Below, in pieces: positions 1 through 64,000 of a DNA stretch of 64,000 nt. Within the stretch, counting starts at the first letter, position 1. Each line of letters starts with the position of its first letter. The position numbers and the translations under genes are program-made. The notes beneath the pieces are model-generated. The model did not search any database, was not told where the DNA came from, and saw only the letters and a program-made list of their open reading frames with translations. Location of the stretch: assembly GCF_035918095.1 (NCBI RefSeq), contig NZ_CP109137.1, positions 5,892,001-5,956,000 on the forward strand, read 5' to 3'. The stretch is from Streptomyces sp. NBC_01750. Its GTDB lineage: Bacteria > Actinomycetota > Actinomycetes > Streptomycetales > Streptomycetaceae.

Positions 1-1
1 C

Positions 2-859
2 GAGGCCTGGCTGGCGGCGGCGTGGAGCCACCCGTCGACCCGGGTCTTCGTGGTCTCCGGCGGTCAGGCGCTGATCGACGACACCCCCGACGGCCGCACC
101 GAACTCGTCATGACGCCCGCCTTCGAGGCCCCCGTCACCGAGACCCATCGCTACTTCCTGGGGACGGACGAGGAAGGGGCGCGCTACTTCGCGCTCCAGA
201 AGGACGCCCTGCCCGGGCGTATCGACCAGTCGGCCCGTCCGGCCGGACTGCGCGAAGCGGGGCTGCTGCTCTCACAGCGCGACGCGGGCCTGCTGGTGCA
301 CGCGGTCGCGCTGGAGAACTGGCAGCGGCTGCACCGTTTCTGTTCACGCTGCGGTGAGCGCACGGTCATCGCTGCCGCGGGCCACATCCGGCGCTGCCAG
401 GCCTGCGGAGCGGAGCACTACCCCCGTACCGACCCTGCTGTGATCATGCTCGTCACCGACGAGGAGGACCGCGCGCTGCTGGGCAGGCAGGTGCACTGGC
501 CGGAGGGCCGCTTCTCGACGCTCGCCGGCTTCGTGGAGCCAGGCGAGTCGATCGAGCAGTCCGTGCGCCGCGAGGTCTGGGAGGAGGCGGGCGTCTCGGT
601 CGGCGAGGTCGAGTACATCGCCAGCCAGCCCTGGCCCTTCCCGTCCAGCCTGATGCTGGGCTTCATGGCGCGGGCGACGTCCTCCGAGATCAATGTGGAC
701 GGTGAAGAGATCCACGAGGCGCGCTGGTTCTCCCGGGAAGACCTGCGGGCCGCATTCGAGTCCGGGGAGGTGCTGCCTCCCTACGGGGTCTCGATTGCGG
801 CCCGTCTCATCGAGCTCTGGTACGGCAAGCCGCTGCCGAAGCCCGGAGAGGTGGCCTAG
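2..859 (+). CDS. nudC: NAD(+) diphosphatase, NudC-type NUDIX hydrolase (5' end outside window)
   Basis: Hydrolyses NAD(H), and in bacteria can remove NAD caps from RNA, giving NMN and AMP. The frame is open from base 2 with no start, so the N-terminus lies outside the window. Visible in order: a four-cysteine zinc ribbon (CSRCGERT, then RCQACG), a complete Nudix box beginning GFVEPGESIEQSVRREVWEE, and the downstream SQPWPFP signature that separates NudC from other NUDIX enzymes. The zinc ribbon, box and SQPWPFP are all intact, so an active enzyme is expected. It is convergent with the mycoredoxin gene, 28 bases away. An internal GTG at 50 would lose part of the N-terminal domain and is not a likely start. 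Confidence 0.93.
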   Translation, partial: EAWLAAAWSHPSTRVFVVSGGQALIDDTPDGRTELVMTPAFEAPVTETHRYFLGTDEEGARYFALQKDALPGRIDQSARPAGLREAGLLLSQRDAGLLVHAVALENWQRLHRFCSRCGERTVIAAAGHIRRCQACGAEHYPRTDPAVIMLVTDEEDRALLGRQVHWPEGRFSTLAGFVEPGESIEQSVRREVWEEAGVSVGEVEYIASQPWPFPSSLMLGFMARATSSEINVDGEEIHEARWFSREDLRAAFESGEVLPPYGVSIAARLIELWYGKPLPKPGEVA

Positions 860-887
860 TCGGCCGACGGGCCCGCTGCCTGCCTGC

Positions 888-1130
888 TCAGACGCTGATC
901 TTCTGCTTGACCTGGGCCAGCGAGGGGTTCGTCAGCGTCGAACCATCCGCGAAGAGCACGGTCGGAACGGTCTGGTTACCCCCGTTGGCCTTCTCGACGA
1001 AGGCCGCGGAGTGCGGGTCCTGCTCGATGTTGATCTCGGTGTACGCGATGCCCTCGCGGTCCATCTGGCTCTTCAGCCGACGGCAGTAGCCGCACCACGT
1101 CGTGCTGTACATCGTCACAGAACCCTGCAT
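888..1130 (-). CDS. mrx1: mycoredoxin (glutaredoxin-like, CGYC active site)
   Basis: An 80-residue glutaredoxin-fold protein that would reduce mycothiol mixed disulfides in actinobacteria, which lack glutathione. The active site reads WCGYC at residues 12-16, the arrangement found in actinobacterial mycoredoxin-1. The cis-proline motif TVPTV is at about 54-58, followed by GS. The ATG at 1130 gives the usual family length. Longer upstream starts would run through the promoter. A perfect SigR-type promoter (GGAAT, 18-base spacer, GTT) reads into it from 1233 to 1208, so it is probably a member of the thiol-stress regulon whose sigma factor is encoded later in this window. It is divergent from uvrD2. 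Confidence 0.9.
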   Translation of the reverse strand: MQGSVTMYSTTWCGYCRRLKSQMDREGIAYTEINIEQDPHSAAFVEKANGGNQTVPTVLFADGSTLTNPSLAQVKQKISV

Positions 1131-1207
1131 TGTCTCTGCGCTCCTCTGTTCGTCCCGCCGGATCTCGCCGGATCTTTCGCTCGATGCGTGTTCGCACCGG
1201 GTATGTG

Positions 1208-1233
1208 AACGTAGCTGACCTGGCCACCATTCC
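1208..1233 (-). promoter_or_regulatory. SigR-type promoter of the mycoredoxin gene
   Basis: On the minus strand GGAAT (1233-1229) is followed by exactly 18 bases and GTT (1210-1208). This matches the published SigR consensus GGAAT-N18/19-GTT. It lies about 80 bases upstream of the mycoredoxin ATG. Only the consensus match is seen; a transcript start is inferred. Confidence 0.75.
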
Positions 1234-1252
1234 CGCATAAGTACGACTGCTC

Positions 1253-1270
1253 TTGTCCCCCTGGGGACAA
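1253..1270. promoter_or_regulatory. perfect 8-2-8 palindrome in the mycoredoxin-uvrD2 intergenic region
   Basis: The arms TTGTCCCC and GGGGACAA are separated by CT. The site sits 40 bases before the uvrD2 GTG and about 20 bases upstream of the SigR-type promoter of the divergent gene. It does not match the actinobacterial LexA box. It could be an operator for uvrD2; the binder is unknown. Confidence 0.4.
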
Positions 1271-1309
1271 CGGCCGCACCCATCTCCGCCGACCTGGCAG
1301 CATGGCGGT

Positions 1310-3484
1310 GTGACAGCAGCAACGCACTCCTCTCTTTTCCCACAGGTCCCCGATTCGGCGGACGCGGTGCTCGACGGGCTCGACCCCGAGCAGCGCGAGG
1401 TCGCGACGGCTCTGCACGGGCCGGTGTGCGTGCTGGCAGGCGCCGGCACGGGCAAGACACGTGCGATCACCCACCGCATCGCGTACGGCGTCCGCGCGGG
1501 GATACTCCAGCCCGCCAGCGTGCTGGCCGTCACCTTCACCAACCGCGCCGCCGGCGAGATGCGTGGGCGGCTGCGGCAGCTCGGCGCGGGCGGCGTCCAG
1601 GCGCGCACGTTCCACTCCGCCGCCCTGCGCCAGCTGCAGTACTTCTGGCCGAAAGTCGTCGGCGGCGAGCTGCCCAGGCTCCTCGAGCGCAAGATCCAGC
1701 TGGTCGCCGAGGCCGCTGCCCGCTGCCGCATCCGGCTCGACCGCAATGAGCTGCGCGACGTCACGAGCGAGATCGAGTGGGCCAAGGTCACCCAGACCGT
1801 GCCGGCCGACTATCCGGCCGCGGTCGCCAAGTCGCACCGCGACGCCCCGCGCGATCCGGCCGAGATCAGCCAGGTCTACGGGATGTACGAGCAGCTCAAG
1901 CGCGACCGCTCGGTGATCGACTTCGAGGATGTGCTGCTGCTCACGGTCGGTATCCTCCAGGACCGGCACGACATCGCCGACCAGATCCGCCGGCAGTACC
2001 ACCACTTCGTGGTGGACGAGTACCAGGACGTCAGCCCGCTCCAGCAGCGGCTTCTCGACCTGTGGCTCGGCGACCGCGACAGCCTCTGCGTCGTCGGCGA
2101 CGCCAGCCAGACGATCTACTCGTTCACCGGCGCCACCCCCGACCACCTGCTGAACTTCCGCACCCGCCACCCCGACGCGACCATGGTCAAGCTGGTCCGC
2201 GACTACCGCTCCACGCCCCAGGTCGTCCATCTGGCCAACGGTCTGCTCAGCCAGGCCCGCGGCCGGGCTGCAGAACACCGCCTCGAACTGATCTCGCAAC
2301 GCGAGGCCGGCCCCGAGCCCGCCTACACGGAGTACGCGGACGAGCCGGCCGAGGCCGAGGGCATCGCCCGCCGTATCCGCGACCTCATCGCCGCAGGCGT
2401 CCCGGCCGGCGAGATCGCCGTGCTCTACCGGATCAACGCCCAGTCGGAGGTCTACGAGCAGGCGCTGGCCGATGCCGGAGTGCCCTACCAGCTGCGCGGT
2501 GCCGAGCGCTTCTTCGACCGGCCCGAGGTACGGGAAGCGGGCGTGGCCCTGCGCGGTGCCGCCCGCGCCGGTGGCAACGACTCGCTGCTCGACGATGCCG
2601 AGGACCTGCCCGCTCAGGTCAGGGCAGTGCTCTCCACCAAGGGCTGGACCACCGAGCCACCCGCCGGATCGGGAGCGGTGCGCGACCGCTGGGAGTCCCT
2701 GGCGGCGCTGGTCCGCCTCGCCGAGGACTATGTACGGGTCAAGCCGGAGGCGACCCTCGCCGATCTGGTGGCCGAGCTGGACGAGCGCGCCGCCGCCCAG
2801 CACGCCCCCACCGTCCAGGGAGTCACTCTCGCCTCGCTCCACTCGGCGAAGGGCCTGGAGTGGGACGCCGTGTTCCTGGTCGGTCTGACCGAGGGCATGA
2901 TGCCCATCACCTACGCGAAGACGGACGAGCAGGTCGAGGAGGAGCGCCGGCTGCTCTATGTCGGCGTCACCCGCGCCCGTCTCCACCTCTCCCTGTCCTG
3001 GGCGCTCTCCCGCTCGCCCGGCGGCCGCGCCTCCCGCCGCCCCACCCGGTTCCTGAACGGGATGCGTCCCGGCTCGGCAGCCCCCGGCGCCCGGGCCGCG
3101 GGCGGTGCCGGCGGCATCGACCGCGGCAGCGGCGGCAGGCGCAAGCGGCGCGGGCCCGTCCTGTGCCGCGTCTGCGGCAAGACGCTCACCGACGCGGGCG
3201 AGATGAAACTGATGCGCTGCGAGGACTGCCCCTCCGACATGGACGAGGCACTGTACGAGCGCTTGCGCGAGTGGCGCTCTGAGCAGGCGAAGGAGCTGGG
3301 CCAGCCCGCGTACTGCGTGTTCACCGACAAGACGCTGATGGCGATCGCCGAGGCCGTGCCGGGGAGTGAGGGCGAGTTGGCCGGGATCTCCGGGGTCGGC
3401 GGCCGCAAGCTCGAGCGCTTCGGAGTTGATGTGCTGACGATCTGCGCAGGTCAGGAGGTTGGGGGAGAGGACGAGGAGGACTGA
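1310..3484 (+). CDS. uvrD2: ATP-dependent DNA helicase UvrD2 (SF1A)
   Basis: A 724-residue 3'-5' DNA helicase. It shows Walker A GAGTGKT at about residues 44-50, Walker B/motif II DEYQDVSPLQ, motif III GDASQTIYSF, motif IV/V residues near LASLHSAKGLEWD, and motif VI VGVTRAR. The C-terminus carries a four-cysteine zinc module (CRVCGKTL, then CEDC) and an HRDC domain beginning near PAYCVFTDKTLMAIAE. This architecture is typical of actinobacterial UvrD2 and not of UvrD1 or PcrA. I chose GTG 1310 because upstream codons are low-complexity and overlap a palindrome. Its stop lies only about 24 bases before the -35 of the promoter that drives the wblC leader. Confidence 0.93.
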   Translation: MTAATHSSLFPQVPDSADAVLDGLDPEQREVATALHGPVCVLAGAGTGKTRAITHRIAYGVRAGILQPASVLAVTFTNRAAGEMRGRLRQLGAGGVQARTFHSAALRQLQYFWPKVVGGELPRLLERKIQLVAEAAARCRIRLDRNELRDVTSEIEWAKVTQTVPADYPAAVAKSHRDAPRDPAEISQVYGMYEQLKRDRSVIDFEDVLLLTVGILQDRHDIADQIRRQYHHFVVDEYQDVSPLQQRLLDLWLGDRDSLCVVGDASQTIYSFTGATPDHLLNFRTRHPDATMVKLVRDYRSTPQVVHLANGLLSQARGRAAEHRLELISQREAGPEPAYTEYADEPAEAEGIARRIRDLIAAGVPAGEIAVLYRINAQSEVYEQALADAGVPYQLRGAERFFDRPEVREAGVALRGAARAGGNDSLLDDAEDLPAQVRAVLSTKGWTTEPPAGSGAVRDRWESLAALVRLAEDYVRVKPEATLADLVAELDERAAAQHAPTVQGVTLASLHSAKGLEWDAVFLVGLTEGMMPITYAKTDEQVEEERRLLYVGVTRARLHLSLSWALSRSPGGRASRRPTRFLNGMRPGSAAPGARAAGGAGGIDRGSGGRRKRRGPVLCRVCGKTLTDAGEMKLMRCEDCPSDMDEALYERLREWRSEQAKELGQPAYCVFTDKTLMAIAEAVPGSEGELAGISGVGGRKLERFGVDVLTICAGQEVGGEDEED

Positions 3485-3496
3485 TACAAACTCGTC

Positions 3497-3537
3497 GAAA
3501 AAATAGTTTGCGCCCGCCCCAGCAATCCCCATAGGTT
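3497..3537 (+). promoter_or_regulatory. WblC/WhiB7-type autoregulated promoter
   Basis: An A/T-rich tract (GAAAAAATAG, 3497-3506) lies directly upstream of a -35-like TTGCGC (3508-3513). An 18-base spacer follows, then a -10-like TAGGTT (3532-3537). An AT-rich element abutting a housekeeping -35 is the known signature of WhiB7/WblC-activated promoters, where the AT-hook of WhiB7 contacts the minor groove. In this G+C-rich genome the tract stands out. The promoter would start a leader of about 620 bases before wblC. Confidence 0.65.
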
Positions 3538-3649
3538 CTTAACCACGGGAACGGCGGCTTCTCTGAAGCCCTGTCCCCGTGCTGTACTTATCCGAATACG
3601 CGCGATCGGCCCCGGCCGGTCCTCTAGACGCCGAGAGGAGGCGATTCCA

Positions 3650-3991
3650 GTGATCAGCATCAAGACGAGCTTCGTCAGCACCGCCAAAATGACCGATCGC
3701 TCGGTCGTCTCCGCCTGCTCGCTCGGCTTCTCCGCGGCGTTCAACGGCACCGGTGTGTCCGGCATTTCGGCCGCACTTCCTGTGTCCCGTCTGGGCGGTC
3801 TCCCCGTCCTGGAGCGCAATGAGCGACCGACCAAGGCACTGGAAGCAGGAGTAGCAGCGGCAAAGGCTCGGGCCTATGCCTTTGCGGCAGCCAGTGCCGA
3901 AACCCAGAAGCAGACGACGCAGCACCAGACGACGCAGCACCACACGATGTGGGCCTTCCGCGGGCTCGAACCCTGGAGTGATCCAGCCTGA
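3650..3991 (+). CDS. leader ORF upstream of wblC (113 codons)
   Basis: A GTG start preceded by AGGAGG (3636-3641) at 8-base spacing opens a 113-codon frame in the wblC leader. The first half has coding-like GC3. The end contains a tandem 15-base repeat encoding QTTQH twice (3911-3940), then the tail MWAFRGLEPWSDPA. The stop is only 24 bases before the stem of an intrinsic terminator. In mycobacterial whiB7, and reportedly in streptomycete wblC, an upstream ORF couples ribosome stalling to read-through of a leader terminator. This ORF is positioned for that role. The peptide matches no family I recognise, has no clear membrane segment, and may matter only for its translation. A shorter uORF starting at ATG 3947 is an alternative. 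Confidence 0.6.
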   Translation: MISIKTSFVSTAKMTDRSVVSACSLGFSAAFNGTGVSGISAALPVSRLGGLPVLERNERPTKALEAGVAAAKARAYAFAAASAETQKQTTQHQTTQHHTMWAFRGLEPWSDPA

Positions 3992-4015
3992 TCCAGAATC
4001 AGGCCGGCGCCTTCA

Positions 4016-4057
4016 GGGCCGCGGAACCCCACCCGGGATCCGCGGCCCTTCTGTTTT
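4016..4057 (+). terminator. intrinsic terminator/attenuator in the wblC leader
   Basis: A perfect 10-base stem (4016-4025 with 4039-4048), G+C-rich, with a 13-base loop, followed by TTCTGTTTT. It lies between the leader ORF and the wblC start, about 108 bases before the GTG, so it would stop transcription before wblC unless overcome. An alternative hairpin at 3987-4003 (CCTGA...TCAGG) overlaps the leader ORF stop and could act in switching. Confidence 0.75.
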
Positions 4058-4164
4058 CCCGAAAGCGGGACGACAGGGCGAAGGGGCCTCGGGACAAGAA
4101 GCACCCGGTACCAGCCGCCACCCGGCCAACAGGCCGGAACGACCAGACGAGGAACGACACCACC

Positions 4165-4542
4165 GTGCAACTCGAAGCGCACGCCCCGTCCGTACCGCCT
4201 TCCGAGACGATCCTCCCGCCCGCCCTCACTGAGGACACCACCTTGACTCCGCTCACTCCGCTCACCGCGCTCTCCGCGCTCGACGACGCCATCGAGGCCC
4301 TCGGCGCACCCGTCCCCTGCCGTTCTTACGACCCGGAGGTCTTCTTCGCCGAGTCGCCGGCCGATGTCGAGTACGCCAAGTCCCTCTGCCGTACCTGCCC
4401 GCTGATGGAGGCCTGCCTCGCGGGCGCCAAGGAGCGGCGTGAGCCGTGGGGCGTCTGGGGCGGCGAGCTCTTCGTCCAGGGCGTCGTCGTCGCCCGCAAG
4501 CGGCCGCGTGGTCGCCCGCGCAAGAACCCGGTTGCGGCATGA
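4165..4542 (+). CDS. wblC: WhiB-family transcription factor WblC (WhiB7 orthologue)
   Basis: An iron-sulfur-cluster transcription factor that binds the principal sigma factor and activates intrinsic antibiotic-resistance genes. The 125-residue product shows the four cluster cysteines (one in PVPCRSYD, then LCRTCPLMEAC), the GVWGG turn, and a C-terminal AT-hook RGRPRK that is diagnostic of the WhiB7/WblC branch. The GTG start has a GAGGAA Shine-Dalgarno sequence. An AT-rich-plus--35 promoter upstream suggests autoregulation, and the leader contains an ORF plus intrinsic terminator. Its stop overlaps the ATG of the next ORF (ATGA), implying translational coupling. Confidence 0.93.
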   Translation: MQLEAHAPSVPPSETILPPALTEDTTLTPLTPLTALSALDDAIEALGAPVPCRSYDPEVFFAESPADVEYAKSLCRTCPLMEACLAGAKERREPWGVWGGELFVQGVVVARKRPRGRPRKNPVAA

Positions 4543-4862
4543 ACGCCATCGGAACCATCGACCGTCCCGTCACGCACGATCCCCAGAAGCTGGCCCCAAT
4601 GACCTCTTCCACGAGCGAGCCGTCAGGCTCCGCCACTCCAGCCGTCACCATCATCGGCGCGAACGCCTCGCGTCAGAACAGGACCCGTGAGATGCAACTC
4701 ATCCCAGAAGCCATGGCGCGTGCGCATATGCACGAACGCCTGCGGGAGGCCGACGCGGAACGCCAGGCCGTTCGCCTGATCGCCGCCCGGCGGATGCAGC
4801 GCCGCGCCGAGCGTGCGTCGCTGCGCGCCCGCCGCGCACTGGCCATGGCCGTCATGCACTGA
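4539..4862 (+). CDS. hypothetical basic protein downstream of wblC
   Basis: A 107-residue protein whose ATG overlaps the wblC stop codon by four bases, so it is probably translated from the same message. The N-terminal half is Ser/Thr/Pro-rich. From about residue 48 it is a highly charged, Arg- and Ala-rich helical stretch (HERLREADAERQ, then RRMQRRAERASLRARR). No domain is recognised. An internal ATG at 4599 is an alternative start. Antibiotic-inducible expression with wblC is inferred from the overlap only. Confidence 0.65.
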   Translation: MNAIGTIDRPVTHDPQKLAPMTSSTSEPSGSATPAVTIIGANASRQNRTREMQLIPEAMARAHMHERLREADAERQAVRLIAARRMQRRAERASLRARRALAMAVMH

Positions 4863-4893
4863 CCACACAAGCGCACTGACGTCAGACACTGAC

Positions 4894-4929
4894 CCGCGGG
4901 GGCCGGTCCGCACGGACCGGCCCCCGCGG
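4894..4929. terminator. strong inverted repeat after the wblC operon
   Basis: A perfect 17-base G+C-only-biased stem (4894-4910 with 4913-4929) closes over CA and begins 32 bases after the stop of the wblC-linked ORF. There is no T tract, which is common for streptomycete terminators. Confidence 0.75.
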
Positions 4930-4974
4930 TGCGTTGTCCCGGCGGCCGGTCCCTTGTGGGGTTATCGTCACGAG

Positions 4975-5175
4975 GTGGACCAGCAGCAGACTCCGCACCC
5001 GGCGCAGCCGGGTGCCGAGAGCATCGTGTGTTCCCACTGCGGCGCGATCGCCGAGGGACCACCGCCCACCTGGATCTGCTCTGTGGAGAACGGCAGCCGT
5101 CACTACTTCTGCGACGAATGCGCACGTGCCAACATCAGGGCGATCGAGGGCAGGCTCGACTCAGCCTGGTGGTGA
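4975..5175 (+). CDS. small zinc-ribbon-like protein
   Basis: A 66-residue protein from GTG 4975. It shows a CSHC pair at about residues 19-22 and a CDEC pair near residues 48-51, with another cysteine in WICSVEN and a nearby histidine. That pattern suggests a small treble-clef or zinc-ribbon fold. Its function is not recognisable. It is convergent with the ADCK kinase gene, 37 bases away. A longer frame reading upstream passes through the preceding terminator stem and is rejected. Confidence 0.7.
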   Translation: MDQQQTPHPAQPGAESIVCSHCGAIAEGPPPTWICSVENGSRHYFCDECARANIRAIEGRLDSAWW

Positions 5176-5212
5176 CGACCGGGCGCGGCAGCTTTGGCAC
5201 GGCGGCGGTCGC

Positions 5213-6577
5213 TCAGGCCTGGGCGCCGACCGCCGTGCTGTCCTCCTCGTCCTCCGGCAGGAAACCGGGAAGCCACGATTCGAGTTCGTCCCGCAGCCGC
5301 ACTGTCGCGTTCAGCTGGCACAGCACCCCGATCGTGCTCAGCGTCACCCGGTGTATCAGCAGATACGAGGGCGGCAGATTGAGTTGCTTGCCCAGCTGAT
5401 GTGCGGGGGAGCGGATGTCGGCGATCCTCGTTGCCTGGTTGCGCATCCAGCTCCTGGTGAAGGTGAACTCCTCGGCCTCCGCCGGCTCAATGATCGGCAG
5501 CAGATACTCCAGCACCGCGTCCGGGTCGAGCTCTATGGACTCCTTGACGAAGCCTGCATCGCACAGCAGCTCGTAGACCGCCTCGGCCTCGCTCTCGAGC
5601 GTCATCCGCAGACAGTCGCCGATGGTCTGCGGCAGTCCGCCGGGCAGCCGGTCCACGGTGCCGAAGTCCAGCACGCCGAGCCGCCAGCTCTCGCCGTCCT
5701 CCTCCGGGAGCAGCCGGAAGTTCCCCGGGTGCGGATCCGCGTGCAGCAGTCCTGTACGGGCCGGGCCCGAGAAGAGGAAGCGCGCCAGCAACTGCCCCGC
5801 CCGGTCCCGCTGCTCGGTCGTGCCGTCGGCGATCACCTCGGCCAGCGGTATCCCGTCGATCCACTCGGTCACCAGCACCTGGTCGCACTGGTGCACCACA
5901 TCGGGCACCAGCACATCCGGGTCGTCCGCGAACTCCGCCGCGTGCTCCCGCTGGGCCTGCGCCTCCAGCTCGTAGTCCAGCTCCTCCGACACCCGGTCGC
6001 GGAGCTCGGTGATCAGCGGCTTGATGTCCATCCCGGGAATCAGCGGCCCCAGCAGCCGGGCGAAACGGCTGAGCTGCGTCAGGTCGGACAGCAGCGCATC
6101 CCCCGCCCCCGGGTACTGCACCTTCACCGCGACCTCGCGCCCGTCGTGCCACACCGCCCGGTGCACCTGGCCGATGGACGCGGCGGCCGACGGCTTGTCC
6201 TCGAACTTCAGGAACAGCTCCCGCCACTCCTCGCCCAGCCGCTCTTCCAGCACCGAGTGGACCGTGCGCGTCGGCATCGGGGGCGCCGCCTCCTGAAGCT
6301 TGGTCAGGGCCGCGCGATAGGGGCCCGCGATCTCCTCGGGGAGAGCCGACTCGAAGACGGACATGGCCTGTCCGAACTTCATCGCACCGCCCTTGAGCTC
6401 GCCGAGCACCTTGAACAGCTGCTCCGCAGTGCGCTGTTGCAGCTCCCGGGCCACGATCTCCGCGGACTTGCCGCCGATCCGCTTGCCCAGACCCCAAGTG
6501 GCACGGCCCGCGAAGCCCAGTGGCAGCGCGGCCAACTTGGCGGTTCGGGTGACCGCTTTCCGGGGAAGATCAGACAT
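5213..6577 (-). CDS. ABC1/ADCK (UbiB-like) atypical kinase
   Basis: A 454-residue atypical protein-kinase-like ATPase. ABC1 family features in order: the KxGQ motif in MKFGQAMS at about residue 70, the Ala-rich nucleotide loop AAASIGQVHRA, the lysine in VAVKVQYPG, the catalytic loop HADPHPGNF, and LDFG. It has no ubiquinone biosynthesis context, and streptomycetes use menaquinone, so the substrate is unknown. The ATG at 6577 has a GGAGG Shine-Dalgarno sequence nine bases upstream. It lies 65 bases downstream of the ThiF-like gene on the same strand, which suggests a two-gene unit. Confidence 0.9.
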   Translation of the reverse strand: MSDLPRKAVTRTAKLAALPLGFAGRATWGLGKRIGGKSAEIVARELQQRTAEQLFKVLGELKGGAMKFGQAMSVFESALPEEIAGPYRAALTKLQEAAPPMPTRTVHSVLEERLGEEWRELFLKFEDKPSAAASIGQVHRAVWHDGREVAVKVQYPGAGDALLSDLTQLSRFARLLGPLIPGMDIKPLITELRDRVSEELDYELEAQAQREHAAEFADDPDVLVPDVVHQCDQVLVTEWIDGIPLAEVIADGTTEQRDRAGQLLARFLFSGPARTGLLHADPHPGNFRLLPEEDGESWRLGVLDFGTVDRLPGGLPQTIGDCLRMTLESEAEAVYELLCDAGFVKESIELDPDAVLEYLLPIIEPAEAEEFTFTRSWMRNQATRIADIRSPAHQLGKQLNLPPSYLLIHRVTLSTIGVLCQLNATVRLRDELESWLPGFLPEDEEDSTAVGAQA

Positions 6578-6642
6578 GCGCCCCTCCAAATCCCAGACTG
6601 CCGTGCCGCGTGTGCCGTACAGCATTGCTTCGTCGACGGCGG

Positions 6643-7791
6643 TTACCCGGCCATTGTCTCGTGCGGCGGCGGCCCGATCCCCGAGGTGTGCTCCCTCTCA
6701 CTCTTCCCTACCGCACTGCAGACACAGTCGAGGTGCGGCTTGATCGTCTCCGAGCGCCAGTCAAGCAGAGGCAGTGAAGTCTCCCATCGCGCCCCCGTAC
6801 TCGCGGGCAGCTCCCCGTCGAGAAAGGACAGCGCGTGCGCCGCCGTCATCCCTGCCACGGCGGTGGCCAGAGCGACATCGCAGGCCGGCAATGCTCTCCG
6901 GCGGCCCGAGCGCCACTGTGCCAGCAGCCTGGGACGCGCCGGGTCGCGCTCCGCCCTGTCCAGCTCCAGACACCCGGCGCAGGCCGTGCCGCCGGGCAGC
7001 ACCAGCGGGCCCACCACACCGGTCCCCTCGACAACTCCCGCATACAGATGGGGTGTCCCGGTGACGATCCAGTCCTCGGCGGCGGCCGGATCGGGGGCAT
7101 AGGCCGCCAGGCCGTCCCGCGGCGCGACGATGACCAGGGAGAGACCGGGCTCGGCGCACTCCGTGGTCCCTGCCGACTCTCCCGCGCGTGGGGGACGGTC
7201 GGGCGCGGACCGCCGCACCAACTGCCGGGCCGCCGCGTCCCGCCGCTCACCGACCGATTCCGCCGGCAGCCCGCCGGGCGCCACGTCCCACGGCTCGGTG
7301 CATCCGCCGTCCAGCACCTCCACCGCGCCCACGCCGGCGGCCGAGAGCACTGCGGCGACCGTCGCACCGACTCGCCCCGCGCCCCGGACCTGGACACGCA
7401 TGGCCCGCCGGGCCGCCAGGCGCTGTATCCCGCCGCCCGGTTCCGGATGGACCACGGAGAGCGACGCCAGGTCGGAGCGCAGCCGGTCGAGGGCCCCGGG
7501 TCGTTTCCGCAGCGCATCGGCCGCGGGGCCGCCTGCCGTCGGATCGTCGAGCAGCCCGGCCGCCGTCAACCGGTTCACGAGGGCGTCCACTTGTCCCTCG
7601 GGCAGGCCTATCGACCGCGCCTCCTGGCGCAGCCACGGCAACCCCCGCGTCCCGTCCAGCAGCTCGATCAGGGCACCTGTCGCGGTGTCCACCGGACCGA
7701 CCATCACCGCGTGTGCGGGTGTGGCCCCGAATTGCACGGTCTGTCGCTCCCGCCATGCGCGCCTCAAGGCAGGCTTCACCGTCGGATGCAT
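6643..7791 (-). CDS. ThiF/E1-like protein (TOMM leader-binding type)
   Basis: A 382-residue protein. The N-terminal part resembles a winged-helix, PqqD-like leader-binding module (LIELLDGTRGLPWLRQE). A Rossmann segment with a GAGRVG nucleotide loop follows at about residue 140, then a zinc-type CAGC at about residue 280 and a CVC near the C-terminus. ThiF/E1-like proteins adenylate carboxylates or present peptide leaders to YcaO cyclodehydratases. No YcaO, precursor peptide or dehydrogenase is nearby, so a RiPP role is not supported by context. The ATG at 7791 was preferred because the upstream extension lies in a promoter-like intergenic region. It is probably co-transcribed with the downstream ABC1 kinase. 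Confidence 0.75.
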   Translation of the reverse strand: MHPTVKPALRRAWRERQTVQFGATPAHAVMVGPVDTATGALIELLDGTRGLPWLRQEARSIGLPEGQVDALVNRLTAAGLLDDPTAGGPAADALRKRPGALDRLRSDLASLSVVHPEPGGGIQRLAARRAMRVQVRGAGRVGATVAAVLSAAGVGAVEVLDGGCTEPWDVAPGGLPAESVGERRDAAARQLVRRSAPDRPPRAGESAGTTECAEPGLSLVIVAPRDGLAAYAPDPAAAEDWIVTGTPHLYAGVVEGTGVVGPLVLPGGTACAGCLELDRAERDPARPRLLAQWRSGRRRALPACDVALATAVAGMTAAHALSFLDGELPASTGARWETSLPLLDWRSETIKPHLDCVCSAVGKSEREHTSGIGPPPHETMAG

Positions 7792-7989
7792 ATCCGCTTC
7801 CCCCGTTGATCTTTCGTCCGGCCTTCTCCTGTGAACTGTTGTCAGAATGCCCGGCAGCGCCGACGGGTGTGAAAAGTTATCCACAGGTGCGGGCATTAGT
7901 CGTTCAAATGGTGCACGCCATGGAGTGGATCAAGATCGAACCGTCCCGGAGGCGGGACTTCCTCCTCTGACAGCGGGTAACGTCGGGGC

Positions 7990-8613
7990 GTGTCCGTCGA
8001 CCCTTCCCCTCGCTTCGCTGGGGAGACCCCACAGCACAGCGCCGGAAGTCAACACCGCAGCGCGCCAAGCCACCCGCCCCGCGGATCGGGGACGAGCGCG
8101 GTCGAGGTCCGCAGGAGCGCCCGGCGCAGCAGAACGGTCTCGGCCTACCGCGAGGGTGACCGGACCATCGTTCTCATCCCCGCCAGGATGTCGGAGGCGG
8201 AGGAGCAGCGCTGGGTCGGCGTGATGCTCGACAAGCTCGCTGCCCAGGAGAGCAAGCGGATCCTGGGAGACGCCGAACTGGGCGAGCGCGCCGAGCGGCT
8301 GTCCGCCCAGTACTTCGACGGACGCGCAAGGCCGACATCCGTGCGATGGGTGACGAATCAGAACACCCGCTGGGGCTCCTGCACTCCGGCGGAGGGCAGT
8401 ATCCGCCTGTCACACCGCCTGCAGGGGATGCCGGAGTACGTCGTCGACTACGTACTCGTCCATGAGCTGGCCCATCTGCTCGTGCCCGGCCACGGCCCGC
8501 GGTTCTGGCGGCTGCTGGAGGCGTACCCCCGCACCGAGCGGGCCAGGGGCTACCTCGAAGGCGTTGTCGCGGCCGACCGGCTGCCGCATCTGCCCGCCGC
8601 GCGCGGAGAGTGA
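7990..8613 (+). CDS. YgjP-type (DUF45) zinc metallopeptidase
   Basis: A 207-residue member of the SprT/YgjP-like metallopeptidase group. The zinc motif reads HELAH (in YVLVHELAHLLVPGH) with a third histidine seven residues later (GHGPRFW). The family WGSC box is present (TRWGSCTP). The first 40 or so residues are Ser/Arg-rich and probably disordered. The GTG at 7990 is the first good start; a start nearer to codon 35 cannot be excluded. An 18-base palindrome follows the stop. The physiological substrate of this family is unknown. Confidence 0.85.
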   Translation: MSVDPSPRFAGETPQHSAGSQHRSAPSHPPRGSGTSAVEVRRSARRSRTVSAYREGDRTIVLIPARMSEAEEQRWVGVMLDKLAAQESKRILGDAELGERAERLSAQYFDGRARPTSVRWVTNQNTRWGSCTPAEGSIRLSHRLQGMPEYVVDYVLVHELAHLLVPGHGPRFWRLLEAYPRTERARGYLEGVVAADRLPHLPAARGE

Positions 8614-8622
8614 CCGGCGGGG

Positions 8623-8640
8623 AGGACCGTCGACGGTCCT
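8623..8640. terminator. short palindrome after the YgjP-type gene
   Basis: An 18-base perfect palindrome (arms AGGACCG and CGGTCCT around TCGA) ten bases after the stop. It has no T tract. It may terminate the peptidase transcript or act as an operator for the TerD-AIM24 genes. Confidence 0.4.
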
Positions 8641-8733
8641 GTACCGAATGTGTACCGGCTTGGCTCAATGTCGGCCTCAGCCGTTAGCCTGGCGCGACGC
8701 ATTACATTTCGGGATGGGGGACGGTCGTTACGC

Positions 8734-10380
8734 ATGGCCAGGGAATTCCAACGCGGCCACAAGGCCAAGATCAGTGATCTCACGCCGGGAACGGATCTGT
8801 ACGTAGGTGTGCAGATCGCCGCTCCTGGGCTGACCTTCGACATCAGCTGCTTCGGACTCGACGCCAACGAGCAGCTCTCGGACGACCGGTACTTCATTTT
8901 CTTCAACCAGCCGAAGTCTCCCGAGGAATCCATTCAGCTGCTCGGTGCGCAATCCGGTGACACCGAGTCATTTCGCGTCACTCTGGACCGCATTCCGGCG
9001 AGCATCCACCGGCTTTCCTTCACCGCGACGATCGACGGTGCCGGACAGATGTCTCAGGTCGGCCCCGGGTACATCCGCATCGTCGCGGGTGGCGAGGAGG
9101 TCGTCCGCTACGCCTTCAACGGCTCGGAGTTCTCCACCGAGCGCGCCGTGATGCTGGGCGACTTCTACCTGAAGGACGTGTGGCGCTTCGCCGCCATAGG
9201 CCAGGGCTTCGACGGCGGTCTCGACGCGCTGCTGAAGAACTTCGGCGGCGAGGTCGCCGAGGAGTCACCGGCCGCACAGCAACCGCAGGGTGCCGCGCCC
9301 TCGTTCGCGCCGCCCGTGCAGGCCACCGCGCCCGCCCCGGCGTTCGGCGCACCGCAGGCGCCCCAGATGCCGCAGGCCCCTCAAGGACCGCAGCCCGCGC
9401 CCTCCTTCGGTGCTCCCGCGGCCCAGGCGCCCGCCCCTCAGCAGAACCCGCAGATGCATTCCGCGCCGACCATCGTGGCGCCGATGACCCCGCACGGCGG
9501 CACCGTACCGCCGCCGGCTCCCCCCTCCCCGTACGGACAACCGCCCAAGCAGCCGCAGTACGGGCAGGTCCCGGGGCAGATGCCGGGTCAGGTCCCGCAG
9601 CCGGGCGCGCCGTCGCCGTACGGACAGCAGGCCCCGCCCCCGTACGGTCAGCAGCCTCCCGGCATGCCCCCTCAGGGTGGTTTCCCGCAAGGCGTTCCCC
9701 AGGGAGCCCCGCAGGCCGGCGCCGGCCTGCAGGCCGCCCTCCAGCCTTACCGCGAGACCCCCACCGGCCAGCGCTGGACCCCGCAGAACCAGCAGCTCAT
9801 GCGGGTCGATCTGACCGTGGGTGGCACGCCTGTCCTCGCCCGCCAGGGCAGCATGGTGATGTACCAGGGCAAGGTCGATTTCAGCTACAAGGGTGCCGGT
9901 TTCGCCGGACGGATCGTCGGCAATGCGACCGGCCAGGAGATGCAGCTGATGCGCTGCAGCGGCCGCGGCCAGATCTTCCTCGCGGAGGACGGCTCTCATC
10001 TGCACTCGATCGAGCTGCAGGGCGACGGCATCTGCGTCTCCGCGGAGAACGTCCTCGCCTTCGACGAGTCGCTGCAGCACGAGGTCCGCAGGATCGAGGG
10101 CCACGGCATCCCCGGCGGCGCCCTGTTCACCATGATGTTCCAGGGCACCGGCACCGTCATTGTGAAGACCCACGGCATCCCCGTGGTCCTGCCGGTCACG
10201 CCGACGACGTTCGCCGACTGCAATGCGGTCGTCGCCTGGTCGGCCGCGTCACAGGTCATCCTCTCCAGCCAGGTCCGGCTGCGCCGCAACGCGTACCCGG
10301 GGCACAGCGGAGAGACCATCAACCTCCAGTTCCGGGGCGCACCCGGCAACTTCATCGTCGTCCAGCCGTACGAGGTCTGA
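8734..10380 (+). CDS. TerD-AIM24 fusion protein with Pro/Gln-rich linker
   Basis: A 548-residue two-domain protein. Residues 1 to about 170 are a TerD domain, a calcium-binding fold of tellurite and stress-resistance proteins, with acidic loops including FGLDANEQLSDDRYFIFFNQ. Residues about 175-350 are a Pro/Gln/Ala-rich linker with repeated PYGQ and PQAPQ motifs. The C-terminal 200 residues are an AIM24-type beta-sandwich (starting near QRWTPQNQQLMRVDL). The ATG at 8734 gives the expected TerD N-terminus (MAREFQRGHK). It begins a three-gene unit with two further AIM24 proteins, 13 bases and then 18 bases apart. A cytosolic or membrane-peripheral stress role is inferred from the family. Confidence 0.88.
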   Translation: MAREFQRGHKAKISDLTPGTDLYVGVQIAAPGLTFDISCFGLDANEQLSDDRYFIFFNQPKSPEESIQLLGAQSGDTESFRVTLDRIPASIHRLSFTATIDGAGQMSQVGPGYIRIVAGGEEVVRYAFNGSEFSTERAVMLGDFYLKDVWRFAAIGQGFDGGLDALLKNFGGEVAEESPAAQQPQGAAPSFAPPVQATAPAPAFGAPQAPQMPQAPQGPQPAPSFGAPAAQAPAPQQNPQMHSAPTIVAPMTPHGGTVPPPAPPSPYGQPPKQPQYGQVPGQMPGQVPQPGAPSPYGQQAPPPYGQQPPGMPPQGGFPQGVPQGAPQAGAGLQAALQPYRETPTGQRWTPQNQQLMRVDLTVGGTPVLARQGSMVMYQGKVDFSYKGAGFAGRIVGNATGQEMQLMRCSGRGQIFLAEDGSHLHSIELQGDGICVSAENVLAFDESLQHEVRRIEGHGIPGGALFTMMFQGTGTVIVKTHGIPVVLPVTPTTFADCNAVVAWSAASQVILSSQVRLRRNAYPGHSGETINLQFRGAPGNFIVVQPYEV

Positions 10381-10393
10381 GGGAGCCCGAAGA

Positions 10394-11074
10394 ATGAACC
10401 AGCAACTCGCGGGCTTCGCCCCGACCCCGATCGCGGCCCGGATGGAGAACCACGGCCGCGCCATGCTCAAGGTCGCCATGGCCACCGGCCAGGACCTGTA
10501 CGCACGCACCGGCTCGATGGTCGCCTACGAAGGCTTCGTCCAGTACGAGCCGAACCCGCCCGCCGTCCGCCAGATCGCCTCCCAGTGGGTGACCGGCGAG
10601 GGCGCTCCCATCATGAAGTGCTCCGGAGACGGGCTGCTCTACCTCGCCGACTACGGCGCGGATGTCGTCGTCATCAACCTCAACAACGACTCGCTCGCGG
10701 TCAACGGCACCAATCTGCTGGCCTTCGACGCGCACCTGCAGTGGGGCGTCGAGCGGGTCAAGGGCATGGCCAAGTTCGCCGGTCAGGGCCTGTGGAACGT
10801 CGAGGTCGCGGGCACCGGCTGGGTGGCCCTCACCTCGCGCGGTACGCCGATCGTCGTCGACTGCGGCCGTGGTGAGGACGAGACGTACGTCGACCCGGAC
10901 GCCCTCGTCGCGTGGTCCCCGAACCTCAAGGTGAAGGGCAAGCGCAGCTTCAAGGCCTCCTCGCTGATCGGGCGGGGCAGCGGAGAGGCCTACCAGATGG
11001 CCTTCTCGGGACAGGGCATTGTCGTCGTACAGCCGAGCGAGGACAGTACCGACCGCCTGCGGATCCGGCACTGA
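10394..11074 (+). CDS. AIM24 family protein
   Basis: A 226-residue AIM24-domain protein with repeated beta-strand segments, including GQDLYARTGSMVAYEG near the N-terminus and GEAYQMAFSGQGIVVVQPSE at the C-terminus. The recurring CSGDGLLYLADYGADVVV segment is shared in altered form with both neighbours, which indicates tandem duplication. It starts 13 bases after the TerD-AIM24 stop. In yeast, AIM24 proteins affect mitochondrial membrane organisation; the bacterial role is unknown. Confidence 0.85.
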   Translation: MNQQLAGFAPTPIAARMENHGRAMLKVAMATGQDLYARTGSMVAYEGFVQYEPNPPAVRQIASQWVTGEGAPIMKCSGDGLLYLADYGADVVVINLNNDSLAVNGTNLLAFDAHLQWGVERVKGMAKFAGQGLWNVEVAGTGWVALTSRGTPIVVDCGRGEDETYVDPDALVAWSPNLKVKGKRSFKASSLIGRGSGEAYQMAFSGQGIVVVQPSEDSTDRLRIRH

Positions 11075-11092
11075 GGGGGAGGAGCACACATC

Positions 11093-11848
11093 ATGCAGAG
11101 TCCGCTTTTCAGCTACACCGAACAGCAGTCCCAGGACCGGTACACCGTGCAGAACCCGCAGTTGCTGCGGGTCTCGCTCACCGGCCATGACGACGTCCTC
11201 GCCCGCAAGGGCGCCATGGTCGCGTACCAGGGGCTGATGGACTTCGACGGCGAGTACCAGTCGAACAACCAGCGGCGGGCCCGCGCCAACACCGGTGAAG
11301 GCCTGGACCTGATGCGCTGTTCCGGGCAGGGCACGGTCTACCTTGCCAATCTCGCGCAGTACATCCACGTCGTGGACGTCGAGCAGGAGGGCATGACGGT
11401 CGACAGCGCCTATGTCCTGGCGCTCGACTCCACACTGCACACCGAGGTCATCGCGGTGGACAGCCAGTACGGTATCTCCGGCTCCGGGAAGTACCAGCTC
11501 AATATCTCCGGCCGGGGCAAGGTCGCGCTGATGACCTCCGGGCAGCCACTGATGATGCAGGTCACGCCGGACAAGTACATCAACGTGGATGCCGACGCGA
11601 TCGTCGCCTGGTCCTCCGCGCTGCGCGTCCAGATGCAGGCGCAGACACACTCCTCCGGCGTACGGCGTCGGCGCGGCAGCACCGGCGAGGGCTGGGAACT
11701 CAGCTTCCTCGGCCAGGGCTTCGCGCTCGTGCAGCCCAGCGAGGTCATGCCGCCGCAGAGTGCGGAGATCGGACAGGGCCTGCGCGCCCAGTACGGCGTG
11801 GGCCAGCACGGGGCTCACGCCCAGAACCAGAACAACGCCTGGAACTGA
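11093..11848 (+). CDS. AIM24 family protein
   Basis: A 251-residue AIM24-domain protein and the third of the tandem set, starting 18 bases after the preceding stop with GAGGGGGAGGAG as Shine-Dalgarno sequence. It shows the same pattern as its neighbours: a DVLARKGAMVAYQG strand pair, LMRCSGQGTVYLANLAQY, and a C-terminal GQGFALVQPSE. The last 30 residues are a Gln/Ala/His-rich tail ending NQNNAWN. It is followed by a strong terminator with a duplicated left arm. Confidence 0.85.
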   Translation: MQSPLFSYTEQQSQDRYTVQNPQLLRVSLTGHDDVLARKGAMVAYQGLMDFDGEYQSNNQRRARANTGEGLDLMRCSGQGTVYLANLAQYIHVVDVEQEGMTVDSAYVLALDSTLHTEVIAVDSQYGISGSGKYQLNISGRGKVALMTSGQPLMMQVTPDKYINVDADAIVAWSSALRVQMQAQTHSSGVRRRRGSTGEGWELSFLGQGFALVQPSEVMPPQSAEIGQGLRAQYGVGQHGAHAQNQNNAWN

Positions 11849-11867
11849 CACACGCCAGGCACACAGG

Positions 11868-11907
11868 TCATACAGGTAAGGGGCGGCTCATACAGGTAAG
11901 GGGCGGC
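11868..11907 (+). repeat. 20-base tandem duplication at the terminator
   Basis: The sequence TCATACAGGTAAGGGGCGGC occurs twice in perfect head-to-tail register (11868-11887 and 11888-11907). The second copy supplies the left arm of the terminator stem. Confidence 0.9.
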
Positions 11908-11930
11908 CTCCATAAGAGGCCGCCCCTTAC
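11896..11930. terminator. terminator between the AIM24 genes and the NUDIX gene
   Basis: A perfect 15-base stem (11896-11910 with 11916-11930) around CATAA. It lies between convergent genes and can serve both. The left arm is also present 20 bases earlier, so two alternative hairpins can form. Confidence 0.85.
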
Positions 11931-11969
11931 TGACGCTTCTTCCTCACGCCCCGGCTCATGAGCGGCTCG

Positions 11970-12491
11970 CTACAGCGCCGCACGCGTACGCTCAAGCAGT
12001 CGTACGACCGACTCGTCGGCCACACCCGCCACCTCGTCGTACGCGAACCAACGCAGATCCAGCGACTCCTCGCTGATCTCCTCGACCGCCCCGGCCGGAG
12101 CCAGCGCCGCGTACTGCACATCGAGATGCCAGTGGCACGGCGCCGGAATCGCATGCCGGTCCAGCCGCACAGGACCACCGGGCAGCAGAGTCAGCCCGTG
12201 GATCCCGGACTCCTCCGTGGCCTCGCGCAGCGCGGCCAGGGCCAGCGTCGCGTCGTCAGGTTCGCAGTGGCCGCCCATCTGCAGCCACATGCCGAGCTTC
12301 TTGTGCAGTGTCAGCAACGCCCGGCCGCGCTCCGGGTCGACCACCAGCGCGCTCGCGGTGAGATGCCCGGCCCGGCAGGCCTTCCACATCCCGTCCGGGT
12401 GCGCCGCCAGGTGGTCCAGATAGACCTGCCGAAGCTCCTCCTGATCCTCGTAGCCCTTCAGTACGAGTACGGCGTCGTCGTGCAGGCTCAC
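11970..12491 (-). CDS. NUDIX hydrolase
   Basis: A 173-residue NUDIX-fold hydrolase. The Nudix box is recognisable but begins with GGHCEPDDATLALAALREAT followed by EESGI, so the GX5EX7REXXEE spacing is preserved. Substrate cannot be read from the sequence; the family hydrolyses nucleoside diphosphate derivatives. Its ATG overlaps the stop of the upstream zincin-like gene by four bases, implying translational coupling. Confidence 0.88.
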   Translation of the reverse strand: MSLHDDAVLVLKGYEDQEELRQVYLDHLAAHPDGMWKACRAGHLTASALVVDPERGRALLTLHKKLGMWLQMGGHCEPDDATLALAALREATEESGIHGLTLLPGGPVRLDRHAIPAPCHWHLDVQYAALAPAGAVEEISEESLDLRWFAYDEVAGVADESVVRLLERTRAAL

Positions 12492-13942
12492 TGGTCCTTG
12501 TCGCCCTCGTCGTCCTTGGTGCCCTTCTGGGGGTCGTCCTTCTTGAGGTCGTCCTTGTCGAGCTTCGGTTTGCCGCTGCCGCCCGCCGCCTCACCGAGCA
12601 TCTTGTCCAGCTCCGAGAAATCGAGCTGCTCACGGTGGACGAAGCCGTCCGGATCGTCCAGGTCGGTGGCCGTCGGCAGCATGTCCGGGTGCTCCCACAG
12701 TCCGTCCCGCCCGTCCACGCCCCGTGCGTCGGTGAGCGAGGCCCACAGCCGTGAGGCGTCCCGCAACCGGCGCGGACGCAGCTGAAGACCGATCAGCGTC
12801 GCGAATGTCTGCTCGGCGGGACCGCCGGAGGCCCGGCGCCTGCGCAGCGTCTCCCGCAGGGCGTCCGCCGACGTCAGACGGGTCGAGGCCGCCTCGTGCA
12901 CCACCGCGTCGACCCAGCCCTCGACCAGCGCGAGCGCGGTCTCCAGGCGGGCCAGCGCCGCCTTCTGTTCCGCGGTGTCCTCCGGCTGGAACATGCCCTG
13001 CTGGAGAGCCTCCTGCAGCTGCTCGGGATGCGTCGGGTCGAACTGGCCGACCACATCCTCCAGCTTGCTCGTGTCGACCTTGATCCCGCGGGCGTACCCC
13101 TCGACCGCGCCGAACAGATGCGAGCGCAGCCACGGCACATGGGCGAAGAGCCGCTGGTGGGCGGCCTCGCGCAGGGCCAGATACAGCCGCACCTCTTCCT
13201 TCGGCACGCCGAGGTCCTTGCCGAACACCTCAATGTTCAACGGCAGCAGCGCGGCCTTGCCGGCCGGGCCGAGCGGCAGGCCGATGTCGGTCGAACCGAC
13301 CACCTCGCCCGCCAGCACACCCACGGCCTGCCCGATCTGCTGGCCGAACATCGCGCCGCCCATGGAGCGCATCATCCCGATCAGCGGGCCCGCCATGGCC
13401 TGCATCTCCTCGGGCAGCACATCGCCCATGGCCAGGCCGACACGCTCGGCGACCGGGTCGACGAGCTGCTGCCACGCCGGGAGCGTCGCCTCGACCCACT
13501 CGGCACGGCTCCACGCCACGGCGGTGTTCGCGCCGGAGGGCAGCGAGGTCGCTCCGTCCAGCCACAGGTCGGCGAGCCGTACGGCCTCCTCGACCGCGGT
13601 GCGCTCGGCCGGACCCACACTCTGGTCCTTGGTGCCGTCCGGCGTGCCCTGCGAGACCGTCTGGCGCGCGATCTGCTTGGCCATGTCCCAGTTCACGGGA
13701 CCGCCCTCGTAGCTCAGCATCTGGCCGAGCTGCTGGAAGGCCGCGCCCAGGTCGTTCGGATTCAGCGAACCGAACATCGCGGCGAACGGATTGTCACCGC
13801 CGCCCCCACCGAACCCGAAGGGATTCGTCGGGAACTGCCCGCCGGAGCCCTGGCCACCTCCGGCGGGATCCTTCTTCTTGCCCTCGTCGCCGTTCTCCGG
13901 CTCCTCCGGCGGAAGGCCGAATCCGAATGGGGTGTCACTCAC
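12488..13942 (-). CDS. zinc-dependent metalloprotease-like protein (zincin_2/DUF2342)
   Basis: A 484-residue protein beginning VSDTPFGFGLPPEEPE. A Gly/Gln-rich N-terminal 70 residues precede the conserved helical domain, which includes DLWLDGATSLPSG and EGYARGIKVD. The place where the family shows its zincin helix reads REAAHQRLF, without a first histidine, so the canonical HEXXH is absent; a second candidate reads HEAAS. It may be a non-catalytic or atypically liganded member. GTG 13942 was chosen because it gives the typical family N-terminus. The next gene, a NUDIX hydrolase, is coupled by a four-base overlap. Confidence 0.8.
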   Translation of the reverse strand: MSDTPFGFGLPPEEPENGDEGKKKDPAGGGQGSGGQFPTNPFGFGGGGGDNPFAAMFGSLNPNDLGAAFQQLGQMLSYEGGPVNWDMAKQIARQTVSQGTPDGTKDQSVGPAERTAVEEAVRLADLWLDGATSLPSGANTAVAWSRAEWVEATLPAWQQLVDPVAERVGLAMGDVLPEEMQAMAGPLIGMMRSMGGAMFGQQIGQAVGVLAGEVVGSTDIGLPLGPAGKAALLPLNIEVFGKDLGVPKEEVRLYLALREAAHQRLFAHVPWLRSHLFGAVEGYARGIKVDTSKLEDVVGQFDPTHPEQLQEALQQGMFQPEDTAEQKAALARLETALALVEGWVDAVVHEAASTRLTSADALRETLRRRRASGGPAEQTFATLIGLQLRPRRLRDASRLWASLTDARGVDGRDGLWEHPDMLPTATDLDDPDGFVHREQLDFSELDKMLGEAAGGSGKPKLDKDDLKKDDPQKGTKDDEGDKDQ

Positions 13943-14133
13943 GGGTTTCCTCGGCTCGTAGGGCCGCCGGCTTCCTGCCGACGGCGACTGCCCGACAACA
14001 CCACCCAGCGTAGACATCCGGGCCGCATATGGGCTCGGTGCTCCGCCGACTCTTGGCCTGCGGCAGGATGGACGCCACCTGGTGCGGACGCGTCGTTCGC
14101 GTACGTACTGAAGACAACCGCTGGAGACGCCTG

Positions 14134-15261
14134 GTGAGTTCCCCAGATCCGCAGGTTCGCGCAGCGCGAAACCAATCAACCCCGGCCTCAGGCCGCGGGT
14201 CCCACGGCCGTGGTCCCGTCGTCGCGGTCACCGGCGCCGCCTCCGGCGTCGGTGACCTGCTTGTCCGGCGCCTGGCCGCTTCCGAGGAGATCAAGCAGGT
14301 CGTCGCCATCGACGAGCGCCGGGGCGAGGTCTCCGAGGCGCACTGGCACATCCTCGACGTACGTGACCCGGCCATCGCGGAGAAGCTGCGCGGTGCGGAC
14401 GTGGTGGTGCACCTGGCCCTCGATCTCGACCTGGAGACCGACTCCGCCGCCCGTACGGCGTACAACGTGCGCGGTACCCAGACCGTCCTGACCGCCGCCG
14501 CGGCGGCCGGTGTCCACCGGGTCGTCCTGTGCACCTCGGCGATGGTGTACGGGGCGCTGCCCGACAACGACATCCCGCTCTCCGAGGACGCGGAGCTGCG
14601 CGCCACCGCAGAGGCCACGGGCGTCGGTGACCTGCTGGAGATCGAGCGCCTGGGCCGCCGGGCACCCCGCGCCCACCCCGGGCTCAACGTCACGGTGGTA
14701 AGACCCGCGGTCCTGGTGGGCGGCACTGACACGGCGCTCACCCGCTACTTCGAGTCGCCGCGTCTGCTCGTGGTCGCCGGATCGCGTCCCACCTGGCAGT
14801 TCTGCCATGTCGAGGACCTGGTGAGCGCGCTCGAGTACGCCGCTCTGGAGAAGGTCGACGGGGAACTCGCGGTCGGTTGCGACGGCTGGCTGGAGCAGGA
14901 GGAGGTCGAGGAGCTCAGCGGCATCCGCCGGATGGAGCTGCCCTCGGCGGTCGCCCTGGGGGCCGCGGCCAGGCTCCACCGGATCGGCCTGACCCCGTCC
15001 CCGGCCGGTGACCTGGCGTACACCATGCACCCCTGGGTGGTCAGTGTGAGCCGGCTGCATGACGCGGGCTGGCGGCCCCAGTGGACCAATGAGGAGGTCC
15101 TCGCCGCGCTGCTGGAGGAGGTGGAGGGCCGCCACACCGTCGCGGGCCGCCGCCTGGGCCGCAAGGACGCCACGGCTGCGGGTGCGGCGGGTGCGACGGT
15201 CGCGCTGCTCGGCACGGCGGCCCTGGTGCGCCGTGCCCGCAAGGCGCGGCGCCGTATCTAG
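14134..15261 (+). CDS. NAD-dependent epimerase/SDR family protein
   Basis: A 375-residue extended short-chain dehydrogenase. After a 30-residue lead it shows a Rossmann loop VTGAASGVGD (TGxxxGxG at about residues 36-43), VHLALD, STAM-like CTSAMVYG, and a later YAALEKVDG region. The canonical YxxxK catalytic pair is not clearly placed: the expected position reads EIERLGRR. It may therefore bind NAD(P) without classical epimerase activity. The C-terminal 40 residues form a hydrophobic Ala-rich segment and a basic tail (ALVRRARKARRR), suggesting membrane attachment. GTG 14134 has GGAG upstream. Confidence 0.8.
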   Translation: MSSPDPQVRAARNQSTPASGRGSHGRGPVVAVTGAASGVGDLLVRRLAASEEIKQVVAIDERRGEVSEAHWHILDVRDPAIAEKLRGADVVVHLALDLDLETDSAARTAYNVRGTQTVLTAAAAAGVHRVVLCTSAMVYGALPDNDIPLSEDAELRATAEATGVGDLLEIERLGRRAPRAHPGLNVTVVRPAVLVGGTDTALTRYFESPRLLVVAGSRPTWQFCHVEDLVSALEYAALEKVDGELAVGCDGWLEQEEVEELSGIRRMELPSAVALGAAARLHRIGLTPSPAGDLAYTMHPWVVSVSRLHDAGWRPQWTNEEVLAALLEEVEGRHTVAGRRLGRKDATAAGAAGATVALLGTAALVRRARKARRRI

Positions 15262-15369
15262 CGCCCGCGGGCGCTGTGGGCGGTCTGTAGGAGGCTCCAG
15301 GACGGTGTGTCACCGACCGGTCGAAAGAGCTATTCCGAGTTGTCAGTGCGGTACGGCACGATGGAAGGC

Positions 15370-15831
15370 ATGGCAAGCAGGTACGACCACCCCGGCGAGC
15401 AAGCGGCGGACGACCCCATCCGTCTGCTCGCGATCCGCGACACCCCGCTCTCTCTCGACGAGGTCTTCGCGGCCGTCGGCGACGACGCGGCGGGCGGCAC
15501 CGCGCTGTTCGTCGGCACCGTGCGCAACCACGACGGCGGCGCCGATGTCGACACTCTCGGGTACTCGTGCCACCCCACGGCCGAGGCCGAGATGCGCCGC
15601 ATCGCGGAGAAGGTCACCGTGGACTTCCCCGTTCGGGCGCTGGCCGCCGTCCACCGTGTGGGTGACTTGGAGGTCGGAGATCTGGCGGTCGTGGTCGCCG
15701 TGTCCTGCCCGCACCGTGGGGAGGCCTTCGAGGCCTGCCGGAAGCTGATCGACGACCTCAAACACGAGGTGCCGATCTGGAAGCACCAGAAGTTCTCCGA
15801 CGGCACGGAGGAGTGGGTCGGAGCCTGCTGA
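15370..15831 (+). CDS. moaE: molybdopterin synthase catalytic subunit
   Basis: A 153-residue MoaE, the large subunit of molybdopterin synthase, which inserts dithiolene sulfur into cyclic pyranopterin to form molybdopterin. It shows GTALFVGTVRNHDGG, HRVGDLEVGD, SCPHRGEAFEACR and the catalytic C-terminal loop with IWKHQKFSDGTEEWV, whose lysines are the family active-site residues. ATG 15361 in the same frame is a slightly earlier alternative. No other molybdopterin genes are adjacent, so its partner MoaD must be elsewhere. Confidence 0.92.
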   Translation: MASRYDHPGEQAADDPIRLLAIRDTPLSLDEVFAAVGDDAAGGTALFVGTVRNHDGGADVDTLGYSCHPTAEAEMRRIAEKVTVDFPVRALAAVHRVGDLEVGDLAVVVAVSCPHRGEAFEACRKLIDDLKHEVPIWKHQKFSDGTEEWVGAC

Positions 15832-15954
15832 AACCCTCACAGAGCTCAAGCACCCCGATTTGCGTAACCGCCCCCCTGCCATGAGCGTTGGACTGGCAGA
15901 TGGCTAATCTGCTGATCACTCAGTTGGGTTTGCTCATGGGGTAGGGAGGTCGTG

Positions 15955-16125
15955 ATGGCAGCGCTCGCTTGGTTGCTGATTCCGCTTTTCGCTGCCGTCG
16001 GTGCGGCGATATGGGGAAGCTGGGCTTCACGGAACCGGACGACCGGGGATGTGGCCGAGCTTGCCGGATATGCGCGGTTCCGCGACGCGATGGAGAAGAC
16101 GGACTCCGGTACTGATACCGCGTAA
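15955..16125 (+). CDS. small single-span membrane protein
   Basis: A 56-residue ORF beginning MAALAWLLIPLFAAVGAAIW, a single strong hydrophobic helix, followed by a polar tail with ELAGYARFRDAMEK. GGGAGG at 15944-15949 precedes the ATG by five bases. It is a typical small actinobacterial membrane protein of unknown function, located upstream of the PDZ-S16 protease. The 120 bases before it hold no other gene. Confidence 0.7.
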   Translation: MAALAWLLIPLFAAVGAAIWGSWASRNRTTGDVAELAGYARFRDAMEKTDSGTDTA

Positions 16126-16225
16126 CCGGGTACGACCCGGCCGCCGACCGTACGCAGTTGCCACCCCGCCACGTACGGACCGGCCCCGAAGGTGGTCTGA
16201 CAAACCCGTCCCGTACTGTCGTTCC

Positions 16226-17314
16226 ATGCCACGCCGCACCGCGACGATGCTCGCTTCCACCCTCGTTTTCATTGCGCTGCTCTGCGCAGGGGTGTTCATC
16301 CCAGTGCCGTACTCGGAGATGTCGCCCGGGCCGACGGTGAACACCCTGGGCGCGGCCGGTGGAGAGCCGGTGCTTCAGATCTCCGGCCGCAAGACCTACC
16401 CGACGACCGGTCACCTCAACATGACCACGGTCAGGGTCACCGGTGCGGACTACAAGATGAACATCGTCGAGGCGGTCTACGGCTGGCTGGCCCATGACAA
16501 CGTGGTGGTGCCGCACGACACGCTCTACCCGGACGGGAAGACGGAAGAGCAGTCCACGCAGGAGAACGCCGAGGAATTCACCCAGTCGCAGGAGAGCGCG
16601 AAGGTTGCCGCGCTGGAGCAGCTGAGGATCCCGGTGAAGTCGCGTGTCGTGGTGTCCACGGTTCTCAAGGACACGCCGTCGGAGAACCGGCTGCACGCCG
16701 GTGACGTCATCCGGGCCGTGGACGGCACACCCGTCAAGGAGCCGGCCGACGTCGCCAAGCTGGTCGTGAAGCACAAGCCCGGCCAGGACGTCGCCTTCAC
16801 GATCGTGCCGGCGAAGGACGCGGCTGCGGCGGAGAAGGCCGGGAAGGAACCCCGGACCACCGAGAAGGTCACGATCACCACGGTGAAGTCGGGCAAGGGC
16901 GACCGGGCGATCGTCGGCATCCAGGCCGGGACCGACCACACGTTCCCGTTCGGTATCGACATCAACCTGGCAGATGTGGGCGGGCCGAGTGCGGGTCTGA
17001 TGTTCGCCCTCGGCATCGTCGACAAGCTCACGCCGCAGGATCTGACGGGCGGGAAGTTCGTCGCGGGCACGGGGACGATCGACGACAAGGGCAAGGTCGG
17101 GCCGATCGGCGGCATCGAGATGAAACTGGTCGGCGCGCGGAACGCGGGGGCGCAGTACTTCTTGACGCCCGTGGACAACTGCGCGGCGGCCGCGTCGGAC
17201 ATCCCGGACGGGCTGACGCTGGTGAAGGTGAACACGATCGCCGATGCGGCGACGTCGCTGCAGAAGATCAAGTCGGGGGACACGGCGGCGCTGCCGGCCT
17301 GCGCGCCGAGCTGA
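16226..17314 (+). CDS. PDZ domain and Lon-type (S16) membrane protease
   Basis: A 362-residue membrane-anchored serine protease. The N-terminal hydrophobic segment (TATMLASTLVFIALLCAGVF) acts as a signal anchor. A PDZ domain follows around residues 130-210 (LHAGDVIRAVDGTPV). The C-terminal S16 domain has the Ser-Lys dyad: serine in GGPSAGLMFAL and lysine in GIEMKLVGARNAGA. There is no AAA module, as in the actinobacterial YlbL-like group. The protease domain would face the cell exterior. It is likely involved in envelope quality control or stress response. Confidence 0.92.
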   Translation: MPRRTATMLASTLVFIALLCAGVFIPVPYSEMSPGPTVNTLGAAGGEPVLQISGRKTYPTTGHLNMTTVRVTGADYKMNIVEAVYGWLAHDNVVVPHDTLYPDGKTEEQSTQENAEEFTQSQESAKVAALEQLRIPVKSRVVVSTVLKDTPSENRLHAGDVIRAVDGTPVKEPADVAKLVVKHKPGQDVAFTIVPAKDAAAAEKAGKEPRTTEKVTITTVKSGKGDRAIVGIQAGTDHTFPFGIDINLADVGGPSAGLMFALGIVDKLTPQDLTGGKFVAGTGTIDDKGKVGPIGGIEMKLVGARNAGAQYFLTPVDNCAAAASDIPDGLTLVKVNTIADAATSLQKIKSGDTAALPACAPS

Positions 17315-17493
17315 TGCCGGGGGCGCTGCCCCCGACCAGCCCCTTCCCGGAACCGGGGGCTCCCTGCCCCGGGAGCGCGTGGTGCCGCACCCCGGATGCC
17401 GCCCGCCCCGTTGCCCGGCCGGCCGCGGGCTCACACAGCAAACCGCCGCACCCGATCCCTCACGATCCGGTACGGCGGTGCCCTCACCCGCCG

Positions 17494-18057
17494 CTAGGCC
17501 TCGAACGTCGCCGCAAGCGCCTCCGCCAAGCCCGGGACCAGGTCCGAACCCGTCAGGACTTCCGTCGGAGAGTCCTTTTCGCGCAGGCGTACCGCCGATT
17601 CGCGGGCGCCGTCGCGCAGGACCGCCACGGTCATGCGGACCTCCTGGCGCTTCGGGTGGCCGGCGACCCACTTGGTGAGCGCCGCTTCGTCGAGGCCGTC
17701 CGGGACTGAGGACTCCGCGGACGGTGGGAGCATCAGGCGCTCCACTGTCAGTGCGCAGCCTGCCACCGCCTCCGGCCAGGCGATCGTGGCGAGGAACTCG
17801 TCCAGCGCCTTGCCGGCGGGGATTTCGTCCTGCTCGATCGGGGTGAGCGGCGCGGCCGCCTCGTCACTGTCGAGGCCGAGCTGGGCCGCGAGGCCCGGCT
17901 CCTGGGAGCGCAGGTGGGCGGTGTCGACGAGCGCGAAGAGCCTGGCCGGCTGGTCCCAGCCGAGCCCTGATGCGTACTCGTCGATTTCGAGCACGGCTCG
18001 GGTGAGCGGGCTCGCGGCCGTCGGGGGGCCGGAAGAGGAATCGTTGGACATGGGCAA
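17494..18057 (-). CDS. PPA1309 family protein
   Basis: A 187-residue conserved actinobacterial protein of unknown function. It begins with a Ser/Pro-rich stretch followed by [20 protein letters not shown], which is typical of the family. I use the TTG at 18057 because AAGGAGG lies 7 bases upstream; the ATG at 18051 would place that Shine-Dalgarno sequence 13 bases away. It is divergent from the UPF0182 gene with about 120 bases between them. In the 180 bases beyond its stop I see only weak G+C-rich inverted repeats. Confidence 0.82.
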
Positions 18058-18176
18058 TATCCTGCCTCCTTCCGGGCCCGGGACGGGAACTAGGTAAAGC
18101 CTCAGTAAGTTGCATCAGTGGGCTCTACGATCGCGGGGCCCGATTTCCCACGACCGCGAACTTAGAGGTGCGCACG

Positions 18177-21095
18177 TTGGCTTTCCAGATGCCGGACCGC
18201 GGCGGAGGCCCGACCGGGCCACGGATCAGAGTGGGCCGGCCGTCCCGGCGTGTCCGCACCCTGCTCATGACACTGGGCGTGCTGGCCGTGCTGGCCATGG
18301 CTTTCGTCATGTTCGCCGGGTTCTGGACCGACTGGCTCTGGTACCGCTCGGTCAAGTACTCCTCCGTCTTCACCACCACCCTGTGGACCAAGATCGGGCT
18401 GTTCGCTGTCTTCGGGCTGCTGATGGCCACAGCCGTCGGTGTGAACATCTGGCTCGCGCACCGGCTGCGGCCACCGCTGAGCGCCATGTCGCTGGAGCAG
18501 CAGAGTCTTGACCGCTACCGGATGAGCATCGCCCCGTACAAGAAGTGGGTGCTCCTCGCGATCACCGCTCTCGTCGGGCTGATCGCCGGAGCCTCCGCCA
18601 CCGGACAGTGGCGCACTTGGCTGATGTGGGTCAACGGCGTCTCCTTCGGCCAGAAGGACCCGCAGTTCCACATGGACGTGTCGTTCTACGCGTTCGATCT
18701 TCCCTGGTACCGGTTCTTGCTCGGCTTCGGCTTCGCGGCCGCCGTGCTCTCGCTGATCGCCGCCGCGCTGACCCACTATCTGTACGGCGGGCTGCGCATC
18801 ACCAGCCCCGGCGCCCGGGCGACGGGCGCGGCCACCGGTCATCTCTCCGTGCTGCTCGGTGTCTTCGTCTCGCTCAAGGCCGTCGCGTACTGGCTCGACC
18901 GGTACGGCCTCGCGGTGAAGTCCAGTGACTTCAAGGCCACCGGCAACTGGACGGGTCTGCGCTTCGTCGACGCCAACGCCTACCTCCCGGCCAAGACGAT
19001 CCTCTTCTGCATCGCGGTCATCTGCGCCCTGCTCTTCTTCGCGACGCTCTGGCGCCGCACTTGGCAGCTGCCGGTGATCGGCTTCGGGCTGATGGTCCTG
19101 TCGGCGATCCTCATCGGCGGCCTCTACCCGGCGATCGTGCAGAAGTTCCAGGTCCAGCCGAACGAGCAGGCCAAGGAAAGCCCCTACATCAAGAAGAACA
19201 TCGAGGCCACGCGGCACGCGTACGGAATCGACAACGCCAACCCGGAGGACTACTCGGGCAAGGGCGACCCCAAGCGGAAGGCCCAGCAGCGCGCCGATGC
19301 CCCCACGGCGGCAAGCTACCGCCTGGTCGACTCGAACGTGGTCTCACCCGCTTTCCAGCAGCTCCAGCAGGAGCGTAAGTACTACCAGTTCCCCGCGACC
19401 CTCGACGTCGACCGGTACCCCGGAACCGACGGCAAGCCGCAGGACACGGTCATCGGTCTGCGCGAGCTCAACATCAAGGGCATCCAGAAGCGCAACTGGA
19501 TCAACGACCACTTCACGTACACCCACGGCTACGGCGCGATCGCGGCCAAGGGCACGAACACCATCACGGACCCGGACAAGGGCACCGTCGGCTCCCCCGA
19601 CTTCACCGAGTCCGGGCTGCCGACCAGCGGCCAGCTCGGCAAGTACGAGCAGCGGATCTACTACGGCGAGAAGACCGAGCAGTACTCCATCGTCGGTGGC
19701 CCGCAGAAGGAACTCGACTACGAGAAGAACGGTGAGGAGACCACCAGCTACAAGGGCAAGAGCGGGGTCAACCTCTCCAGCCCGCTGAACCGCGCAGCGT
19801 ACGCCGTCGCCTTCAGCGAGCCGCAGATCCTCTATTCGGGAGCAGTCGGCGAGGGCTCGCGGATTCTCTACAACCGCACGCCCAAGGAGCGCGTCGAGGC
19901 GGTCGCCCCCTGGCTGACCATTGACGGCGACGCCTACCCGGCGGTCGTCGACGGCCGCATCCAGTGGATCGTCGACGCGTACACCACGACCAACGGCTAT
20001 CCCTACGCCTCCCGTACGACGCTGGGGGACACCACTGCCGACTCGCTGACCACCAACCAGCGTGCGGTCGTCGCGCAGCAGAACCAGGTCAACTACATCC
20101 GCAACTCGGTGAAGGCCACCGTCGACGCGTACGACGGCACGGTCAACCTGTACCAGTGGGACACCAAGGACCCGGTGCTGAAGACCTGGATGAAGGCGTT
20201 CCCGGGCACGGTGAAGGCGAAGGACAAGATCTCGCCGGACCTCAAGGCCCATCTGCGGTACCCGCAGGACATGTTCAAGGTGCAGCGCGAGCTGCTCACC
20301 CGGTACCACGTCACCCAGCCCGAGCAGTTCTACAGCGGCAGTGACGCCTGGCAGGTGCCGGACGACCCGACGAACAAGGACACCAGCGCCGTTCCGCCGT
20401 ACTACCTGAGCCTCAAGATGCCCGGGGACAAGGCGCAGAAGTTCTCTCTGACGACGACGTTCACGCCGGCCGGACGCCCCAACCTGGGTGCGTTCATGGC
20501 GGTCGACGCCGATGCCAACAGCGAAAAGTACGGCACGATGAGGCTGTTGAGAGTCACCGAGACGGTGCAGGGGCCACAGCAGGTGCAGAGTGAGCTCAAC
20601 GGTGTGCCGGAGGTCGCGACCTTCGTCAGGGACCTCAGAGGCACCGACTCCGACATCGAGTACGGCAACCTGCTGACGGTGCCGCTGGACGGCGGGTTCC
20701 TCTACATCGAGCCGGTGTACGCGCGAGGCGGCAGTGCGAACTATCCGCTGCTGAAGAAGGTCGCCGTCGCCTACGGCGGAGGCAAACCGGTCTTCAAGGA
20801 CAGTCTCACGGAGGCACTCAACGCGGTCTTCGAGGAGGGCGGCGCCGAGCCACCGACGACGACACCGCCACCGGGCGACACCACCAAGCCGCCGCCGGCG
20901 ACCGGTGACGCAGCGTTGAAGGCCGCCATCGCGGACGCCCAGAAGGCGTACGACGATGCCCAGGCGGCGCTCGACAAGAAGCCGACGGACTGGGAGGCGT
21001 ACGGCAAGGCGCAGGCTGCCCTGCAGGACGCGCTGGAGCGGGCGGCAGGCGCTCAGAGCAAGCCCGGTCCGACGACTACCCCCAAGGGCGGCTGA
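18177..21095 (+). CDS. UPF0182 family large membrane protein
   Basis: A 972-residue integral membrane protein of unknown function. About seven hydrophobic segments occupy residues 25-340. A large soluble, presumably extracellular region follows, with conserved pieces such as [15 protein letters not shown] and [16 protein letters not shown]. The C-terminus is Pro/Thr-rich, then Ala/Asp-rich helical, with [16 protein letters not shown] near the end. TTG 18177 was chosen because GAGG lies seven bases upstream; GTG 18168 and ATG 18189 are in frame. Confidence 0.9.
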
Positions 21096-21137
21096 GCAGG
21101 GACCATCCCGCGTCGTGGTACGGTTGCAACACAACGA

Positions 21138-21211
21138 CGCGGGGTGGAGCAGCTCGGTAGCTCGCTGGGCTCATAACCCAGAGGTCGCAGGTTCAAATCC
21201 TGTCCCCGCTA
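21138..21211 (+). tRNA. initiator tRNA-fMet (anticodon CAT), copy 1
   Basis: A 74-base cloverleaf. The acceptor 5' strand CGCGGGG faces CCCCGCT, leaving an unpaired C1-U72 end as in initiator tRNAs. Three consecutive G-C pairs flank the anticodon loop (GGGCTCATAACCC), the other initiator hallmark. The anticodon CAT is at 21172-21174 and the T-loop is GGTTCAAATCC. The 3' CCA is not encoded. An identical copy lies at 23579. An 18-base terminator follows. Confidence 0.96.
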
Positions 21212-21219
21212 CTGAAAAA

Positions 21220-21258
21220 GAACAGGGCCCGAATCCTTTGAGGATTCGGGCCCTGTTC
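21220..21258. terminator. terminator after tRNA-fMet copy 1
   Basis: A perfect 18-base stem (21220-21237 with 21241-21258) around TTG, nine bases after the tRNA. Confidence 0.9.
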
Positions 21259-21413
21259 GTGCGTATGTGCTGCGGTGAGAACTGTGTGCCGCGCGGGGCG
21301 AGTTGGGTCCGGTCGTGTTTGACTTGTCCATCTGTGGGCATGTCGACAAAACGCTGAAGTGACCTCACTGGCTGCGGTATACCAGGTGTACGCGGGTTGC
21401 GGGTGGTGCGACG

Positions 21414-23501
21414 ATGGAATTTATGGGGGACAGGGCAACACTGTTGAAGACAGGGCGGTTTGTGCGGCGGCATGCCGGAAGCGTGGCGGACGCGAGCAGC
21501 GGGGGCGACGCTGTTGACAACGTTGACAACGCCGGCGGTGGTGAAGGCGTCGACTCGGTTTCCGTGGAGACCGCGGGGAGTGAGGCGGGTCACCGGCGTG
21601 CCGCCGACGGCGGCGACACCGCGTCCATGAGCGTGCTCGGCGCGCTGCTGCTGCGCCGCGGAGACCTCGACGGCGCCGAGCCCTACCTGCGTGGTGCGAC
21701 CGCCGACGGCGACCGCGCCGCCGCCAACAATCTCGGTGTCCTCCTCCATCAGCGTGGGTACGCCGACGAGGCGGCGGGGTGGTGGCGTATCGCGGCCGTC
21801 GCCGGCTCCGCGGCGGCGGCGCACGCCCTGGGGCGTCACTTCCGTGAGCGTGGCGACGAGCCCGCCGCGGAGTACTGGCTGCGCCAGTCCGCCGAACAGG
21901 GCCACGCGCTGGGCGCGTACGCCCTCGCCGATCTTCTGGAGCACCGCAGCGACGCGGGCGCGGAGCGCTGGCTGCGCGCGGCGGCCGAGCAGGGCCACCG
22001 CGAAGCGGCGTACCGGCTGGCCCGCACGCTGGAGCGGCTGGCGGCGGAGGAGGCTCGCCCGGGCGAGGACGTGGGCCTGCGGATGGGGCGCGAGGGACGT
22101 GCGGGACGGGCCAGCGAGGTCGGCCAGGACGGCGTGAAGCCCGACGGCGTGAAGTCCGACGGCGCGGGCGCGGGTCGTGCCGGGCGTGCTGGAGGGGTCC
22201 CGGTCGGTCGGGACGACGTGAAGCCCGACGGCGCGGGAACGGGAACGGGCACAGGCGCGGGCACGGACGGTGAGCACGACGTCGAGCTGTCCGCGCTCGA
22301 CGAAGCCGTGCAGTGGTACCGGCAGGCCGCGGCCCGCGGGCACCGGCGGGCCGCGCTGCACCTCGGCGCGATCCTCGAGGAGCGTGGTGAGTTCAAGGAG
22401 GCCGGTCGCTGGTACCTCACCGCAGCCAAGGACGGAGAGGCCCGCGCAGCCTGCGCGCTCGGGTTCCTGCTCCGGGACGCGGGCGACGAGGAGAGCGCCG
22501 CCGTCTGGTGGCTGCGTGCCGCGCAGGAGGGTGACGGCAACGCCGCCAACGCCCTCGGCGCGCTGCACGCCGCGCGTGGGGAGCAGCAGACCGCCGAGCG
22601 CTGGTATCGCGCCGCCATGGACGCGGGTGACATAAACGGCGCATACAACCTCGGGCTGCTCTGCGCCGCCCAGGACCGTACGCCGCAGGCCGAGCAGTGG
22701 TACCGCCGTGCCGCCTACGCCGGCCACCGCGAGGCCGCCAACGCGCTCGCCGTACTGCTTCTGCAGGCAGGCGACGCGACCGGTGCCGAGCCCTGGTTCT
22801 CCAAGGCCGCCGAGGCCGGCAGCGTCGACGCGGCGTTCAACCTGGGCATCCTCTACGTCGGCCGTGACGACGACCGTACGGCTCTGACCTGGTACGAGAG
22901 GGCAGCTGCCGCCGGTCACACCGAGGCCGCACTGCAGGTCGGCATCGCGCTGCTCAGAGACGGTCACGAGCAGGCGGCCGAGCGCCATCTGCGCTGCGCG
23001 GCGGGCGGCGGCAGCGCCGAGGCCGCCTTCCGTCTCGCCACGGTGCTCGACTCCCGCCAGTCGCTGCCCGGGCCGCCCGCCCTCGGCGAGGCGACGGCGG
23101 AGAAGAGCGAGTGCGAGGAGTGGTACGAGCGGGCCGCCGAGCAGGGGCACCGTCGTGCCCAGGTGCGGGTCGGCATGCTCGCAGCCGCCCGTGGCGACAT
23201 GGTGGATGCCGCCCGCTGGTACCGCGAGGCGGCCGAGGCAGGCAGCCGTAACGGTGCCTTCAACCTCGGACTGCTCCTCGCCCGCGAGGGCAATGAGCGG
23301 GAGGCGGCCCTGTGGTGGTGCCGCGCGGCTCGTGCCGGGCACGGCAGGGCGGCACTGCGCCTGGCGCTGCTCGCCGCCCGCAGAGGGGAGCTGACCGAGG
23401 GCCAGCGGTGGTGCGCACGGGCCGTCGAGCTGGGTCCTGCCGAGGTGGCGGAGCGGGCGGCGCGGCTGCGCGAGGCGCTGCACCAGGAGCTCACGGCGTG
23501 A
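21414..23501 (+). CDS. Sel1/TPR repeat protein
   Basis: A 695-residue repeat protein lying between two identical initiator tRNA genes. After a polar N-terminal 70 residues it is almost entirely Sel1-like/TPR helical repeats with a 34-36-residue period, such as AEQGHREAAYRLARTLE, AARGHRRAALHLGAILEE and AEAGSRNGAFNLGLLLA. A Gly/Asp/Val-rich low-complexity insert interrupts the array at about residues 215-290 (22055-22290). No enzyme domain is seen, and a scaffold role is inferred. ATG 21423 is an equally possible start. Confidence 0.85.
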   Translation: MEFMGDRATLLKTGRFVRRHAGSVADASSGGDAVDNVDNAGGGEGVDSVSVETAGSEAGHRRAADGGDTASMSVLGALLLRRGDLDGAEPYLRGATADGDRAAANNLGVLLHQRGYADEAAGWWRIAAVAGSAAAAHALGRHFRERGDEPAAEYWLRQSAEQGHALGAYALADLLEHRSDAGAERWLRAAAEQGHREAAYRLARTLERLAAEEARPGEDVGLRMGREGRAGRASEVGQDGVKPDGVKSDGAGAGRAGRAGGVPVGRDDVKPDGAGTGTGTGAGTDGEHDVELSALDEAVQWYRQAAARGHRRAALHLGAILEERGEFKEAGRWYLTAAKDGEARAACALGFLLRDAGDEESAAVWWLRAAQEGDGNAANALGALHAARGEQQTAERWYRAAMDAGDINGAYNLGLLCAAQDRTPQAEQWYRRAAYAGHREAANALAVLLLQAGDATGAEPWFSKAAEAGSVDAAFNLGILYVGRDDDRTALTWYERAAAAGHTEAALQVGIALLRDGHEQAAERHLRCAAGGGSAEAAFRLATVLDSRQSLPGPPALGEATAEKSECEEWYERAAEQGHRRAQVRVGMLAAARGDMVDAARWYREAAEAGSRNGAFNLGLLLAREGNEREAALWWCRAARAGHGRAALRLALLAARRGELTEGQRWCARAVELGPAEVAERAARLREALHQELTA

Positions 23502-23578
23502 GCGTTGCGGGCTCACGGCGTAGCGACGAATAGGGATTTGCGCTGGTCGGCGGGGTGACGTAGTGTTGCGTTCATCGA

Positions 23579-23652
23579 CGCGGGGTGGAGCAGCTCGGTA
23601 GCTCGCTGGGCTCATAACCCAGAGGTCGCAGGTTCAAATCCTGTCCCCGCTA
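23579..23652 (+). tRNA. initiator tRNA-fMet (anticodon CAT), copy 2
   Basis: Identical in all 74 bases to the copy at 21138, with the same unpaired first acceptor position and the triple G-C anticodon stem. The 3' CCA is not encoded. The surrounding identity extends to 81 bases (23576-23656). A distinct terminator follows. Confidence 0.96.
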
Positions 23653-23658
23653 CTGACA

Positions 23659-23696
23659 GACAAAGGCCCGGATCCTGATGGATCCGGGCCTTTGTC
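23659..23696. terminator. terminator after tRNA-fMet copy 2
   Basis: A perfect 17-base stem (23659-23675 with 23680-23696) around TGAT, six bases after the tRNA. Its sequence differs from the terminator of copy 1. Confidence 0.9.
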
Positions 23697-23863
23697 GTAC
23701 CCGCATGCCAACCGGGCGCGGTGAAAGGGCCCGGCCACGGCCTTGCGCGCGTCTGCGGAACGATTGCCCACGGACCGTGGTCGCCCGCGGCCAACGACTG
23801 CCCGCGGACCATCACGAACGGCCCGGCACCTCTCGGGTACCGGGCCGTTCGTGAAGGCGTGCG

Positions 23864-24280
23864 TCAGGCGGCCGCGCAGTTCGGGCACGTGCCCCGGTAC
23901 GTCACCTCGACGCTCGAGATCGTGAAGCCGAAGCGCTCCGTGTCCGGGAGGTCGGCCAGCGGGCTGCCCGCCGGATGTACGTCGCGGATCGCGCCGCACT
24001 GGGCGCAGACCAGGTGCTGATGCGGCCGGTGCGCGTTCGGGTCGTACCGCTTGGCGCGGCGGTCGGTCGACACCTCGATGACTTCACCGAGGCTGACCAG
24101 CTCGCCCAGCGTGTTGTAGACGGTCGCCCGGGAGATCTCGGGCAGCTTCGTCACCGCGCGCGCGTGCACCTCGTCGGCCGTCAGGTGGACATGGTCGCCG
24201 TCGAGGACCTCAGCCACGACACGCCGCTGCGCCGTCATGCGCCAGCCGCGTCCGCGAAGTCGTTCCAACAGGTCACTCAT
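23864..24280 (-). CDS. catR: Fur family peroxide-responsive repressor, CatR-like
   Basis: A 138-residue Fur-family metalloregulator divergent from the catalase gene. A winged helix precedes the dimer domain: recognition helix near [20 protein letters not shown], then metal and regulatory residues in [14 protein letters not shown], and a second structural CxxC (CPNC) at the C-terminus. The pair CxxC...CxxC is the structural zinc site. In Streptomyces, CatR represses catalase and is inactivated by peroxide. A Fur-like operator lies between the -35 and -10 of the catalase promoter in the intergenic region, supporting direct control and possibly autoregulation. Confidence 0.88.
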
Positions 24281-24341
24281 AAGGACCAGCCTAACAGTGA
24301 AGGGAGCCAGGTCCCGAACGGGTGTGAAATTGGATGGCCAC

Positions 24342-24369
24342 TTGACTTAGACAATGTCCATTGTAGGAT
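24342..24369 (+). promoter_or_regulatory. catalase promoter with an embedded Fur/CatR-type operator
   Basis: TTGACT (24342-24347) and TAGGAT (24364-24369) form a -35/-10 pair with 16-base spacing. Between them the perfect palindrome ACAATG-TC-CATTGT (24351-24364) matches the Fur/PerR-type inverted repeat. A repressor bound here would block the promoter. Confidence 0.75.
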
Positions 24370-24427
24370 CGAAACTCGGCAAACGCCAAGGACAGGACTT
24401 GCAGGGATGACGCAGCAGGAGGCGCAC

Positions 24428-25879
24428 GTGACGCAGGGACCGCTCACCACGGAGGCCGGCGCGCCGGTAGCCGACAATCAGAACAGCGAGACCGCGGGCG
24501 TCGGCGGGCCGGTTCTGGTTCAGGACCAGGCGCTGCTCGAGAAGCTCGCGCACTTCAACCGTGAGCGCATCCCGGAGCGCATCGTGCACGCGCGCGGCGC
24601 TGGTGCGTACGGCACCTTCACGCTGACCCGAGACGTCTCGCAGTGGACGCGGGCGAAGTTCCTCTCCGAGGTCGGCAAGCAGACCGAGACGTTCCTGCGC
24701 TTCTCCACCGTCGCGGGCAACCTCGGCTCGGCGGACGCGGTGCGTGACCCCCGCGGCTTCGCCCTGAAGTTCTACACCGAAGAGGGCAACTACGACCTCG
24801 TCGGCAACAACACCCCGGTGTTCTTCATCAAGGACGCCATCAAGTTCCCGGACTTCATCCACACCCAGAAGCGCGACCCGTACACCGGCTCGCAGGAGGC
24901 GGACAACGTCTGGGACTTCTGGGGCCTCAGCCCGGAGTCGACGCACCAGGTGACCTGGCTCTTCGGTGACCGCGGCATCCCGGCCACGCTGCGCCACATG
25001 AACGGCTACGGCTCGCACACGTACCAGTGGAACAACGAGGCCGGCGAGGTCTTCTGGGTCAAATACCACTTCAAGACCGACCAGGGGATCAAGAACCTCA
25101 CCACCGACGAGGCCAACCGCCTCTCCGGTGTGGACCCGGACTCCCACCAGCGCGACCTGCGTGAGTCCATCGAGCGCGGCGACTTCCCGTCCTGGACCGT
25201 GCAGGTGCAGATCATGCCGGCGGCCGAGGCGACGAACTACCGCTTCAACCCCTTCGACCTGACCAAGGTCTGGCCGCACGAGGACTATCCGCCGATCGAG
25301 ATCGGCAAGCTGGAGCTCAACCGCAACCCGGAGAACATCTTCGCCGAGGTCGAGCAGTCGATCTTCAGCCCCGCGCACTTCGTGCCGGGCATCGGTCCGT
25401 CACCGGACAAGATGCTCCAGGGCCGTCTCTTCGCGTACGGCGACGCCCACCGCTATCGCGTCGGCATCAACGCCGACCACCTGCCGGTGAACCGCCCGCA
25501 CGCCACCGAGGCGCGCACCAACTCCCGTGACGGCTACCTGTACGACGGTCGCCACAAGGGCACGAAGAACTATGAGCCGAACAGCTTCGGCGGCCCGTTC
25601 CAGACGGACAAGCCGCTGTGGCAGTCGGTCCCGGTCACCGGTGGCACCGGCAACCACGAGGCGCCCAGCCACGCCGAGGACAGCGACTTCGTGCAGGCGG
25701 GCAACCTCTACCGGCTGATGTCCGAGGACGAGAAGGGCCGTCTGATCGAGAACCTCGCCGGGTTCATCTCGAAGGTGTCGCGCGACGACATCGCCGAGCG
25801 CGCGGTCAACAACTTCCGCCAGGCGGATGGTGACTTCGGCAAGCGGCTCGAGGCCGCGGTCCAGGCCCTTCGCGCCTGA
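24428..25879 (+). CDS. katA: monofunctional heme catalase
   Basis: A 483-residue small-subunit catalase converting hydrogen peroxide to water and oxygen. The distal His is in [12 protein letters not shown] and the distal Asn in [11 protein letters not shown], and the proximal heme-ligand Tyr is in [15 protein letters not shown] 24428 is preferred over ATG 24407 because AGGAGG lies five bases before it, and the resulting N-terminus [11 protein letters not shown] fits streptomycete catalases. It is divergent from the Fur-family repressor and carries an operator in its promoter. It is followed by a shared terminator. Confidence 0.95.
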
Positions 25880-25899
25880 CGGACGCTTGTCGCAGTACA

Positions 25900-25933
25900 G
25901 AGGGCCGGATTCCTGTCGGGGGGTCCGGCCCTC
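25900..25933. terminator. bidirectional terminator between catalase and the CBS gene
   Basis: A 10-base stem (25900-25909 with 25924-25933) with a 14-base loop between two convergent genes. Confidence 0.75.
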
Positions 25934-25942
25934 TCGTATGCC

Positions 25943-26344
25943 CTAACCCGCCAGAATCGCGGGGTGCCGCCTGACCGGGGCCCAGCAGCGAATGATGTCG
26001 CGTACGGAGACGATGCCGACGGGCCCGTCGTCGTCGAGCACGATCAGATGCCGGAAGCCACCGTGTGTCATGGCCTCGGCGGCCTCCTCCAGGGTCCAGG
26101 ACGGCGCGGCGAAGACGACGTCGGTGGTGGTGTGGGTACCGGCGGTCTCACGATCGGGGTCCTGCCCCGCGCCCACCGAGTTCAGAATGTCGCGCTCGGT
26201 CAGAATGCCGAGGCCGCCGGCGTCGGTGTCGAGGACTACGGCGGCGCCGATACGGCGCGCGGCCATCAGGCAGGCCGCCTGTCGGAGTGTGTGTGCGGGT
26301 CCGATGGTGAGGACCACCGTGCTCATGGCGTCACGGACGAGCAT
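25943..26344 (-). CDS. CBS-domain pair protein
   Basis: A 133-residue protein made of two CBS domains, the first around GPAHTLRQAACLMAARRIGA and the second around SWTLEEAAEAMTHGGFRHL. Such Bateman modules bind adenosyl nucleotides; no effector domain is attached. ATG 26344 has AAGGAGG 11 bases upstream, while an upstream GTG overlaps that Shine-Dalgarno sequence and is rejected. It is transcribed away from hisN. The 180 bases between hold only short inverted repeats. Confidence 0.88.
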   Translation of the reverse strand: MLVRDAMSTVVLTIGPAHTLRQAACLMAARRIGAAVVLDTDAGGLGILTERDILNSVGAGQDPDRETAGTHTTTDVVFAAPSWTLEEAAEAMTHGGFRHLIVLDDDGPVGIVSVRDIIRCWAPVRRHPAILAG

Positions 26345-26525
26345 GAATGGAGCCACCTCCTTGGTGATCGGTCGTTCGGGAACCGATTCACAAGTTCACA
26401 AGTGGGGGACTCTCAGAGTCGCAGCCCTGCGGTGCGGCAGCAAGGGGGCGCGCGTCGCCGGTTGGGAGGCGCGCGGAAGCCCGTGGGAAAACGCCGCGGA
26501 GCCGACGGGAAAGGTGTATATGCCG

Positions 26526-27326
26526 TCAGTACCGCTGGTTGAGGTAGCCCAGCAGTTCGTCGTGGAGCAGGCCGTTGGACGCGGCCGCGTTGCCGCTGTG
26601 CGGGCCCGGGCGTCCGTCGAGACCGGTGAACGATCCCCCCGCCTCCTGTACGACGATCGCGGTCGCCGCCATGTCCCACAGCGAGAGCTCCGGTTCGGCG
26701 CAGATGTCGACCGAACCCTCGGCGACCATCATGTACGGCCAGAAGTCGCCGTAACCGCGAGTGCGCCAGCAGGCCCGGGTCAGGTCCATGAACCCGTCGA
26801 GCCGGCCCTGCTCCTCCCAGCCGGTCATCGAGGAGAACGCGAACGAGGCGTCCGCGATCCGGCCGACCTTGGAGACCTGCAGACGGCTCGCGGAGGTCAG
26901 ACTGCGCCCGGTGTAGGCGCCGCGGCCCTGCGCTGCCCACCACCGGCGGCCCAGCGCCGGGGCCGAGACCACGCCCACGACGGGCTGGTAGCCACCCTCG
27001 CCCTGCACCGTCAGCGAGATCAGCGTTGCCCAGACCGGCACACCGCGTACGTAGTTCTTGGTGCCGTCGATCGGGTCGATGACCCAGCGGCGCGGGCCCG
27101 TGCCCTCGATGCCGTACTCCTCGCCGAGGATCGCGTCGCGCGGCCGCGCCCGCTGGAGCTGTCCACGGATCAGCTCTTCCGCCGCCTTGTCGGCCTCGCT
27201 CACCGGTGTCATGTCCGGCTTGGTCTCCACCTTGAGGTCCAGAGCCTTGAACCGGTCCATGGTGGCGGCGTCGGCGGCGTCCGCCAGGACATGGGCGAGA
27301 CGCAGATCATCGTGGTAATCGGGCAT
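26526..27326 (-). CDS. hisN: histidinol-phosphate phosphatase (inositol monophosphatase fold)
   Basis: A 266-residue magnesium-dependent phosphatase. It removes phosphate from L-histidinol phosphate in histidine synthesis. IMPase-fold metal ligands are visible: GEEYG, then [12 protein letters not shown], and WDMAA near the C-terminus. The actinobacterial HisN group uses this fold. ATG 27326 was chosen because it gives the family N-terminus ([11 protein letters not shown]). No other his genes are adjacent; inositol monophosphatase activity is the alternative assignment. Confidence 0.85.
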
Positions 27327-27445
27327 GGTCGTCACTCTATCGGGGCTTCCGGGGCCCCTCCCGGGTCGCTGTCCGACAGGACTATTGACAGTGAGGGTGC
27401 GCACGTCAACTCTGAGCCCAGACCCGCTTGGCCTGGGAGGCGACG

Positions 27446-28087
27446 ATGCCTACAGCGCGAGAGTCCCTACTGAACGCCGCGCTCGCGGCGCTCGCAGACC
27501 TGCCCTGGTCGGCGGTGCGGATGGTGGACGTCGCATCCGCCGCAGGGCTCTCGCGGCAGACCCTCTACAACGAGTTCGGCAGCAAGGACGGCCTCGCCCG
27601 CGCACTGGTGCGGCGCGAGGCCGACCAGTACCTCCGTGGCGTGGAGCGGATGCTGGCCGAGTGGACCGGGGCCGCGGACCGGCTGGTGGCGGTCGCCGAG
27701 TGGACCGTCGGCGAGGCCCGCGCAAGGCCGCTGCTGCGGGCCCTGCTCACCGGCTGCTGGGGGGAACGGCTGCCGGCGCCGAGGCCCGCCCGAAGCGGCG
27801 CCGCGATGTCCGGAGTGCCGGCCCAGCGCCGTGCGGACGCGGGGCTGCCGGCCCCGGCCGAGCTGGTCGCGTCGGTACGGGACCGCTCGCTCGCCGCGCT
27901 GGGCCGGGGCCGTCAGGACAGCCGTACGAAGGAGGAGTGGGCCGATCTGGCGCACCGCTGCGAGCTGACCGTGCGGCTCGCGCTCTCGTACGTGATCGCG
28001 CCGGTCGGTGAGGGGGTCGGCCTGCTGGTGCGTACGGCCGTCGGCGGGGCCGTCAGTGGGCCGAGCCCGAGAGCTGCAGTCCGATGA
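27446..28087 (+). CDS. TetR family transcriptional regulator
   Basis: A 213-residue regulator. The N-terminal helix-turn-helix is clear ([18 protein letters not shown], then GSKDGL). The C-terminal ligand domain is not assignable. The ATG at 27446 is preceded by GGGAGG. The gene runs convergently into the SMR transporter gene and overlaps it by 35 bases at their 3' ends. The paired arrangement suggests that it could control the transporter, although the shared overlap is at the tails and not at a promoter. Confidence 0.88.
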
Positions 28088-28376
28088 CGCCGGTGATCAC
28101 CAGCGTGATGGAGATGATCTTGAGGGTGGAGACCACATCGCCGAGGAAGACCATTCCGTAGATCGCGGTGCCCGCCGCGCCGATGCCCGTCCACACCGCG
28201 TACGCGGGACCCACATCGAGCTTCTTCAGCGCGAGCGTCAGCAGGCCGAAGCTGCCGAGCGCGAAACTGGCGAAGGCGACCGTCGGCCAGAGCCTGGTGA
28301 AACCGTGCGAGAGCTTGAGGCAGACCGCGAAGCCTGTTTCCAGGATCCCGGCGACCACCACTAGCAGCCACGCCAT
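28053..28376 (-). CDS. small multidrug resistance (SMR/SugE-like) transporter
   Basis: A 107-residue four-helix SMR protein. The N-terminus MAWLLVVVAGILETGFAV carries the essential glutamate in transmembrane helix 1 (TM1), the substrate/proton residue of the family. Further helices are PTVAFASFALGSFGLLTLAL, YAVWTGIGAAGTAIYGMVFL and [16 protein letters not shown]. GxG/AVWTGIG in TM3 is typical of SugE, which exports guanidinium or quaternary ammonium compounds. I saw no recognisable guanidine riboswitch upstream. The gene is convergent with the TetR gene. Confidence 0.88.
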   Translation of the reverse strand: MAWLLVVVAGILETGFAVCLKLSHGFTRLWPTVAFASFALGSFGLLTLALKKLDVGPAYAVWTGIGAAGTAIYGMVFLGDVVSTLKIISITLVITGVIGLQLSGSAH

Positions 28377-28468
28377 GGCTGTGCCTCCCGCGTCGGTCGG
28401 TGACTGCTTCGTCGCACTTGGTGCGAGTATGCACTTACCAGCATCGGCGGGCCGCAAACGCGTGCCCG

Positions 28469-29482
28469 TCAGTCGCCTTCGCGTCGCTCCCGCGTGGAGA
28501 GCAGCCGCCGCAGTGAGTAGAGCCGCGCCGGGTCGGCGTGGCCCTCGGCCGCCCACTCGTCCAGCGCGCAATCCGGCTCGTCATGACTGCAGGCGCGCGG
28601 ACAGCCCTCCGTACCCGGTACGAGATCCGGGAAGGCGAGGATCACCCGGGACGGATCGACGTGGTGCAGACCGAAGGAGCGCACACCCGGGGTGTCGATC
28701 ACCCAGCCGCCGTCCGCGTCCGCGAGGGGGAGGGCGAGCGCAGAGGTGGTGGTGTGCCGGCCGCGTCCGGTGACCGCGTTGACAACACCGGTGCTCCGCC
28801 GCCGCTCCTTCGGGACGAGGGCGTTGACCAGGGTCGTCTTGCCGACGCCGGAGTGGCCGACGAACGCGGTGGTACGGCCCTTGAGGTGCTCATGGACCCG
28901 GTCGGCGGCGACGCCGTCCACGAACTCGTCGCGGGTGGTGACCACATGGGGGACGCCGAGCGCTCCGTACATCTCCAGCAGCTCGTCCGGCGAGGCCAGA
29001 TCCGACTTGGTCAGTACGAGCAGCGGGGTCAGCCCGCCGTCGTACGCGGCGACGAGGCAGCGGTCGATCAGCCGGGGGCGCGGTTCGGGGTCGGCCAGCG
29101 CCGTCACGATCGCCAGCTGGTCGGCGTTGGCGACGACCACGCGCTCGTACGGATCGTCGTCGTCGGCCGTGCGGCGCAGCACGGACTTGCGCGGCTCGAT
29201 ACGCACGATGCGCGCGAGGGTGTCCTTCTCACCGGAGAGATCACCGACGATGCTGACGCGGTCACCGACCACCGCGGCCTTGCGGCCCAGTTCGCGGGCC
29301 TTCATCGCCATGACGACGCGGTCGTCGACGAGGCAGGTGAGCCGGCCCCGGTCGACGGTGAGGACCATGCCCTCGACCGCGTCCTCGTGCTTGGGGCGGA
29401 TATTGGTCCGGGGGCGGTTGCCCTTGCGGTTGGGGCGGACGCGGATGTCGTCCTCGTCGGGGTTCTTGCCGTAGCGCCGCAT
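28469..29482 (-). CDS. rsgA: ribosome small-subunit-dependent GTPase RsgA
   Basis: A 337-residue circularly permuted GTPase that checks late 30S maturation. The OB-fold precedes motifs in permuted order: G4 TKSD, then G1 GHSGVGKTTLVNAL, then G3 DTPG. The C-terminal zinc site is CPRACSHDEPDC. It begins 4 bases after the aroA stop on the same strand, so the two genes form an operon. The N-terminal Arg/Lys-rich arm (RVRPNRKGNRPRTNIRP) is longer than in E. coli and likely contacts rRNA. Confidence 0.92.
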   Translation of the reverse strand: MRRYGKNPDEDDIRVRPNRKGNRPRTNIRPKHEDAVEGMVLTVDRGRLTCLVDDRVVMAMKARELGRKAAVVGDRVSIVGDLSGEKDTLARIVRIEPRKSVLRRTADDDDPYERVVVANADQLAIVTALADPEPRPRLIDRCLVAAYDGGLTPLLVLTKSDLASPDELLEMYGALGVPHVVTTRDEFVDGVAADRVHEHLKGRTTAFVGHSGVGKTTLVNALVPKERRRSTGVVNAVTGRGRHTTTSALALPLADADGGWVIDTPGVRSFGLHHVDPSRVILAFPDLVPGTEGCPRACSHDEPDCALDEWAAEGHADPARLYSLRRLLSTRERREGD

Positions 29483-29486
29483 GTCC

Positions 29487-30803
29487 TCAGGCCCCGAGCA
29501 TTCCGGCCCACATCTGCGGGAAGTCGGGGAGCGTCTTGGCGGTTGTCGCCACGTTCTCGATCGAGACGCCGGCTACCGCCAGGCCGATGATCGCGCCGGC
29601 GGTGGCCATCCGGTGGTCCTCGTAGGTATGGAACACGCCGCCGTGCAGCGGGCGCGGGCGGATGTGGAGGCCGTCCTCGGTCTCGGTGACGTCGCCGCCG
29701 AGTTCGTTGATCTCCTTGGTGAGGGCCGCGAGGCGGTCCGTCTCATGGAGGCGCAGATGGGCGACGCCGCGCAGCGTGGAGGGCGAGTCGGCGAGCGCCG
29801 CGACCGCCGCGATGCCCGGAGTCAGCTCGCCGACCTCACCGAGGTCGACGTCAATGCCGTGGATACGGCCGCTGCCGGTGAACGTCAGACCGACGTCGGT
29901 CAGCACGCAGGAACCGCCCATCTCGGTGAAGATTTCGCGCAGCGCGTCACCGGGCTGGGTGGTCCGTTCGGGCCAGTCGGGGATGGTGACCCGGCCGCCG
30001 GTGACCAGCGCGGCCGCCAGGAACGGCTGGGCGTTGGAGAGATCGGGCTCGACGGTGAGATCACGGCCGAGCAGGGCGGAGGGGGAGACCCGCCAGACAT
30101 CGGGCTCGCCGCCGGTCTCCGGCTCGTCGACCTGGGCGCCCACGGCGCGGAGCATGTCGACGGTCATCCGGATGTGCGGCATGGAGGGGAGCTTGCCTCC
30201 GATGTGCCGTACCTCCACGCCCTGGTTGAAGCGCGGGGCCGAGAGCAGCAGTGCGGAGACGAACTGGGAGGACGAGGAGGCGTCGATCTCCACCGGACCA
30301 CCGTCCAGCGCCCCGCCGCCGTGCACGGTCATCGGGAGCGCGCCCCGGCCGTCGTCGTCGATACGGGCGCCGAGGACGCGCAGCGCGTCGATCACGCCGC
30401 CGAGCGGGCGCTCGTAGGAACGGGGGTCGCCGTCGAAGCGGACCGGGCCGTCGGCGAGCGCGGCGACGGGAGGCAGGAAACGCATCACCGTACCGGCGTT
30501 GCCGACGTCGACTGTGGCAGGGCCGTGCAGGCCGGACGGGATGACGCGCCAGGTCTCACCCCCGCCGTCGGGGCCCACGCCCTCCTCGATGCCGACGCCG
30601 AGAGCGCGCAGGGCCTCGGCCATCAGGAAGCTGTCTCGGGAGCGGAGAGGGCGACGCAGCCAGCCGGGTTCGGCGGCGAGCGCGGCAAGCACCATGGCCC
30701 GGTTGGTGACCGATTTCGATCCGGGCACGGTGACTGTCGCTTCGACGGCTCCGGTCGCGTAGGGGGCGGGCCAGAGGGCAGGGTGCACGGAGCTTTCGGT
30801 CAT
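29487..30803 (-). CDS. aroA: 3-phosphoshikimate 1-carboxyvinyltransferase (EPSP synthase)
   Basis: A 438-residue enzyme that transfers enolpyruvyl from PEP to shikimate-3-phosphate in aromatic synthesis. Motifs: [16 protein letters not shown] near residue 28, the PEP loop [16 protein letters not shown], and [16 protein letters not shown]. The ATG at 30803 fits the family length; a much longer upstream frame is an artefact of high G+C. It is directly followed by rsgA. Confidence 0.94.
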
Positions 30804-30910
30804 GGCCAACACTTTAGTGGCTCGACGGAGAGCCGGATCTTGATCAAATACGCCGAAATGGGGGCGTAACCAAGCGGTGGTAGAGGGCTCACCGGGGCTT
30901 TGGCGGGGTG

Positions 30911-31651
30911 TCAGAGGCCCAGCAGCCAGCGGCCGCCGCCGATCAGGGAACAGATCGACACCGAGTGGAAGAGAAACAGCCACATCGCGGCCGGCACATG
31001 GGTCAGCCGGGAGAGTTGGTCGGCGTCCGAATCCGGGGCCCCGCCGTGTCGGCGCTTGGACTGGAGCTCGAAGGCCGGCCGTACCCCACCGAACAGCAGG
31101 AACCAGACGGCGACGTAGGCGAAGACGGACTGTACGCCGGGTTCCGTCAGCCAGGAGATGAGCAGGAAGGCGGCACCCGTGATGATCACGGTCAGCGCGC
31201 CGTACGCATTGCGGATCATCACCAGCATCGCGATGAGCAGGGCGGTGGCCAGCCAGAGAAGCAGCGTGATGTGGTGCGCGGCGAGCAGGTAGGCGCCTCC
31301 GAGGCCGAGCAGCGGCGGTGCGGTGTAGCCGGCGGCGGCGGTCAGGATCATGCCGATTCCGGTCGGCTTGCCGGCGCTGACGGTGAGGCCGCTCGTGTCG
31401 GAGTGCAGCCGGATGCCGTCGAGGCGGCGGCCGGTGAGCAGGGCCACGAGGCCGTGGCCGCCTTCGTGGGCGATGGTGATCGCGTTGCGGGAGAGCCGCC
31501 AGAGGGGGTGGGGTACGACGGCGGCGAGCGCGACCAGGCCGGTGACGATGACGAGCCACTCGTCAGGGACGGGCTGGGTGCCGGAGATGCGGTCCCAGAG
31601 GTCGCCTATCGCGGCGCTGCTGAGGCTGGTGACGGGATCGGTGCTGGCCAT
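30911..31651 (-). CDS. M50-family membrane metallopeptidase
   Basis: A 246-residue multi-spanning metalloprotease of the site-2-protease class. The zinc motif is HEGGH in [17 protein letters not shown] at about residue 61, and the second ligand site is probably in the later transmembrane helices. About five hydrophobic helices are visible. The actinobacterial family (M50B-like) has no known substrate. ATG 31651 is preferred over the upstream frame, which would overlap the divergent SRAP gene. Confidence 0.88.
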
Positions 31652-31700
31652 TTCTCGGGCGGCTCCTCGGGCGGCGGGCGGGAGTGGCAGTCTGGCACTC

Positions 31701-32516
31701 ATGTGCGGACGGTATGCAGCGAGTCGTAGACCCGAGGATCTCGCGGGACTCTTCGAGGTCGAGAAATGGGAGCCGGAGGAGACGCTGGCGCCCGATTGGA
31801 ACGTGGCCCCCACGAAAGAGGTCTACGCGATTCTCGAACGCCCTGTTAAGGACGCTGAAGACCGTCGTCCGGTTCGCCAGCTGCGGGCGCTGAAGTGGGG
31901 CCTCGTGCCGTCATGGGCGAAGTCGCCGGAGGGCGGCGCGCGGATGATCAACGCGCGTGCGGAGACGGTGCACGAGAAGCCGTCGTTCCGCAAACCGTTT
32001 CTGTCACGGCGCTGCATCCTGCCGGCGGACGGCTATTACGAGTGGGTGACCGGGGCGGGGGAGCGGGAGCTGGAGGTGGAGGGGAAGAAGAAGCGGCCCC
32101 GGAAGCAGCCGTACTTCGTGACGCCGTCGGACGGGTCGGTGTTCGCGATGGCCGGCCTGTACGAGTTCTGGCGCGACCGCACGCTGCCGGACGACCATCC
32201 GCGGGCGTGGTGGGTGACGTGCTCGGTGATCACGACCGAGGCGGAGACGGGGCCGCTGGGGGTGGCCCCGGCGGAGGGCCCGCAGTCGCTGTCGGACATC
32301 CACCCGCGCATGCCGCTGATGCTGACGCCGGACCGGTGGGACGCGTGGCTGGACCCGTCCAGGACGGATGAGGGGGAGCTGCGGGGGCTGCTGGAGCCAC
32401 CGCCGGGTGGGCTGATGAGGGCGTATCCGGTCACGACGGCGGTCAGCAATGTCCGGAACAACGGGCCGGAGCTGCTGGAGGAGCTGTCGGGGCCGGAGGT
32501 GGGCACGCTGTTCTGA
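31701..32516 (+). CDS. SOS response-associated peptidase (SRAP, YedK/HMCES family)
   Basis: A 271-residue SRAP-domain protein that covalently protects abasic sites in single-stranded DNA. The catalytic Cys2 follows the initiator Met (MCGRYA), the nucleotide-site MINARAETV contains the conserved Asn and Glu, and the HPRMP segment supplies the conserved His. A short Lys/Arg-rich insertion (GKKKRPRKQ) is present at about residues 130-137. ATG 31701 is required because Cys2 must be N-terminal. A six-base hairpin follows the stop. Confidence 0.92.
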   Translation: MCGRYAASRRPEDLAGLFEVEKWEPEETLAPDWNVAPTKEVYAILERPVKDAEDRRPVRQLRALKWGLVPSWAKSPEGGARMINARAETVHEKPSFRKPFLSRRCILPADGYYEWVTGAGERELEVEGKKKRPRKQPYFVTPSDGSVFAMAGLYEFWRDRTLPDDHPRAWWVTCSVITTEAETGPLGVAPAEGPQSLSDIHPRMPLMLTPDRWDAWLDPSRTDEGELRGLLEPPPGGLMRAYPVTTAVSNVRNNGPELLEELSGPEVGTLF

Positions 32517-32517
32517 C

Positions 32518-32534
32518 CGGGGGCTTCTCCCCCG
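32518..32534. terminator. short hairpin after the SRAP gene
   Basis: Six-base arms CGGGGG and CCCCCG around CTTCT immediately after the stop. A weak candidate. The stretch 32535-32993 beyond it holds the 9-bp tandem repeat and otherwise no supported gene. Confidence 0.45.
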
Positions 32535-32753
32535 CCCCGCCCCTTCCCGAAACCGGGGCAACCCCCCGGACCCCCGAGGGGCCGTGGCGGGCCCGCGACC
32601 CGAGCAGCGGCAGCAGAGCGTCGCGAGGGCCGGCGGCGGGTGAGTGACGCGGGCGTGCCCCAGTGGCTGGTGGCTGAAAGCGTCAGCTGCGTCCCGCCGG
32701 CCAGGCGGCAGGTCATCGAGTCGGGCCCGGGCTCGCTCGTCGTAAATCCTCGC

Positions 32754-32822
32754 GGCAGCTCCGGCAGCTCCGGCAGCTCCGGCAGCTCCGGCAGCTCCGG
32801 CAGCTCCGGCAGCTCCGGCAGC
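32754..32822. repeat. 9-bp tandem repeat (GGCAGCTCC), seven copies plus a partial
   Basis: Seven perfect head-to-tail copies of GGCAGCTCC (32754-32816) and a partial eighth to 32822. In one frame it would encode Gly-Ser-Ser repeats and on the other strand Glu-Leu-Pro repeats, but neither frame has a convincing gene around it, so I treat it as intergenic. The unit keeps phase with codons, so either frame stays open by chance. Confidence 0.9.
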
Positions 32823-32993
32823 GCGCCCGGGCTCGTCCTGGCGTGGGCGTCATCCGCCGGATCCCGCCTGCGGCGGTACGACACCCACTCCCGCTCCTCG
32901 CCGGAGCGGCGCTGCTGCCGCGCGAGGGGACGCACGCGCACCCGGACCCCCACGACGCGCCCCCCGTGCCCCGGCAGCGGCAGGATGGGGCTC

Positions 32994-33632
32994 GTGAGTC
33001 GGAGCGAGATTGTTGAGACAGCAGCCGGGGACGCCCGCATCACCTGGTACCCGGCCCGGCGGGCGCGGCTCGTGGTGGCGCTCAGCCATGGGGCCGGGGG
33101 TGGGATCGAGGCGCGCGATCTGCAGGCGATCGCCGGCGTCCTGCCCGGGGAGCGGGTCACCGTCGCGCTCGTCGAGCAGCCTTGGCGGGTGGCCGGGAAG
33201 AAGGTCGCGCCCGCACCCAGGACGCTCGACGTGGGGTGGCGCGGTGTCTGGCCCGTGCTGCGGAAGCCGGGGCTGCCCGTCGTCGCCGGTGGGCGCAGTG
33301 CCGGGGCGCGGGTCGCCTGCCGGACCGCGCAGGAGCTCGGCGCCGCCGGGGTGCTCGCGCTGAGTTTTCCGCTGCATCCGCCCGGCAGGCCCGAGAAGTC
33401 CCGCGCCGACGAGCTCCTCGGCACCGGGGTGCCGACCCTCGTCGTACAGGGCGGCAATGATCCCTTCGGCAAGCCCGGAGAGTTCCCCGAGGGGGCGTAC
33501 GAGCTCGTGGAAGTCCCTTACGGGGATCACGGGTTCGGCGTACCCAAACGGGCGGGGACGACAGATGCCGAGGTGGTGAGCCTCATCACGGACGCGGCCG
33601 GCGGCTGGGTCCGCGGGCTCCGGGAATGCTGA
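32994..33632 (+). CDS. alpha/beta hydrolase family protein
   Basis: A 212-residue compact alpha/beta hydrolase (KANL3/Tex30-like dienelactone-hydrolase group). The nucleophile elbow is GGRSAGARVA, an early loop is ALSHGAGGG, an Asp is in VVQGGNDPFG and the His in YGDHGFGV, completing a Ser-Asp-His triad. GTG 32994 was chosen; ATG 32985 is close and possible. Its 3' end overlaps the SigR-type promoter of sigR (33623-33648). Confidence 0.85.
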   Translation: MSRSEIVETAAGDARITWYPARRARLVVALSHGAGGGIEARDLQAIAGVLPGERVTVALVEQPWRVAGKKVAPAPRTLDVGWRGVWPVLRKPGLPVVAGGRSAGARVACRTAQELGAAGVLALSFPLHPPGRPEKSRADELLGTGVPTLVVQGGNDPFGKPGEFPEGAYELVEVPYGDHGFGVPKRAGTTDAEVVSLITDAAGGWVRGLREC

Positions 33633-33648
33633 GCGTACGAGCACTGTT
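33623..33648 (+). promoter_or_regulatory. SigR-dependent promoter of sigR (p2-type)
   Basis: GGAAT (33623-33627), an 18-base spacer and GTT (33646-33648) match the SigR consensus perfectly. The -35 is inside the end of the alpha/beta hydrolase gene. Transcripts from here would include the upstream ATG at 33701, so they could encode the extended form SigR'. In S. coelicolor, SigR' made from the autoregulated promoter is reported to be less stable than SigR. Confidence 0.8.
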
Positions 33649-33700
33649 GTGGCGGATGTCGGAGAACAGAGCATGGTGCATTGAGTAGGGAGTCCGTCGC

Positions 33701-34531
33701 ATGGGTTCGACCATCTGCCCGAGTCGCTCGCACACCGCTGACCTGGAGTGGACGGTGCTTCCCGCGGCGAAGACCGCCTCTGTTGGGGCGGCGGGCGGAG
33801 CGGATCGTCGTCTATCCTCCGATTCGAGCGGGTCCGCATTCGGCCTCGCCACATCGTTGGAGGAGGTGGGTCCGGTCACTGGGACCGACGCAGGGACCGA
33901 CGACGGCCGGGCGGAGCAGCCCGAGGAGACGACCGCCGAGCGCAATGCCCGCTTCGAGCGGGACGCCCTCGGGTACCTCGATCAGATGTACTCGGCCGCG
34001 CTGCGCATGACGCGCAATCCGGCCGATGCGGAGGACCTCGTGCAGGAGACGTATGCCAAGGCGTACGGATCCTTCCATCAGTTCCGTGAGGGCACGAACC
34101 TCAAGGCGTGGCTGTACCGGATTCTCACGAACACCTTCATCAACTCCTACCGCAAGAAGCAGCGCGAGCCCCAGCGCAGCGCCGCGGAGGAGATCGAGGA
34201 CTGGCAGCTCGCGCGCGCCGAGTCGCATATGTCGACCGGGCTGCGTTCCGCCGAGTCGCAGGCCCTCGACCATCTGCCGGACTCGGACGTCAAGGCGGCT
34301 CTCCAGGCGATCCCCGAAGAGTTCCGCATGGCGGTCTATCTCGCCGATGTGGAGGGCTTTGCGTACAAGGAGATCGCGGACATCATGGGAACACCCATCG
34401 GTACGGTGATGTCCCGGCTGCACCGTGGCCGCCGTCAACTGCGCGGAATGCTGGAGGACTACGCCCGTGAGCGCGGGCTCGTCCCGGCCGGTGCAGGAGA
34501 GTCGAACGAAGCGAAAGGCTCGGGCTCATGA
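33701..34531 (+). CDS. sigR: RNA polymerase ECF sigma factor SigR, with SigR' extended start
   Basis: Thiol-oxidative-stress ECF sigma factor. The frame allows two products: SigR' from ATG 33701 (276 residues) and SigR from GTG 33866 (221 residues). The difference is exactly 55 residues, which equals the reported SigR' extension. Sigma region 2 ([26 protein letters not shown]) and region 4 ([28 protein letters not shown]) are intact. The SD-like GGAGGAG lies directly before the internal GTG. The sigR stop overlaps the ATG of rsrA by four bases. A SigR-type promoter lies upstream, and a separate constitutive promoter for the short form is expected between 33701 and 33866 but was not securely found. 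Confidence 0.93.
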
Positions 34532-34848
34532 GCTGCGGAGAGCCGCATGAGACGGATTGCTCAGAGGTCCTGGACCATCTCTACGAGTTTCTCGACCATG
34601 AGATGCCCGACAGCGACTGCACCAAGTTCGAGGTGCACTTCGAGGAGTGCTCTCCCTGTCTGGAGAAGTACGGGCTCGAGCAGGCCGTGAAGAAGCTGGT
34701 CAAGCGTTGCTGCGGACATGACGACGTCCCCAGCGATCTGCGGGCCAAGGTGATGGGACGCATCGATCTGATCCGGTCCGGGCAGGCCGTGCCCGACCAC
34801 GATGTGACGGTCTCCGGCGCCGAGCTGCCGAGCGTCGCGCAGGAGTAG
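34528..34848 (+). CDS. rsrA: zinc-binding redox anti-sigma factor RsrA
   Basis: A 106-residue ZAS anti-sigma factor that releases SigR on disulfide stress. The critical residues are in the positions known for S. coelicolor RsrA: Cys11, His37, Cys41 and Cys44 (HFEECSPC). Additional cysteines sit at 3, 31 and a CC pair at 61-62. It is translationally coupled to sigR by ATGA overlap and followed by an intrinsic terminator with a T tract. Confidence 0.95.
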
Positions 34849-34872
34849 GTCGCACATACGAACATATGAACG

Positions 34873-34905
34873 GGGTGTGTCGCGGTTGTCGCGACGCACC
34901 CTTTT
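34873..34905 (+). terminator. intrinsic terminator after sigR-rsrA
   Basis: A 12-base stem (34873-34884 with 34890-34901, one G-U) followed by TTTTC, 25 bases after the rsrA stop. One of the few terminators here with a T run. Confidence 0.85.
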
Positions 34906-34999
34906 CATATTCACCCGTAGGTGCGAATCACGGGCTTCCGGCCGCCGCGCACCCCTCAAATCGCTAGCCTGGCGCTCGGTTTGAGGAGGGGGCGGGGCG

Positions 35000-36412
35000 G
35001 TGAAGGCCATACCGACGGCGGCACGGGCGTACATTCTGTGCGCCGTGCTGGGCGCTGTGGCGTGTGTGCTGCCCGTACTGCCGCCCGTACTGCCTGTGTC
35101 GCGGCCCGGCGCCGAGGTCCCCTGGACCACCGTGCTGATGCTCGCCGGGCTGTACACCGTGTGCGAGCTGCCCGCCCGCTGCCGTTACCTGGGCGACTCC
35201 GTGCCGGTGGCTGCCGGATCGTTCTTTCCCGTGCTCCTCGCCGCCGCCTTTCTGCTGCCGCCGGCCGCGGCCGCGCTCGTCGCCGTGCCCGGCGCGCTGC
35301 TGGGGCGGGTAGACCGGCGCCCGGCCGGAGTCCGCCGGATCTGGCGCGCCGCGCAGCTCGCGCTCGCGACCTGGGGCGCGGCGCAGGCTTATCTGCTGCT
35401 GAACGGTCAGCGGGTACTGCGAGCGCCGGACTTTCCGTACGCGCTGCTGCCGGCCGCCGCCGGTGCGCTCGCCTTCTGCCTGGTGCTGACCACGCTCGAC
35501 GTCGGCATCCTGGCCACCGCGGAACGGCTGCCCGTATGGACCGCCTGGCGCGGGCTGCTGCTGCGCTCGCCTGCGCCGCACTGTGCGCACGGGCTCGCCG
35601 GACTGATGATGGCGGTGCTGTGGCGGAGTCCGTACGGGCCGCTCTCCGCGCTCTTCGTCCTGCTGCCGATGTACATCTCCTGCTGGATCTTCGCGCAATA
35701 CCACCGTGAGCACGCCGCCCATCAGGCAACCATCCGGGCCCTGGTGCAGGCCGTCGACATCAAGGACAAGTACACCCGCGGGCACAGCGAGCGGGTGGGG
35801 CGGGCGTCGGTGCTGATCGCGCGCGAACTGAGCATGGAGGAGGAGCGCCTCGAGGTACTCCGGTTCGCCGGGATCCTTCACGATGTCGGCAAGCTCGGCG
35901 TGCCGACGCGGGTGCTGCGCAAGGACGGTCCGCTGACGCCGGACGAGCGGCGGGTGATAGAGCTGCATCCCGAGTACGGGCACGAGATGGTGCGCGGCAT
36001 TGGGTTCCTGGGGGAGGCGCGGGCGGCGATCCTGCACCATCACGAGCGGCTGGACGGGAGCGGCTACCCGTACGGGCTGGCCGGGGGGCAGATCCCGGAG
36101 TTCGCACGGGTGGTGGCGGTGGCGGACGCGTTCGACGCGATGACCTCCACCCGGTCGTACCGGCGGGCCCGGCCGGTGCCGGTGGCGCTGGAGGAACTGC
36201 GGCGGTGCGCGGGGACGCAGTTCGACCCGGAGATGGTGCGGGCACTGGCCAAGGCGCTGGAGCGGGACGGCTGGGAGACGGCGGTGACGTCGGACGAGCC
36301 GGCGGGGGTGGGGCGCGGGCCGGACGTGCGAGGAAACGTACCGCCTCAGCCGGAGCCGCCACGCGTGGCGGTGCCCGGGCGCGACGACGGCGCGGCGGAT
36401 GGCCCGGGGTGA
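35000..36412 (+). CDS. membrane HD-GYP domain phosphohydrolase
   Basis: A 470-residue protein. The N-terminal 240 residues contain several hydrophobic segments. From about residue 250 an HD-GYP domain follows: GHSERVGRAS, LHDVGKLG (HD near 294), HPEYGHEM, HHERLDGSGYPYGL (the GYP motif at about 355) and VADAFDAMTS. All metal-binding positions I can check are intact, so cyclic-di-GMP or a related nucleotide could be hydrolysed, which is inference. GTG 35000 has GGAGGGGG upstream. It overlaps the downstream paralogue by 14 bases. The C-terminus is Pro/Arg-rich and disordered. Confidence 0.88.
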   Translation: MKAIPTAARAYILCAVLGAVACVLPVLPPVLPVSRPGAEVPWTTVLMLAGLYTVCELPARCRYLGDSVPVAAGSFFPVLLAAAFLLPPAAAALVAVPGALLGRVDRRPAGVRRIWRAAQLALATWGAAQAYLLLNGQRVLRAPDFPYALLPAAAGALAFCLVLTTLDVGILATAERLPVWTAWRGLLLRSPAPHCAHGLAGLMMAVLWRSPYGPLSALFVLLPMYISCWIFAQYHREHAAHQATIRALVQAVDIKDKYTRGHSERVGRASVLIARELSMEEERLEVLRFAGILHDVGKLGVPTRVLRKDGPLTPDERRVIELHPEYGHEMVRGIGFLGEARAAILHHHERLDGSGYPYGLAGGQIPEFARVVAVADAFDAMTSTRSYRRARPVPVALEELRRCAGTQFDPEMVRALAKALERDGWETAVTSDEPAGVGRGPDVRGNVPPQPEPPRVAVPGRDDGAADGPG

Positions 36413-37718
36413 GAGCGGGCGAGGCGTGATACGGCGGCCGGGCGTCATCGTCGGCGCCATCTACACCGCCGCCGCCCTGCTCACCGGCGCAGGGCTGGCG
36501 TGGACCCTGTGGCAGGGAGTGGAGCAGCCGGGGAACGCCCTCGCCTTCGGCGCCCTCATCGTCGTCGGCGCGCTCGTCCGGTGGGGGGCTTCGCCCGGAG
36601 AACGGGAACCCGCGCCGCTCGCGGCCGCCGGGGCGCTCGCGTATGCGCTGCTCGGAGAGTGCGCCGGGGAGCCCACCACCCATGGTGTCCTCCAGGTCGT
36701 CGCCGTCGTGGTCGCGGCCGCGCTTGTCGGCTCCGTACCGCATGTGGCGCGCGGGAGCGGGCCCGTGCTCGATCAGGTGACGCGGCGGGTGCTGACCGTC
36801 GGGTTCGCGGCAGCATGCTTCCAACCGCTGTACAACTCGGGTGAATTGGGCAAAGTCGTCGGGCCCGGGGCGTACCACGCGGTCTTCCTTCTCGTCCTGC
36901 TCGTACTGACCGCCCTGTGCGACGCGGTCCTGGCCGCCGCGATGCTGCGCGCCCGCACCCTCCCCCATAGCGCCAAGCGCATGGGAGGTACCCCCATTCC
37001 GTACGGGCCGCTGCTGCGCGACGAGCTGAGGGCCCTCCTCGGAATCGGCTCCGCCGTCTGCGCCACCGGAGCCGTGATGGCCCTCGCCGTCGCCGTCGCC
37101 GGATTGTGGGCGCTCCCGGTGTTCTGCGTACCCCTGCTGCTCACCCAGCTGTCCTTCCGGCGCTACACCGCGGTGCGGACCACCAACCGGCAGACCATCG
37201 CCTCCCTCGCCAGGTCCACCGAGATCGCCGGCTACACACAGCCGGGCCACGCCCGCAGAGTCGCCGCGCTCAGTACCGCCGTCGGGCGCGAGCTGGGGCT
37301 CTCCGGGCCCGATCTGACCGTTCTGGAGTACGCGGCGCTGATGCACGACATCGGCCAGCTCTCGCTGGTGGACCCCGTTTCGGAGGGCGCCACCGCCCTG
37401 CTGCCCGCCGCCGAGCAGCGCCGCATAGCACTCCTCGGCGGAGCGGTCGTCCGGCAGACCGGCGTCCCCGTGGCCGTCGCCGTCGTAGTGGAGCGTCAGG
37501 CAGATCCGTACCGGGAGCAGCCGCTGCCCGCCAGAATCGTCCGGACCGTCAACGCATACGACGATCTCACCGGGGGAAGCGGAGGAACGGCGGGCGGCGT
37601 GCTCACGGCACTCGAACGGCTGCGTCTCGGGACCGGCCACGACTACCAGCCGGAGGTGGTGGAATCGCTTGCCAGAGTCCTCGCACGAGGCGGTCTGGCC
37701 CCGGTCCCACCTGGGTAA
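36399..37718 (+). CDS. membrane HD-domain protein, degenerate paralogue of the preceding HD-GYP protein
   Basis: A 439-residue protein. The N-terminal part has several membrane segments. The C-terminal HD domain keeps GHARRVAAL and LMHDIGQLS (HD near residue 315). The region expected to carry HHE...GYP instead reads VVVERQADPYREQPL, so the GYP motif and its histidines are lost; VNAYDDLTGGSGG remains. The gene starts before the stop of its upstream paralogue. The pair looks like a duplication in which one copy lost catalytic residues. GTG 36426 is an alternative start. Confidence 0.82.
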   Translation: MARGESGRGVIRRPGVIVGAIYTAAALLTGAGLAWTLWQGVEQPGNALAFGALIVVGALVRWGASPGEREPAPLAAAGALAYALLGECAGEPTTHGVLQVVAVVVAAALVGSVPHVARGSGPVLDQVTRRVLTVGFAAACFQPLYNSGELGKVVGPGAYHAVFLLVLLVLTALCDAVLAAAMLRARTLPHSAKRMGGTPIPYGPLLRDELRALLGIGSAVCATGAVMALAVAVAGLWALPVFCVPLLLTQLSFRRYTAVRTTNRQTIASLARSTEIAGYTQPGHARRVAALSTAVGRELGLSGPDLTVLEYAALMHDIGQLSLVDPVSEGATALLPAAEQRRIALLGGAVVRQTGVPVAVAVVVERQADPYREQPLPARIVRTVNAYDDLTGGSGGTAGGVLTALERLRLGTGHDYQPEVVESLARVLARGGLAPVPPG

Positions 37719-37814
37719 CCCATGGGTAATGAGCGAGCCTGTGACCGGGCATGGTTGGATGCGAAGAAGAGGGTGTCCGGGGGCACTGACCCGAGCGACC
37801 GGCAGGCGGGAATC

Positions 37815-38795
37815 GTGAGGATCTTCGGGAAGGTACGGCATCGGCCCTCCGCTTCTTGGCGGCAGGCCACCGACCGCGCGTTCACGCTGATCGGCGACGG
37901 CCGGTACGAGGACGCCGGTGCACTGCTGACGCGGGCGGCGGATCTTGAGCCCTGGCTCTCCGAGTCCTGGTTCAATCTGGCGCTGCTGCACAAATTCCGG
38001 CACGACTGGGAGCAGGCGCGCGCCGCGGGACTGCGTGCCGTCGCACTGCTCGACAAGGAGAGCGGTGCCCCCGACTGGTGGAACGTCGGGATCGCCGCAA
38101 CCGCCCTGCAGGACTGGCCACTGGCCCGTCGCGCCTGGCAGGCCTATGGACTCAAGGTGCCGGGCGCGGCCGCTGCCAACGGCGAGCCGGTCGGCATGGA
38201 GCTGGGAAGTGCTGCCGTCCGGCTCTCGCCCGAGGGCGAGGCCGAAGTGGTGTGGGGCCGCAGGCTCGACCCGGCACGGATAGAAGTGCTCTCCATCCCG
38301 CTGCCGTCCTCAGGGCGACGCTGGGGCGAGGTCGTCCTGCACGACGGAGTGCCCCACGGCGAGCGGACCACCACCGCGGGACCGTCCTACCCCGTTTTCG
38401 ACGAGATCGAGCTCTGGGCCCCCTCGCCCGTACCCACCTGGGTGGTCCTGCTCGAGGCCGCGACCGAGGCCGACCGGGACGCCCTGGAGCGGCTCGCCGC
38501 CGACGCCGGATTCGCGGCCGAGGACTGGTCCTCGTCGGTGCGACTGCTGTGCCGGGCCTGTTCCGAGGGCCGGATGCCCAGTGCCGAGGGCGAGGGCGAG
38601 CACCTCGATCCGCACGACCACAGCGAGCCGGGACACCCGGGGCCGCTGGGCCACCGCACGGCCGGCGATCTGTGGTCCCCGGAGCGTGAGTGCGGCATCG
38701 CGGCGCCCGTCGGGCTCGTACGCGGGCTGCTCGACAGCTGGGTCGCGGACAGCCCGGACTCCCGTGAGTGGCGGGATCTCGAGGAAGTCTGCTGA
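37815..38795 (+). CDS. tetratricopeptide-repeat protein
   Basis: A 326-residue protein. TPR-like helices occupy about residues 20-110 ([17 protein letters not shown], then [20 protein letters not shown] and [22 protein letters not shown]). After that comes a mainly beta/mixed region of unknown type with an acidic, His-rich stretch near [14 protein letters not shown]. The downstream domain is shared with actinobacterial homologues, but I do not recognise its function. GTG 37815 was chosen because the upstream extension is Arg/Asp-rich and lacks a Shine-Dalgarno sequence. Confidence 0.78.
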
Positions 38796-38890
38796 CCTCT
38801 GGCCGTAGGCTGTACGGGCACAGAGTGACCAAGCTCCCCCCAGGGACTTCGTCCGGGGACCCCCAGTACCGAGAAGGGCGTACGGCTGAC

Positions 38891-39523
38891 ATGGCGTCGC
38901 AGCAGGAGACGGACCAGCAGGTCAACGATGGTTTCGTCGTGGATACAGAAGACTGCGAGGCGCGCGAGCTGGCGTACCGGGAGCGTGGCACGTCGCGCCC
39001 GATCACGGTCGTCGGCAATCCGGTGCTTCACAAGGAGTGCAAGGACGTCACCGAGTTCGACGACAAGCTCGCCGCTCTCATCGACGACATGTTCGCCAGC
39101 CAGCGGACGGCTGAGGGCGTTGGCCTGGCCGCCAACCAGATCGGCGTGGACCTGAAGGTCTTCGTCTATGACTGCATGGACGACGAGGGCGTACGTCACG
39201 TCGGTGTCGTCTGCAACCCGGTACTCGAGGAGCTGCCGGCCGAGCGCCGTGTCCTGGACGAGGCCAACGAAGGGTGCCTGTCCGTCCCGACGGCGTACGC
39301 GGCGCTGGCGCGACCCGACTACGCGGTGGTGCGCGGGCAGGACGCCGAGGGCGAGCCGATCAAGGTGCGCGGCACGGGGTACTTCGCCCGTTGCCTGCAG
39401 CACGAGACGGACCACCTGTACGGCTACCTGTACATCGACCGGCTCTCGAAGCGGGACCGCAAGGACGCGCTGCGGCAGATGGAAGAGGGCACGCCGCGCT
39501 ACGAGACCGTCCCGAACGCCTGA
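38891..39523 (+). CDS. def: peptide deformylase
   Basis: A 210-residue metallo-deformylase that removes the formyl group from nascent peptides. All three motifs are present: [17 protein letters not shown] (metal Cys) and QHETDHL (HEXXH form, QHETDH). An N-terminal extension of about 30 acidic residues precedes the domain, as in actinobacterial homologues. ATG 38891 was chosen; a longer upstream frame has no start signal. A strong bidirectional terminator follows. Confidence 0.94.
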
Positions 39524-39535
39524 TCCTGTACGTCT

Positions 39536-39574
39536 GCCCAGGGGCCCCGCTCACAGCGAGCGGGGCCCCTGGGC
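39536..39574. terminator. terminator between def and the AraC-type gene
   Basis: A perfect 17-base stem (39536-39552 with 39558-39574) around ACAGC, between convergent genes. Confidence 0.88.
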
Positions 39575-39576
39575 GT

Positions 39577-40545
39577 TCACGCCACCCCGCGCACCGGGCC
39601 GCGGAAGGTCCTGCGGTACGCGTTCGGTGTGGTGCCGAGCGTACGGAGGAAGTGGTGGCGCAGCCCGGCCGCGTTCCCGAAGCCGGCGCGGCCCGCGATC
39701 GCGTCCACCGTCTCGTCAGTCGACTCCAGCAACTGCTGTGACAACAGCACCCGTTGGCGCAGCAGCCAGCGGTACGGAGTGGTCCCCGTCTCCTGCTGGA
39801 AGCGGCGGGCGAAGGTGCGCGGCGACATATGGGCGCGGGCCGCGAGCTGCTCGACGTTCATCTCGCGGTCCAGATGCCGCTCCATCCAGGACAGCGCGTC
39901 GCCGACGGTGTCGCAGGGGGTGCGTGGCAGCGGGCGCTCGATGTACTGCGCCTGCCCGCCGTCGCGGTGCGGCGGGATCACCATCCGGCGGGCGACCTGG
40001 TTGGCGACCTCGGGACCGTGCTCCTGGCGTACGACGTGAAGGCAGGCGTCGATCCCCGCCGCGGTGCCGGCCGAGGTGATCACCGGACCTTCGTCGACGT
40101 ACAGCACATCGGGGTCCACGAGGGCCAGTGGATGACGGTCGGCCAGTGCCCGCGCGTGCCGCCAGTGGGTGGTGCAGCGGCGGCCGTCGAGGAGTCCGGC
40201 CGCACCGAGGACGAACGCTCCGGTGCAGACGCTGAGCACGCGCGCGCCGCGGTCCACGGCGCGGCGCAGTGCGTCGAGGAGCTCACCGGGATAGCCGCGG
40301 GTGGGGTACGAGCCACCGGTGGGGACGGCGATGAGGTCGGCATCCTCCAGCCGTTCGAGGCCGTACGGGGTGCTGAGGGTGAACCCGGCGTGGGTGTGCA
40401 GGGTGGGGCCCTCGGCGGAGACCGCCGCGAAGTCGTAGACGGGCAGACCGTCGTCGCTGCGGTCGAGGCCGAACACCTCGCAGACGACGCCGAGCTCGAA
40501 GGGGTGCACTTCGTCCAGCAGGACGGCAGCCACATTTTTCAGCAT
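39577..40545 (-). CDS. GlxA-type AraC family regulator (candidate NrdS)
   Basis: A 322-residue regulator. The N-terminal DJ-1/PfpI-like domain has the nucleophile-elbow region RVLSVCTGAFVLG. The C-terminal 100 residues are an AraC helix-turn-helix pair (MNVEQLAARAHMSPRTFARRFQQ). In Streptomyces the nrdABS operon carries an AraC-like regulator gene, nrdS, after nrdB; this gene is the same type on the same strand next downstream of nrdB. Here about 530 bases, a small plus-strand ORF and a strong terminator separate it from nrdB, so it is probably transcribed on its own. The symbol is not assigned because orthology was not tested. Confidence 0.85.
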   Translation of the reverse strand: MLKNVAAVLLDEVHPFELGVVCEVFGLDRSDDGLPVYDFAAVSAEGPTLHTHAGFTLSTPYGLERLEDADLIAVPTGGSYPTRGYPGELLDALRRAVDRGARVLSVCTGAFVLGAAGLLDGRRCTTHWRHARALADRHPLALVDPDVLYVDEGPVITSAGTAAGIDACLHVVRQEHGPEVANQVARRMVIPPHRDGGQAQYIERPLPRTPCDTVGDALSWMERHLDREMNVEQLAARAHMSPRTFARRFQQETGTTPYRWLLRQRVLLSQQLLESTDETVDAIAGRAGFGNAAGLRHHFLRTLGTTPNAYRRTFRGPVRGVA

Positions 40546-40627
40546 GGAATCAGTGTGGCAGTAATTCGATGGTTCATGACAGTCCTGCCACTGACTTCTT
40601 CAGTGCGGAAGGACGACAGTGGACGTC

Positions 40628-40924
40628 ATGAACACCTTCCTGAACTACCTGTTCGTACTCGCCCTGTTCGGGCTGATCACGCTTCCCGCCTTGGTCGGGC
40701 ACGCCAGGGAGCGGGCCATCGACCGTCAGTTGCGTGAGGCCGAGCTGCGTGAGGCCGAGCCGCTCAAGGCCGAGCCGCTCAAGGCCGAGCCGCGTCGCGC
40801 GGTGCGCCGCTCCTCGACCAGCGCGCCGGTCCCGTCGAGGGCGACGGTCCGTGCGAACTCCGGCTCCTCGTCCCGGCCGGCGCCGACGACGGTCGCGGTG
40901 AAGGCCCCGTGCAATGCGGGATAG
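40628..40924 (+). CDS. small membrane-anchored protein with a repetitive acidic/basic tail
   Basis: A 98-residue ORF starting MNTFLNYLFVLALFGLITLP, a single hydrophobic helix, then a charged section with short repeats (REAELREAEPLKAEPLKAEP). The C-terminal half runs through DNA that has a coding-like minus-strand frame, so the true end is uncertain. It is divergent from the AraC-type gene. Function is unknown. Confidence 0.5.
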   Translation: MNTFLNYLFVLALFGLITLPALVGHARERAIDRQLREAELREAEPLKAEPLKAEPRRAVRRSSTSAPVPSRATVRANSGSSSRPAPTTVAVKAPCNAG

Positions 40925-40985
40925 CGGTCCGTGTGCCGCGTCAGCAGCGCGGGCCCAAGTGCTGCGCGCGGCAGGACATCTGAAA
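40785..40985 (-). pseudogene. possible gene remnant
   Basis: A minus-strand frame between these points encodes a protein-like segment (LLTRHTDRYPALHGAFTATV, then EEPEFARTVALDGTGALVEE) with strong GC3 bias. It has no plausible start codon of its own upstream and no matching downstream continuation. I do not recognise the family. It may be the debris of a deleted gene; equally it may be a codon-bias shadow of the plus-strand ORF. Confidence 0.25.
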
Positions 40986-41024
40986 CGGCCGGGCGGATGC
41001 GCAGAAGGCATCCGCCCGGCCGTT
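40984..41024. terminator. terminator after nrdB
   Basis: A perfect 17-base stem (40984-41000 with 41008-41024) around GCAGAAG, 52 bases after the nrdB stop. It would end the riboswitch-controlled nrdAB transcript before the AraC-type gene. Confidence 0.85.
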
Positions 41025-41075
41025 CAGCCCCCGTCCCCCGTATTCACATGGTCCTGAAGTCCTGGTCCTGAGGGC

Positions 41076-42095
41076 CTAGAAGTCGTCGTCGAAGCCGACC
41101 GAGCCCTCGACGGCCACCTGGTAGGCGGAGGGACGGCGCTCGAAGAAGTTGGTCAGCTCCTGGACGCCCTGCAGCTCCATGAAGGAGAACGGGTTCTCCG
41201 AGCCGTACACCGGAGCGAAGCCCAGCCGCGTCAGCCGCTGGTCGGCGACGCACTGGAGGTACTCGCGCATCGACTCGGTGTTCATCCCGGGCAGACCCTC
41301 GCCGCACAGATCACGGCCGAACTGCAGCTCCGCCTCGACGGCTTCCCTCAGCATGTCGGTGACCTGCTGCTGGAGCGCATCGTCGAAGAGCTCGGGCTCC
41401 TCCTTACGGACGGTGTCCACGACCTCGAAGGCGAAGTTCATGTGCATCGTCTCGTCCCGGAACACCCAGTTGGTGCCGGTGGCCAGACCGTGCAGCAGAC
41501 CGCGGGAGCGGAACCAGTAGACGTACGCGAACGCGCCGTAGAAGAACAGGCCCTCGATGCACGCCGCGAAGCAGATCAGGTTCAGCAGGAAGCGACGCCG
41601 GTCGGCCTTCGACTCCAGCCGGTCGATCTTCTCGACCGAGTCCATCCACTTGAAGCAGAACTGGGCCTTCTCGCGGATGGAGGGGATCTCCTCGACCGCG
41701 TCGAAGGCGGCAGCGCGGTCGGCCGGGTCCGGCAGATAGGTGTCCAGCAGCGTCAGATAGAACTGGACGTGCACCGCCTCCTCGAAGAGCTGACGGCTCA
41801 GATAGAGCCGCGCCTCCGGGGAGTTGATGTGCTTGTACAGCGTCAGCACCAGGTTGTTGGAGACGATCGAGTCGCCCGTCGCGAAGAACGCGACCAGCCG
41901 GCCGATCATGTGCTGCTCACCGGCGGAGAGCTTGGCGAGGTCGGCCACGTCGGAGTGGAGATCGACCTCCTCCACGGTCCAGGTGTTCTTGATCGCGTCG
42001 CGGTAGCGCTCGTAGAAGTCCGGGTAACGCATCGGACGCAGGGTCAGTTCGAAGCCCGGGTCCAGCAGGTTCTTCTCGGTGTTCGGGGTGGTCAT
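41076..42095 (-). CDS. nrdB: class Ia ribonucleoside-diphosphate reductase, beta subunit
   Basis: A 339-residue diiron R2 subunit. Metal and radical residues line up with class Ia: Asp in FFATGDSIVSNN, then EEAVHVQFY in which Glu, His and Tyr match E115/H118/Y122 of E. coli NrdB, and later FRDETMHMNFAF with Glu and His. The tyrosine is present, so it is the radical type and not class Ic. The C-terminal tail, which docks on NrdA, ends GFDDDF. Its ATG overlaps the nrdA stop by one base (TAATG). Confidence 0.95.
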   Translation of the reverse strand: MTTPNTEKNLLDPGFELTLRPMRYPDFYERYRDAIKNTWTVEEVDLHSDVADLAKLSAGEQHMIGRLVAFFATGDSIVSNNLVLTLYKHINSPEARLYLSRQLFEEAVHVQFYLTLLDTYLPDPADRAAAFDAVEEIPSIREKAQFCFKWMDSVEKIDRLESKADRRRFLLNLICFAACIEGLFFYGAFAYVYWFRSRGLLHGLATGTNWVFRDETMHMNFAFEVVDTVRKEEPELFDDALQQQVTDMLREAVEAELQFGRDLCGEGLPGMNTESMREYLQCVADQRLTRLGFAPVYGSENPFSFMELQGVQELTNFFERRPSAYQVAVEGSVGFDDDF

Positions 42096-44476
42096 TACTG
42101 GCATGCCTCGCAGGACTCGGGGTTTTCGAGGGAGCAGGCGACCGCGTCCGCGTCGGGCTCCGACGCCTGCTGCATCGGGATGGGAGCGGCGGCCGCCGCA
42201 GCGCCGGAGCCGGCCGCACGGGCGATCCGCGTCGCCGGCCGGGAGCGCAGGTAGTACGTCGTCTTCAGCCCCTGCTTCCAGGCGTACGCGTACATCGAGC
42301 TGAGCTTCCCGATCGTCGGCGTCTCCAGGAAGAGGTTCAGCGACTGGCTCTGGTCCAGGAACGGCGTACGGGCCGCCGCCATGTCGATCAGGCCGCGCTG
42401 CGGGATCTCCCACGCGGTGCGGTACAGCGCGCGGACGTCGGCCGGGATCCAGCTGAAGCCCTGCACCGAACCGCTGGACTCGCGCAGCGCCTCACGGGTC
42501 TGCGCGTCCCATACACCCAGCTTCTTCAGCTCCGCCACCAGGTATCCGTTGACCTGGAGGAATTCACCGCTCAGTGTCTCGCGCTTGAAGAGGTTGGAGA
42601 CCTGCGGCTCGATGCACTCGTAGACACCGGCGATCGAGGCGATGGTCGCGGTCGGCGCGATGGCGAGCAGCAGGGAGTTGCGCATGCCCGTCGAGGCGAC
42701 CCGGGCGCGCAGCGCGTCCCAGCGCTCCGGCCAGTTCAGCTCGACGTCGTAGTGGTCGGGGTGCAGCACGCCACGGGCCGCGCGCGTCCGGGACCAGGCG
42801 GGCAGCGGGCCGTTGCGCTCGGCGAGGTCGCAGGACGCCTCGTACGCCGCGAGCATGATCCGCTCGGCGATCTTCGTGGAGAGCGCCTTCGCCCCGGCCG
42901 AGTCGAAGGGCAGACGGAGCTTGAAGAAGACGTCCTGGAGGCCCATCGCGCCAAGGCCCACCGGACGCCACTTGGCGTTGGAGCGGCCGGCCTGCTCGGT
43001 CGGGTAGAAGTTGATGTCGACGACGCGGTCGAGGAAGGTGACGGCGGTACGGACGGTCGCGTCGAGCCGCTCCCAGTCGATGCCGCCGTCGGCCACGAAC
43101 GAACCCAGGTTGACCGAGCCGAGGTTGCAGACGGCCGTCTCACCGTCGTCCGTCACCTCGAGGATCTCGGTGCAGAGGTTCGAGGAGTGGACCGTGTGGC
43201 CCGGCTCCGCCGTCTGGTTGGCGGTGCGGTTGGAGGCGTCCTTGAAGGTCATCCAGCCCTGGCCGGTCTGGGCGAGCGTCCGCATCATGCGGCCGTAGAG
43301 GTCACGGGCCGGCATGGACTTCTGTGCGAGACCCGCGGCCTCGGCCTTGCGGTACGCCGCGTCGAATTCGTCGCCCCACAGGTCGACCAGCTCCGGCACG
43401 TCCGCGGGCGAGAACAGCGACCAGTCGGCGTCCGCCTCGACGCGGCGCATGAACTCGTCCGGGATCCAGTGCGCGAGATTCAGATTGTGCGTACGCCGGG
43501 CGTCCTCACCGGTGTTGTCGCGCAGCTCCAGGAACTCCTCGATGTCGGAGTGCCAGGTCTCCAGGTAGACGGCGGCGGCGCCCTTGCGCCTGCCGCCCTG
43601 GTTCACCGCGGCGACCGAGGCGTCGAGGGTCTTGAGGAACGGGACGATGCCGTTGGAGTGGCCGTTGGTGCCCCGGATCAGCGAACCGCGCGAGCGGATA
43701 CGCGAGTAGGAGAGGCCGATGCCCCCCGCGTGCTTCGAAAGACGGGCCACCTGGTGGTAGCGGTCGTAGATCGAGTCGAGCTCGTCCAGCGGCGAGTCCA
43801 GCAGATAGCAGGAGGACATCTGCGGGTGGCGGGTGCCGGAGTTGAAGAGCGTGGGCGAGGAAGGGAGGTAGTCGAGGCGGCTCATCAGGCCGTACAGCGC
43901 GGCGACTTCGTCCAGGGCAAGGACCGAATCGTCCTCGGCGAGACCGCAGGCGACGCGCAGCATGAAGTGCTGTGGGGTCTCGATGACCTGACGGGTGATC
44001 GGGTGCCGAAGCAGATACCGGCTGTAGAGGGTGCGCAGACCGAAGTAGCCGAAGCGGTCGTCGGCGGCCTGGTCGACGAGGGAGTCCAGCCGCGCGGCGT
44101 GCAGCGTCACGAACCGGGCCGTACGGTCCGCGATCAGGCCCTCGCGGTGCCCGACCGCGACGGAAGCGGAGAAGGCCACCGCGCCCTGTCCCGCTGCTTC
44201 GTCCGCGATATGACGGGTCAGCAGTCGGGCGGCGAGCCGCGAGTAGGCAGGATCCTCGGAGATCAGCCCCGCGGCCGCGTCGGTGGCGAGGCTCCGCAGC
44301 TCGGCCGCGTCCGACCCGGCGTGTCGTCCGCGCAGCGCGGCGGCGGCGACGCGTCCGGGGTCGGTGTCGGGCAGATCGGCGGTGAGGTCCGTGAGGGTCC
44401 GCAGCAGCGCGGTCCCGGGGCCGTCGGCCACCTGCTCGGAGATGCCTGAAGCCGGATCGGCTGGCGCGATGGTCAC
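42095..44476 (-). CDS. nrdA: class Ia ribonucleoside-diphosphate reductase, alpha subunit
   Basis: A 793-residue catalytic subunit that makes deoxyribonucleotides. Active-site regions include SSNLCTEI (catalytic cysteine), NQGGRRKGAAAVYLE, and CNLGSVNLGSF. The C-terminus ends CEACQ, the redox-active CXXC pair. The first 100 residues do not show a clear full ATP-cone. GTG 44476 is used, with GGGAGA before it. A cobalamin riboswitch lies directly upstream, so B12 should repress this oxygen-dependent enzyme in favour of the B12-dependent class II reductase. This is established for the Streptomyces nrdABS operon. Confidence 0.95.
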   Translation of the reverse strand: MTIAPADPASGISEQVADGPGTALLRTLTDLTADLPDTDPGRVAAAALRGRHAGSDAAELRSLATDAAAGLISEDPAYSRLAARLLTRHIADEAAGQGAVAFSASVAVGHREGLIADRTARFVTLHAARLDSLVDQAADDRFGYFGLRTLYSRYLLRHPITRQVIETPQHFMLRVACGLAEDDSVLALDEVAALYGLMSRLDYLPSSPTLFNSGTRHPQMSSCYLLDSPLDELDSIYDRYHQVARLSKHAGGIGLSYSRIRSRGSLIRGTNGHSNGIVPFLKTLDASVAAVNQGGRRKGAAAVYLETWHSDIEEFLELRDNTGEDARRTHNLNLAHWIPDEFMRRVEADADWSLFSPADVPELVDLWGDEFDAAYRKAEAAGLAQKSMPARDLYGRMMRTLAQTGQGWMTFKDASNRTANQTAEPGHTVHSSNLCTEILEVTDDGETAVCNLGSVNLGSFVADGGIDWERLDATVRTAVTFLDRVVDINFYPTEQAGRSNAKWRPVGLGAMGLQDVFFKLRLPFDSAGAKALSTKIAERIMLAAYEASCDLAERNGPLPAWSRTRAARGVLHPDHYDVELNWPERWDALRARVASTGMRNSLLLAIAPTATIASIAGVYECIEPQVSNLFKRETLSGEFLQVNGYLVAELKKLGVWDAQTREALRESSGSVQGFSWIPADVRALYRTAWEIPQRGLIDMAAARTPFLDQSQSLNLFLETPTIGKLSSMYAYAWKQGLKTTYYLRSRPATRIARAAGSGAAAAAAPIPMQQASEPDADAVACSLENPESCEACQ

Positions 44477-44559
44477 GTGGTGCTCTCCCTCGCTCGGCTC
44501 TGGGCCGGCGGGGGAGGGGAGGCCGGTACGGGCGTACTCACCCGTCGAAGGGCAGCACA

Positions 44560-44745
44560 CCGTACGGCGTCCACCGGCCCAACCGCGAGGCCCGGACGTC
44601 TCGGCACCCGGTTCGGTCGAGCCGGATGCACCATCGGCAGGTCCTCGGACTGGCGGGGTACGACAAAGCGCACCGCATCACACCGTTGCGGGACAGTTCC
44701 GGATTCGCACCGGATTCCCCTGCGTCGACAGCGAGCATGAGCATA
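44560..44745 (-). promoter_or_regulatory. cobalamin riboswitch controlling nrdAB
   Basis: Reading the minus strand, the AGGGAA-type and GGTGCGAA segments (around 44722-44705) are followed by TCCCGCAAC, and then the B12-box form GCCAGTCCGAGGACCTGCC (44654-44636). These are the diagnostic conserved cobalamin-riboswitch blocks in the right order. The element ends about 85 bases before the nrdA GTG. The exact outer edges are approximate. A 38-base hairpin at 44745-44782 lies just upstream. Confidence 0.9.
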
Positions 44746-44782
44746 CATGTGGGGGCCGCTTGATGCGGCACCCCCCACATGT
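44745..44782. promoter_or_regulatory. hairpin with two ACATGT-type half-sites upstream of the riboswitch
   Basis: An inverted repeat (arms starting ACATGTGGGG and ending CCCCACATGT) with a GCCGC/GCGGC inner stem. The two ACATGT motifs are about 32 bases apart, like paired NrdR boxes, and one continues as ACATGTTGTGT. NrdR sites are expected upstream of nrdAB. The match is loose, so function is uncertain. Confidence 0.4.
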
Positions 44783-44933
44783 TGTGTCATGGAGCACTGC
44801 AGCTCCAACGCGTAAGTGAGCAAGGCGATCCCGGGGATGGGCCGTGACTCCGCCCCGGACCCCGCGCCGCCCATCGTCGGCGGGGCCTGATCCGCCGGGC
44901 GCGGCGGGAGGTTCAGCCCCTCCCACACAGCAA

Positions 44934-44972
44934 AGGGCCGTCGCGTCCCCTCCCGGGAAACGCGACGGCCCT
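44934..44972. terminator. terminator after the symporter gene
   Basis: A perfect 13-base stem (44934-44946 with 44960-44972) with a 13-base loop, just after the symporter stop. The stretch 44783-44933 beyond it holds no gene that I can support. Confidence 0.8.
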
Positions 44973-44988
44973 CACGCCGGCCGCACCG

Positions 44989-46614
44989 TCAGTGACTCAC
45001 CCCCGCCGTCGCCGGCGGCAGTTCCACCTGGACGTCAGGGTCGCCCGCGTCCGCCGTGTAGTCCGACGGGCTGGTCTCGTCGACGCCCTCCGGGGCCTTG
45101 AGTGCACGCAGGACGAACGTCATGACCACCGTCACCACCACGTTCAGGATGAACGCCGTGAGGCCGATGTAGCCGATCTCGCCGATGCCCGGGATCTCAG
45201 CCGAGGAGCCGCCGAAGTGCTTCTGTGCCGGGCTCGCGACTCCGTATGCCGCCGACGTGCCGTAGATCATGCCGACCGCCCAGCCCGCCAGCAGCGCCCA
45301 GCGGTGGAACCACCGCGTGAAGAGGCCGCCGACCAGCGCCGGGAAGGTCTGCAGAATCCAGATGCCGCCGAGGAGCTGGAAGTTGATCGCCACCGTCTTG
45401 TCCATCGTCAGGACGAAGACCAGCGCGCCCACCTTCACCAGCAGCGAGACCAGCTTGGAGATCTTCATCTCCTGCGCGGGTGTCGCATCCGGCTTGATGA
45501 AGTCCTTGTAGATGTTCCGGGTGAACAGATTCGCCGCCGCGATCGACATGATGGCCGCCGGTACCAGCGCGCCGATGCCGATCGCCGCGAACGCCACACC
45601 GGCGAACCAGTCCGGGAACATCGTCTCGAACAGCTGCGGGATCGCCAGCTGACCGTTCTGCACCTTGATTCCGGCCGCGATCGCCATGAACCCGAGCAAT
45701 GCCAGCAGACCCAGCATCAGCGAGTACAGCGGCAGGATCGTGGTGTTGCGGCGGATCACGTCACGGCTGCGGGAGGACAGCGTGGCGGTGATCGAGTGCG
45801 GATACATGAAGAGCGCGAGCGCCGAGCCCAGCGCCAGTGTCGCGTAACCCCACTGGCCCGCCTCACCCGGTACCAGCGCGCCTCGTGGTTTCTCCGTCGC
45901 CGGGTTGACCTGTGCGAACGCGTCGCCCGCCTTCGCGAAGATGTCGTCGAAGCCGCCGAGCTTTATCGGGATGTAGATGATCGCGACCGCGATGACGATG
46001 TAGATCAGCGCATCCTTGACGAACGCGATCAGTGCCGGCGCCCGCAGACCGGACGAGTATGTGTACGCCGCCAGTACACCGAAGGCGATCAGCAGTGGCA
46101 GGTCCTTGACGAACCAGCTGGTCGTCTCGCCACCGCCGACGCCCATCACATCGAGCACCGCCTGGATGCCGACCAGTTGGAGCGCGATGTAGGGCATGGT
46201 CGCCAGGATGCCGGTGACGGCGACCGCCAGCGAGAGACCCTTCGAGTCCCAGCGCCCGCGTACGAAGTCCGAGGTGGTGACGTACCCGTGCTTGTGCGAC
46301 ACCGACCACAGCCGCGGCAGGAAGGTGAAGATCAGCGGATATACGAGGATCGTGTACGGCACGGCGAAGAAGCCCGCCGCGCCCGCCGCGTAGATAGCCG
46401 CCGGCACGGCGACGAACGTGTACGCCGTGTACAGGTCACCGCCGAGCAGGAACCAGGTGACCCAGGTGCCGAACGACCGGCCGCCCAGGCCCCATTCGTC
46501 GAGGCTGTCGCTCTCGGCCTTGCGCCAGCGCGCGGCCAGGAAGCCCATGACCGTGACGGCCAGGAAGAAGAAGATGAAGACGCCGAGTGCGACGCCGTTC
46601 ACGCCGTCCTTCAC
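44989..46614 (-). CDS. sodium:solute symporter (MctP-like)
   Basis: A 541-residue SSS-family carrier with about 13 hydrophobic segments. Family features: GGRSFGTWVTWFLLGGDLYTAYTF near the N-terminus, VTTSDFVRGRWDSKGL, and the SSS core around YPHSITATLSSRSRDVIRRN. Bacterial relatives such as MctP transport monocarboxylates, including lactate and pyruvate; the substrate here is not determined. Its start overlaps the small DUF3311 gene by four bases, and such pairs are common in actinobacterial MctP systems. Confidence 0.9.
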   Translation of the reverse strand: MKDGVNGVALGVFIFFFLAVTVMGFLAARWRKAESDSLDEWGLGGRSFGTWVTWFLLGGDLYTAYTFVAVPAAIYAAGAAGFFAVPYTILVYPLIFTFLPRLWSVSHKHGYVTTSDFVRGRWDSKGLSLAVAVTGILATMPYIALQLVGIQAVLDVMGVGGGETTSWFVKDLPLLIAFGVLAAYTYSSGLRAPALIAFVKDALIYIVIAVAIIYIPIKLGGFDDIFAKAGDAFAQVNPATEKPRGALVPGEAGQWGYATLALGSALALFMYPHSITATLSSRSRDVIRRNTTILPLYSLMLGLLALLGFMAIAAGIKVQNGQLAIPQLFETMFPDWFAGVAFAAIGIGALVPAAIMSIAAANLFTRNIYKDFIKPDATPAQEMKISKLVSLLVKVGALVFVLTMDKTVAINFQLLGGIWILQTFPALVGGLFTRWFHRWALLAGWAVGMIYGTSAAYGVASPAQKHFGGSSAEIPGIGEIGYIGLTAFILNVVVTVVMTFVLRALKAPEGVDETSPSDYTADAGDPDVQVELPPATAGVSH

Positions 46615-46910
46615 TTCGACGCACCTCCCTTGCGGGCGCGCTGGTCACGCTGCCACAGCTGGTAAGCGATCATGGTGAGTGCGGTCGAGACGAGCACCCA
46701 GAGCATCTGGTACCAGTAGAAGAACGGGATGCCGATGAAGGCAGGCTCGGTCTTTGCATACGAACTGACCCAGAGCATCGCCACAAACGGTGCGAAGAGG
46801 CAGAGGGCGATGATCACGCGCACCGGCGTGATGACCGGCGGTTTCGCATCAGGAACTTCAGGAACTTCAGGCACTTCCGGCGCTTCTGGCGCGCCAGGCT
46901 CTGCTGACAT
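46611..46910 (-). CDS. DUF3311 small membrane protein, symporter partner
   Basis: A 99-residue protein with two transmembrane segments (VIIALCLFAPFVAMLWVSS and FYWYQMLWVLVSTALTMIAY). The N-terminus is acidic and Pro-rich, with repeated EVPEVPEVP from a 9-bp repeat on the DNA (46850-46880). It is translationally coupled to the downstream symporter by a four-base overlap, matching the usual two-gene DUF3311-SSS pair, so an accessory role is inferred. Confidence 0.85.
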   Translation of the reverse strand: MSAEPGAPEAPEVPEVPEVPDAKPPVITPVRVIIALCLFAPFVAMLWVSSYAKTEPAFIGIPFFYWYQMLWVLVSTALTMIAYQLWQRDQRARKGGASK

Positions 46911-46958
46911 ACGGCGGCTCCGTCCCCTCACCTGTGACCTGTGTAATGCGCAGGCAAT

Positions 46959-47537
46959 CTAGGCGAGGGTCTCGCGGAGAGTCACCCCCTGTTCGCATAT
47001 CGGTACGGCAACAACTTTCAGCCCCGCCGCCTTCACCAGCGGTTTCAGCACCAGCGGAAGCCTGAACCCGGGTCCGACTCCTGACGGTCCGTCCGCATCC
47101 GCTCGAATTCCCGCCGGGACGGCACGGATACGACCGGATCGTGGGACCGCGCGTGTGCGACATACCGGTTGTATGCCGTCTCGTCCATCAATTCGCGCAC
47201 GTACCAGCGCACCGCGCCGGCGGCCCGCCGCAGCCCGTTCGGCAGCATCCCGCGCCTCCCCCTTCTCCTCCTCGGTGGGCCGGAGTCCGGCCGGGGCTGT
47301 CAGCTTCGACTCCACATGCGGCGCTTCGTCCAGCGTCGCGGTCGCCGGCCGGCGCACCGCCCGCGATCGCGGCGAAGTGGTGCCGTAGCCGATGGCGTAC
47401 GAGCCGAGGGCGGCGGCGACCATCCGGGTGGCCGGCACCTCATCGCCGCGCGAGAGGGCCAGTACGGTCCTGCCGGCCGCGCCGATCGGCGCAACGAGCG
47501 TCCGGATGACGATGATTCGGGAGTTTGCTGAGCGCAC
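46959..47537 (-). CDS. questionable ORF running into the DUF466 gene
   Basis: A 192-codon frame from GTG 47537 with GGGAGG eight bases upstream. The first 95 codons have strong GC3 bias and a protein-like composition (RIIVIRTLVAPIGAAGRTVL, ATRMVAAALGSYAIGYGTT). From about 47250 the bias collapses and the DUF466 frame takes over. It may be a real upstream gene whose stop was lost, or a frameshifted fusion with DUF466. The Shine-Dalgarno sequence lies inside the 11-base hairpin downstream of dasR. I do not recognise the protein. Confidence 0.3.
   Translation of the reverse strand: MRSANSRIIVIRTLVAPIGAAGRTVLALSRGDEVPATRMVAAALGSYAIGYGTTSPRSRAVRRPATATLDEAPHVESKLTAPAGLRPTEEEKGEARDAAERAAAGRRRGALVRARIDGRDGIQPVCRTRAVPRSGRIRAVPAGIRADADGPSGVGPGFRLPLVLKPLVKAAGLKVVAVPICEQGVTLRETLA
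47045..47248 (-). CDS. YbdD/YjiX-like protein (DUF466)
   Basis: A 67-residue protein with the DUF466 pattern RWYVRELMDETAYNRYVAH followed by PSRREFERMR and a C-terminal Cys. A Shine-Dalgarno sequence GGGAGG sits six bases before the ATG at 47248. These proteins usually accompany CstA-type carbon-starvation peptide or pyruvate transporters, but no cstA is in this window, although a symporter gene lies downstream. An overlapping minus-strand ORF (46959-47537) in another frame conflicts with it and loses coding bias where this gene begins. Confidence 0.75.
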   Translation of the reverse strand: MLPNGLRRAAGAVRWYVRELMDETAYNRYVAHARSHDPVVSVPSRREFERMRTDRQESDPGSGFRWC

Positions 47538-47543
47538 CGGGTC

Positions 47544-47574
47544 GTCCTCCCGTCGCTTGCGATGACGGGAGGAC
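47544..47574. terminator. hairpin after dasR
   Basis: An 11-base stem (47544-47554 with 47564-47574) about 40 bases after the dasR stop on the minus strand, without a T tract. The stem contains the Shine-Dalgarno sequence of the downstream ORF. Confidence 0.6.
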
Positions 47575-47614
47575 CGTAGAGCAGGAATGTCACCTGCGCC
47601 ACCGCGTGCAGGAC

Positions 47615-48478
<864 letters not shown>

Positions 48479-48536
48479 TCAGGTGTCGGTCCGATAACGG
48501 AGGTGACAGCCCTTCTTATACACCCTTGACACCCCT

Positions 48537-48552
48537 AAAGGTCTAGGCCAAG
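48537..48552. promoter_or_regulatory. dre-like site 2 (weaker) upstream of dasA
   Basis: AAAGGTCTAGGCCAAG, aligning with the DasR consensus ACTGGTCTAGACCACT with the core GGTCTAGRCC conserved at nine of ten positions. Confidence 0.6.
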
Positions 48553-48560
48553 CTCCGGGT

Positions 48561-48576
48561 ACTGGTCTAAACCATT
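48561..48576. promoter_or_regulatory. dre-like site 1 upstream of dasA
   Basis: ACTGGTCTAAACCATT differs from the consensus ACTGGTCTAGACCACT at two positions. It lies 88 bases before the dasA GTG, consistent with DasR repression of dasABC. Confidence 0.8.
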
Positions 48577-48664
48577 AAAGACCAGGTCCCAGCCCCACGA
48601 GCAGTACTCGTCGTATGTCTTCGCGGTGGGCAGGGGGGTTGCAGGCATCCCTGAGGAGGGTGGC

Positions 48665-49948
48665 GTGAAGCGCAAGCTCATCGCGGCGGTAGGCGTCGCG
48701 GGCATGATGATCGGCCTTGCGGCCTGTGGTGATTCGGACAAGGGCGGGGACAAGGCCGGCGGCAGCGACGCCAAGGAACTGACCGTCTGGCTGACGGTCG
48801 ACGCCCAGAACAACTGGCCCGATCTGGTGAAGGCCGCCGACGACGCGATCGTCGAGAAGCACCCGGGCATCAAGATCAAGCACGAGTACTACGGCTGGCC
48901 GGACAAGAACGCCAAGCTCGATGCCGTACTCGCCACGGACAAGGCTCCGGACGTGGTCGAGATGGGCAACACCGAGATGCTCGGCTACATGACCAAGGGC
49001 GCGTTCGCCGAGGTCGACCCGAAGAAGTTCGAGCAGTCGGACGCGTGGCTGGATGGCCTCAAGGAGTCCGTCACGTACGACGGCAAGACCTACGGCATCC
49101 CCTACTACGCCGGTGGCCGTGTCGGCACCTGGCGCAAGGACATCGCCACCGAGGTCGGCGTCAAGGCCGCCCCGAAGACATACGCGGAGCTCACCGCCGC
49201 CCTGGACAAGATCCAGGAGAAGAAGGGCGACAAGTTCAGCGCCTGGTACCAGCCTTCGCCGGACTGGTACGCAGCGATGTCCTTCGTGTACGACGCCGGT
49301 GGCTCCATCGCCAAGAAGGACGGCGACAAGTGGAAGGCCAACCTCTCCTCGCCCGAGTCCCTCAAGGGCCTCAATGAGTACAAGTCGATCCTCGACAAGT
49401 ACATGCACGGCGACAAGACGAAGGACGAGTCCGACCGGCCGGTCGTCTTCGGGCAGGGCAAGTCCGCGACCATCTTCAGCGCGGCCTGGGAGGGCGGCAC
49501 TGCCGCCGACCCGAAGAACGACAAGGTCGGCAAACTCGCCGACAAGCTCGAGAACTTCGTGATGCCCGGCCCGAACGGCAAGGCCCTTCCCGTCTTCCTC
49601 GGCGGCTCCGACCTGGCTGTCCCGGTCAAGTCCAGGGCGCAGGACGTCGCGGCCGAGTGGATCAACGCCTTCACCGGCGCCCAGGGCCAGAAGGGTCTGC
49701 TCGCCAAGGGCAACCTGCCCAACAACAAGACGGACCTGGCGACCCTGAAGAACGACCCGAAGACGGTGGTCCCGGCCACCGCCGCCGAGTCCAACTGGTT
49801 CGTGCCGATGGCGCCGGGCTGGGGTCAGGTCGAGAAGGCCCAGACCCTCAAGACGATGCTGCAGCAGATCGGCACCGGCAAGAAGTCGGTCGAGGACGCC
49901 GCGAAGGCCGCGGACGCCGCGATCGACAAGGTCATCAACACCAAGTGA
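48665..49948 (+). CDS. dasA: chitobiose-type ABC transporter solute-binding lipoprotein
   Basis: A 427-residue extracytoplasmic sugar-binding lipoprotein. The lipobox is LAACG, with the lipid-attached Cys near residue 21, after a hydrophobic n-region (MMIGLAAC). ABC sugar-binding features follow, such as TVWLTVDAQNN and WYQPSPDWYAAM. The GTG start at 48665 has GAGGAGG upstream. The first gene of dasABC; in S. coelicolor, DasA binds chitobiose. It is preceded by two dre-like sites. Confidence 0.94.
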   Translation: MKRKLIAAVGVAGMMIGLAACGDSDKGGDKAGGSDAKELTVWLTVDAQNNWPDLVKAADDAIVEKHPGIKIKHEYYGWPDKNAKLDAVLATDKAPDVVEMGNTEMLGYMTKGAFAEVDPKKFEQSDAWLDGLKESVTYDGKTYGIPYYAGGRVGTWRKDIATEVGVKAAPKTYAELTAALDKIQEKKGDKFSAWYQPSPDWYAAMSFVYDAGGSIAKKDGDKWKANLSSPESLKGLNEYKSILDKYMHGDKTKDESDRPVVFGQGKSATIFSAAWEGGTAADPKNDKVGKLADKLENFVMPGPNGKALPVFLGGSDLAVPVKSRAQDVAAEWINAFTGAQGQKGLLAKGNLPNNKTDLATLKNDPKTVVPATAAESNWFVPMAPGWGQVEKAQTLKTMLQQIGTGKKSVEDAAKAADAAIDKVINTK

Positions 49949-50023
49949 CCTATCGGCAGGGCTCCGTCACCGCGACGGGGCCCTGCCGCTCGTACCGGGA
50001 GAGGGACCGCTGAGGAGCACGGG

Positions 50024-51019
50024 ATGAGTGCCGCAGAGACAACCACCGCCACGGTGCCGCCGACGCGGCAATCGCCACCGCCGGGGACCGGCGCCGCCGC
50101 CCCCGCAAAGCCGGGCAGAAAGCCGACAACGGGCGGGGCAGGAGTGCCCTGGCTGCTGCTCGCGCCCTGCCTGCTCATCCTTCTGCTGGTCCTCGGCTAT
50201 CCGCTGGTGCGGCTGGTCACCCTCTCCTTCCAGAAGTTCGGGCAGCCCCAGCTGTGGGGCTTCAAGGACCCGGAGCCGGTCGGCTTCGGCAACTTCTCCA
50301 AGATCCTCGGGGACGGCGAGTTCTGGAGCGTCGTCGTACGGACCGTGGTCTTCGCCTTCAGCGCCGTGGTCCTGACGATGGTCCTCGGCATGCTGGTCGC
50401 CCTGCTGCTGCAGCGTGTCTCGGGCTGGGTGAAGACCCTGGTCAACATCGCGCTCGTGGCGAGCTGGGGCATGCCCATCATCGTCGCCACCGCGATCTTC
50501 AAGTGGCTCTTCGACGCCGACTACGGCGTACTCAACTGGCTGCTCTCCCGGCTGCCCGGAGTCGACATGATCGGCCACAACTGGTTCGCCAGCGGCCCCC
50601 AGGGCCTGGCCGTGATCATCCTTCTGGTGGTCTGGGGCGCCGTGCCCTTCGTCGTGATCACACTCGGCGCCGGCCTCACCCAGGTGCCCAAGGAGCTCGA
50701 AGAGGCAGCCCGTCTCGACGGCGCCGGCGCCTGGGGCGTCTTCCGCTTCGTCACCCTGCCGATCCTCAAGCCCATCATCGTGATGCTGACGACGCTCTCG
50801 GTGATCTGGGACATGGGTGTCTTCCCGCAGGTCTTCGTGATGCGCAACGGCCATCCCGAGGCGGAGTTCCAGCTGCTCACCACGTACTCGTACGACAAGG
50901 CCTTCGTCGTCAACGACTACGGCACCGGCTCGGCGATCGCGCTTGTCACGGTGATTCTGCTGCTCGGTGTGGTCGCGGTCTACATGCGCCAAATGCTCAA
51001 GATCGGAGAGGTGGAGTGA
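50024..51019 (+). CDS. dasB: ABC sugar transporter permease
   Basis: A 331-residue inner-membrane permease with six hydrophobic segments after a Pro/Thr-rich cytoplasmic start. The ABC coupling EAA loop reads EELEEAARLDGAGAWGVF in the form typical of sugar permeases. Its stop overlaps the dasC GTG. No ATPase gene is in the operon; in Streptomyces these systems share MsiK, encoded elsewhere. Confidence 0.93.
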   Translation: MSAAETTTATVPPTRQSPPPGTGAAAPAKPGRKPTTGGAGVPWLLLAPCLLILLLVLGYPLVRLVTLSFQKFGQPQLWGFKDPEPVGFGNFSKILGDGEFWSVVVRTVVFAFSAVVLTMVLGMLVALLLQRVSGWVKTLVNIALVASWGMPIIVATAIFKWLFDADYGVLNWLLSRLPGVDMIGHNWFASGPQGLAVIILLVVWGAVPFVVITLGAGLTQVPKELEEAARLDGAGAWGVFRFVTLPILKPIIVMLTTLSVIWDMGVFPQVFVMRNGHPEAEFQLLTTYSYDKAFVVNDYGTGSAIALVTVILLLGVVAVYMRQMLKIGEVE

Positions 51020-51873
51020 CTTCGACCGCCGCGGCTCCCGCCGCCACCCGCCGTCCCGGGAAGAGCCGGCTCGGCTGGAATCTGCTCGGCCTCCTTGTCT
51101 TCGTCACCGCGGGCTTCCCGGTCTACTGGATGCTGAACACGGCGTTCAAGCCGGCCAAGGACGCCATCGACCCCGACCCGCACTTCTTCCCCGACGTCTT
51201 CACGACGGAGAACTTCCGGCGGGCCCTGGACATCGCCGACTTCTGGGGACCGGTCGGACGCAGCCTGACCGTCTCGCTCGTCGTGGTCGTCATCGGCATC
51301 GCGGTCGGCATGCTCGCCGCGCTCGCTATATCCCGGTTCGCCTTCCGCGGCCGCAAAATCGTGATCGTCGGCATCCTCGCGGTCCAGATGATCCCGCTCG
51401 TCGCCATGATCATCCCGGTCTTCCTGCTGCTGAACGACCTCGGTCAGTACGACAGGCTCACCGGCCTGATCATCACGTACCTGACCTTCATCCTCCCCTT
51501 CACGGTGTGGACGCTGCGCGGGTTCATCGTCAACATCCCCAGGGAACTGGAGGAGGCGGCGATGGTCGACGGCTGCACCCGCACCGGCGCCTTCGTCCGC
51601 GTGGTCTTCCCGCTGCTCGCCCCCGGCATGGTCGCCACCTCGGTCTACGGCTTCATCCAGGCCTGGAACGAGTATCTGTACGCACTGATGCTGATGAGCC
51701 AGCAGAACCAGACCGCCACCGTGTGGCTGGGCAACTTCACCACCAAGAACGGCACCGAGTACGCCCCGATGATGGCGGGCGCCACGATGATGGCCATCCC
51801 CATCGTGATCCTCTTCCTCCTCGTCCAGCGCAAAATGGCCGCGGGTCTGACGGCCGGCGCAGTGAAGGGATGA
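51016..51873 (+). CDS. dasC: ABC sugar transporter permease
   Basis: A 285-residue inner-membrane permease with six transmembrane segments and an EAA loop (RELEEAAMVDGCTRTGAFVR). GTG 51016 overlaps the dasB stop by four bases, so it is translationally coupled. It forms the membrane channel with DasB. The GH3 hydrolase gene follows 10 bases later, indicating a shared transcript. Confidence 0.93.
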   Translation: MTSTAAAPAATRRPGKSRLGWNLLGLLVFVTAGFPVYWMLNTAFKPAKDAIDPDPHFFPDVFTTENFRRALDIADFWGPVGRSLTVSLVVVVIGIAVGMLAALAISRFAFRGRKIVIVGILAVQMIPLVAMIIPVFLLLNDLGQYDRLTGLIITYLTFILPFTVWTLRGFIVNIPRELEEAAMVDGCTRTGAFVRVVFPLLAPGMVATSVYGFIQAWNEYLYALMLMSQQNQTATVWLGNFTTKNGTEYAPMMAGATMMAIPIVILFLLVQRKMAAGLTAGAVKG

Positions 51874-51883
51874 CGCCGTCCAC

Positions 51884-53461
51884 ATGACAACTCTCGTACG
51901 CAGTACAGACACCCTGACCCGCGACGCGCTCGCCGTCCTCCAGCCGGGCTTCGTCGGCACCACCGCACCGGACTGGCTGCTGCGCCGGATCGGCGAAGGC
52001 CTCTCGGCCGTCGGTCTGTTCGGCCGCAATATCGTCTCGCCCCCTCAGCTGGCGGCGCTCACCGCGCAGTTGCGGGCGGAGCGGGACGACGTACTGGTCG
52101 CGATCGACGAGGAGGGCGGGGACGTCACCCGGCTCGAGGTGCGCACCGGCTCCTCCTTCCCCGGCAACTACGCGCTGGGCATGGTGGACGACACGGACCT
52201 CACCCGGGCCGTCGCCCGCGAGCTCGGCCGCCGGCTCGCCGAGTGTGGAGTCGACCTCAACTGGGCGCCGTCCGCGGATATCAACTCCAACCCGGACAAC
52301 CCGGTCATCGGCGTACGGTCCTTCGGCGCGGACACGGCCCTCGCCGCCCGCCACACCGTCGCGTACGTCGAAGGTCTCCAGGCCGCCGGAGTCGCCGCCT
52401 GCACCAAGCACTTCCCCGGGCACGGCGACACCAATGTGGACTCGCACCACGCGCTGCCCCGGATCGACGTGGATCTCGACACGCTGCACGCCCGTGAGCT
52501 GGTGCCTTTCCGCGCGGCCATCGCGGCGGGTTCCAAAGCGGTGATGAGCGCGCATATCCTGCTTCCCGCGCTCGACCCGAACCGCCCGGCGACCCTGAGC
52601 CCGCAGATCCTGACCGGTCTGCTGCGCGAAGAGCTGGGCTACCAGGGCCTGATCGTCACCGACGGCATGGAGATGCAGGCCATCTCGGCGGTGTACGGCA
52701 TCGAGCGCGGCTCCGTCCTCGCGATCGCCGCAGGTGCCGACGCGATCTGCGTCGGCGGCGGGCTGGCCGACGAGGAGACCGTACTGCGACTGCGCGACGC
52801 GCTGGTCACGGCGGTACGGGACGGCGAACTGCCCGAGGAGCGACTGGCCGACGCGGCCGCGCGGGTGCGCGCGCTCGCCGACTGGACGCGACGGGCCAGG
52901 GGGGCAGGAGGGGAGCCGGGCGCGGCTTCAGGGGTGGGGGCCCCTCTGGCGATGCCAGGGGAAGGGACCGCGCCCGGCACCGACATCGGCCTTGTCGCGG
53001 CGCGCCGGGCGGTGCGCGTGACGGCGGCGGAGGTGCCGTACGAACCGCTGACGAGGGCTCCGTACGTCGCCGCATTCACGCCGGTCGCCAACATCGCGGT
53101 GGGGGACGAGACTCCGTGGGGAGTGGCGGCGGAGCTGGCCGCGATACTGCGGGGCACGACGACCGACACCTATGGCAGCGCGGGTGACGGATCTACCGAT
53201 ACGGCCTCCTTGGTCGGAAATGTGCTGGGTCTTGCCGGGGACCGTAGGATCGTCGCTGTAGTGCGCGACGTCCACCGACACCCCTGGATGGCGGACGCCC
53301 TGGACACCCTGATCGCGGCCCGTCCCGACACGGTCGTGGTCGAGATGGGGGTGGACCGGGCGGAGCCGAGGGGGATCCTGCACATCGCGACCCATGGCGC
53401 CGCCCGCGTCTGCGGACGGGCCGCCGCGGAGGTCATCACCGGCAAGGGCGCCGGCGCCTGA
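51884..53461 (+). CDS. glycoside hydrolase family 3, beta-N-acetylhexosaminidase-like
   Basis: A 525-residue cytoplasmic GH3 enzyme (no signal peptide). Conserved catalytic-domain motifs: IDEEGGDVTRL, KHFPGHGDTNVDSHH (the GH3 NagZ-type signature with His and Asp) and IVTDGMEMQAIS. NagZ-like enzymes cut terminal N-acetylglucosamine or cell-wall muropeptides. It sits 10 bases downstream of dasC, supporting degradation of imported chito-oligosaccharides. A C-terminal half of about 200 residues beyond the catalytic domain is present; its role is unclear. Confidence 0.9.
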   Translation: MTTLVRSTDTLTRDALAVLQPGFVGTTAPDWLLRRIGEGLSAVGLFGRNIVSPPQLAALTAQLRAERDDVLVAIDEEGGDVTRLEVRTGSSFPGNYALGMVDDTDLTRAVARELGRRLAECGVDLNWAPSADINSNPDNPVIGVRSFGADTALAARHTVAYVEGLQAAGVAACTKHFPGHGDTNVDSHHALPRIDVDLDTLHARELVPFRAAIAAGSKAVMSAHILLPALDPNRPATLSPQILTGLLREELGYQGLIVTDGMEMQAISAVYGIERGSVLAIAAGADAICVGGGLADEETVLRLRDALVTAVRDGELPEERLADAAARVRALADWTRRARGAGGEPGAASGVGAPLAMPGEGTAPGTDIGLVAARRAVRVTAAEVPYEPLTRAPYVAAFTPVANIAVGDETPWGVAAELAAILRGTTTDTYGSAGDGSTDTASLVGNVLGLAGDRRIVAVVRDVHRHPWMADALDTLIAARPDTVVVEMGVDRAEPRGILHIATHGAARVCGRAAAEVITGKGAGA

Positions 53462-53533
53462 CCGACGCGGACCGTGCTGTACCGGAGGCCCTTCCGTCCC
53501 CGGCACCAGGAACGCCACATGGAGGCACCCGGC

Positions 53534-54604
53534 ATGTCCGCCACGAATTCGGCCGCGCAGAGCGAGCGTCCCGGCCGGATCATGTCCGGCGAGATGGCAG
53601 AGCAGCCGGCGGTGCTGCGGCGCCTCCTCCAGGAGGGCGCGCCGAAGATCCGCGAGGTGGCGGCGGCGATCGCGGCGCGCAGCCCGCGTTTCGTGCTGCT
53701 GACCGCGCGTGGCACGTCCGACAACGCCGCGCTGTACGCCAAGTACCTGCTCGAGATCCAGCTGGGTCTGCCGTGCGGGCTGACCTCCATGTCGACGACG
53801 ACGGCGTACGGAGCACGGCCCGACCTGACCGACGTCCTGGTCATCACGGTCAGCCAGTCCGGCGGCTCACCGGACCTGGTGGCGTCGACGAAGGCGGCGC
53901 GGGAGGCGGGCGCGGTCACGCTGTCGGTGACCAACAACGCGGATTCCCCGCTGGCGGCGGTCTCCGAATTCCACATCGACATCCTGGCAGGCGAGGAGAA
54001 GGCGCTCCCGGCGACGAAGACGTACACCGCGTCGCTGCTCGCGCTCTATCTGTTCGTGGAGGGTCTGCGCGGCGGCGACGGCGCGGCGGCGAAGATCCTC
54101 CCTGAGCTCGCCGCGCAGACCCTGTCGCGCCAGGACGAGGTGCGGCAGCTGGCCTCCCGCTACCGCTTCGCCGAGCGGATGGTGATCACGTCGCGGGGTT
54201 ACGGCTATCCCACGGCCAAGGAGGCCGCGCTGAAGCTGATGGAGACGAGCTACATCCCGGCCCTCGCCTACTCCGGCGCGGACCTGCTGCACGGCCCGCT
54301 GGCCATGGTCGACAACATCTCCCCGGTCATCGCGGTGGTCACGGACGGCAAGGGCGGCGAGGCCCTGCAGCCGGTTCTCGACCGCCTCCGCGACCGCGGC
54401 GCGGATCTGGTGGTGATCGGTCCCAAGCCCCAGGTCGACGCGGCATCGGCGGGCTTCGCCCTCCCGGTGGACGGCGTCCCGGAGGAACTCCAGCCGATCC
54501 TGGAGATCCTGCCGCTGCAGCTGCTGGCGTACGAGGTGACGATCGCGCGGGGCCAGGACCCGGACGCGCCGCGCGCCCTGGCGAAGGTGACGCAGACGCA
54601 CTGA
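53534..54604 (+). CDS. SIS-domain sugar isomerase/deaminase
   Basis: A 356-residue double SIS-domain protein like the isomerase half of glucosamine-6-phosphate synthase. First domain: LTARGTSDNAALYAKYLLE and ITVSQSGGSPDLV. Second: ITSRGYGYPTAKEAALKLME. It lacks a glutamine amidotransferase domain, so it could interconvert or deaminate amino-sugar phosphates such as glucosamine-6-phosphate. ATG 53534 has GGAGG eight bases upstream; ATG 53519 is an in-frame alternative. It follows the GH3 gene in the das cluster. Confidence 0.88.
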   Translation: MSATNSAAQSERPGRIMSGEMAEQPAVLRRLLQEGAPKIREVAAAIAARSPRFVLLTARGTSDNAALYAKYLLEIQLGLPCGLTSMSTTTAYGARPDLTDVLVITVSQSGGSPDLVASTKAAREAGAVTLSVTNNADSPLAAVSEFHIDILAGEEKALPATKTYTASLLALYLFVEGLRGGDGAAAKILPELAAQTLSRQDEVRQLASRYRFAERMVITSRGYGYPTAKEAALKLMETSYIPALAYSGADLLHGPLAMVDNISPVIAVVTDGKGGEALQPVLDRLRDRGADLVVIGPKPQVDAASAGFALPVDGVPEELQPILEILPLQLLAYEVTIARGQDPDAPRALAKVTQTH

Positions 54605-54884
54605 CGGGGGTTTCCCGTCCTCCGGCGCCGGTGGCGCGGAACTCTGGGTTCCCGGCCCCGTGGCCGGGCGGTGTGAGGGGCGCTGAGGGAAGGGAGCACC
54701 CGCGGGCCGCGGCGCCGTGCCGGGACCCTCAGCCCGTACGGCACCGCAGCCCGGAGCTGCTCCGGCCGGCAGGTGTGCGGTCCCGCTCGGCCGTGTAAGA
54801 GGTCTCGACGCAGTCAGGGCAGAGAGCGCCGGGTACCTCGTTCCACCCTCCTGTGCGGGGAGAGTGGAGGCTTTACTCAAACAT

Positions 54885-54900
54885 TGTGGACTAGACCATT
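54885..54900. promoter_or_regulatory. dre-like DasR site upstream of the histidine kinase
   Basis: TGTGGACTAGACCATT aligns to the consensus ACTGGTCTAGACCACT with the core GG(A)CTAGACC intact at nine of ten positions. It lies 97 bases before the kinase start codon and about 280 bases beyond the SIS gene stop. The rest of 54605-54996 shows G+C-rich intergenic sequence with no supported gene. Confidence 0.5.
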
Positions 54901-54996
54901 CTCCGCTGTCCATCCATCTGCAGAGCTTAGTCCCGGTCCATCCTCCAGCACGGGCGGACGGCTCAACGGGTTCACCCCGCGGGTACGCTCGCAGAT

Positions 54997-56481
54997 GTGC
55001 CCTCCATGAACGACCTCGTACGCCAGCACACAGCCCTCAGTGAATCCGACCTCGAGTGGCTCCATCTGCTGGTCTCGGAGTGGCAGCTGCTCTCCGACCT
55101 CTCCTTCGCCGACCTCGTCCTCTGGGTCCCCACCCTCGACGGCACCCGCTATGTCTCCGTGGCCCAGATGCGGCCCAACACCGGGCCCACCTCCTACCAG
55201 GACGACATGGTCGGCCATCTCGTTCCCCGCGGCCGCCGGCCCCTGCTGGACGCCGCGCTCGACGAGGGGCGGATCGTCCGCGAGGGCGACCCGGAGTGGC
55301 GCGAGGAGGTTCCGGTGCGGGTCGAGTCGATCCCCGTACGCCGCGAGGGCCGGGTGCTCGGCGTCATCGCCCGCAATACGAACCTGCTGACCGTACGGAC
55401 CCCTTCCCGGCTGGAGCTCACCTACCTCCAGTCCGCCTCCGACCTCGCCCAGATGATCGCTGCAGGATCGTTCCCCTTCCCTGGGCAGCAGGTCGACATG
55501 GATGCTTCGCCGCGCGTCGGCGACGGGCTGATCAGGCTCGACGCCGACGGCGTCGTCCAGTACGCCAGCCCCAACGGCCTTTCCGCCTACCACCGCCTGG
55601 GCCTCGCCTCCGACCTCGTCGGACACCACCTCGGCCAGACCACCGCCGAACTCGCCCCGTCCCGGGGACCGGTCGACGAGGCCCTGGTCAAACTCGCCAG
55701 CGGCTACGCGCCGCGCGAGACCGAGGTCGAGGGCAACGGCGGCGTCATCCAGCTGCGCGCCATCCCGCTCAAGCCCAAGGGCGTGCGGATCGGTTCTCTC
55801 GTACTCCTCCGCGACGTCACCGAACTCCGGCGCCGCGAGCGCGAGTTGATCACCAAGGACGCCACCATCCGGGAGATCCACCACCGGGTGAAGAACAACC
55901 TCCAGACGGTCGCCGCCCTGCTCCGCCTCCAGGCCCGCCGGATGGATTCCGAAGGCGGCCGGGAGGCGCTCAACGAGGCGGTACGGCGCGTCGGTTCGAT
56001 CGCGATCGTCCATGAGACGCTTTCCCAGAATCTGGACGAGCGCGTGGAGTTCGACGAGATAGCGGACCGGGTCATCGCGATGGTCGCCGAGATCTCGCCG
56101 GGCAAGGTCGACTGCCGCCGTACGGGACGGTTCGGCATCCTCGACGCCGAAGTGGCCACACCGCTCTCCATGGTCCTGACCGAGGTGTTGCAGAACGCCC
56201 TGGAGCACGCCTTCGCGCAGGGCGAGCGTGGCTCGGTCGAGGTAGCGGCCGTACGGGCCGATCAGCGCGCGGAGACCGGCCGGCTGCTGATCACCGTCCA
56301 GGACGACGGGCGCGGACTGCCCGAGGGCTTCGACCCGCAGCGGGCCGGCAATCTGGGTCTGCAGATCGTAAGGACCCTGGTGGAAGGGGAGTTGGGCGGA
56401 ACCTTCGACATGGTGCGTGTCCCGGCGCCCGGTCGTGGTACCCGCGTCGTCCTCGACATCCCCGTCCAGGGCGAGAAGTAG
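54997..56481 (+). CDS. PdtaS-type histidine kinase (GAF-PAS-HisKA_2)
   Basis: A 494-residue cytosolic sensor kinase. A GAF-like region precedes a PAS-like domain (around residue 180, DGLIRLDADGVVQYASPN). A HisKA_2 phosphoacceptor follows (EIHHRVKNNLQTVAALLRLQ, at about residues 295-315, His in IHHRVKN), then an HATPase_c domain (NALEHAF, DDGRGLPEGF, GNLGLQIVRTL). This matches mycobacterial PdtaS, whose partner PdtaR is an ANTAR RNA-binding regulator; no such response-regulator gene is adjacent. GTG 54997 is used; ATG 55006 is possible. A dre-like site lies upstream. Confidence 0.9.
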   Translation: MPSMNDLVRQHTALSESDLEWLHLLVSEWQLLSDLSFADLVLWVPTLDGTRYVSVAQMRPNTGPTSYQDDMVGHLVPRGRRPLLDAALDEGRIVREGDPEWREEVPVRVESIPVRREGRVLGVIARNTNLLTVRTPSRLELTYLQSASDLAQMIAAGSFPFPGQQVDMDASPRVGDGLIRLDADGVVQYASPNGLSAYHRLGLASDLVGHHLGQTTAELAPSRGPVDEALVKLASGYAPRETEVEGNGGVIQLRAIPLKPKGVRIGSLVLLRDVTELRRRERELITKDATIREIHHRVKNNLQTVAALLRLQARRMDSEGGREALNEAVRRVGSIAIVHETLSQNLDERVEFDEIADRVIAMVAEISPGKVDCRRTGRFGILDAEVATPLSMVLTEVLQNALEHAFAQGERGSVEVAAVRADQRAETGRLLITVQDDGRGLPEGFDPQRAGNLGLQIVRTLVEGELGGTFDMVRVPAPGRGTRVVLDIPVQGEK

Positions 56482-56517
56482 AGAAGCCGAAGCAAGCGGG
56501 CGGCCGGAACAGCGATG

Positions 56518-56548
56518 AGCCCCGGACCGTGTGGAACGGTCCGGGGCT
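56518..56548. terminator. terminator between the histidine kinase and wblE
   Basis: A perfect 13-base stem (56518-56530 with 56536-56548) around GTGGA, between convergent genes. Confidence 0.85.
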
Positions 56549-56656
56549 CGAAGCTCACGTTGCTATGCGCATCGGGGGTACTGCGCGCTGCGGCTCGAAG
56601 GCGGTGAGTGCGTACTCGCTGTACGCTCCGCCGGGCTCAGGCTCGTAGCAGGGGGG

Positions 56657-56914
56657 TCAGGCGCTGGCGTTACGCGCCCGGTTGCGAGCGGCACGGCGCT
56701 TCATAGCGCGACGCTCGTCCTCGCTGAGACCACCCCAGACGCCTGAGTCCTGGCCAGACTCGAGCGCCCACTGCAGACACTGCTCCATGACGGGGCAGCG
56801 ACGGCAGACGGCCTTGGCTTCCTCGATCTGCAGCAGCGCAGGACCAGTGTTGCCGATGGGGAAGAAGAGCTCGGGGTCTTCCTCGCGGCAAACGGCGTTG
56901 TGACGCCAGTCCAT
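56657..56914 (-). CDS. wblE: WhiB-family protein WblE
   Basis: An 85-residue iron-sulfur WhiB protein. Cluster cysteines: Cys9 in NAVCREE, then VCRRCPVMEQC. The GVWGG turn and a basic C-terminus (MKRRAARNRARNASA) complete the family pattern. Sequence and length resemble WhiB1, an essential nitric-oxide-sensitive regulator in mycobacteria. ATG 56914 is clear. The 320 bases upstream (56915-57232) hold its promoter region and no gene I can support. Confidence 0.93.
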   Translation of the reverse strand: MDWRHNAVCREEDPELFFPIGNTGPALLQIEEAKAVCRRCPVMEQCLQWALESGQDSGVWGGLSEDERRAMKRRAARNRARNASA

Positions 56915-57210
56915 GGCTGCTACCTCTCCTTGGTATTACATTCAGGTTGCTTGTGAATGTGAACGCTTTCACGAATCCCCCCACGAGGGAAGGGCCGACT
57001 GCCAGTTTCCCGGCGTGGGTCCTGGGTTCTTAGGAGGGGTTCTGGCGGTCTGTGGGGCCGATGTCGCGGGCCGTCCCGATCGCCATGTAGAGATTCGCAA
57101 ACCTCGGCGGCGGATACAACCCCTTCCGGAAACTTTTTTTTGATTCCTCGGTGTCGACTAGGTCACAGCCGTACTTCTATGGGGTGGATCCCAGCCCATA
57201 CGTTCGAGAT

Positions 57211-57228
57211 AAAGGACTTTAGGTCCTT
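57211..57228 (-). terminator. weak hairpin after the lipid-kinase gene
   Basis: Six-base arms AAGGAC and GTCCTT with a short loop, just downstream of the kinase stop on the minus strand and followed by TTATCT. Confidence 0.5.
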
Positions 57229-57232
57229 CCGC

Positions 57233-58201
57233 TCACACAATCACACGCAGTGCACGGCGTACGCCTGTGAACGTCACGCTCGTGCGCAGTCCCAGGTGGT
57301 CACCGTCCATCTGGAACGGGAGCGGAACCTTTGAATTCAAGGTGAAGTCCGTCAGGTCATGGAGAGTGACGGCGTGCTTGCCGCGCGGTCCGCGCTCGGG
57401 GCTGGAGGTGAGCAGCTGGGTGGCGTACCGGGTCACGGCGGAGGTCGACAGCTTGGACAGTGCGACGACGTCCAGGGCGGTGTCGAAGGAAGCCTCGGGA
57501 GACGCGTACACCGGGCGATTGCCCAGGTAGGTCCAAGGAGCGGTATTGCAGATTATGGAGAGCACAAGATCGGTGACCGGGTCCTCGCCGGGGCGCTCGA
57601 GGGTGATCGGACCGTGCCGGCGGTGGGGTTCGTCCAGAAACTGCCGTACCACTTGGCGCATATAGAGGGCGTGCGTGGAGCGCTTGCCGCGCTCCCGCTG
57701 CTGTTCCACCCGTCCGATGACGCTCGCGTCGAAACCGAGTCCGGCGCAGAAGGTGAACCAGCGGGGCGGGACCGACTCGTCCTCCGTGCCCGGCGTGCCG
57801 GCCGCGCGACCGAGGCCGACCGTCCGCTCGGTCCGGTCGCGGAGCGCGTCAAGGATCGCGCCGGTCGCCTCCACGGCGTCGTTCGGGAGTCCGAGGGCCC
57901 GGGCGAAGACATTCGTCGAGCCGCCGGGGACGACGGCGAGACGGGGGAGGCCGTCGGGGTCGGGACCATGGTGGAGCAGACCGTTGACGACCTCGTTCAC
58001 GGTGCCGTCGCCGCCAAGGGCGACGACCAGCTCGATGTCGTCGGAATCAGCGGCCCGCCGACCGAGGTCACGGGCGTGTCCGCGGTACTCCGTCGTGACG
58101 GCCTCCAGCTTCATCTCGCTGGCGAGTGCGTGGATGAGCACGTCACGGGTGCGGGCACTGGTGGTGGTTGCTGCCGGATTGACCACAAGAAGTGCGCGCA
58201 T
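57233..58201 (-). CDS. diacylglycerol kinase family lipid kinase
   Basis: A 322-residue soluble lipid kinase of the DagK/YegS/LCB5 family. The nucleotide-binding loop GGDGTVNEVVNGL is at about residues 62-75, and PGGSTNVFARAL follows near 100. The C-terminal beta domain is present. It probably phosphorylates diacylglycerol for phospholipid recycling; the exact lipid substrate is not determined. It is divergent from the next membrane-protein gene. Confidence 0.9.
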   Translation of the reverse strand: MRALLVVNPAATTTSARTRDVLIHALASEMKLEAVTTEYRGHARDLGRRAADSDDIELVVALGGDGTVNEVVNGLLHHGPDPDGLPRLAVVPGGSTNVFARALGLPNDAVEATGAILDALRDRTERTVGLGRAAGTPGTEDESVPPRWFTFCAGLGFDASVIGRVEQQRERGKRSTHALYMRQVVRQFLDEPHRRHGPITLERPGEDPVTDLVLSIICNTAPWTYLGNRPVYASPEASFDTALDVVALSKLSTSAVTRYATQLLTSSPERGPRGKHAVTLHDLTDFTLNSKVPLPFQMDGDHLGLRTSVTFTGVRRALRVIV

Positions 58202-58271
58202 GCGCAGCAGCGTACCCAGTGGGTGGTACCGGTTCCAGCCCCGGGCCTGGAACCCGGGCTACCCTGCAGAA

Positions 58272-58688
58272 ATGAGCGATGACCGGACCCCCCGCCCTGC
58301 CCGTCTGACCGCCGCGGCCGCGGTATCCGGCCTGGAGGGCCTGGCACTGGCCGCCGGCGGCATCTTCATGCTGGTGCTGGGGCTGCTCGACCGGCCGGAC
58401 AGTGCCTCGCAGGCGGAGATGGGCGGAGTGACACTGATCGCACTCGCCGCGCTCCCGCTGGTCGCGGCGAGGGGGCTCCTGCTGCGGCGCAGCTGGAGCC
58501 GGGGCCCGGCGATCATCACGCATCTGATGACGCTGATTCCGTCGTGGACCCTGCTGCGCGCGGCGGGCGGGCTGATGCCGCTCGGGATCGTGCTGGCGCT
58601 GGTCGCGGTGACGGGCCTGGTGCTGCTGGTCAACCCGACGACGGCCGAGGCGCTGGGCATCCGGGGCGGCGCGGCGCGGGACACGTAG
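58272..58688 (+). CDS. small integral membrane protein, function unknown
   Basis: A 138-residue protein with about four hydrophobic segments (LALAAGGIFMLVLGLL, LIALAALPLVAARGLLL, LMPLGIVLALVAVTGLVLLV). It resembles a common actinobacterial membrane family but no domain name is assigned with confidence. The ATG at 58272 starts it 70 bases from the divergent lipid kinase gene. Confidence 0.75.
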   Translation: MSDDRTPRPARLTAAAAVSGLEGLALAAGGIFMLVLGLLDRPDSASQAEMGGVTLIALAALPLVAARGLLLRRSWSRGPAIITHLMTLIPSWTLLRAAGGLMPLGIVLALVAVTGLVLLVNPTTAEALGIRGGAARDT

Positions 58689-58792
58689 CGGCCGCGGGGC
58701 CCTGTCCGCCCGCTCTTCGGCGCTGTGGAGGACAGGGGCTCACAACCCGCGAGCGGCGCCGGGCGCGGTCCCGGCCGCGCCCCGAGCCGTCC

Positions 58793-59746
58793 CTACTCCT
58801 CCACCAGCAGCTTCTCGCGCAGCTGGGCCAGTGTGCGGGCCAGCAGGCGGGAGACGTGCATCTGGGAGATGCCCACCTCCTGCGCGATCTGCGACTGCGT
58901 CATGTTGCCGAAGAATCTCAGCAGCAGAATCCGCTTCTCGCGCGGCGGCAGGTCCTCCAGCAGCGGCTTCAGTGACTCGCGGTATTCGACGCCCTCCAGG
59001 GCTTCGTCCTCCGCGCCCAGTGTGTCCGCCACCGCCGGTGACTCGTCGTCCGTGTCGGGGACGTCCAGGGACAGCGTGGAGTACGCGTTCGCGGACTCCA
59101 GGCCCTCCAGGACCTCCTCCTCCGAGATGCCCAGGCGTTCCGCCAGCTCGTGCACCGTCGGGGAGCGGCCGTGCTGCTGGGAGAGCTCCGCCGTCGCCGT
59201 GGTCAGGGCGAGCCGCAGCTCCTGCAGGCGGCGCGGCACCCGTACCGCCCAGCCCTTGTCGCGGAAGTGGCGTTTGATCTCGCCGACGACCGTAGGCGTC
59301 GCGTAGGTCGAGAACTCGACGCCTCGCTCCGGATCGAACCGGTCCACCGACTTGATCAGGCCGATCGTCGCGACCTGCGTCAGATCGTCCAGCGGCTCGC
59401 CGCGATTGCGGAAGCGGCGCGCCAGATGCTCGACGAGCGGCAGGTGCATCCGCACCAGCTGATTGCGCAGCTCCGCCCGCTCCGGCGAGCCGTCGGGCAG
59501 CTTGCGCAGCTCGATGAACATCGCCCGCGCCCCGCTGCGGTCATGTGGATCGTGGTGCTGCTCGTGCACGTGCTCGCTCATACGGTCCGCCCGCTCTGCC
59601 TGCGCCTGCTCCGCCGCGGCCGTCCGGCCGTCTCCGTCCTCCGGGTGCGGCCGCGCCTCCTGCTCCGGGATGTCGGCGGGCGCGCTCAGCGCCCTGGGCC
59701 CGCGCTCCTCGTCCCGCACCGGACCGCCCCCGTCCCTGTTCCTCAC
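58793..59746 (-). CDS. sigH: SigB/SigF-type sigma factor SigH
   Basis: A 317-residue stress-response sigma factor. Regions 2 (LARRFRNRGEPLDDLTQVATIGLIKSVDRFDPERG), 3 (SPTVHELAERLGISEEEVL) and 4 (LPPREKRILLLRFFGNMTQSQIAQ) are intact. A 75-residue polar N-terminal extension rich in Ala, Glu and His precedes region 2. The first start, GTG 59746, overlaps the anti-sigma stop by four bases. An internal ATG at 59581 (MSEHVHEQHHD) would give a shorter form, in keeping with the multiple SigH isoforms described in S. coelicolor. Confidence 0.92.
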   Translation of the reverse strand: MRNRDGGGPVRDEERGPRALSAPADIPEQEARPHPEDGDGRTAAAEQAQAERADRMSEHVHEQHHDPHDRSGARAMFIELRKLPDGSPERAELRNQLVRMHLPLVEHLARRFRNRGEPLDDLTQVATIGLIKSVDRFDPERGVEFSTYATPTVVGEIKRHFRDKGWAVRVPRRLQELRLALTTATAELSQQHGRSPTVHELAERLGISEEEVLEGLESANAYSTLSLDVPDTDDESPAVADTLGAEDEALEGVEYRESLKPLLEDLPPREKRILLLRFFGNMTQSQIAQEVGISQMHVSRLLARTLAQLREKLLVEE

Positions 59747-60156
59747 GCCGGCCCGGGTCCCGCGCCGCGCTGTTTGTACAGGCTGATGGAGACCGTGCGG
59801 TCGTCCGCGACCGTGGAGTCGACCTTGCCCGCCAGTGCCGACAGCACTGTCCAGGCAAAGGTGTCACGCTCGGGCGCGCGACCGTCGGTGGTCGGCGCCG
59901 ACACCGTGACCTCGAGCGAGTCGTCGATGAGCCGGAACACGCAGCTGAGGACGGAGCCGGGAACAGCCTGCTGCAGCAGAATCGCGCACGCCTCGTCGAC
60001 CGCGATCCGCAGGTCCTCGATCTCGTCGAGGGTGAAGTCCAAGCGCGCTGCGAGGCCGGCCGTGGCCGTACGCAGCACAGACAGGTAGGCACCCGCAGCG
60101 GGCAGCCGGACTTCCACGAAGTCCTGGGTCCCGGGCTCGCCTGCGATCTGGGACAC
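59743..60156 (-). CDS. ushX: anti-sigma factor of the RsbW-like ATPase fold (UshX-like)
   Basis: A 137-residue GHKL-fold protein directly upstream of sigH and overlapping it by four bases, the arrangement of an anti-sigma gene. The N-box position reads AVDEACAILLQQ, where active RsbW kinases have an Asn, and the G1-type DxGxG loop is replaced by TTDGRAPERD. It may therefore lack kinase activity or use ATP weakly. GTG 60156 is chosen because GGAGG lies five bases upstream; TTG 60168 would place the Shine-Dalgarno sequence inside the gene. Confidence 0.85.
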   Translation of the reverse strand: MSQIAGEPGTQDFVEVRLPAAGAYLSVLRTATAGLAARLDFTLDEIEDLRIAVDEACAILLQQAVPGSVLSCVFRLIDDSLEVTVSAPTTDGRAPERDTFAWTVLSALAGKVDSTVADDRTVSISLYKQRGAGPGPA

Positions 60157-60299
60157 CCTCACCTCCAAGGTGGCACAAGCTCTTTCGGGGCTACGGGAGG
60201 GGAGATCCCGAAGCCGTCACTACGCATTCGTACGTAGCCGGTACTGGCCCGGCGACGCTATCGCGATCCATGGTGCCCTGTCGCCGGGACCCCCAGTCG

Positions 60300-60311
60300 A
60301 TGACTGTCACT
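60300..60311 (-). promoter_or_regulatory. BldD-box-like site in the ushX-sigH upstream region
   Basis: On the minus strand AGTGACAGTCAT pairs AGTGA with a GTCAT half-site, like the BldD-type inverted repeat. BldD is reported to repress sigH in S. coelicolor. An adjacent inverted repeat ACTCAT/ATGAGT lies at 60309-60329. Confidence 0.4.
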
Positions 60312-60398
60312 CATGGTAAACCTATGAGTACACACAGTGGCTAGAGGTCTGCGGCGTCCAATTGCGAGGACCCAGCGGAGGGTTGACGTACCCACGCG

Positions 60399-60659
60399 TC
60401 AGACGATCGAACCGTCGACAAAGCACCAGCGCCAGAGGGCCCCCGGCTCGAAACTCCGCATCACCGCGTGCCCGGTCTCCCGGAAATGCGCTCCGGCGTG
60501 CTGGTGGGGCGAGGAGTCGCAGCAGGCCACATGGCCGCAGACCAGGCACATCCGCAGTTGTACGGGGTGGCTGCCGACCGCCAGACACTGGGCGCAGGTC
60601 TCGCTCAGCGGCGCAGGTTCGGGACGCGGCAGTTCTCTTACATGTGGGCACTCGCTCAT
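60399..60659 (-). CDS. UBP-type zinc finger protein
   Basis: An 86-residue single-domain protein with the ZnF-UBP pattern: an early Cys/His pair (CPHV), CAQCLA, CLVCGHVACCDSS and QHAGAHFRETGHAVM. In eukaryotes this fold binds ubiquitin tails; in bacteria the ligand is unknown, and it is sometimes fused to or paired with CPA1 antiporters. Here the antiporter gene is divergent and starts 56 bases away, suggesting shared regulation. Confidence 0.88.
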   Translation of the reverse strand: MSECPHVRELPRPEPAPLSETCAQCLAVGSHPVQLRMCLVCGHVACCDSSPHQHAGAHFRETGHAVMRSFEPGALWRWCFVDGSIV

Positions 60660-60715
60660 GATTGCCAGACTACGACGCGGACTTCGCGCGTCGTACGGAT
60701 GTGAGGAAGGGCGAG

Positions 60716-62314
60716 ATGGACGCACTGCCACTGGTGGGGCTGATCGCGGCCAGCGCCGCGATCGCCGGGGTGGCCCGCCGGACACCCGTCCCGGCGCCGC
60801 TGCTGCTTGTGACGGTGGGGCTGATCGCCGCGTATGTGCCGGGGGTGCCCGACTACACGCTCGACCCGAGCATCGTGCTGCCGCTGGTGCTGCCGCCGCT
60901 GCTGCACAAGGCCGCGGTCGACAGTTCGTACCTGGACCTCCGCGCGAATCTGAGGCCCGTCGCGCTGCTCTCGGTCGGCTATGTCCTCTTCGCGACCGTC
61001 GCGGTCGGTTACCTCGCCTTTCTGCTGGTGCCGGACCTGCCGCTGACGGCGGCGCTGGTGCTCGGCGCGGTGGTCGCGCCACCGGACGCGGTCGCCGCGA
61101 CCGCGATCGCCCGCCGGCTGGGCCTGCCGAGCCGGATCACCACGATTCTGCAGGGCGAGTCCCTGGTGAACGACGCGACCGCGATCACCGCGTACAGGGT
61201 GGCGCTGGCCGCGGCGGTCGGCGAGGGCGCGAGCTGGGCCGGCGGCATCGAGGAGTTCGCGGTGGCCTCGGTCGGCGGAGTCGCCGTCGGCCTGGTGCTG
61301 ATGGTGCCGATCCACTGGCTGCGCACGCATCTCAGGGAAGCGCTGCTGCAGAACACACTCTCGCTGCTCATCCCGTTCGTCGCGTATGCGGCGGCCGAGC
61401 AGGTCGGGGCGTCCGGAGTGCTCTCCGTGGTCGTCGTCGCGCTCTACCTCGGGCACCGCTCCTGGCAGGTCGATTTCGCGACCCGGCTGCAGGAGGAGGC
61501 GGTCTGGAAGATGGTGGCTTTCATCCTCGAGTCCTCGGTCTTCGCGCTGATCGGGCTGCAGCTGCCGTACGTACTCAAGGGTCTCGGCGGGTACGGCGTC
61601 GGCGAATCGCTCTGGTACGCCGTCGGGGTCTTCGTCGCCGTGGTCGTGGTGCGGTTCATCTGGGTCTTCCCGGCGACATTCCTGCCGCGCGTCCTGTCGA
61701 AACGGATCAGGGAGCGCGAGCCGGGCATCACCTGGACCGCGTCGACGGTGGTGGGCTGGGCCGGGATGCGAGGCGTCGTCTCGCTGGCGATCGCCTTCTC
61801 CATCCCGATGACGACGGCGGACGGCGGGCCCTTCCCGGCGCGGAACCTGGTCCTCTTCCTGACCTTCACGACGGTGATCGGGACACTGGTGGTGCAGGGG
61901 CTCACGCTGCCGTCGCTGATCCGGGCTCTGAAGCTGCCCGGCCGCGACAGGTACGCCGAGACGCTGGCCGAGGCACAGGCCCAGAGCGAGGCCTCGCGGG
62001 CCGCGGAGCTGCGGCTGGACGAGCTGCTGGAGGACGAGCGGAACGCCCTGCCGCAGCCGCTGGCCGACCGGCTGAGGTCTGTACTGGAGCGGCGGCGGAA
62101 CTCCGTCTGGGAGCGGCTCGGGACGGTGAACGAGGTGACCGGCGAGTCGGTGGACGACACCTACCGGCGGTTGGCGCGGGAGATGATCGAGGCCGAGCGC
62201 GAGGTCTTCGTTCAGCTTCGGGACCAGCGGAGGATCGACGACGAGATGATGCGCACGCTGCTGCGCCGGCTCGATCTGGAGGAGGCGGCGGCCTACCGCG
62301 AGGACGCGCCCTGA
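60716..62314 (+). CDS. Na+/H+ (CPA1 family) antiporter
   Basis: A 532-residue cation:proton antiporter with about 12 transmembrane segments. CPA1 residues: LGAVVAPPDAVAATAIARRL (acidic Asp in the transport site) and GESLVNDATAITAYRVAL (a second conserved Asp). The C-terminal 120 residues are a cytoplasmic charged helix-rich tail. ATG 60716 has a GGAAGG Shine-Dalgarno sequence. It overlaps the convergent PLP-enzyme gene by 22 bases. Confidence 0.92.
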   Translation: MDALPLVGLIAASAAIAGVARRTPVPAPLLLVTVGLIAAYVPGVPDYTLDPSIVLPLVLPPLLHKAAVDSSYLDLRANLRPVALLSVGYVLFATVAVGYLAFLLVPDLPLTAALVLGAVVAPPDAVAATAIARRLGLPSRITTILQGESLVNDATAITAYRVALAAAVGEGASWAGGIEEFAVASVGGVAVGLVLMVPIHWLRTHLREALLQNTLSLLIPFVAYAAAEQVGASGVLSVVVVALYLGHRSWQVDFATRLQEEAVWKMVAFILESSVFALIGLQLPYVLKGLGGYGVGESLWYAVGVFVAVVVVRFIWVFPATFLPRVLSKRIREREPGITWTASTVVGWAGMRGVVSLAIAFSIPMTTADGGPFPARNLVLFLTFTTVIGTLVVQGLTLPSLIRALKLPGRDRYAETLAEAQAQSEASRAAELRLDELLEDERNALPQPLADRLRSVLERRRNSVWERLGTVNEVTGESVDDTYRRLAREMIEAEREVFVQLRDQRRIDDEMMRTLLRRLDLEEAAAYREDAP

Positions 62315-63396
62315 CCGGTGATGACGGCGGCGATCGTGGTGCCGGGCGGGAAGACGCCCTCGGCGGCGAGCACGGTGAGGCCGTACAGCATCTTGGCGAC
62401 ATAGACACGCTCGACGGGCAGCCCGTGGCGCGCCTCGAAGTCCGCGGCGAAGGCGTCGAGCCGGGGGGTGGTACGGGCGTATCCGCCGAAGTGGAAGCGC
62501 CCGTCGAGGGACCAGTTCCCGACGGGGCCGCCGAACGCTTCCAGCTGCAGGGTGCGTATGGAGTCGCCGAGGAAGCCGCCCTTGAGGACGGGGAACCCGA
62601 TGGCGCGCCGGCCGGGCCCGAGACCGGCGGCGAGTCCGGCGATGGTCCCGCCGGTCCCGCAGGCGACGGCGACGACGTCAGTCGCGTCGCGGAGCTCGTG
62701 ACCGAGCGCGGTGCAGCCGTGGGCGGCGAGAGCGTTGCTGCCGCCTTCCGGGACGACGTAGATGTCCCCGGGCCCACCCCGTCCCGAACCGTGGGCAGGT
62801 CCCCCGGGCCCCTGCGGGCAGCCATGGGCGCCGTCCGCCGTGGGCCCGGCGCGGTGAGCGTGCTCCAAGGCCGGGCCCACGGGAGCCGACGGGTGCCGGT
62901 CCTGCGGGCTCCAGCCGCCCCCGTCGGCGGCGTCTCGCGCCCACCGCTGCTCCAGCGCCTGGGCCGCAGCCGTCAGGATGCGCTCCCGCACCTCCGGGTC
63001 GTCCTTCCCGCGGTACGCCGCGCGGTCCACGAAATGCAGGTGCATACCGTCCGCAGCACACCGGGACAGCGACGGGTTCAGGGGGCGCGAAGCCAGTTCG
63101 TCGCCGCGGACTATGCCGATCGTCGTGAAGCCCAGCAGCCGGCCCGCGGCCGCCGTCGCCCGCAGATGGTTGGAGTACGCGCCGCCGAACGTCAGCAGCG
63201 GCCGGCCGGCCGCCGCATGCAGGTTCGGGACGAGTTTGCGCCACTTGTTGCCCGGGATGTCCGGGTGGATCAGGTCGTCGCGCTTGAGCAGCAGACGGAC
63301 GCCGTGACGCGCGAAGCGCTCGTCCTCGACCGGCTGCAGCGGCGACGGCAGTCGCGGCCGCAGCGCGGAGGTGAGGTCGAACGCTTCCCGGGTCAC
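62293..63396 (-). CDS. PLP-dependent ACC deaminase / D-cysteine desulfhydrase-like enzyme
   Basis: A 367-residue tryptophan-synthase-beta-fold PLP enzyme. The PLP lysine is in PGNKWRKL near residue 51, and later VPEGGSNALAAHGC and ACGTGGTIAGLAAGL are conserved phosphate-binding loops. Between the helical region and VPEGGSN an insertion of about 55 residues (about 62765-62940) is Gly/Pro/His-rich and atypical for the family. The reaction is either 1-aminocyclopropane-1-carboxylate deamination or D-cysteine desulfhydration; sequence alone does not settle which. The 3' end overlaps the antiporter gene. Confidence 0.85.
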   Translation of the reverse strand: MTREAFDLTSALRPRLPSPLQPVEDERFARHGVRLLLKRDDLIHPDIPGNKWRKLVPNLHAAAGRPLLTFGGAYSNHLRATAAAGRLLGFTTIGIVRGDELASRPLNPSLSRCAADGMHLHFVDRAAYRGKDDPEVRERILTAAAQALEQRWARDAADGGGWSPQDRHPSAPVGPALEHAHRAGPTADGAHGCPQGPGGPAHGSGRGGPGDIYVVPEGGSNALAAHGCTALGHELRDATDVVAVACGTGGTIAGLAAGLGPGRRAIGFPVLKGGFLGDSIRTLQLEAFGGPVGNWSLDGRFHFGGYARTTPRLDAFAADFEARHGLPVERVYVAKMLYGLTVLAAEGVFPPGTTIAAVITGQGASSR

Positions 63397-63445
63397 CTGC
63401 CCATTGTCACTTCACGCCGGTTGTCGATCACGTCGGCTTCGCGTG

Positions 63446-64000
63446 TCACTGCAGGCGTTCGTGGATGCGGGCGCGCATCGAGCTCATCGTGAACCCCCGC
63501 GGGTCGACCTTCCCCGGCTGCCATTCCAGGTGGCCGATCACCGAGCGCTCGGTCCAGCCATGGGGCCGGCAGATCGCCGCCGCGGCCTTCTCGATCGCCT
63601 CCAGCTGGACCGCCGGCCATGGATCCACGCCGTCGCCGAGGTTCTCGCACTCGAAGCCGTAAAAATGGCGGTTTCCGTCGGTGTTCGCCTCGTTGTCCGG
63701 CGGGAGCGGGTTCTCCGCGATGACCGCACGCAGCACGTCGTCGTCGCCCAGCCCCGCATGGTTGGCGCGGCCGTAGCCGACGAGATGGACTCTGCCGTCC
63801 TTGGTGATGACGCCGTGACAGAGCGGACCTGGCAGGCTCGCGTAACCGTCCCGGCAGATACGGACGGTGCTCGCGGTGCCCTTGGTCACGGTGTGATGAA
63901 TCATCACGCCGTGTACGGGACCCCAGGGGCCTACGTGGTTGCGGTTGTGCGTACGCCATTCGCCGACTTCGACGACCGTCAGCCCCTCGTCGCGCAGGGC
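63446..64000 (-). CDS. N-acetylmuramoyl-L-alanine amidase-like protein (5' end outside window)
   Basis: A peptidoglycan amidase/PGRP-type domain that cuts MurNAc-L-Ala bonds. Zinc ligands: MIHHTV and GHLEW, with a conserved ECENLGDG region between. The frame continues to the window edge (the most upstream codons read ALRDEGLTVV), so the start lies outside. Substrate and export cannot be judged because the N-terminus is missing. Confidence 0.85.
   Translation of the reverse strand, partial: ALRDEGLTVVEVGEWRTHNRNHVGPWGPVHGVMIHHTVTKGTASTVRICRDGYASLPGPLCHGVITKDGRVHLVGYGRANHAGLGDDDVLRAVIAENPLPPDNEANTDGNRHFYGFECENLGDGVDPWPAVQLEAIEKAAAAICRPHGWTERSVIGHLEWQPGKVDPRGFTMSSMRARIHERLQ

Follow-up and report, generated by a model that had tools for sequence, protein, structure and literature searches.

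The interval at positions 3485-4165 of the window (i.e., the whole 64,000-nucleotide stretch of Streptomyces sp. NBC_01750 DNA analysed here, part of a genome of 8.98 Mb) precedes a gene of the WhiB family and includes an upstream open reading frame (uORF) of 113 codons, raising the question of what the sequence of this uORF is constrained to do. The original prediction held that the sequence of the encoded peptide, and not only its length, may set the response to antibiotics. The interval was confirmed to be the leader of wblC/whiB7, with a promoter, a uORF, a stop hairpin and a terminator.

From left to right, a UvrD-type helicase gene (1253-3484) is followed by the promoter, the leader with its uORF, the terminator and wblC/whiB7. 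When WblC served as query against its own genome, 4165-4542 was by far the top match among nine WhiB-like places, and RGRPRK, which we take to be AT-hook-like, was seen by eye close to the end of the protein, the gene 3' of the leader being of the WhiB7 type. The features considered are the following:

3497-3537, + strand: predicted WblC-type autoregulatory promoter, from the sequence, conservation in 96 Streptomyces and the published pattern
3545-3580, + strand: predicted hairpin at the transcript 5' end (ACGGG...CCCGU), from folding and partial conservation
3633-3641, + strand: Shine-Dalgarno sequence of the uORF, GAGAGGAGG, from the sequence, a block nearly invariant among Streptomyces leaders
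3650-3991, + strand: uORF with a GTG start, 113 codons, all 20 amino acids and a TGA stop at 3989-3991
3949-3963, + strand: predicted 5' arm of antiterminator helix P2 (codons 100-105), from folding and covariation
3971-3980, + strand: predicted 5' arm of antiterminator helix P1 (codons 108-111), from folding and a swap test
3986-4004, + strand: hairpin holding the uORF stop, within the antiterminator (7 bp, 3986-3992/3998-4004)
4010-4018, + strand: predicted 3' arm of helix P1, overlapping the terminator base, from folding and a swap test
4015-4057, + strand: intrinsic terminator stem-loop and T-rich tract, from folds
4019-4032, + strand: predicted 3' arm of helix P2, overlapping the terminator 5' arm, from folding and covariation
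4165-4542, + strand: wblC/whiB7, with a WhiB domain (Pfam PF02467, E 9.6e-15)

A small ORF (4539-4862, + strand, 107 aa) starts at the wblC stop, the two overlapping as ATGA in 74 and as GTGA in 6 of 80 loci, and was present in 80/80 Streptomyces loci at 67-89% identity. As such, it is probably co-translated with wblC. The longer frame that contains it (4446-4862) matched no Pfam family at E 0.001.

In Streptomyces coelicolor and mycobacteria, wblC/whiB7 is reported to be under the control of a uORF attenuator (Lee, Lee and Roe 2022; Burian and Thompson 2018). Attenuation of this gene via a translated leader ORF is already in print, according to the available parts of PMC10727445, PMC7157823 and PMC11550727, and the mechanism is, therefore, not new. 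The resemblance to translation-dependent attenuation at whiB7 seen in the original prediction was borne out, given how the parts of that system are present here. Indeed, the S. coelicolor and mycobacterial systems, insofar as the available text describes them, involve the same gene, a uORF, a terminator and an antiterminator overlapping both, with many drugs and starvation acting as inducers. Induction by drugs and by amino acid starvation is described in the accessible portions of PMC11550727, PMC12121999, PMC10727445 and PMC13393426, and alanine starvation is named as an inducer in mycobacteria in titles and citing papers. In its available part, a 2025 paper states that antibiotic stalling of ribosomes within the whiB7 uORF had not yet been tested (PMC12121999). 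By contrast, the available parts of the published descriptions mention neither how many amino acids the uORF covers nor that its body drifts; no statement on coverage was found in the literature searched, itself available in part, such that an earlier remark is possible. The attenuator is thus known, and its amino acid coverage is apparently new as far as seen.

For comparison, 96 Streptomyces leaders were assembled from the window, 80 loci and 15 of the 29 loci L010-L038, with 14 reverse-strand matches being left out. The 80 loci, all from Streptomyces, were the best 80 of 584 relatives and are biased to close WblC; the pN/pS of wblC was measured in 81 loci (the window and L039-L118). A leader alignment (A1) holds 76 of 88 leader fragments, omitting five class-level fragments from one family with a different tail (L201, L203, L205, L214 and L229) and seven others judged to be close to retained rows. 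At the class level, the terminator pattern was recognised in 50/68 loci in a first scan and in 61/68 with a looser pattern. Class uORFs were obtained from 50/68 loci, three of which were dropped as exceeding 144 aa, leaving 47. A repeat set of 59 loci included 10 without the terminator pattern and one without a uORF, leaving 48 uORFs, four of which exceeded 144 aa and were dropped; 44 were used.

Much of the architecture that had been predicted was recovered, and goes beyond what chance would give. The AT-rich tract with the WblC motif (3497-3507) adjoins a -35 element, TTGCGC (3508-3513), followed by an 18-nt spacer and a -10 element, TAGGTT (3532-3537), with transcription predicted to start at 3544-3545. 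The AT-tract/-35 and -10 blocks rank among the best-kept blocks of the 96 Streptomyces leaders. The available part of PMC7157823 gives the WblC promoter pattern as GAAAWY, 3 nt, TKGMNN, 16-19 nt and TANNNT; five of the six motif letters were matched by eye and the spacer fits, such that WblC is predicted to bind here. A generic sigma-70 scan gave no match at this promoter. A hairpin in the 3545-3590 region, at the predicted 5' end of the leader, is followed by a well-kept GTGCTGTACTTA. The GTG-initiated frame with its strong Shine-Dalgarno sequence likewise stood, and is presumably translated. So, too, did the intrinsic terminator, 24 nt 3' of the uORF stop, its stem of 11 bp (4015-4025/4039-4049) plus 3 bp being followed by TCTGTTTT; the 4004-4065 stretch folds at -32.4 kcal/mol (z -3.7). 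A Rho-independent terminator was, accordingly, found between the uORF and wblC, although a simple terminator scan missed it.

The original prediction also included an alternative hairpin overlapping the uORF stop. This hairpin, of 7 bp, is real, yet in the full fold of the leader end (3900-4065) it forms together with the terminator, and so is not the alternative structure; as a candidate for the switch, the stop hairpin was rejected. When the 3' arm of the terminator is absent, as with polymerase just past 4036, the RNA folds into an antiterminator around the stop hairpin that draws on both uORF and terminator sequence. The alternative structure that had been missed is predicted to be this antiterminator, pairing 3949-3980 with 4010-4032. 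Because the 5' arms of P1 and P2 lie in the uORF end, the last 14 codons would form one side of the switch. A small hairpin at 3974-3987 (CUGGA-GNGA-UCCAG), with a GNRA-like loop, would compete with helix P1 in Streptomycetaceae; the loop variants GTGA, GCGA and GAGA were noted by eye and left uncounted.

Support for the antiterminator came from comparison of its arms across loci. The first base of codon 101 and the base following the C run of the terminator 5' arm were read in 178 of 179 Streptomycetaceae loci (L139 missed the pattern; 140 distinct rows), and were found as T-A in 165, C-G in 10, T.G in 2 and A/G in 1, these being counts of loci rather than of events on a tree. In the C-G loci, Arg replaces Trp101. 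Folds of truncated transcripts from 45 class-level loci were more stable than those of shuffled sequences (mean z -3.0; z below -1.65 in 35/45), with paired arm bases lying only slightly above the shuffles (10.0 vs 8.2). As judged from paired bases alone, the modelled antiterminator gives a weak test, which rests on energy. Swapping arms between the 45 loci weakened both P1 and P2, with none of 300 permutations reaching the mean of the loci's own arms and 31/45 loci outperforming their respective swapped means. When each family was represented by a single locus (25), own means were reached in 1/300 permutations for P1 and 5/300 for P2. In L182, L184, L190, L208 and L234, both strands of the stem have changed, and R-G or similar takes the place of W-S in the tail. 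The putative antiterminator thus covaries both within Streptomycetaceae and across families.

The uORF was recognisable in 120/121 genus genomes and, at E 0.01, in 92/121 family genomes, some of the latter being weak or chance matches. The frame is kept in these relatives, as had been asked of the leader ORF in the original prediction; over 250 sampled pairs, gap lengths were multiples of three in 1184/1723 cases inside the ORF, as compared to 172/1169 after and 116/895 before it. At the same time, all 96 Streptomyces peptides are distinct, with lengths of 95-119 aa. Over codons 2-92, the uncorrected pN/pS was 0.91 in the 96 aligned leaders, and differences were spread equally over the three codon positions (0.223, 0.232 and 0.224). 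In the same 81 loci, pN/pS was 0.216 for wblC, 0.09 for its WhiB core and 0.925 for the leader body. Codons 101-113, by comparison, gave a value of 0.30 in the 96 leaders, where the tail MWAFRG(L/P)EPWSDPA is near-invariant. Here, individual codons are also frozen (CCA112 in 96/96, GAT111 in 95/96, GGG105 in 95/96 and GAA107 in 89/96); wblC and the helicase gene make little use of these codons. Together, codon positions, tail codons and gap lengths point to a frame that is kept, a tail that is kept mainly as RNA and a body that drifts.

The uORF had been called unusually long. This applies relative to drug leaders in general, which have shorter ORFs, but not among whiB7 leaders, where 113 codons are ordinary; class-level uORFs have median lengths of 84.5 aa (50/68 loci) and, in the repeat set, 74 aa (48/59 loci). 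The QTTQH repeat that had been pointed out is real, and corresponds to a 15-bp tandem duplication (3911-3940) found in this strain only (1/96 leaders). No in-frame TTA codon was found in any of the 96 Streptomyces leaders, which is uninformative. Outside the two ends, energies were weak throughout a window scan of 40/96 leaders that ran up to the window 3930-4039, pointing to no further conserved structure midway along the uORF. The leader protein also gave weak second matches, many of them broken by one internal stop, which were taken as chance; of eight examined, seven lie over a stretch coding for an Fe-S protein (CIGCGAC, by eye) and the eighth is L261. Rfam returned no family in the three weak second matches that were searched and none over the wblC leader at gathering level.

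These observations bear on two readings that would place the constraint in the protein. Were the leader to encode an arrest peptide, with a specific nascent sequence (the tail or the QTTQH repeat) sensing drugs in the exit tunnel, a near-invariant tail in which replacements are rarer than silent changes is what would be seen, and is seen. The silent sites of that tail are, however, largely frozen on rare codons that are paired in the antiterminator, and the compensatory changes in the RNA alter the peptide, as with Trp101 to Arg or W-S to R-G or similar. Given such pairing in a covarying antiterminator, conservation of the peptide tail appears mainly to reflect constraint on RNA, and selection on the peptide was, for the most part, rejected as the cause of its invariance. 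With a body that stays in frame but drifts (0.91, as compared to 0.22 for wblC) and a repeat unique to one of 96 leaders, an arrest peptide is unsupported and was judged quite improbable; no motif selected as peptide was found in the body, and the tail is largely accounted for by pairing of the RNA. The idea of an antibiotic response set by the peptide sequence is, in its simple form, likewise unsupported, whereas the conservation of the peptide tail across streptomycete leaders, a check proposed with it, holds, mainly at the level of RNA. A conserved leader peptide can, in other words, be conserved RNA. Still more remote is a small protein with a function of its own, regulation being incidental: although the ORF is recognisable across almost the entire genus, its body shows near-neutral pN/pS, its third-position G+C (0.75) falls below that of wblC (0.86) and the helicase gene (0.90) in the window, and its product matches no Pfam family at E 0.001. 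Comparison of the sequences supports a coding constraint of another kind, a tendency of the uORF to include almost all amino acids at least once.

All 20 amino acids were found in 92/96 Streptomyces leaders, as compared to 20.7 leaders expected when bases were shuffled within codon positions, and the remaining four lack Cys only. For the window alone, a count of 20 is not significant, being reached by 29% of base-shuffles, with the body lying at its null (53%). Moreover, wblC itself (122 aa) holds all 20 in 80/80 loci, such that 'all 20' is meaningful only against a null. In a matched control at the 80 loci, the coupled small ORF of similar length held 16.95 kinds and never all 20. Because the Streptomyces leaders are related, the coverage test was extended to other families, considering as body the uORF minus its start and last 14 codons. 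The 47 class-level bodies held a mean of 18.04 kinds, as compared to 16.30 (sd 0.16) for base-shuffles and 16.67 (sd 0.15) for pooled residue shuffles, with 44/47 lying above their own null; one body per family (24) gave 17.54 vs 16.33 (sd 0.21, pooled). No excess was seen in frames +1 (13.00 vs 12.92) and +2 (13.91 vs 14.23) of the class loci or in wblC at these loci (17.15 vs 17.51). The rule, fixed beforehand, was then applied to the 59 further loci, which are related and come mostly from the same families as the first set. The 44 usable bodies held 17.95 kinds vs 16.08 (sd 0.18), with 43/44 above null, while frame +1 (12.16 vs 12.27), wblC (17.25 vs 17.38) and 197 segments of window genes (16.81 vs 16.94) showed no excess and frame +2 showed a deficit (13.20 vs 13.86, z -4.1). 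With one body per alignable cluster (38), the values were 17.61 vs 16.05 (sd 0.19; z 8.0; 36/38 above null). This coverage would be a new and testable property as far as the literature shows, one with good statistical support.

The excess takes the form of absences of rare residues becoming single copies. For 12 rare residues in the 38 clusters, zero copies were seen 90 times vs 133 expected, one copy 196 vs 143 and two or more 170 vs 181. The choice of null decides which residues stand out. Against base-shuffles taken by cluster, an excess was seen for C, F, K, M, Q, W and Y and none for E, H, I and N; with pooled residues as the null, C, F, H, K, M, W and Y were in excess, and E, N and Q were not. 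E and N thus contribute little or nothing against either. Cys23 is absent from six Streptomyces leaders, two having Cys two residues away and four having none, and Cys is also absent from a good part of the class uORFs. Trp in the Streptomyces uORFs occurs only in the tail (0/96 bodies). Across loci, Trp in the body is more common where the tail lacks it (23/32 vs 27/59; Fisher 0.027, relatedness being ignored).

It could be argued that this is a long-uORF attenuator in which only length matters, with coverage a by-product of composition or ancestry. A body pN/pS near 1 fits this account, as do the presence of long uORFs in most families sampled, the sharing of residues within families and the result for the window alone. 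An excess that is seen against real gene segments as well as against shuffles of bases and of pooled residues, and that is kept with a single body per alignable cluster, does not. Tyr76 offers a further case: the four Streptomyces leaders lacking it all have Tyr elsewhere, as compared to 8% otherwise, and yet two of these share Tyr99, one has Tyr shifted by about two residues and one has it at a separate place, making for about three events. On this evidence, an effect of length alone is rather unlikely, albeit to be taken seriously.

Relying on sequence comparison, the leader is probably a ribosome-controlled attenuator of wblC, with a tail constrained as RNA and a body serving as a pan-amino-acid sensor of translation stress. 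When translation is fast, the ribosome would trail RNA polymerase to the uORF stop and cover the codons of the antiterminator 5' side, the terminator would fold and transcription would end before wblC. Were the ribosome held in the uORF body by a drug or a missing charged tRNA, the last codons would be left bare, P1 and P2 would form before the terminator 3' arm is made and polymerase would enter wblC, the product of which would then activate its own promoter. Read-through upon drug treatment or starvation is, accordingly, a prediction for this leader. Outside the tail, the uORF would need to be an open frame of some length, with residues free to drift and nearly every amino acid included at least once. 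In a frame this long that spells nearly all amino acids, translation could be interrupted by any elongation drug, as well as by a shortage of almost any amino acid. We infer that coverage was selected because it widens the range of starvations that induce wblC. With less assurance, but still on balance, we suggest that whiB7 uORFs across Actinomycetes were selected as near-pangrams, i.e., drifting frames that range from a few dozen codons to some 120 and report any failure of aminoacyl-tRNA supply or elongation. A point against the sensor is that Trp in Streptomyces sits only in the tail, so positioned that a ribosome stalled on it would mask some of the antiterminator. If the sensor reading is true, starvation for a given amino acid would be sensed at the uORF codon or codons specifying it, and loss of the single Tyr or Cys codon would blind the switch to that starvation only. 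As wblC/whiB7 controls intrinsic drug tolerance in actinobacteria, coverage may bear on why so many unrelated ribosome drugs, as well as starvation, elicit a response from it.

The leaders ermBL and ermCL are drug-inducible, stalling at defined sites. As in these leaders and toiL (PMC12121999, in its available part), ribosome drugs would disturb translation of the wblC leader and so switch the downstream gene; unlike such defined-site stalling, the wblC uORF offers no conserved peptide motif outside the RNA-constrained tail. Attenuators of the trp/his type, as presented in the available part of PMC1183508, likewise rely on slowing of the ribosome at leader codons to choose between terminator and antiterminator. 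There, however, the regulatory codons are for one amino acid, whereas the wblC uORF includes nearly all 20, with rare ones often appearing once. Ala is more frequent than any other residue in the class bodies (17.0%), but coverage is broad, and the leader does not appear to be a single-amino-acid attenuator.

Elsewhere in the window, a second WhiB-like stretch was found on the - strand (56672-56893), sharing 45% identity with WblC over query residues 51-119. The - strand also includes matches to the Streptomyces small RNA scr5239 (RF02605; 54712-54870) and to a cobalamin riboswitch (RF00174; 44619-44744). On the + strand, two tRNA matches of equal score (21138-21211 and 23579-23652) lie 2.4 kb apart, and possibly reflect a duplication.
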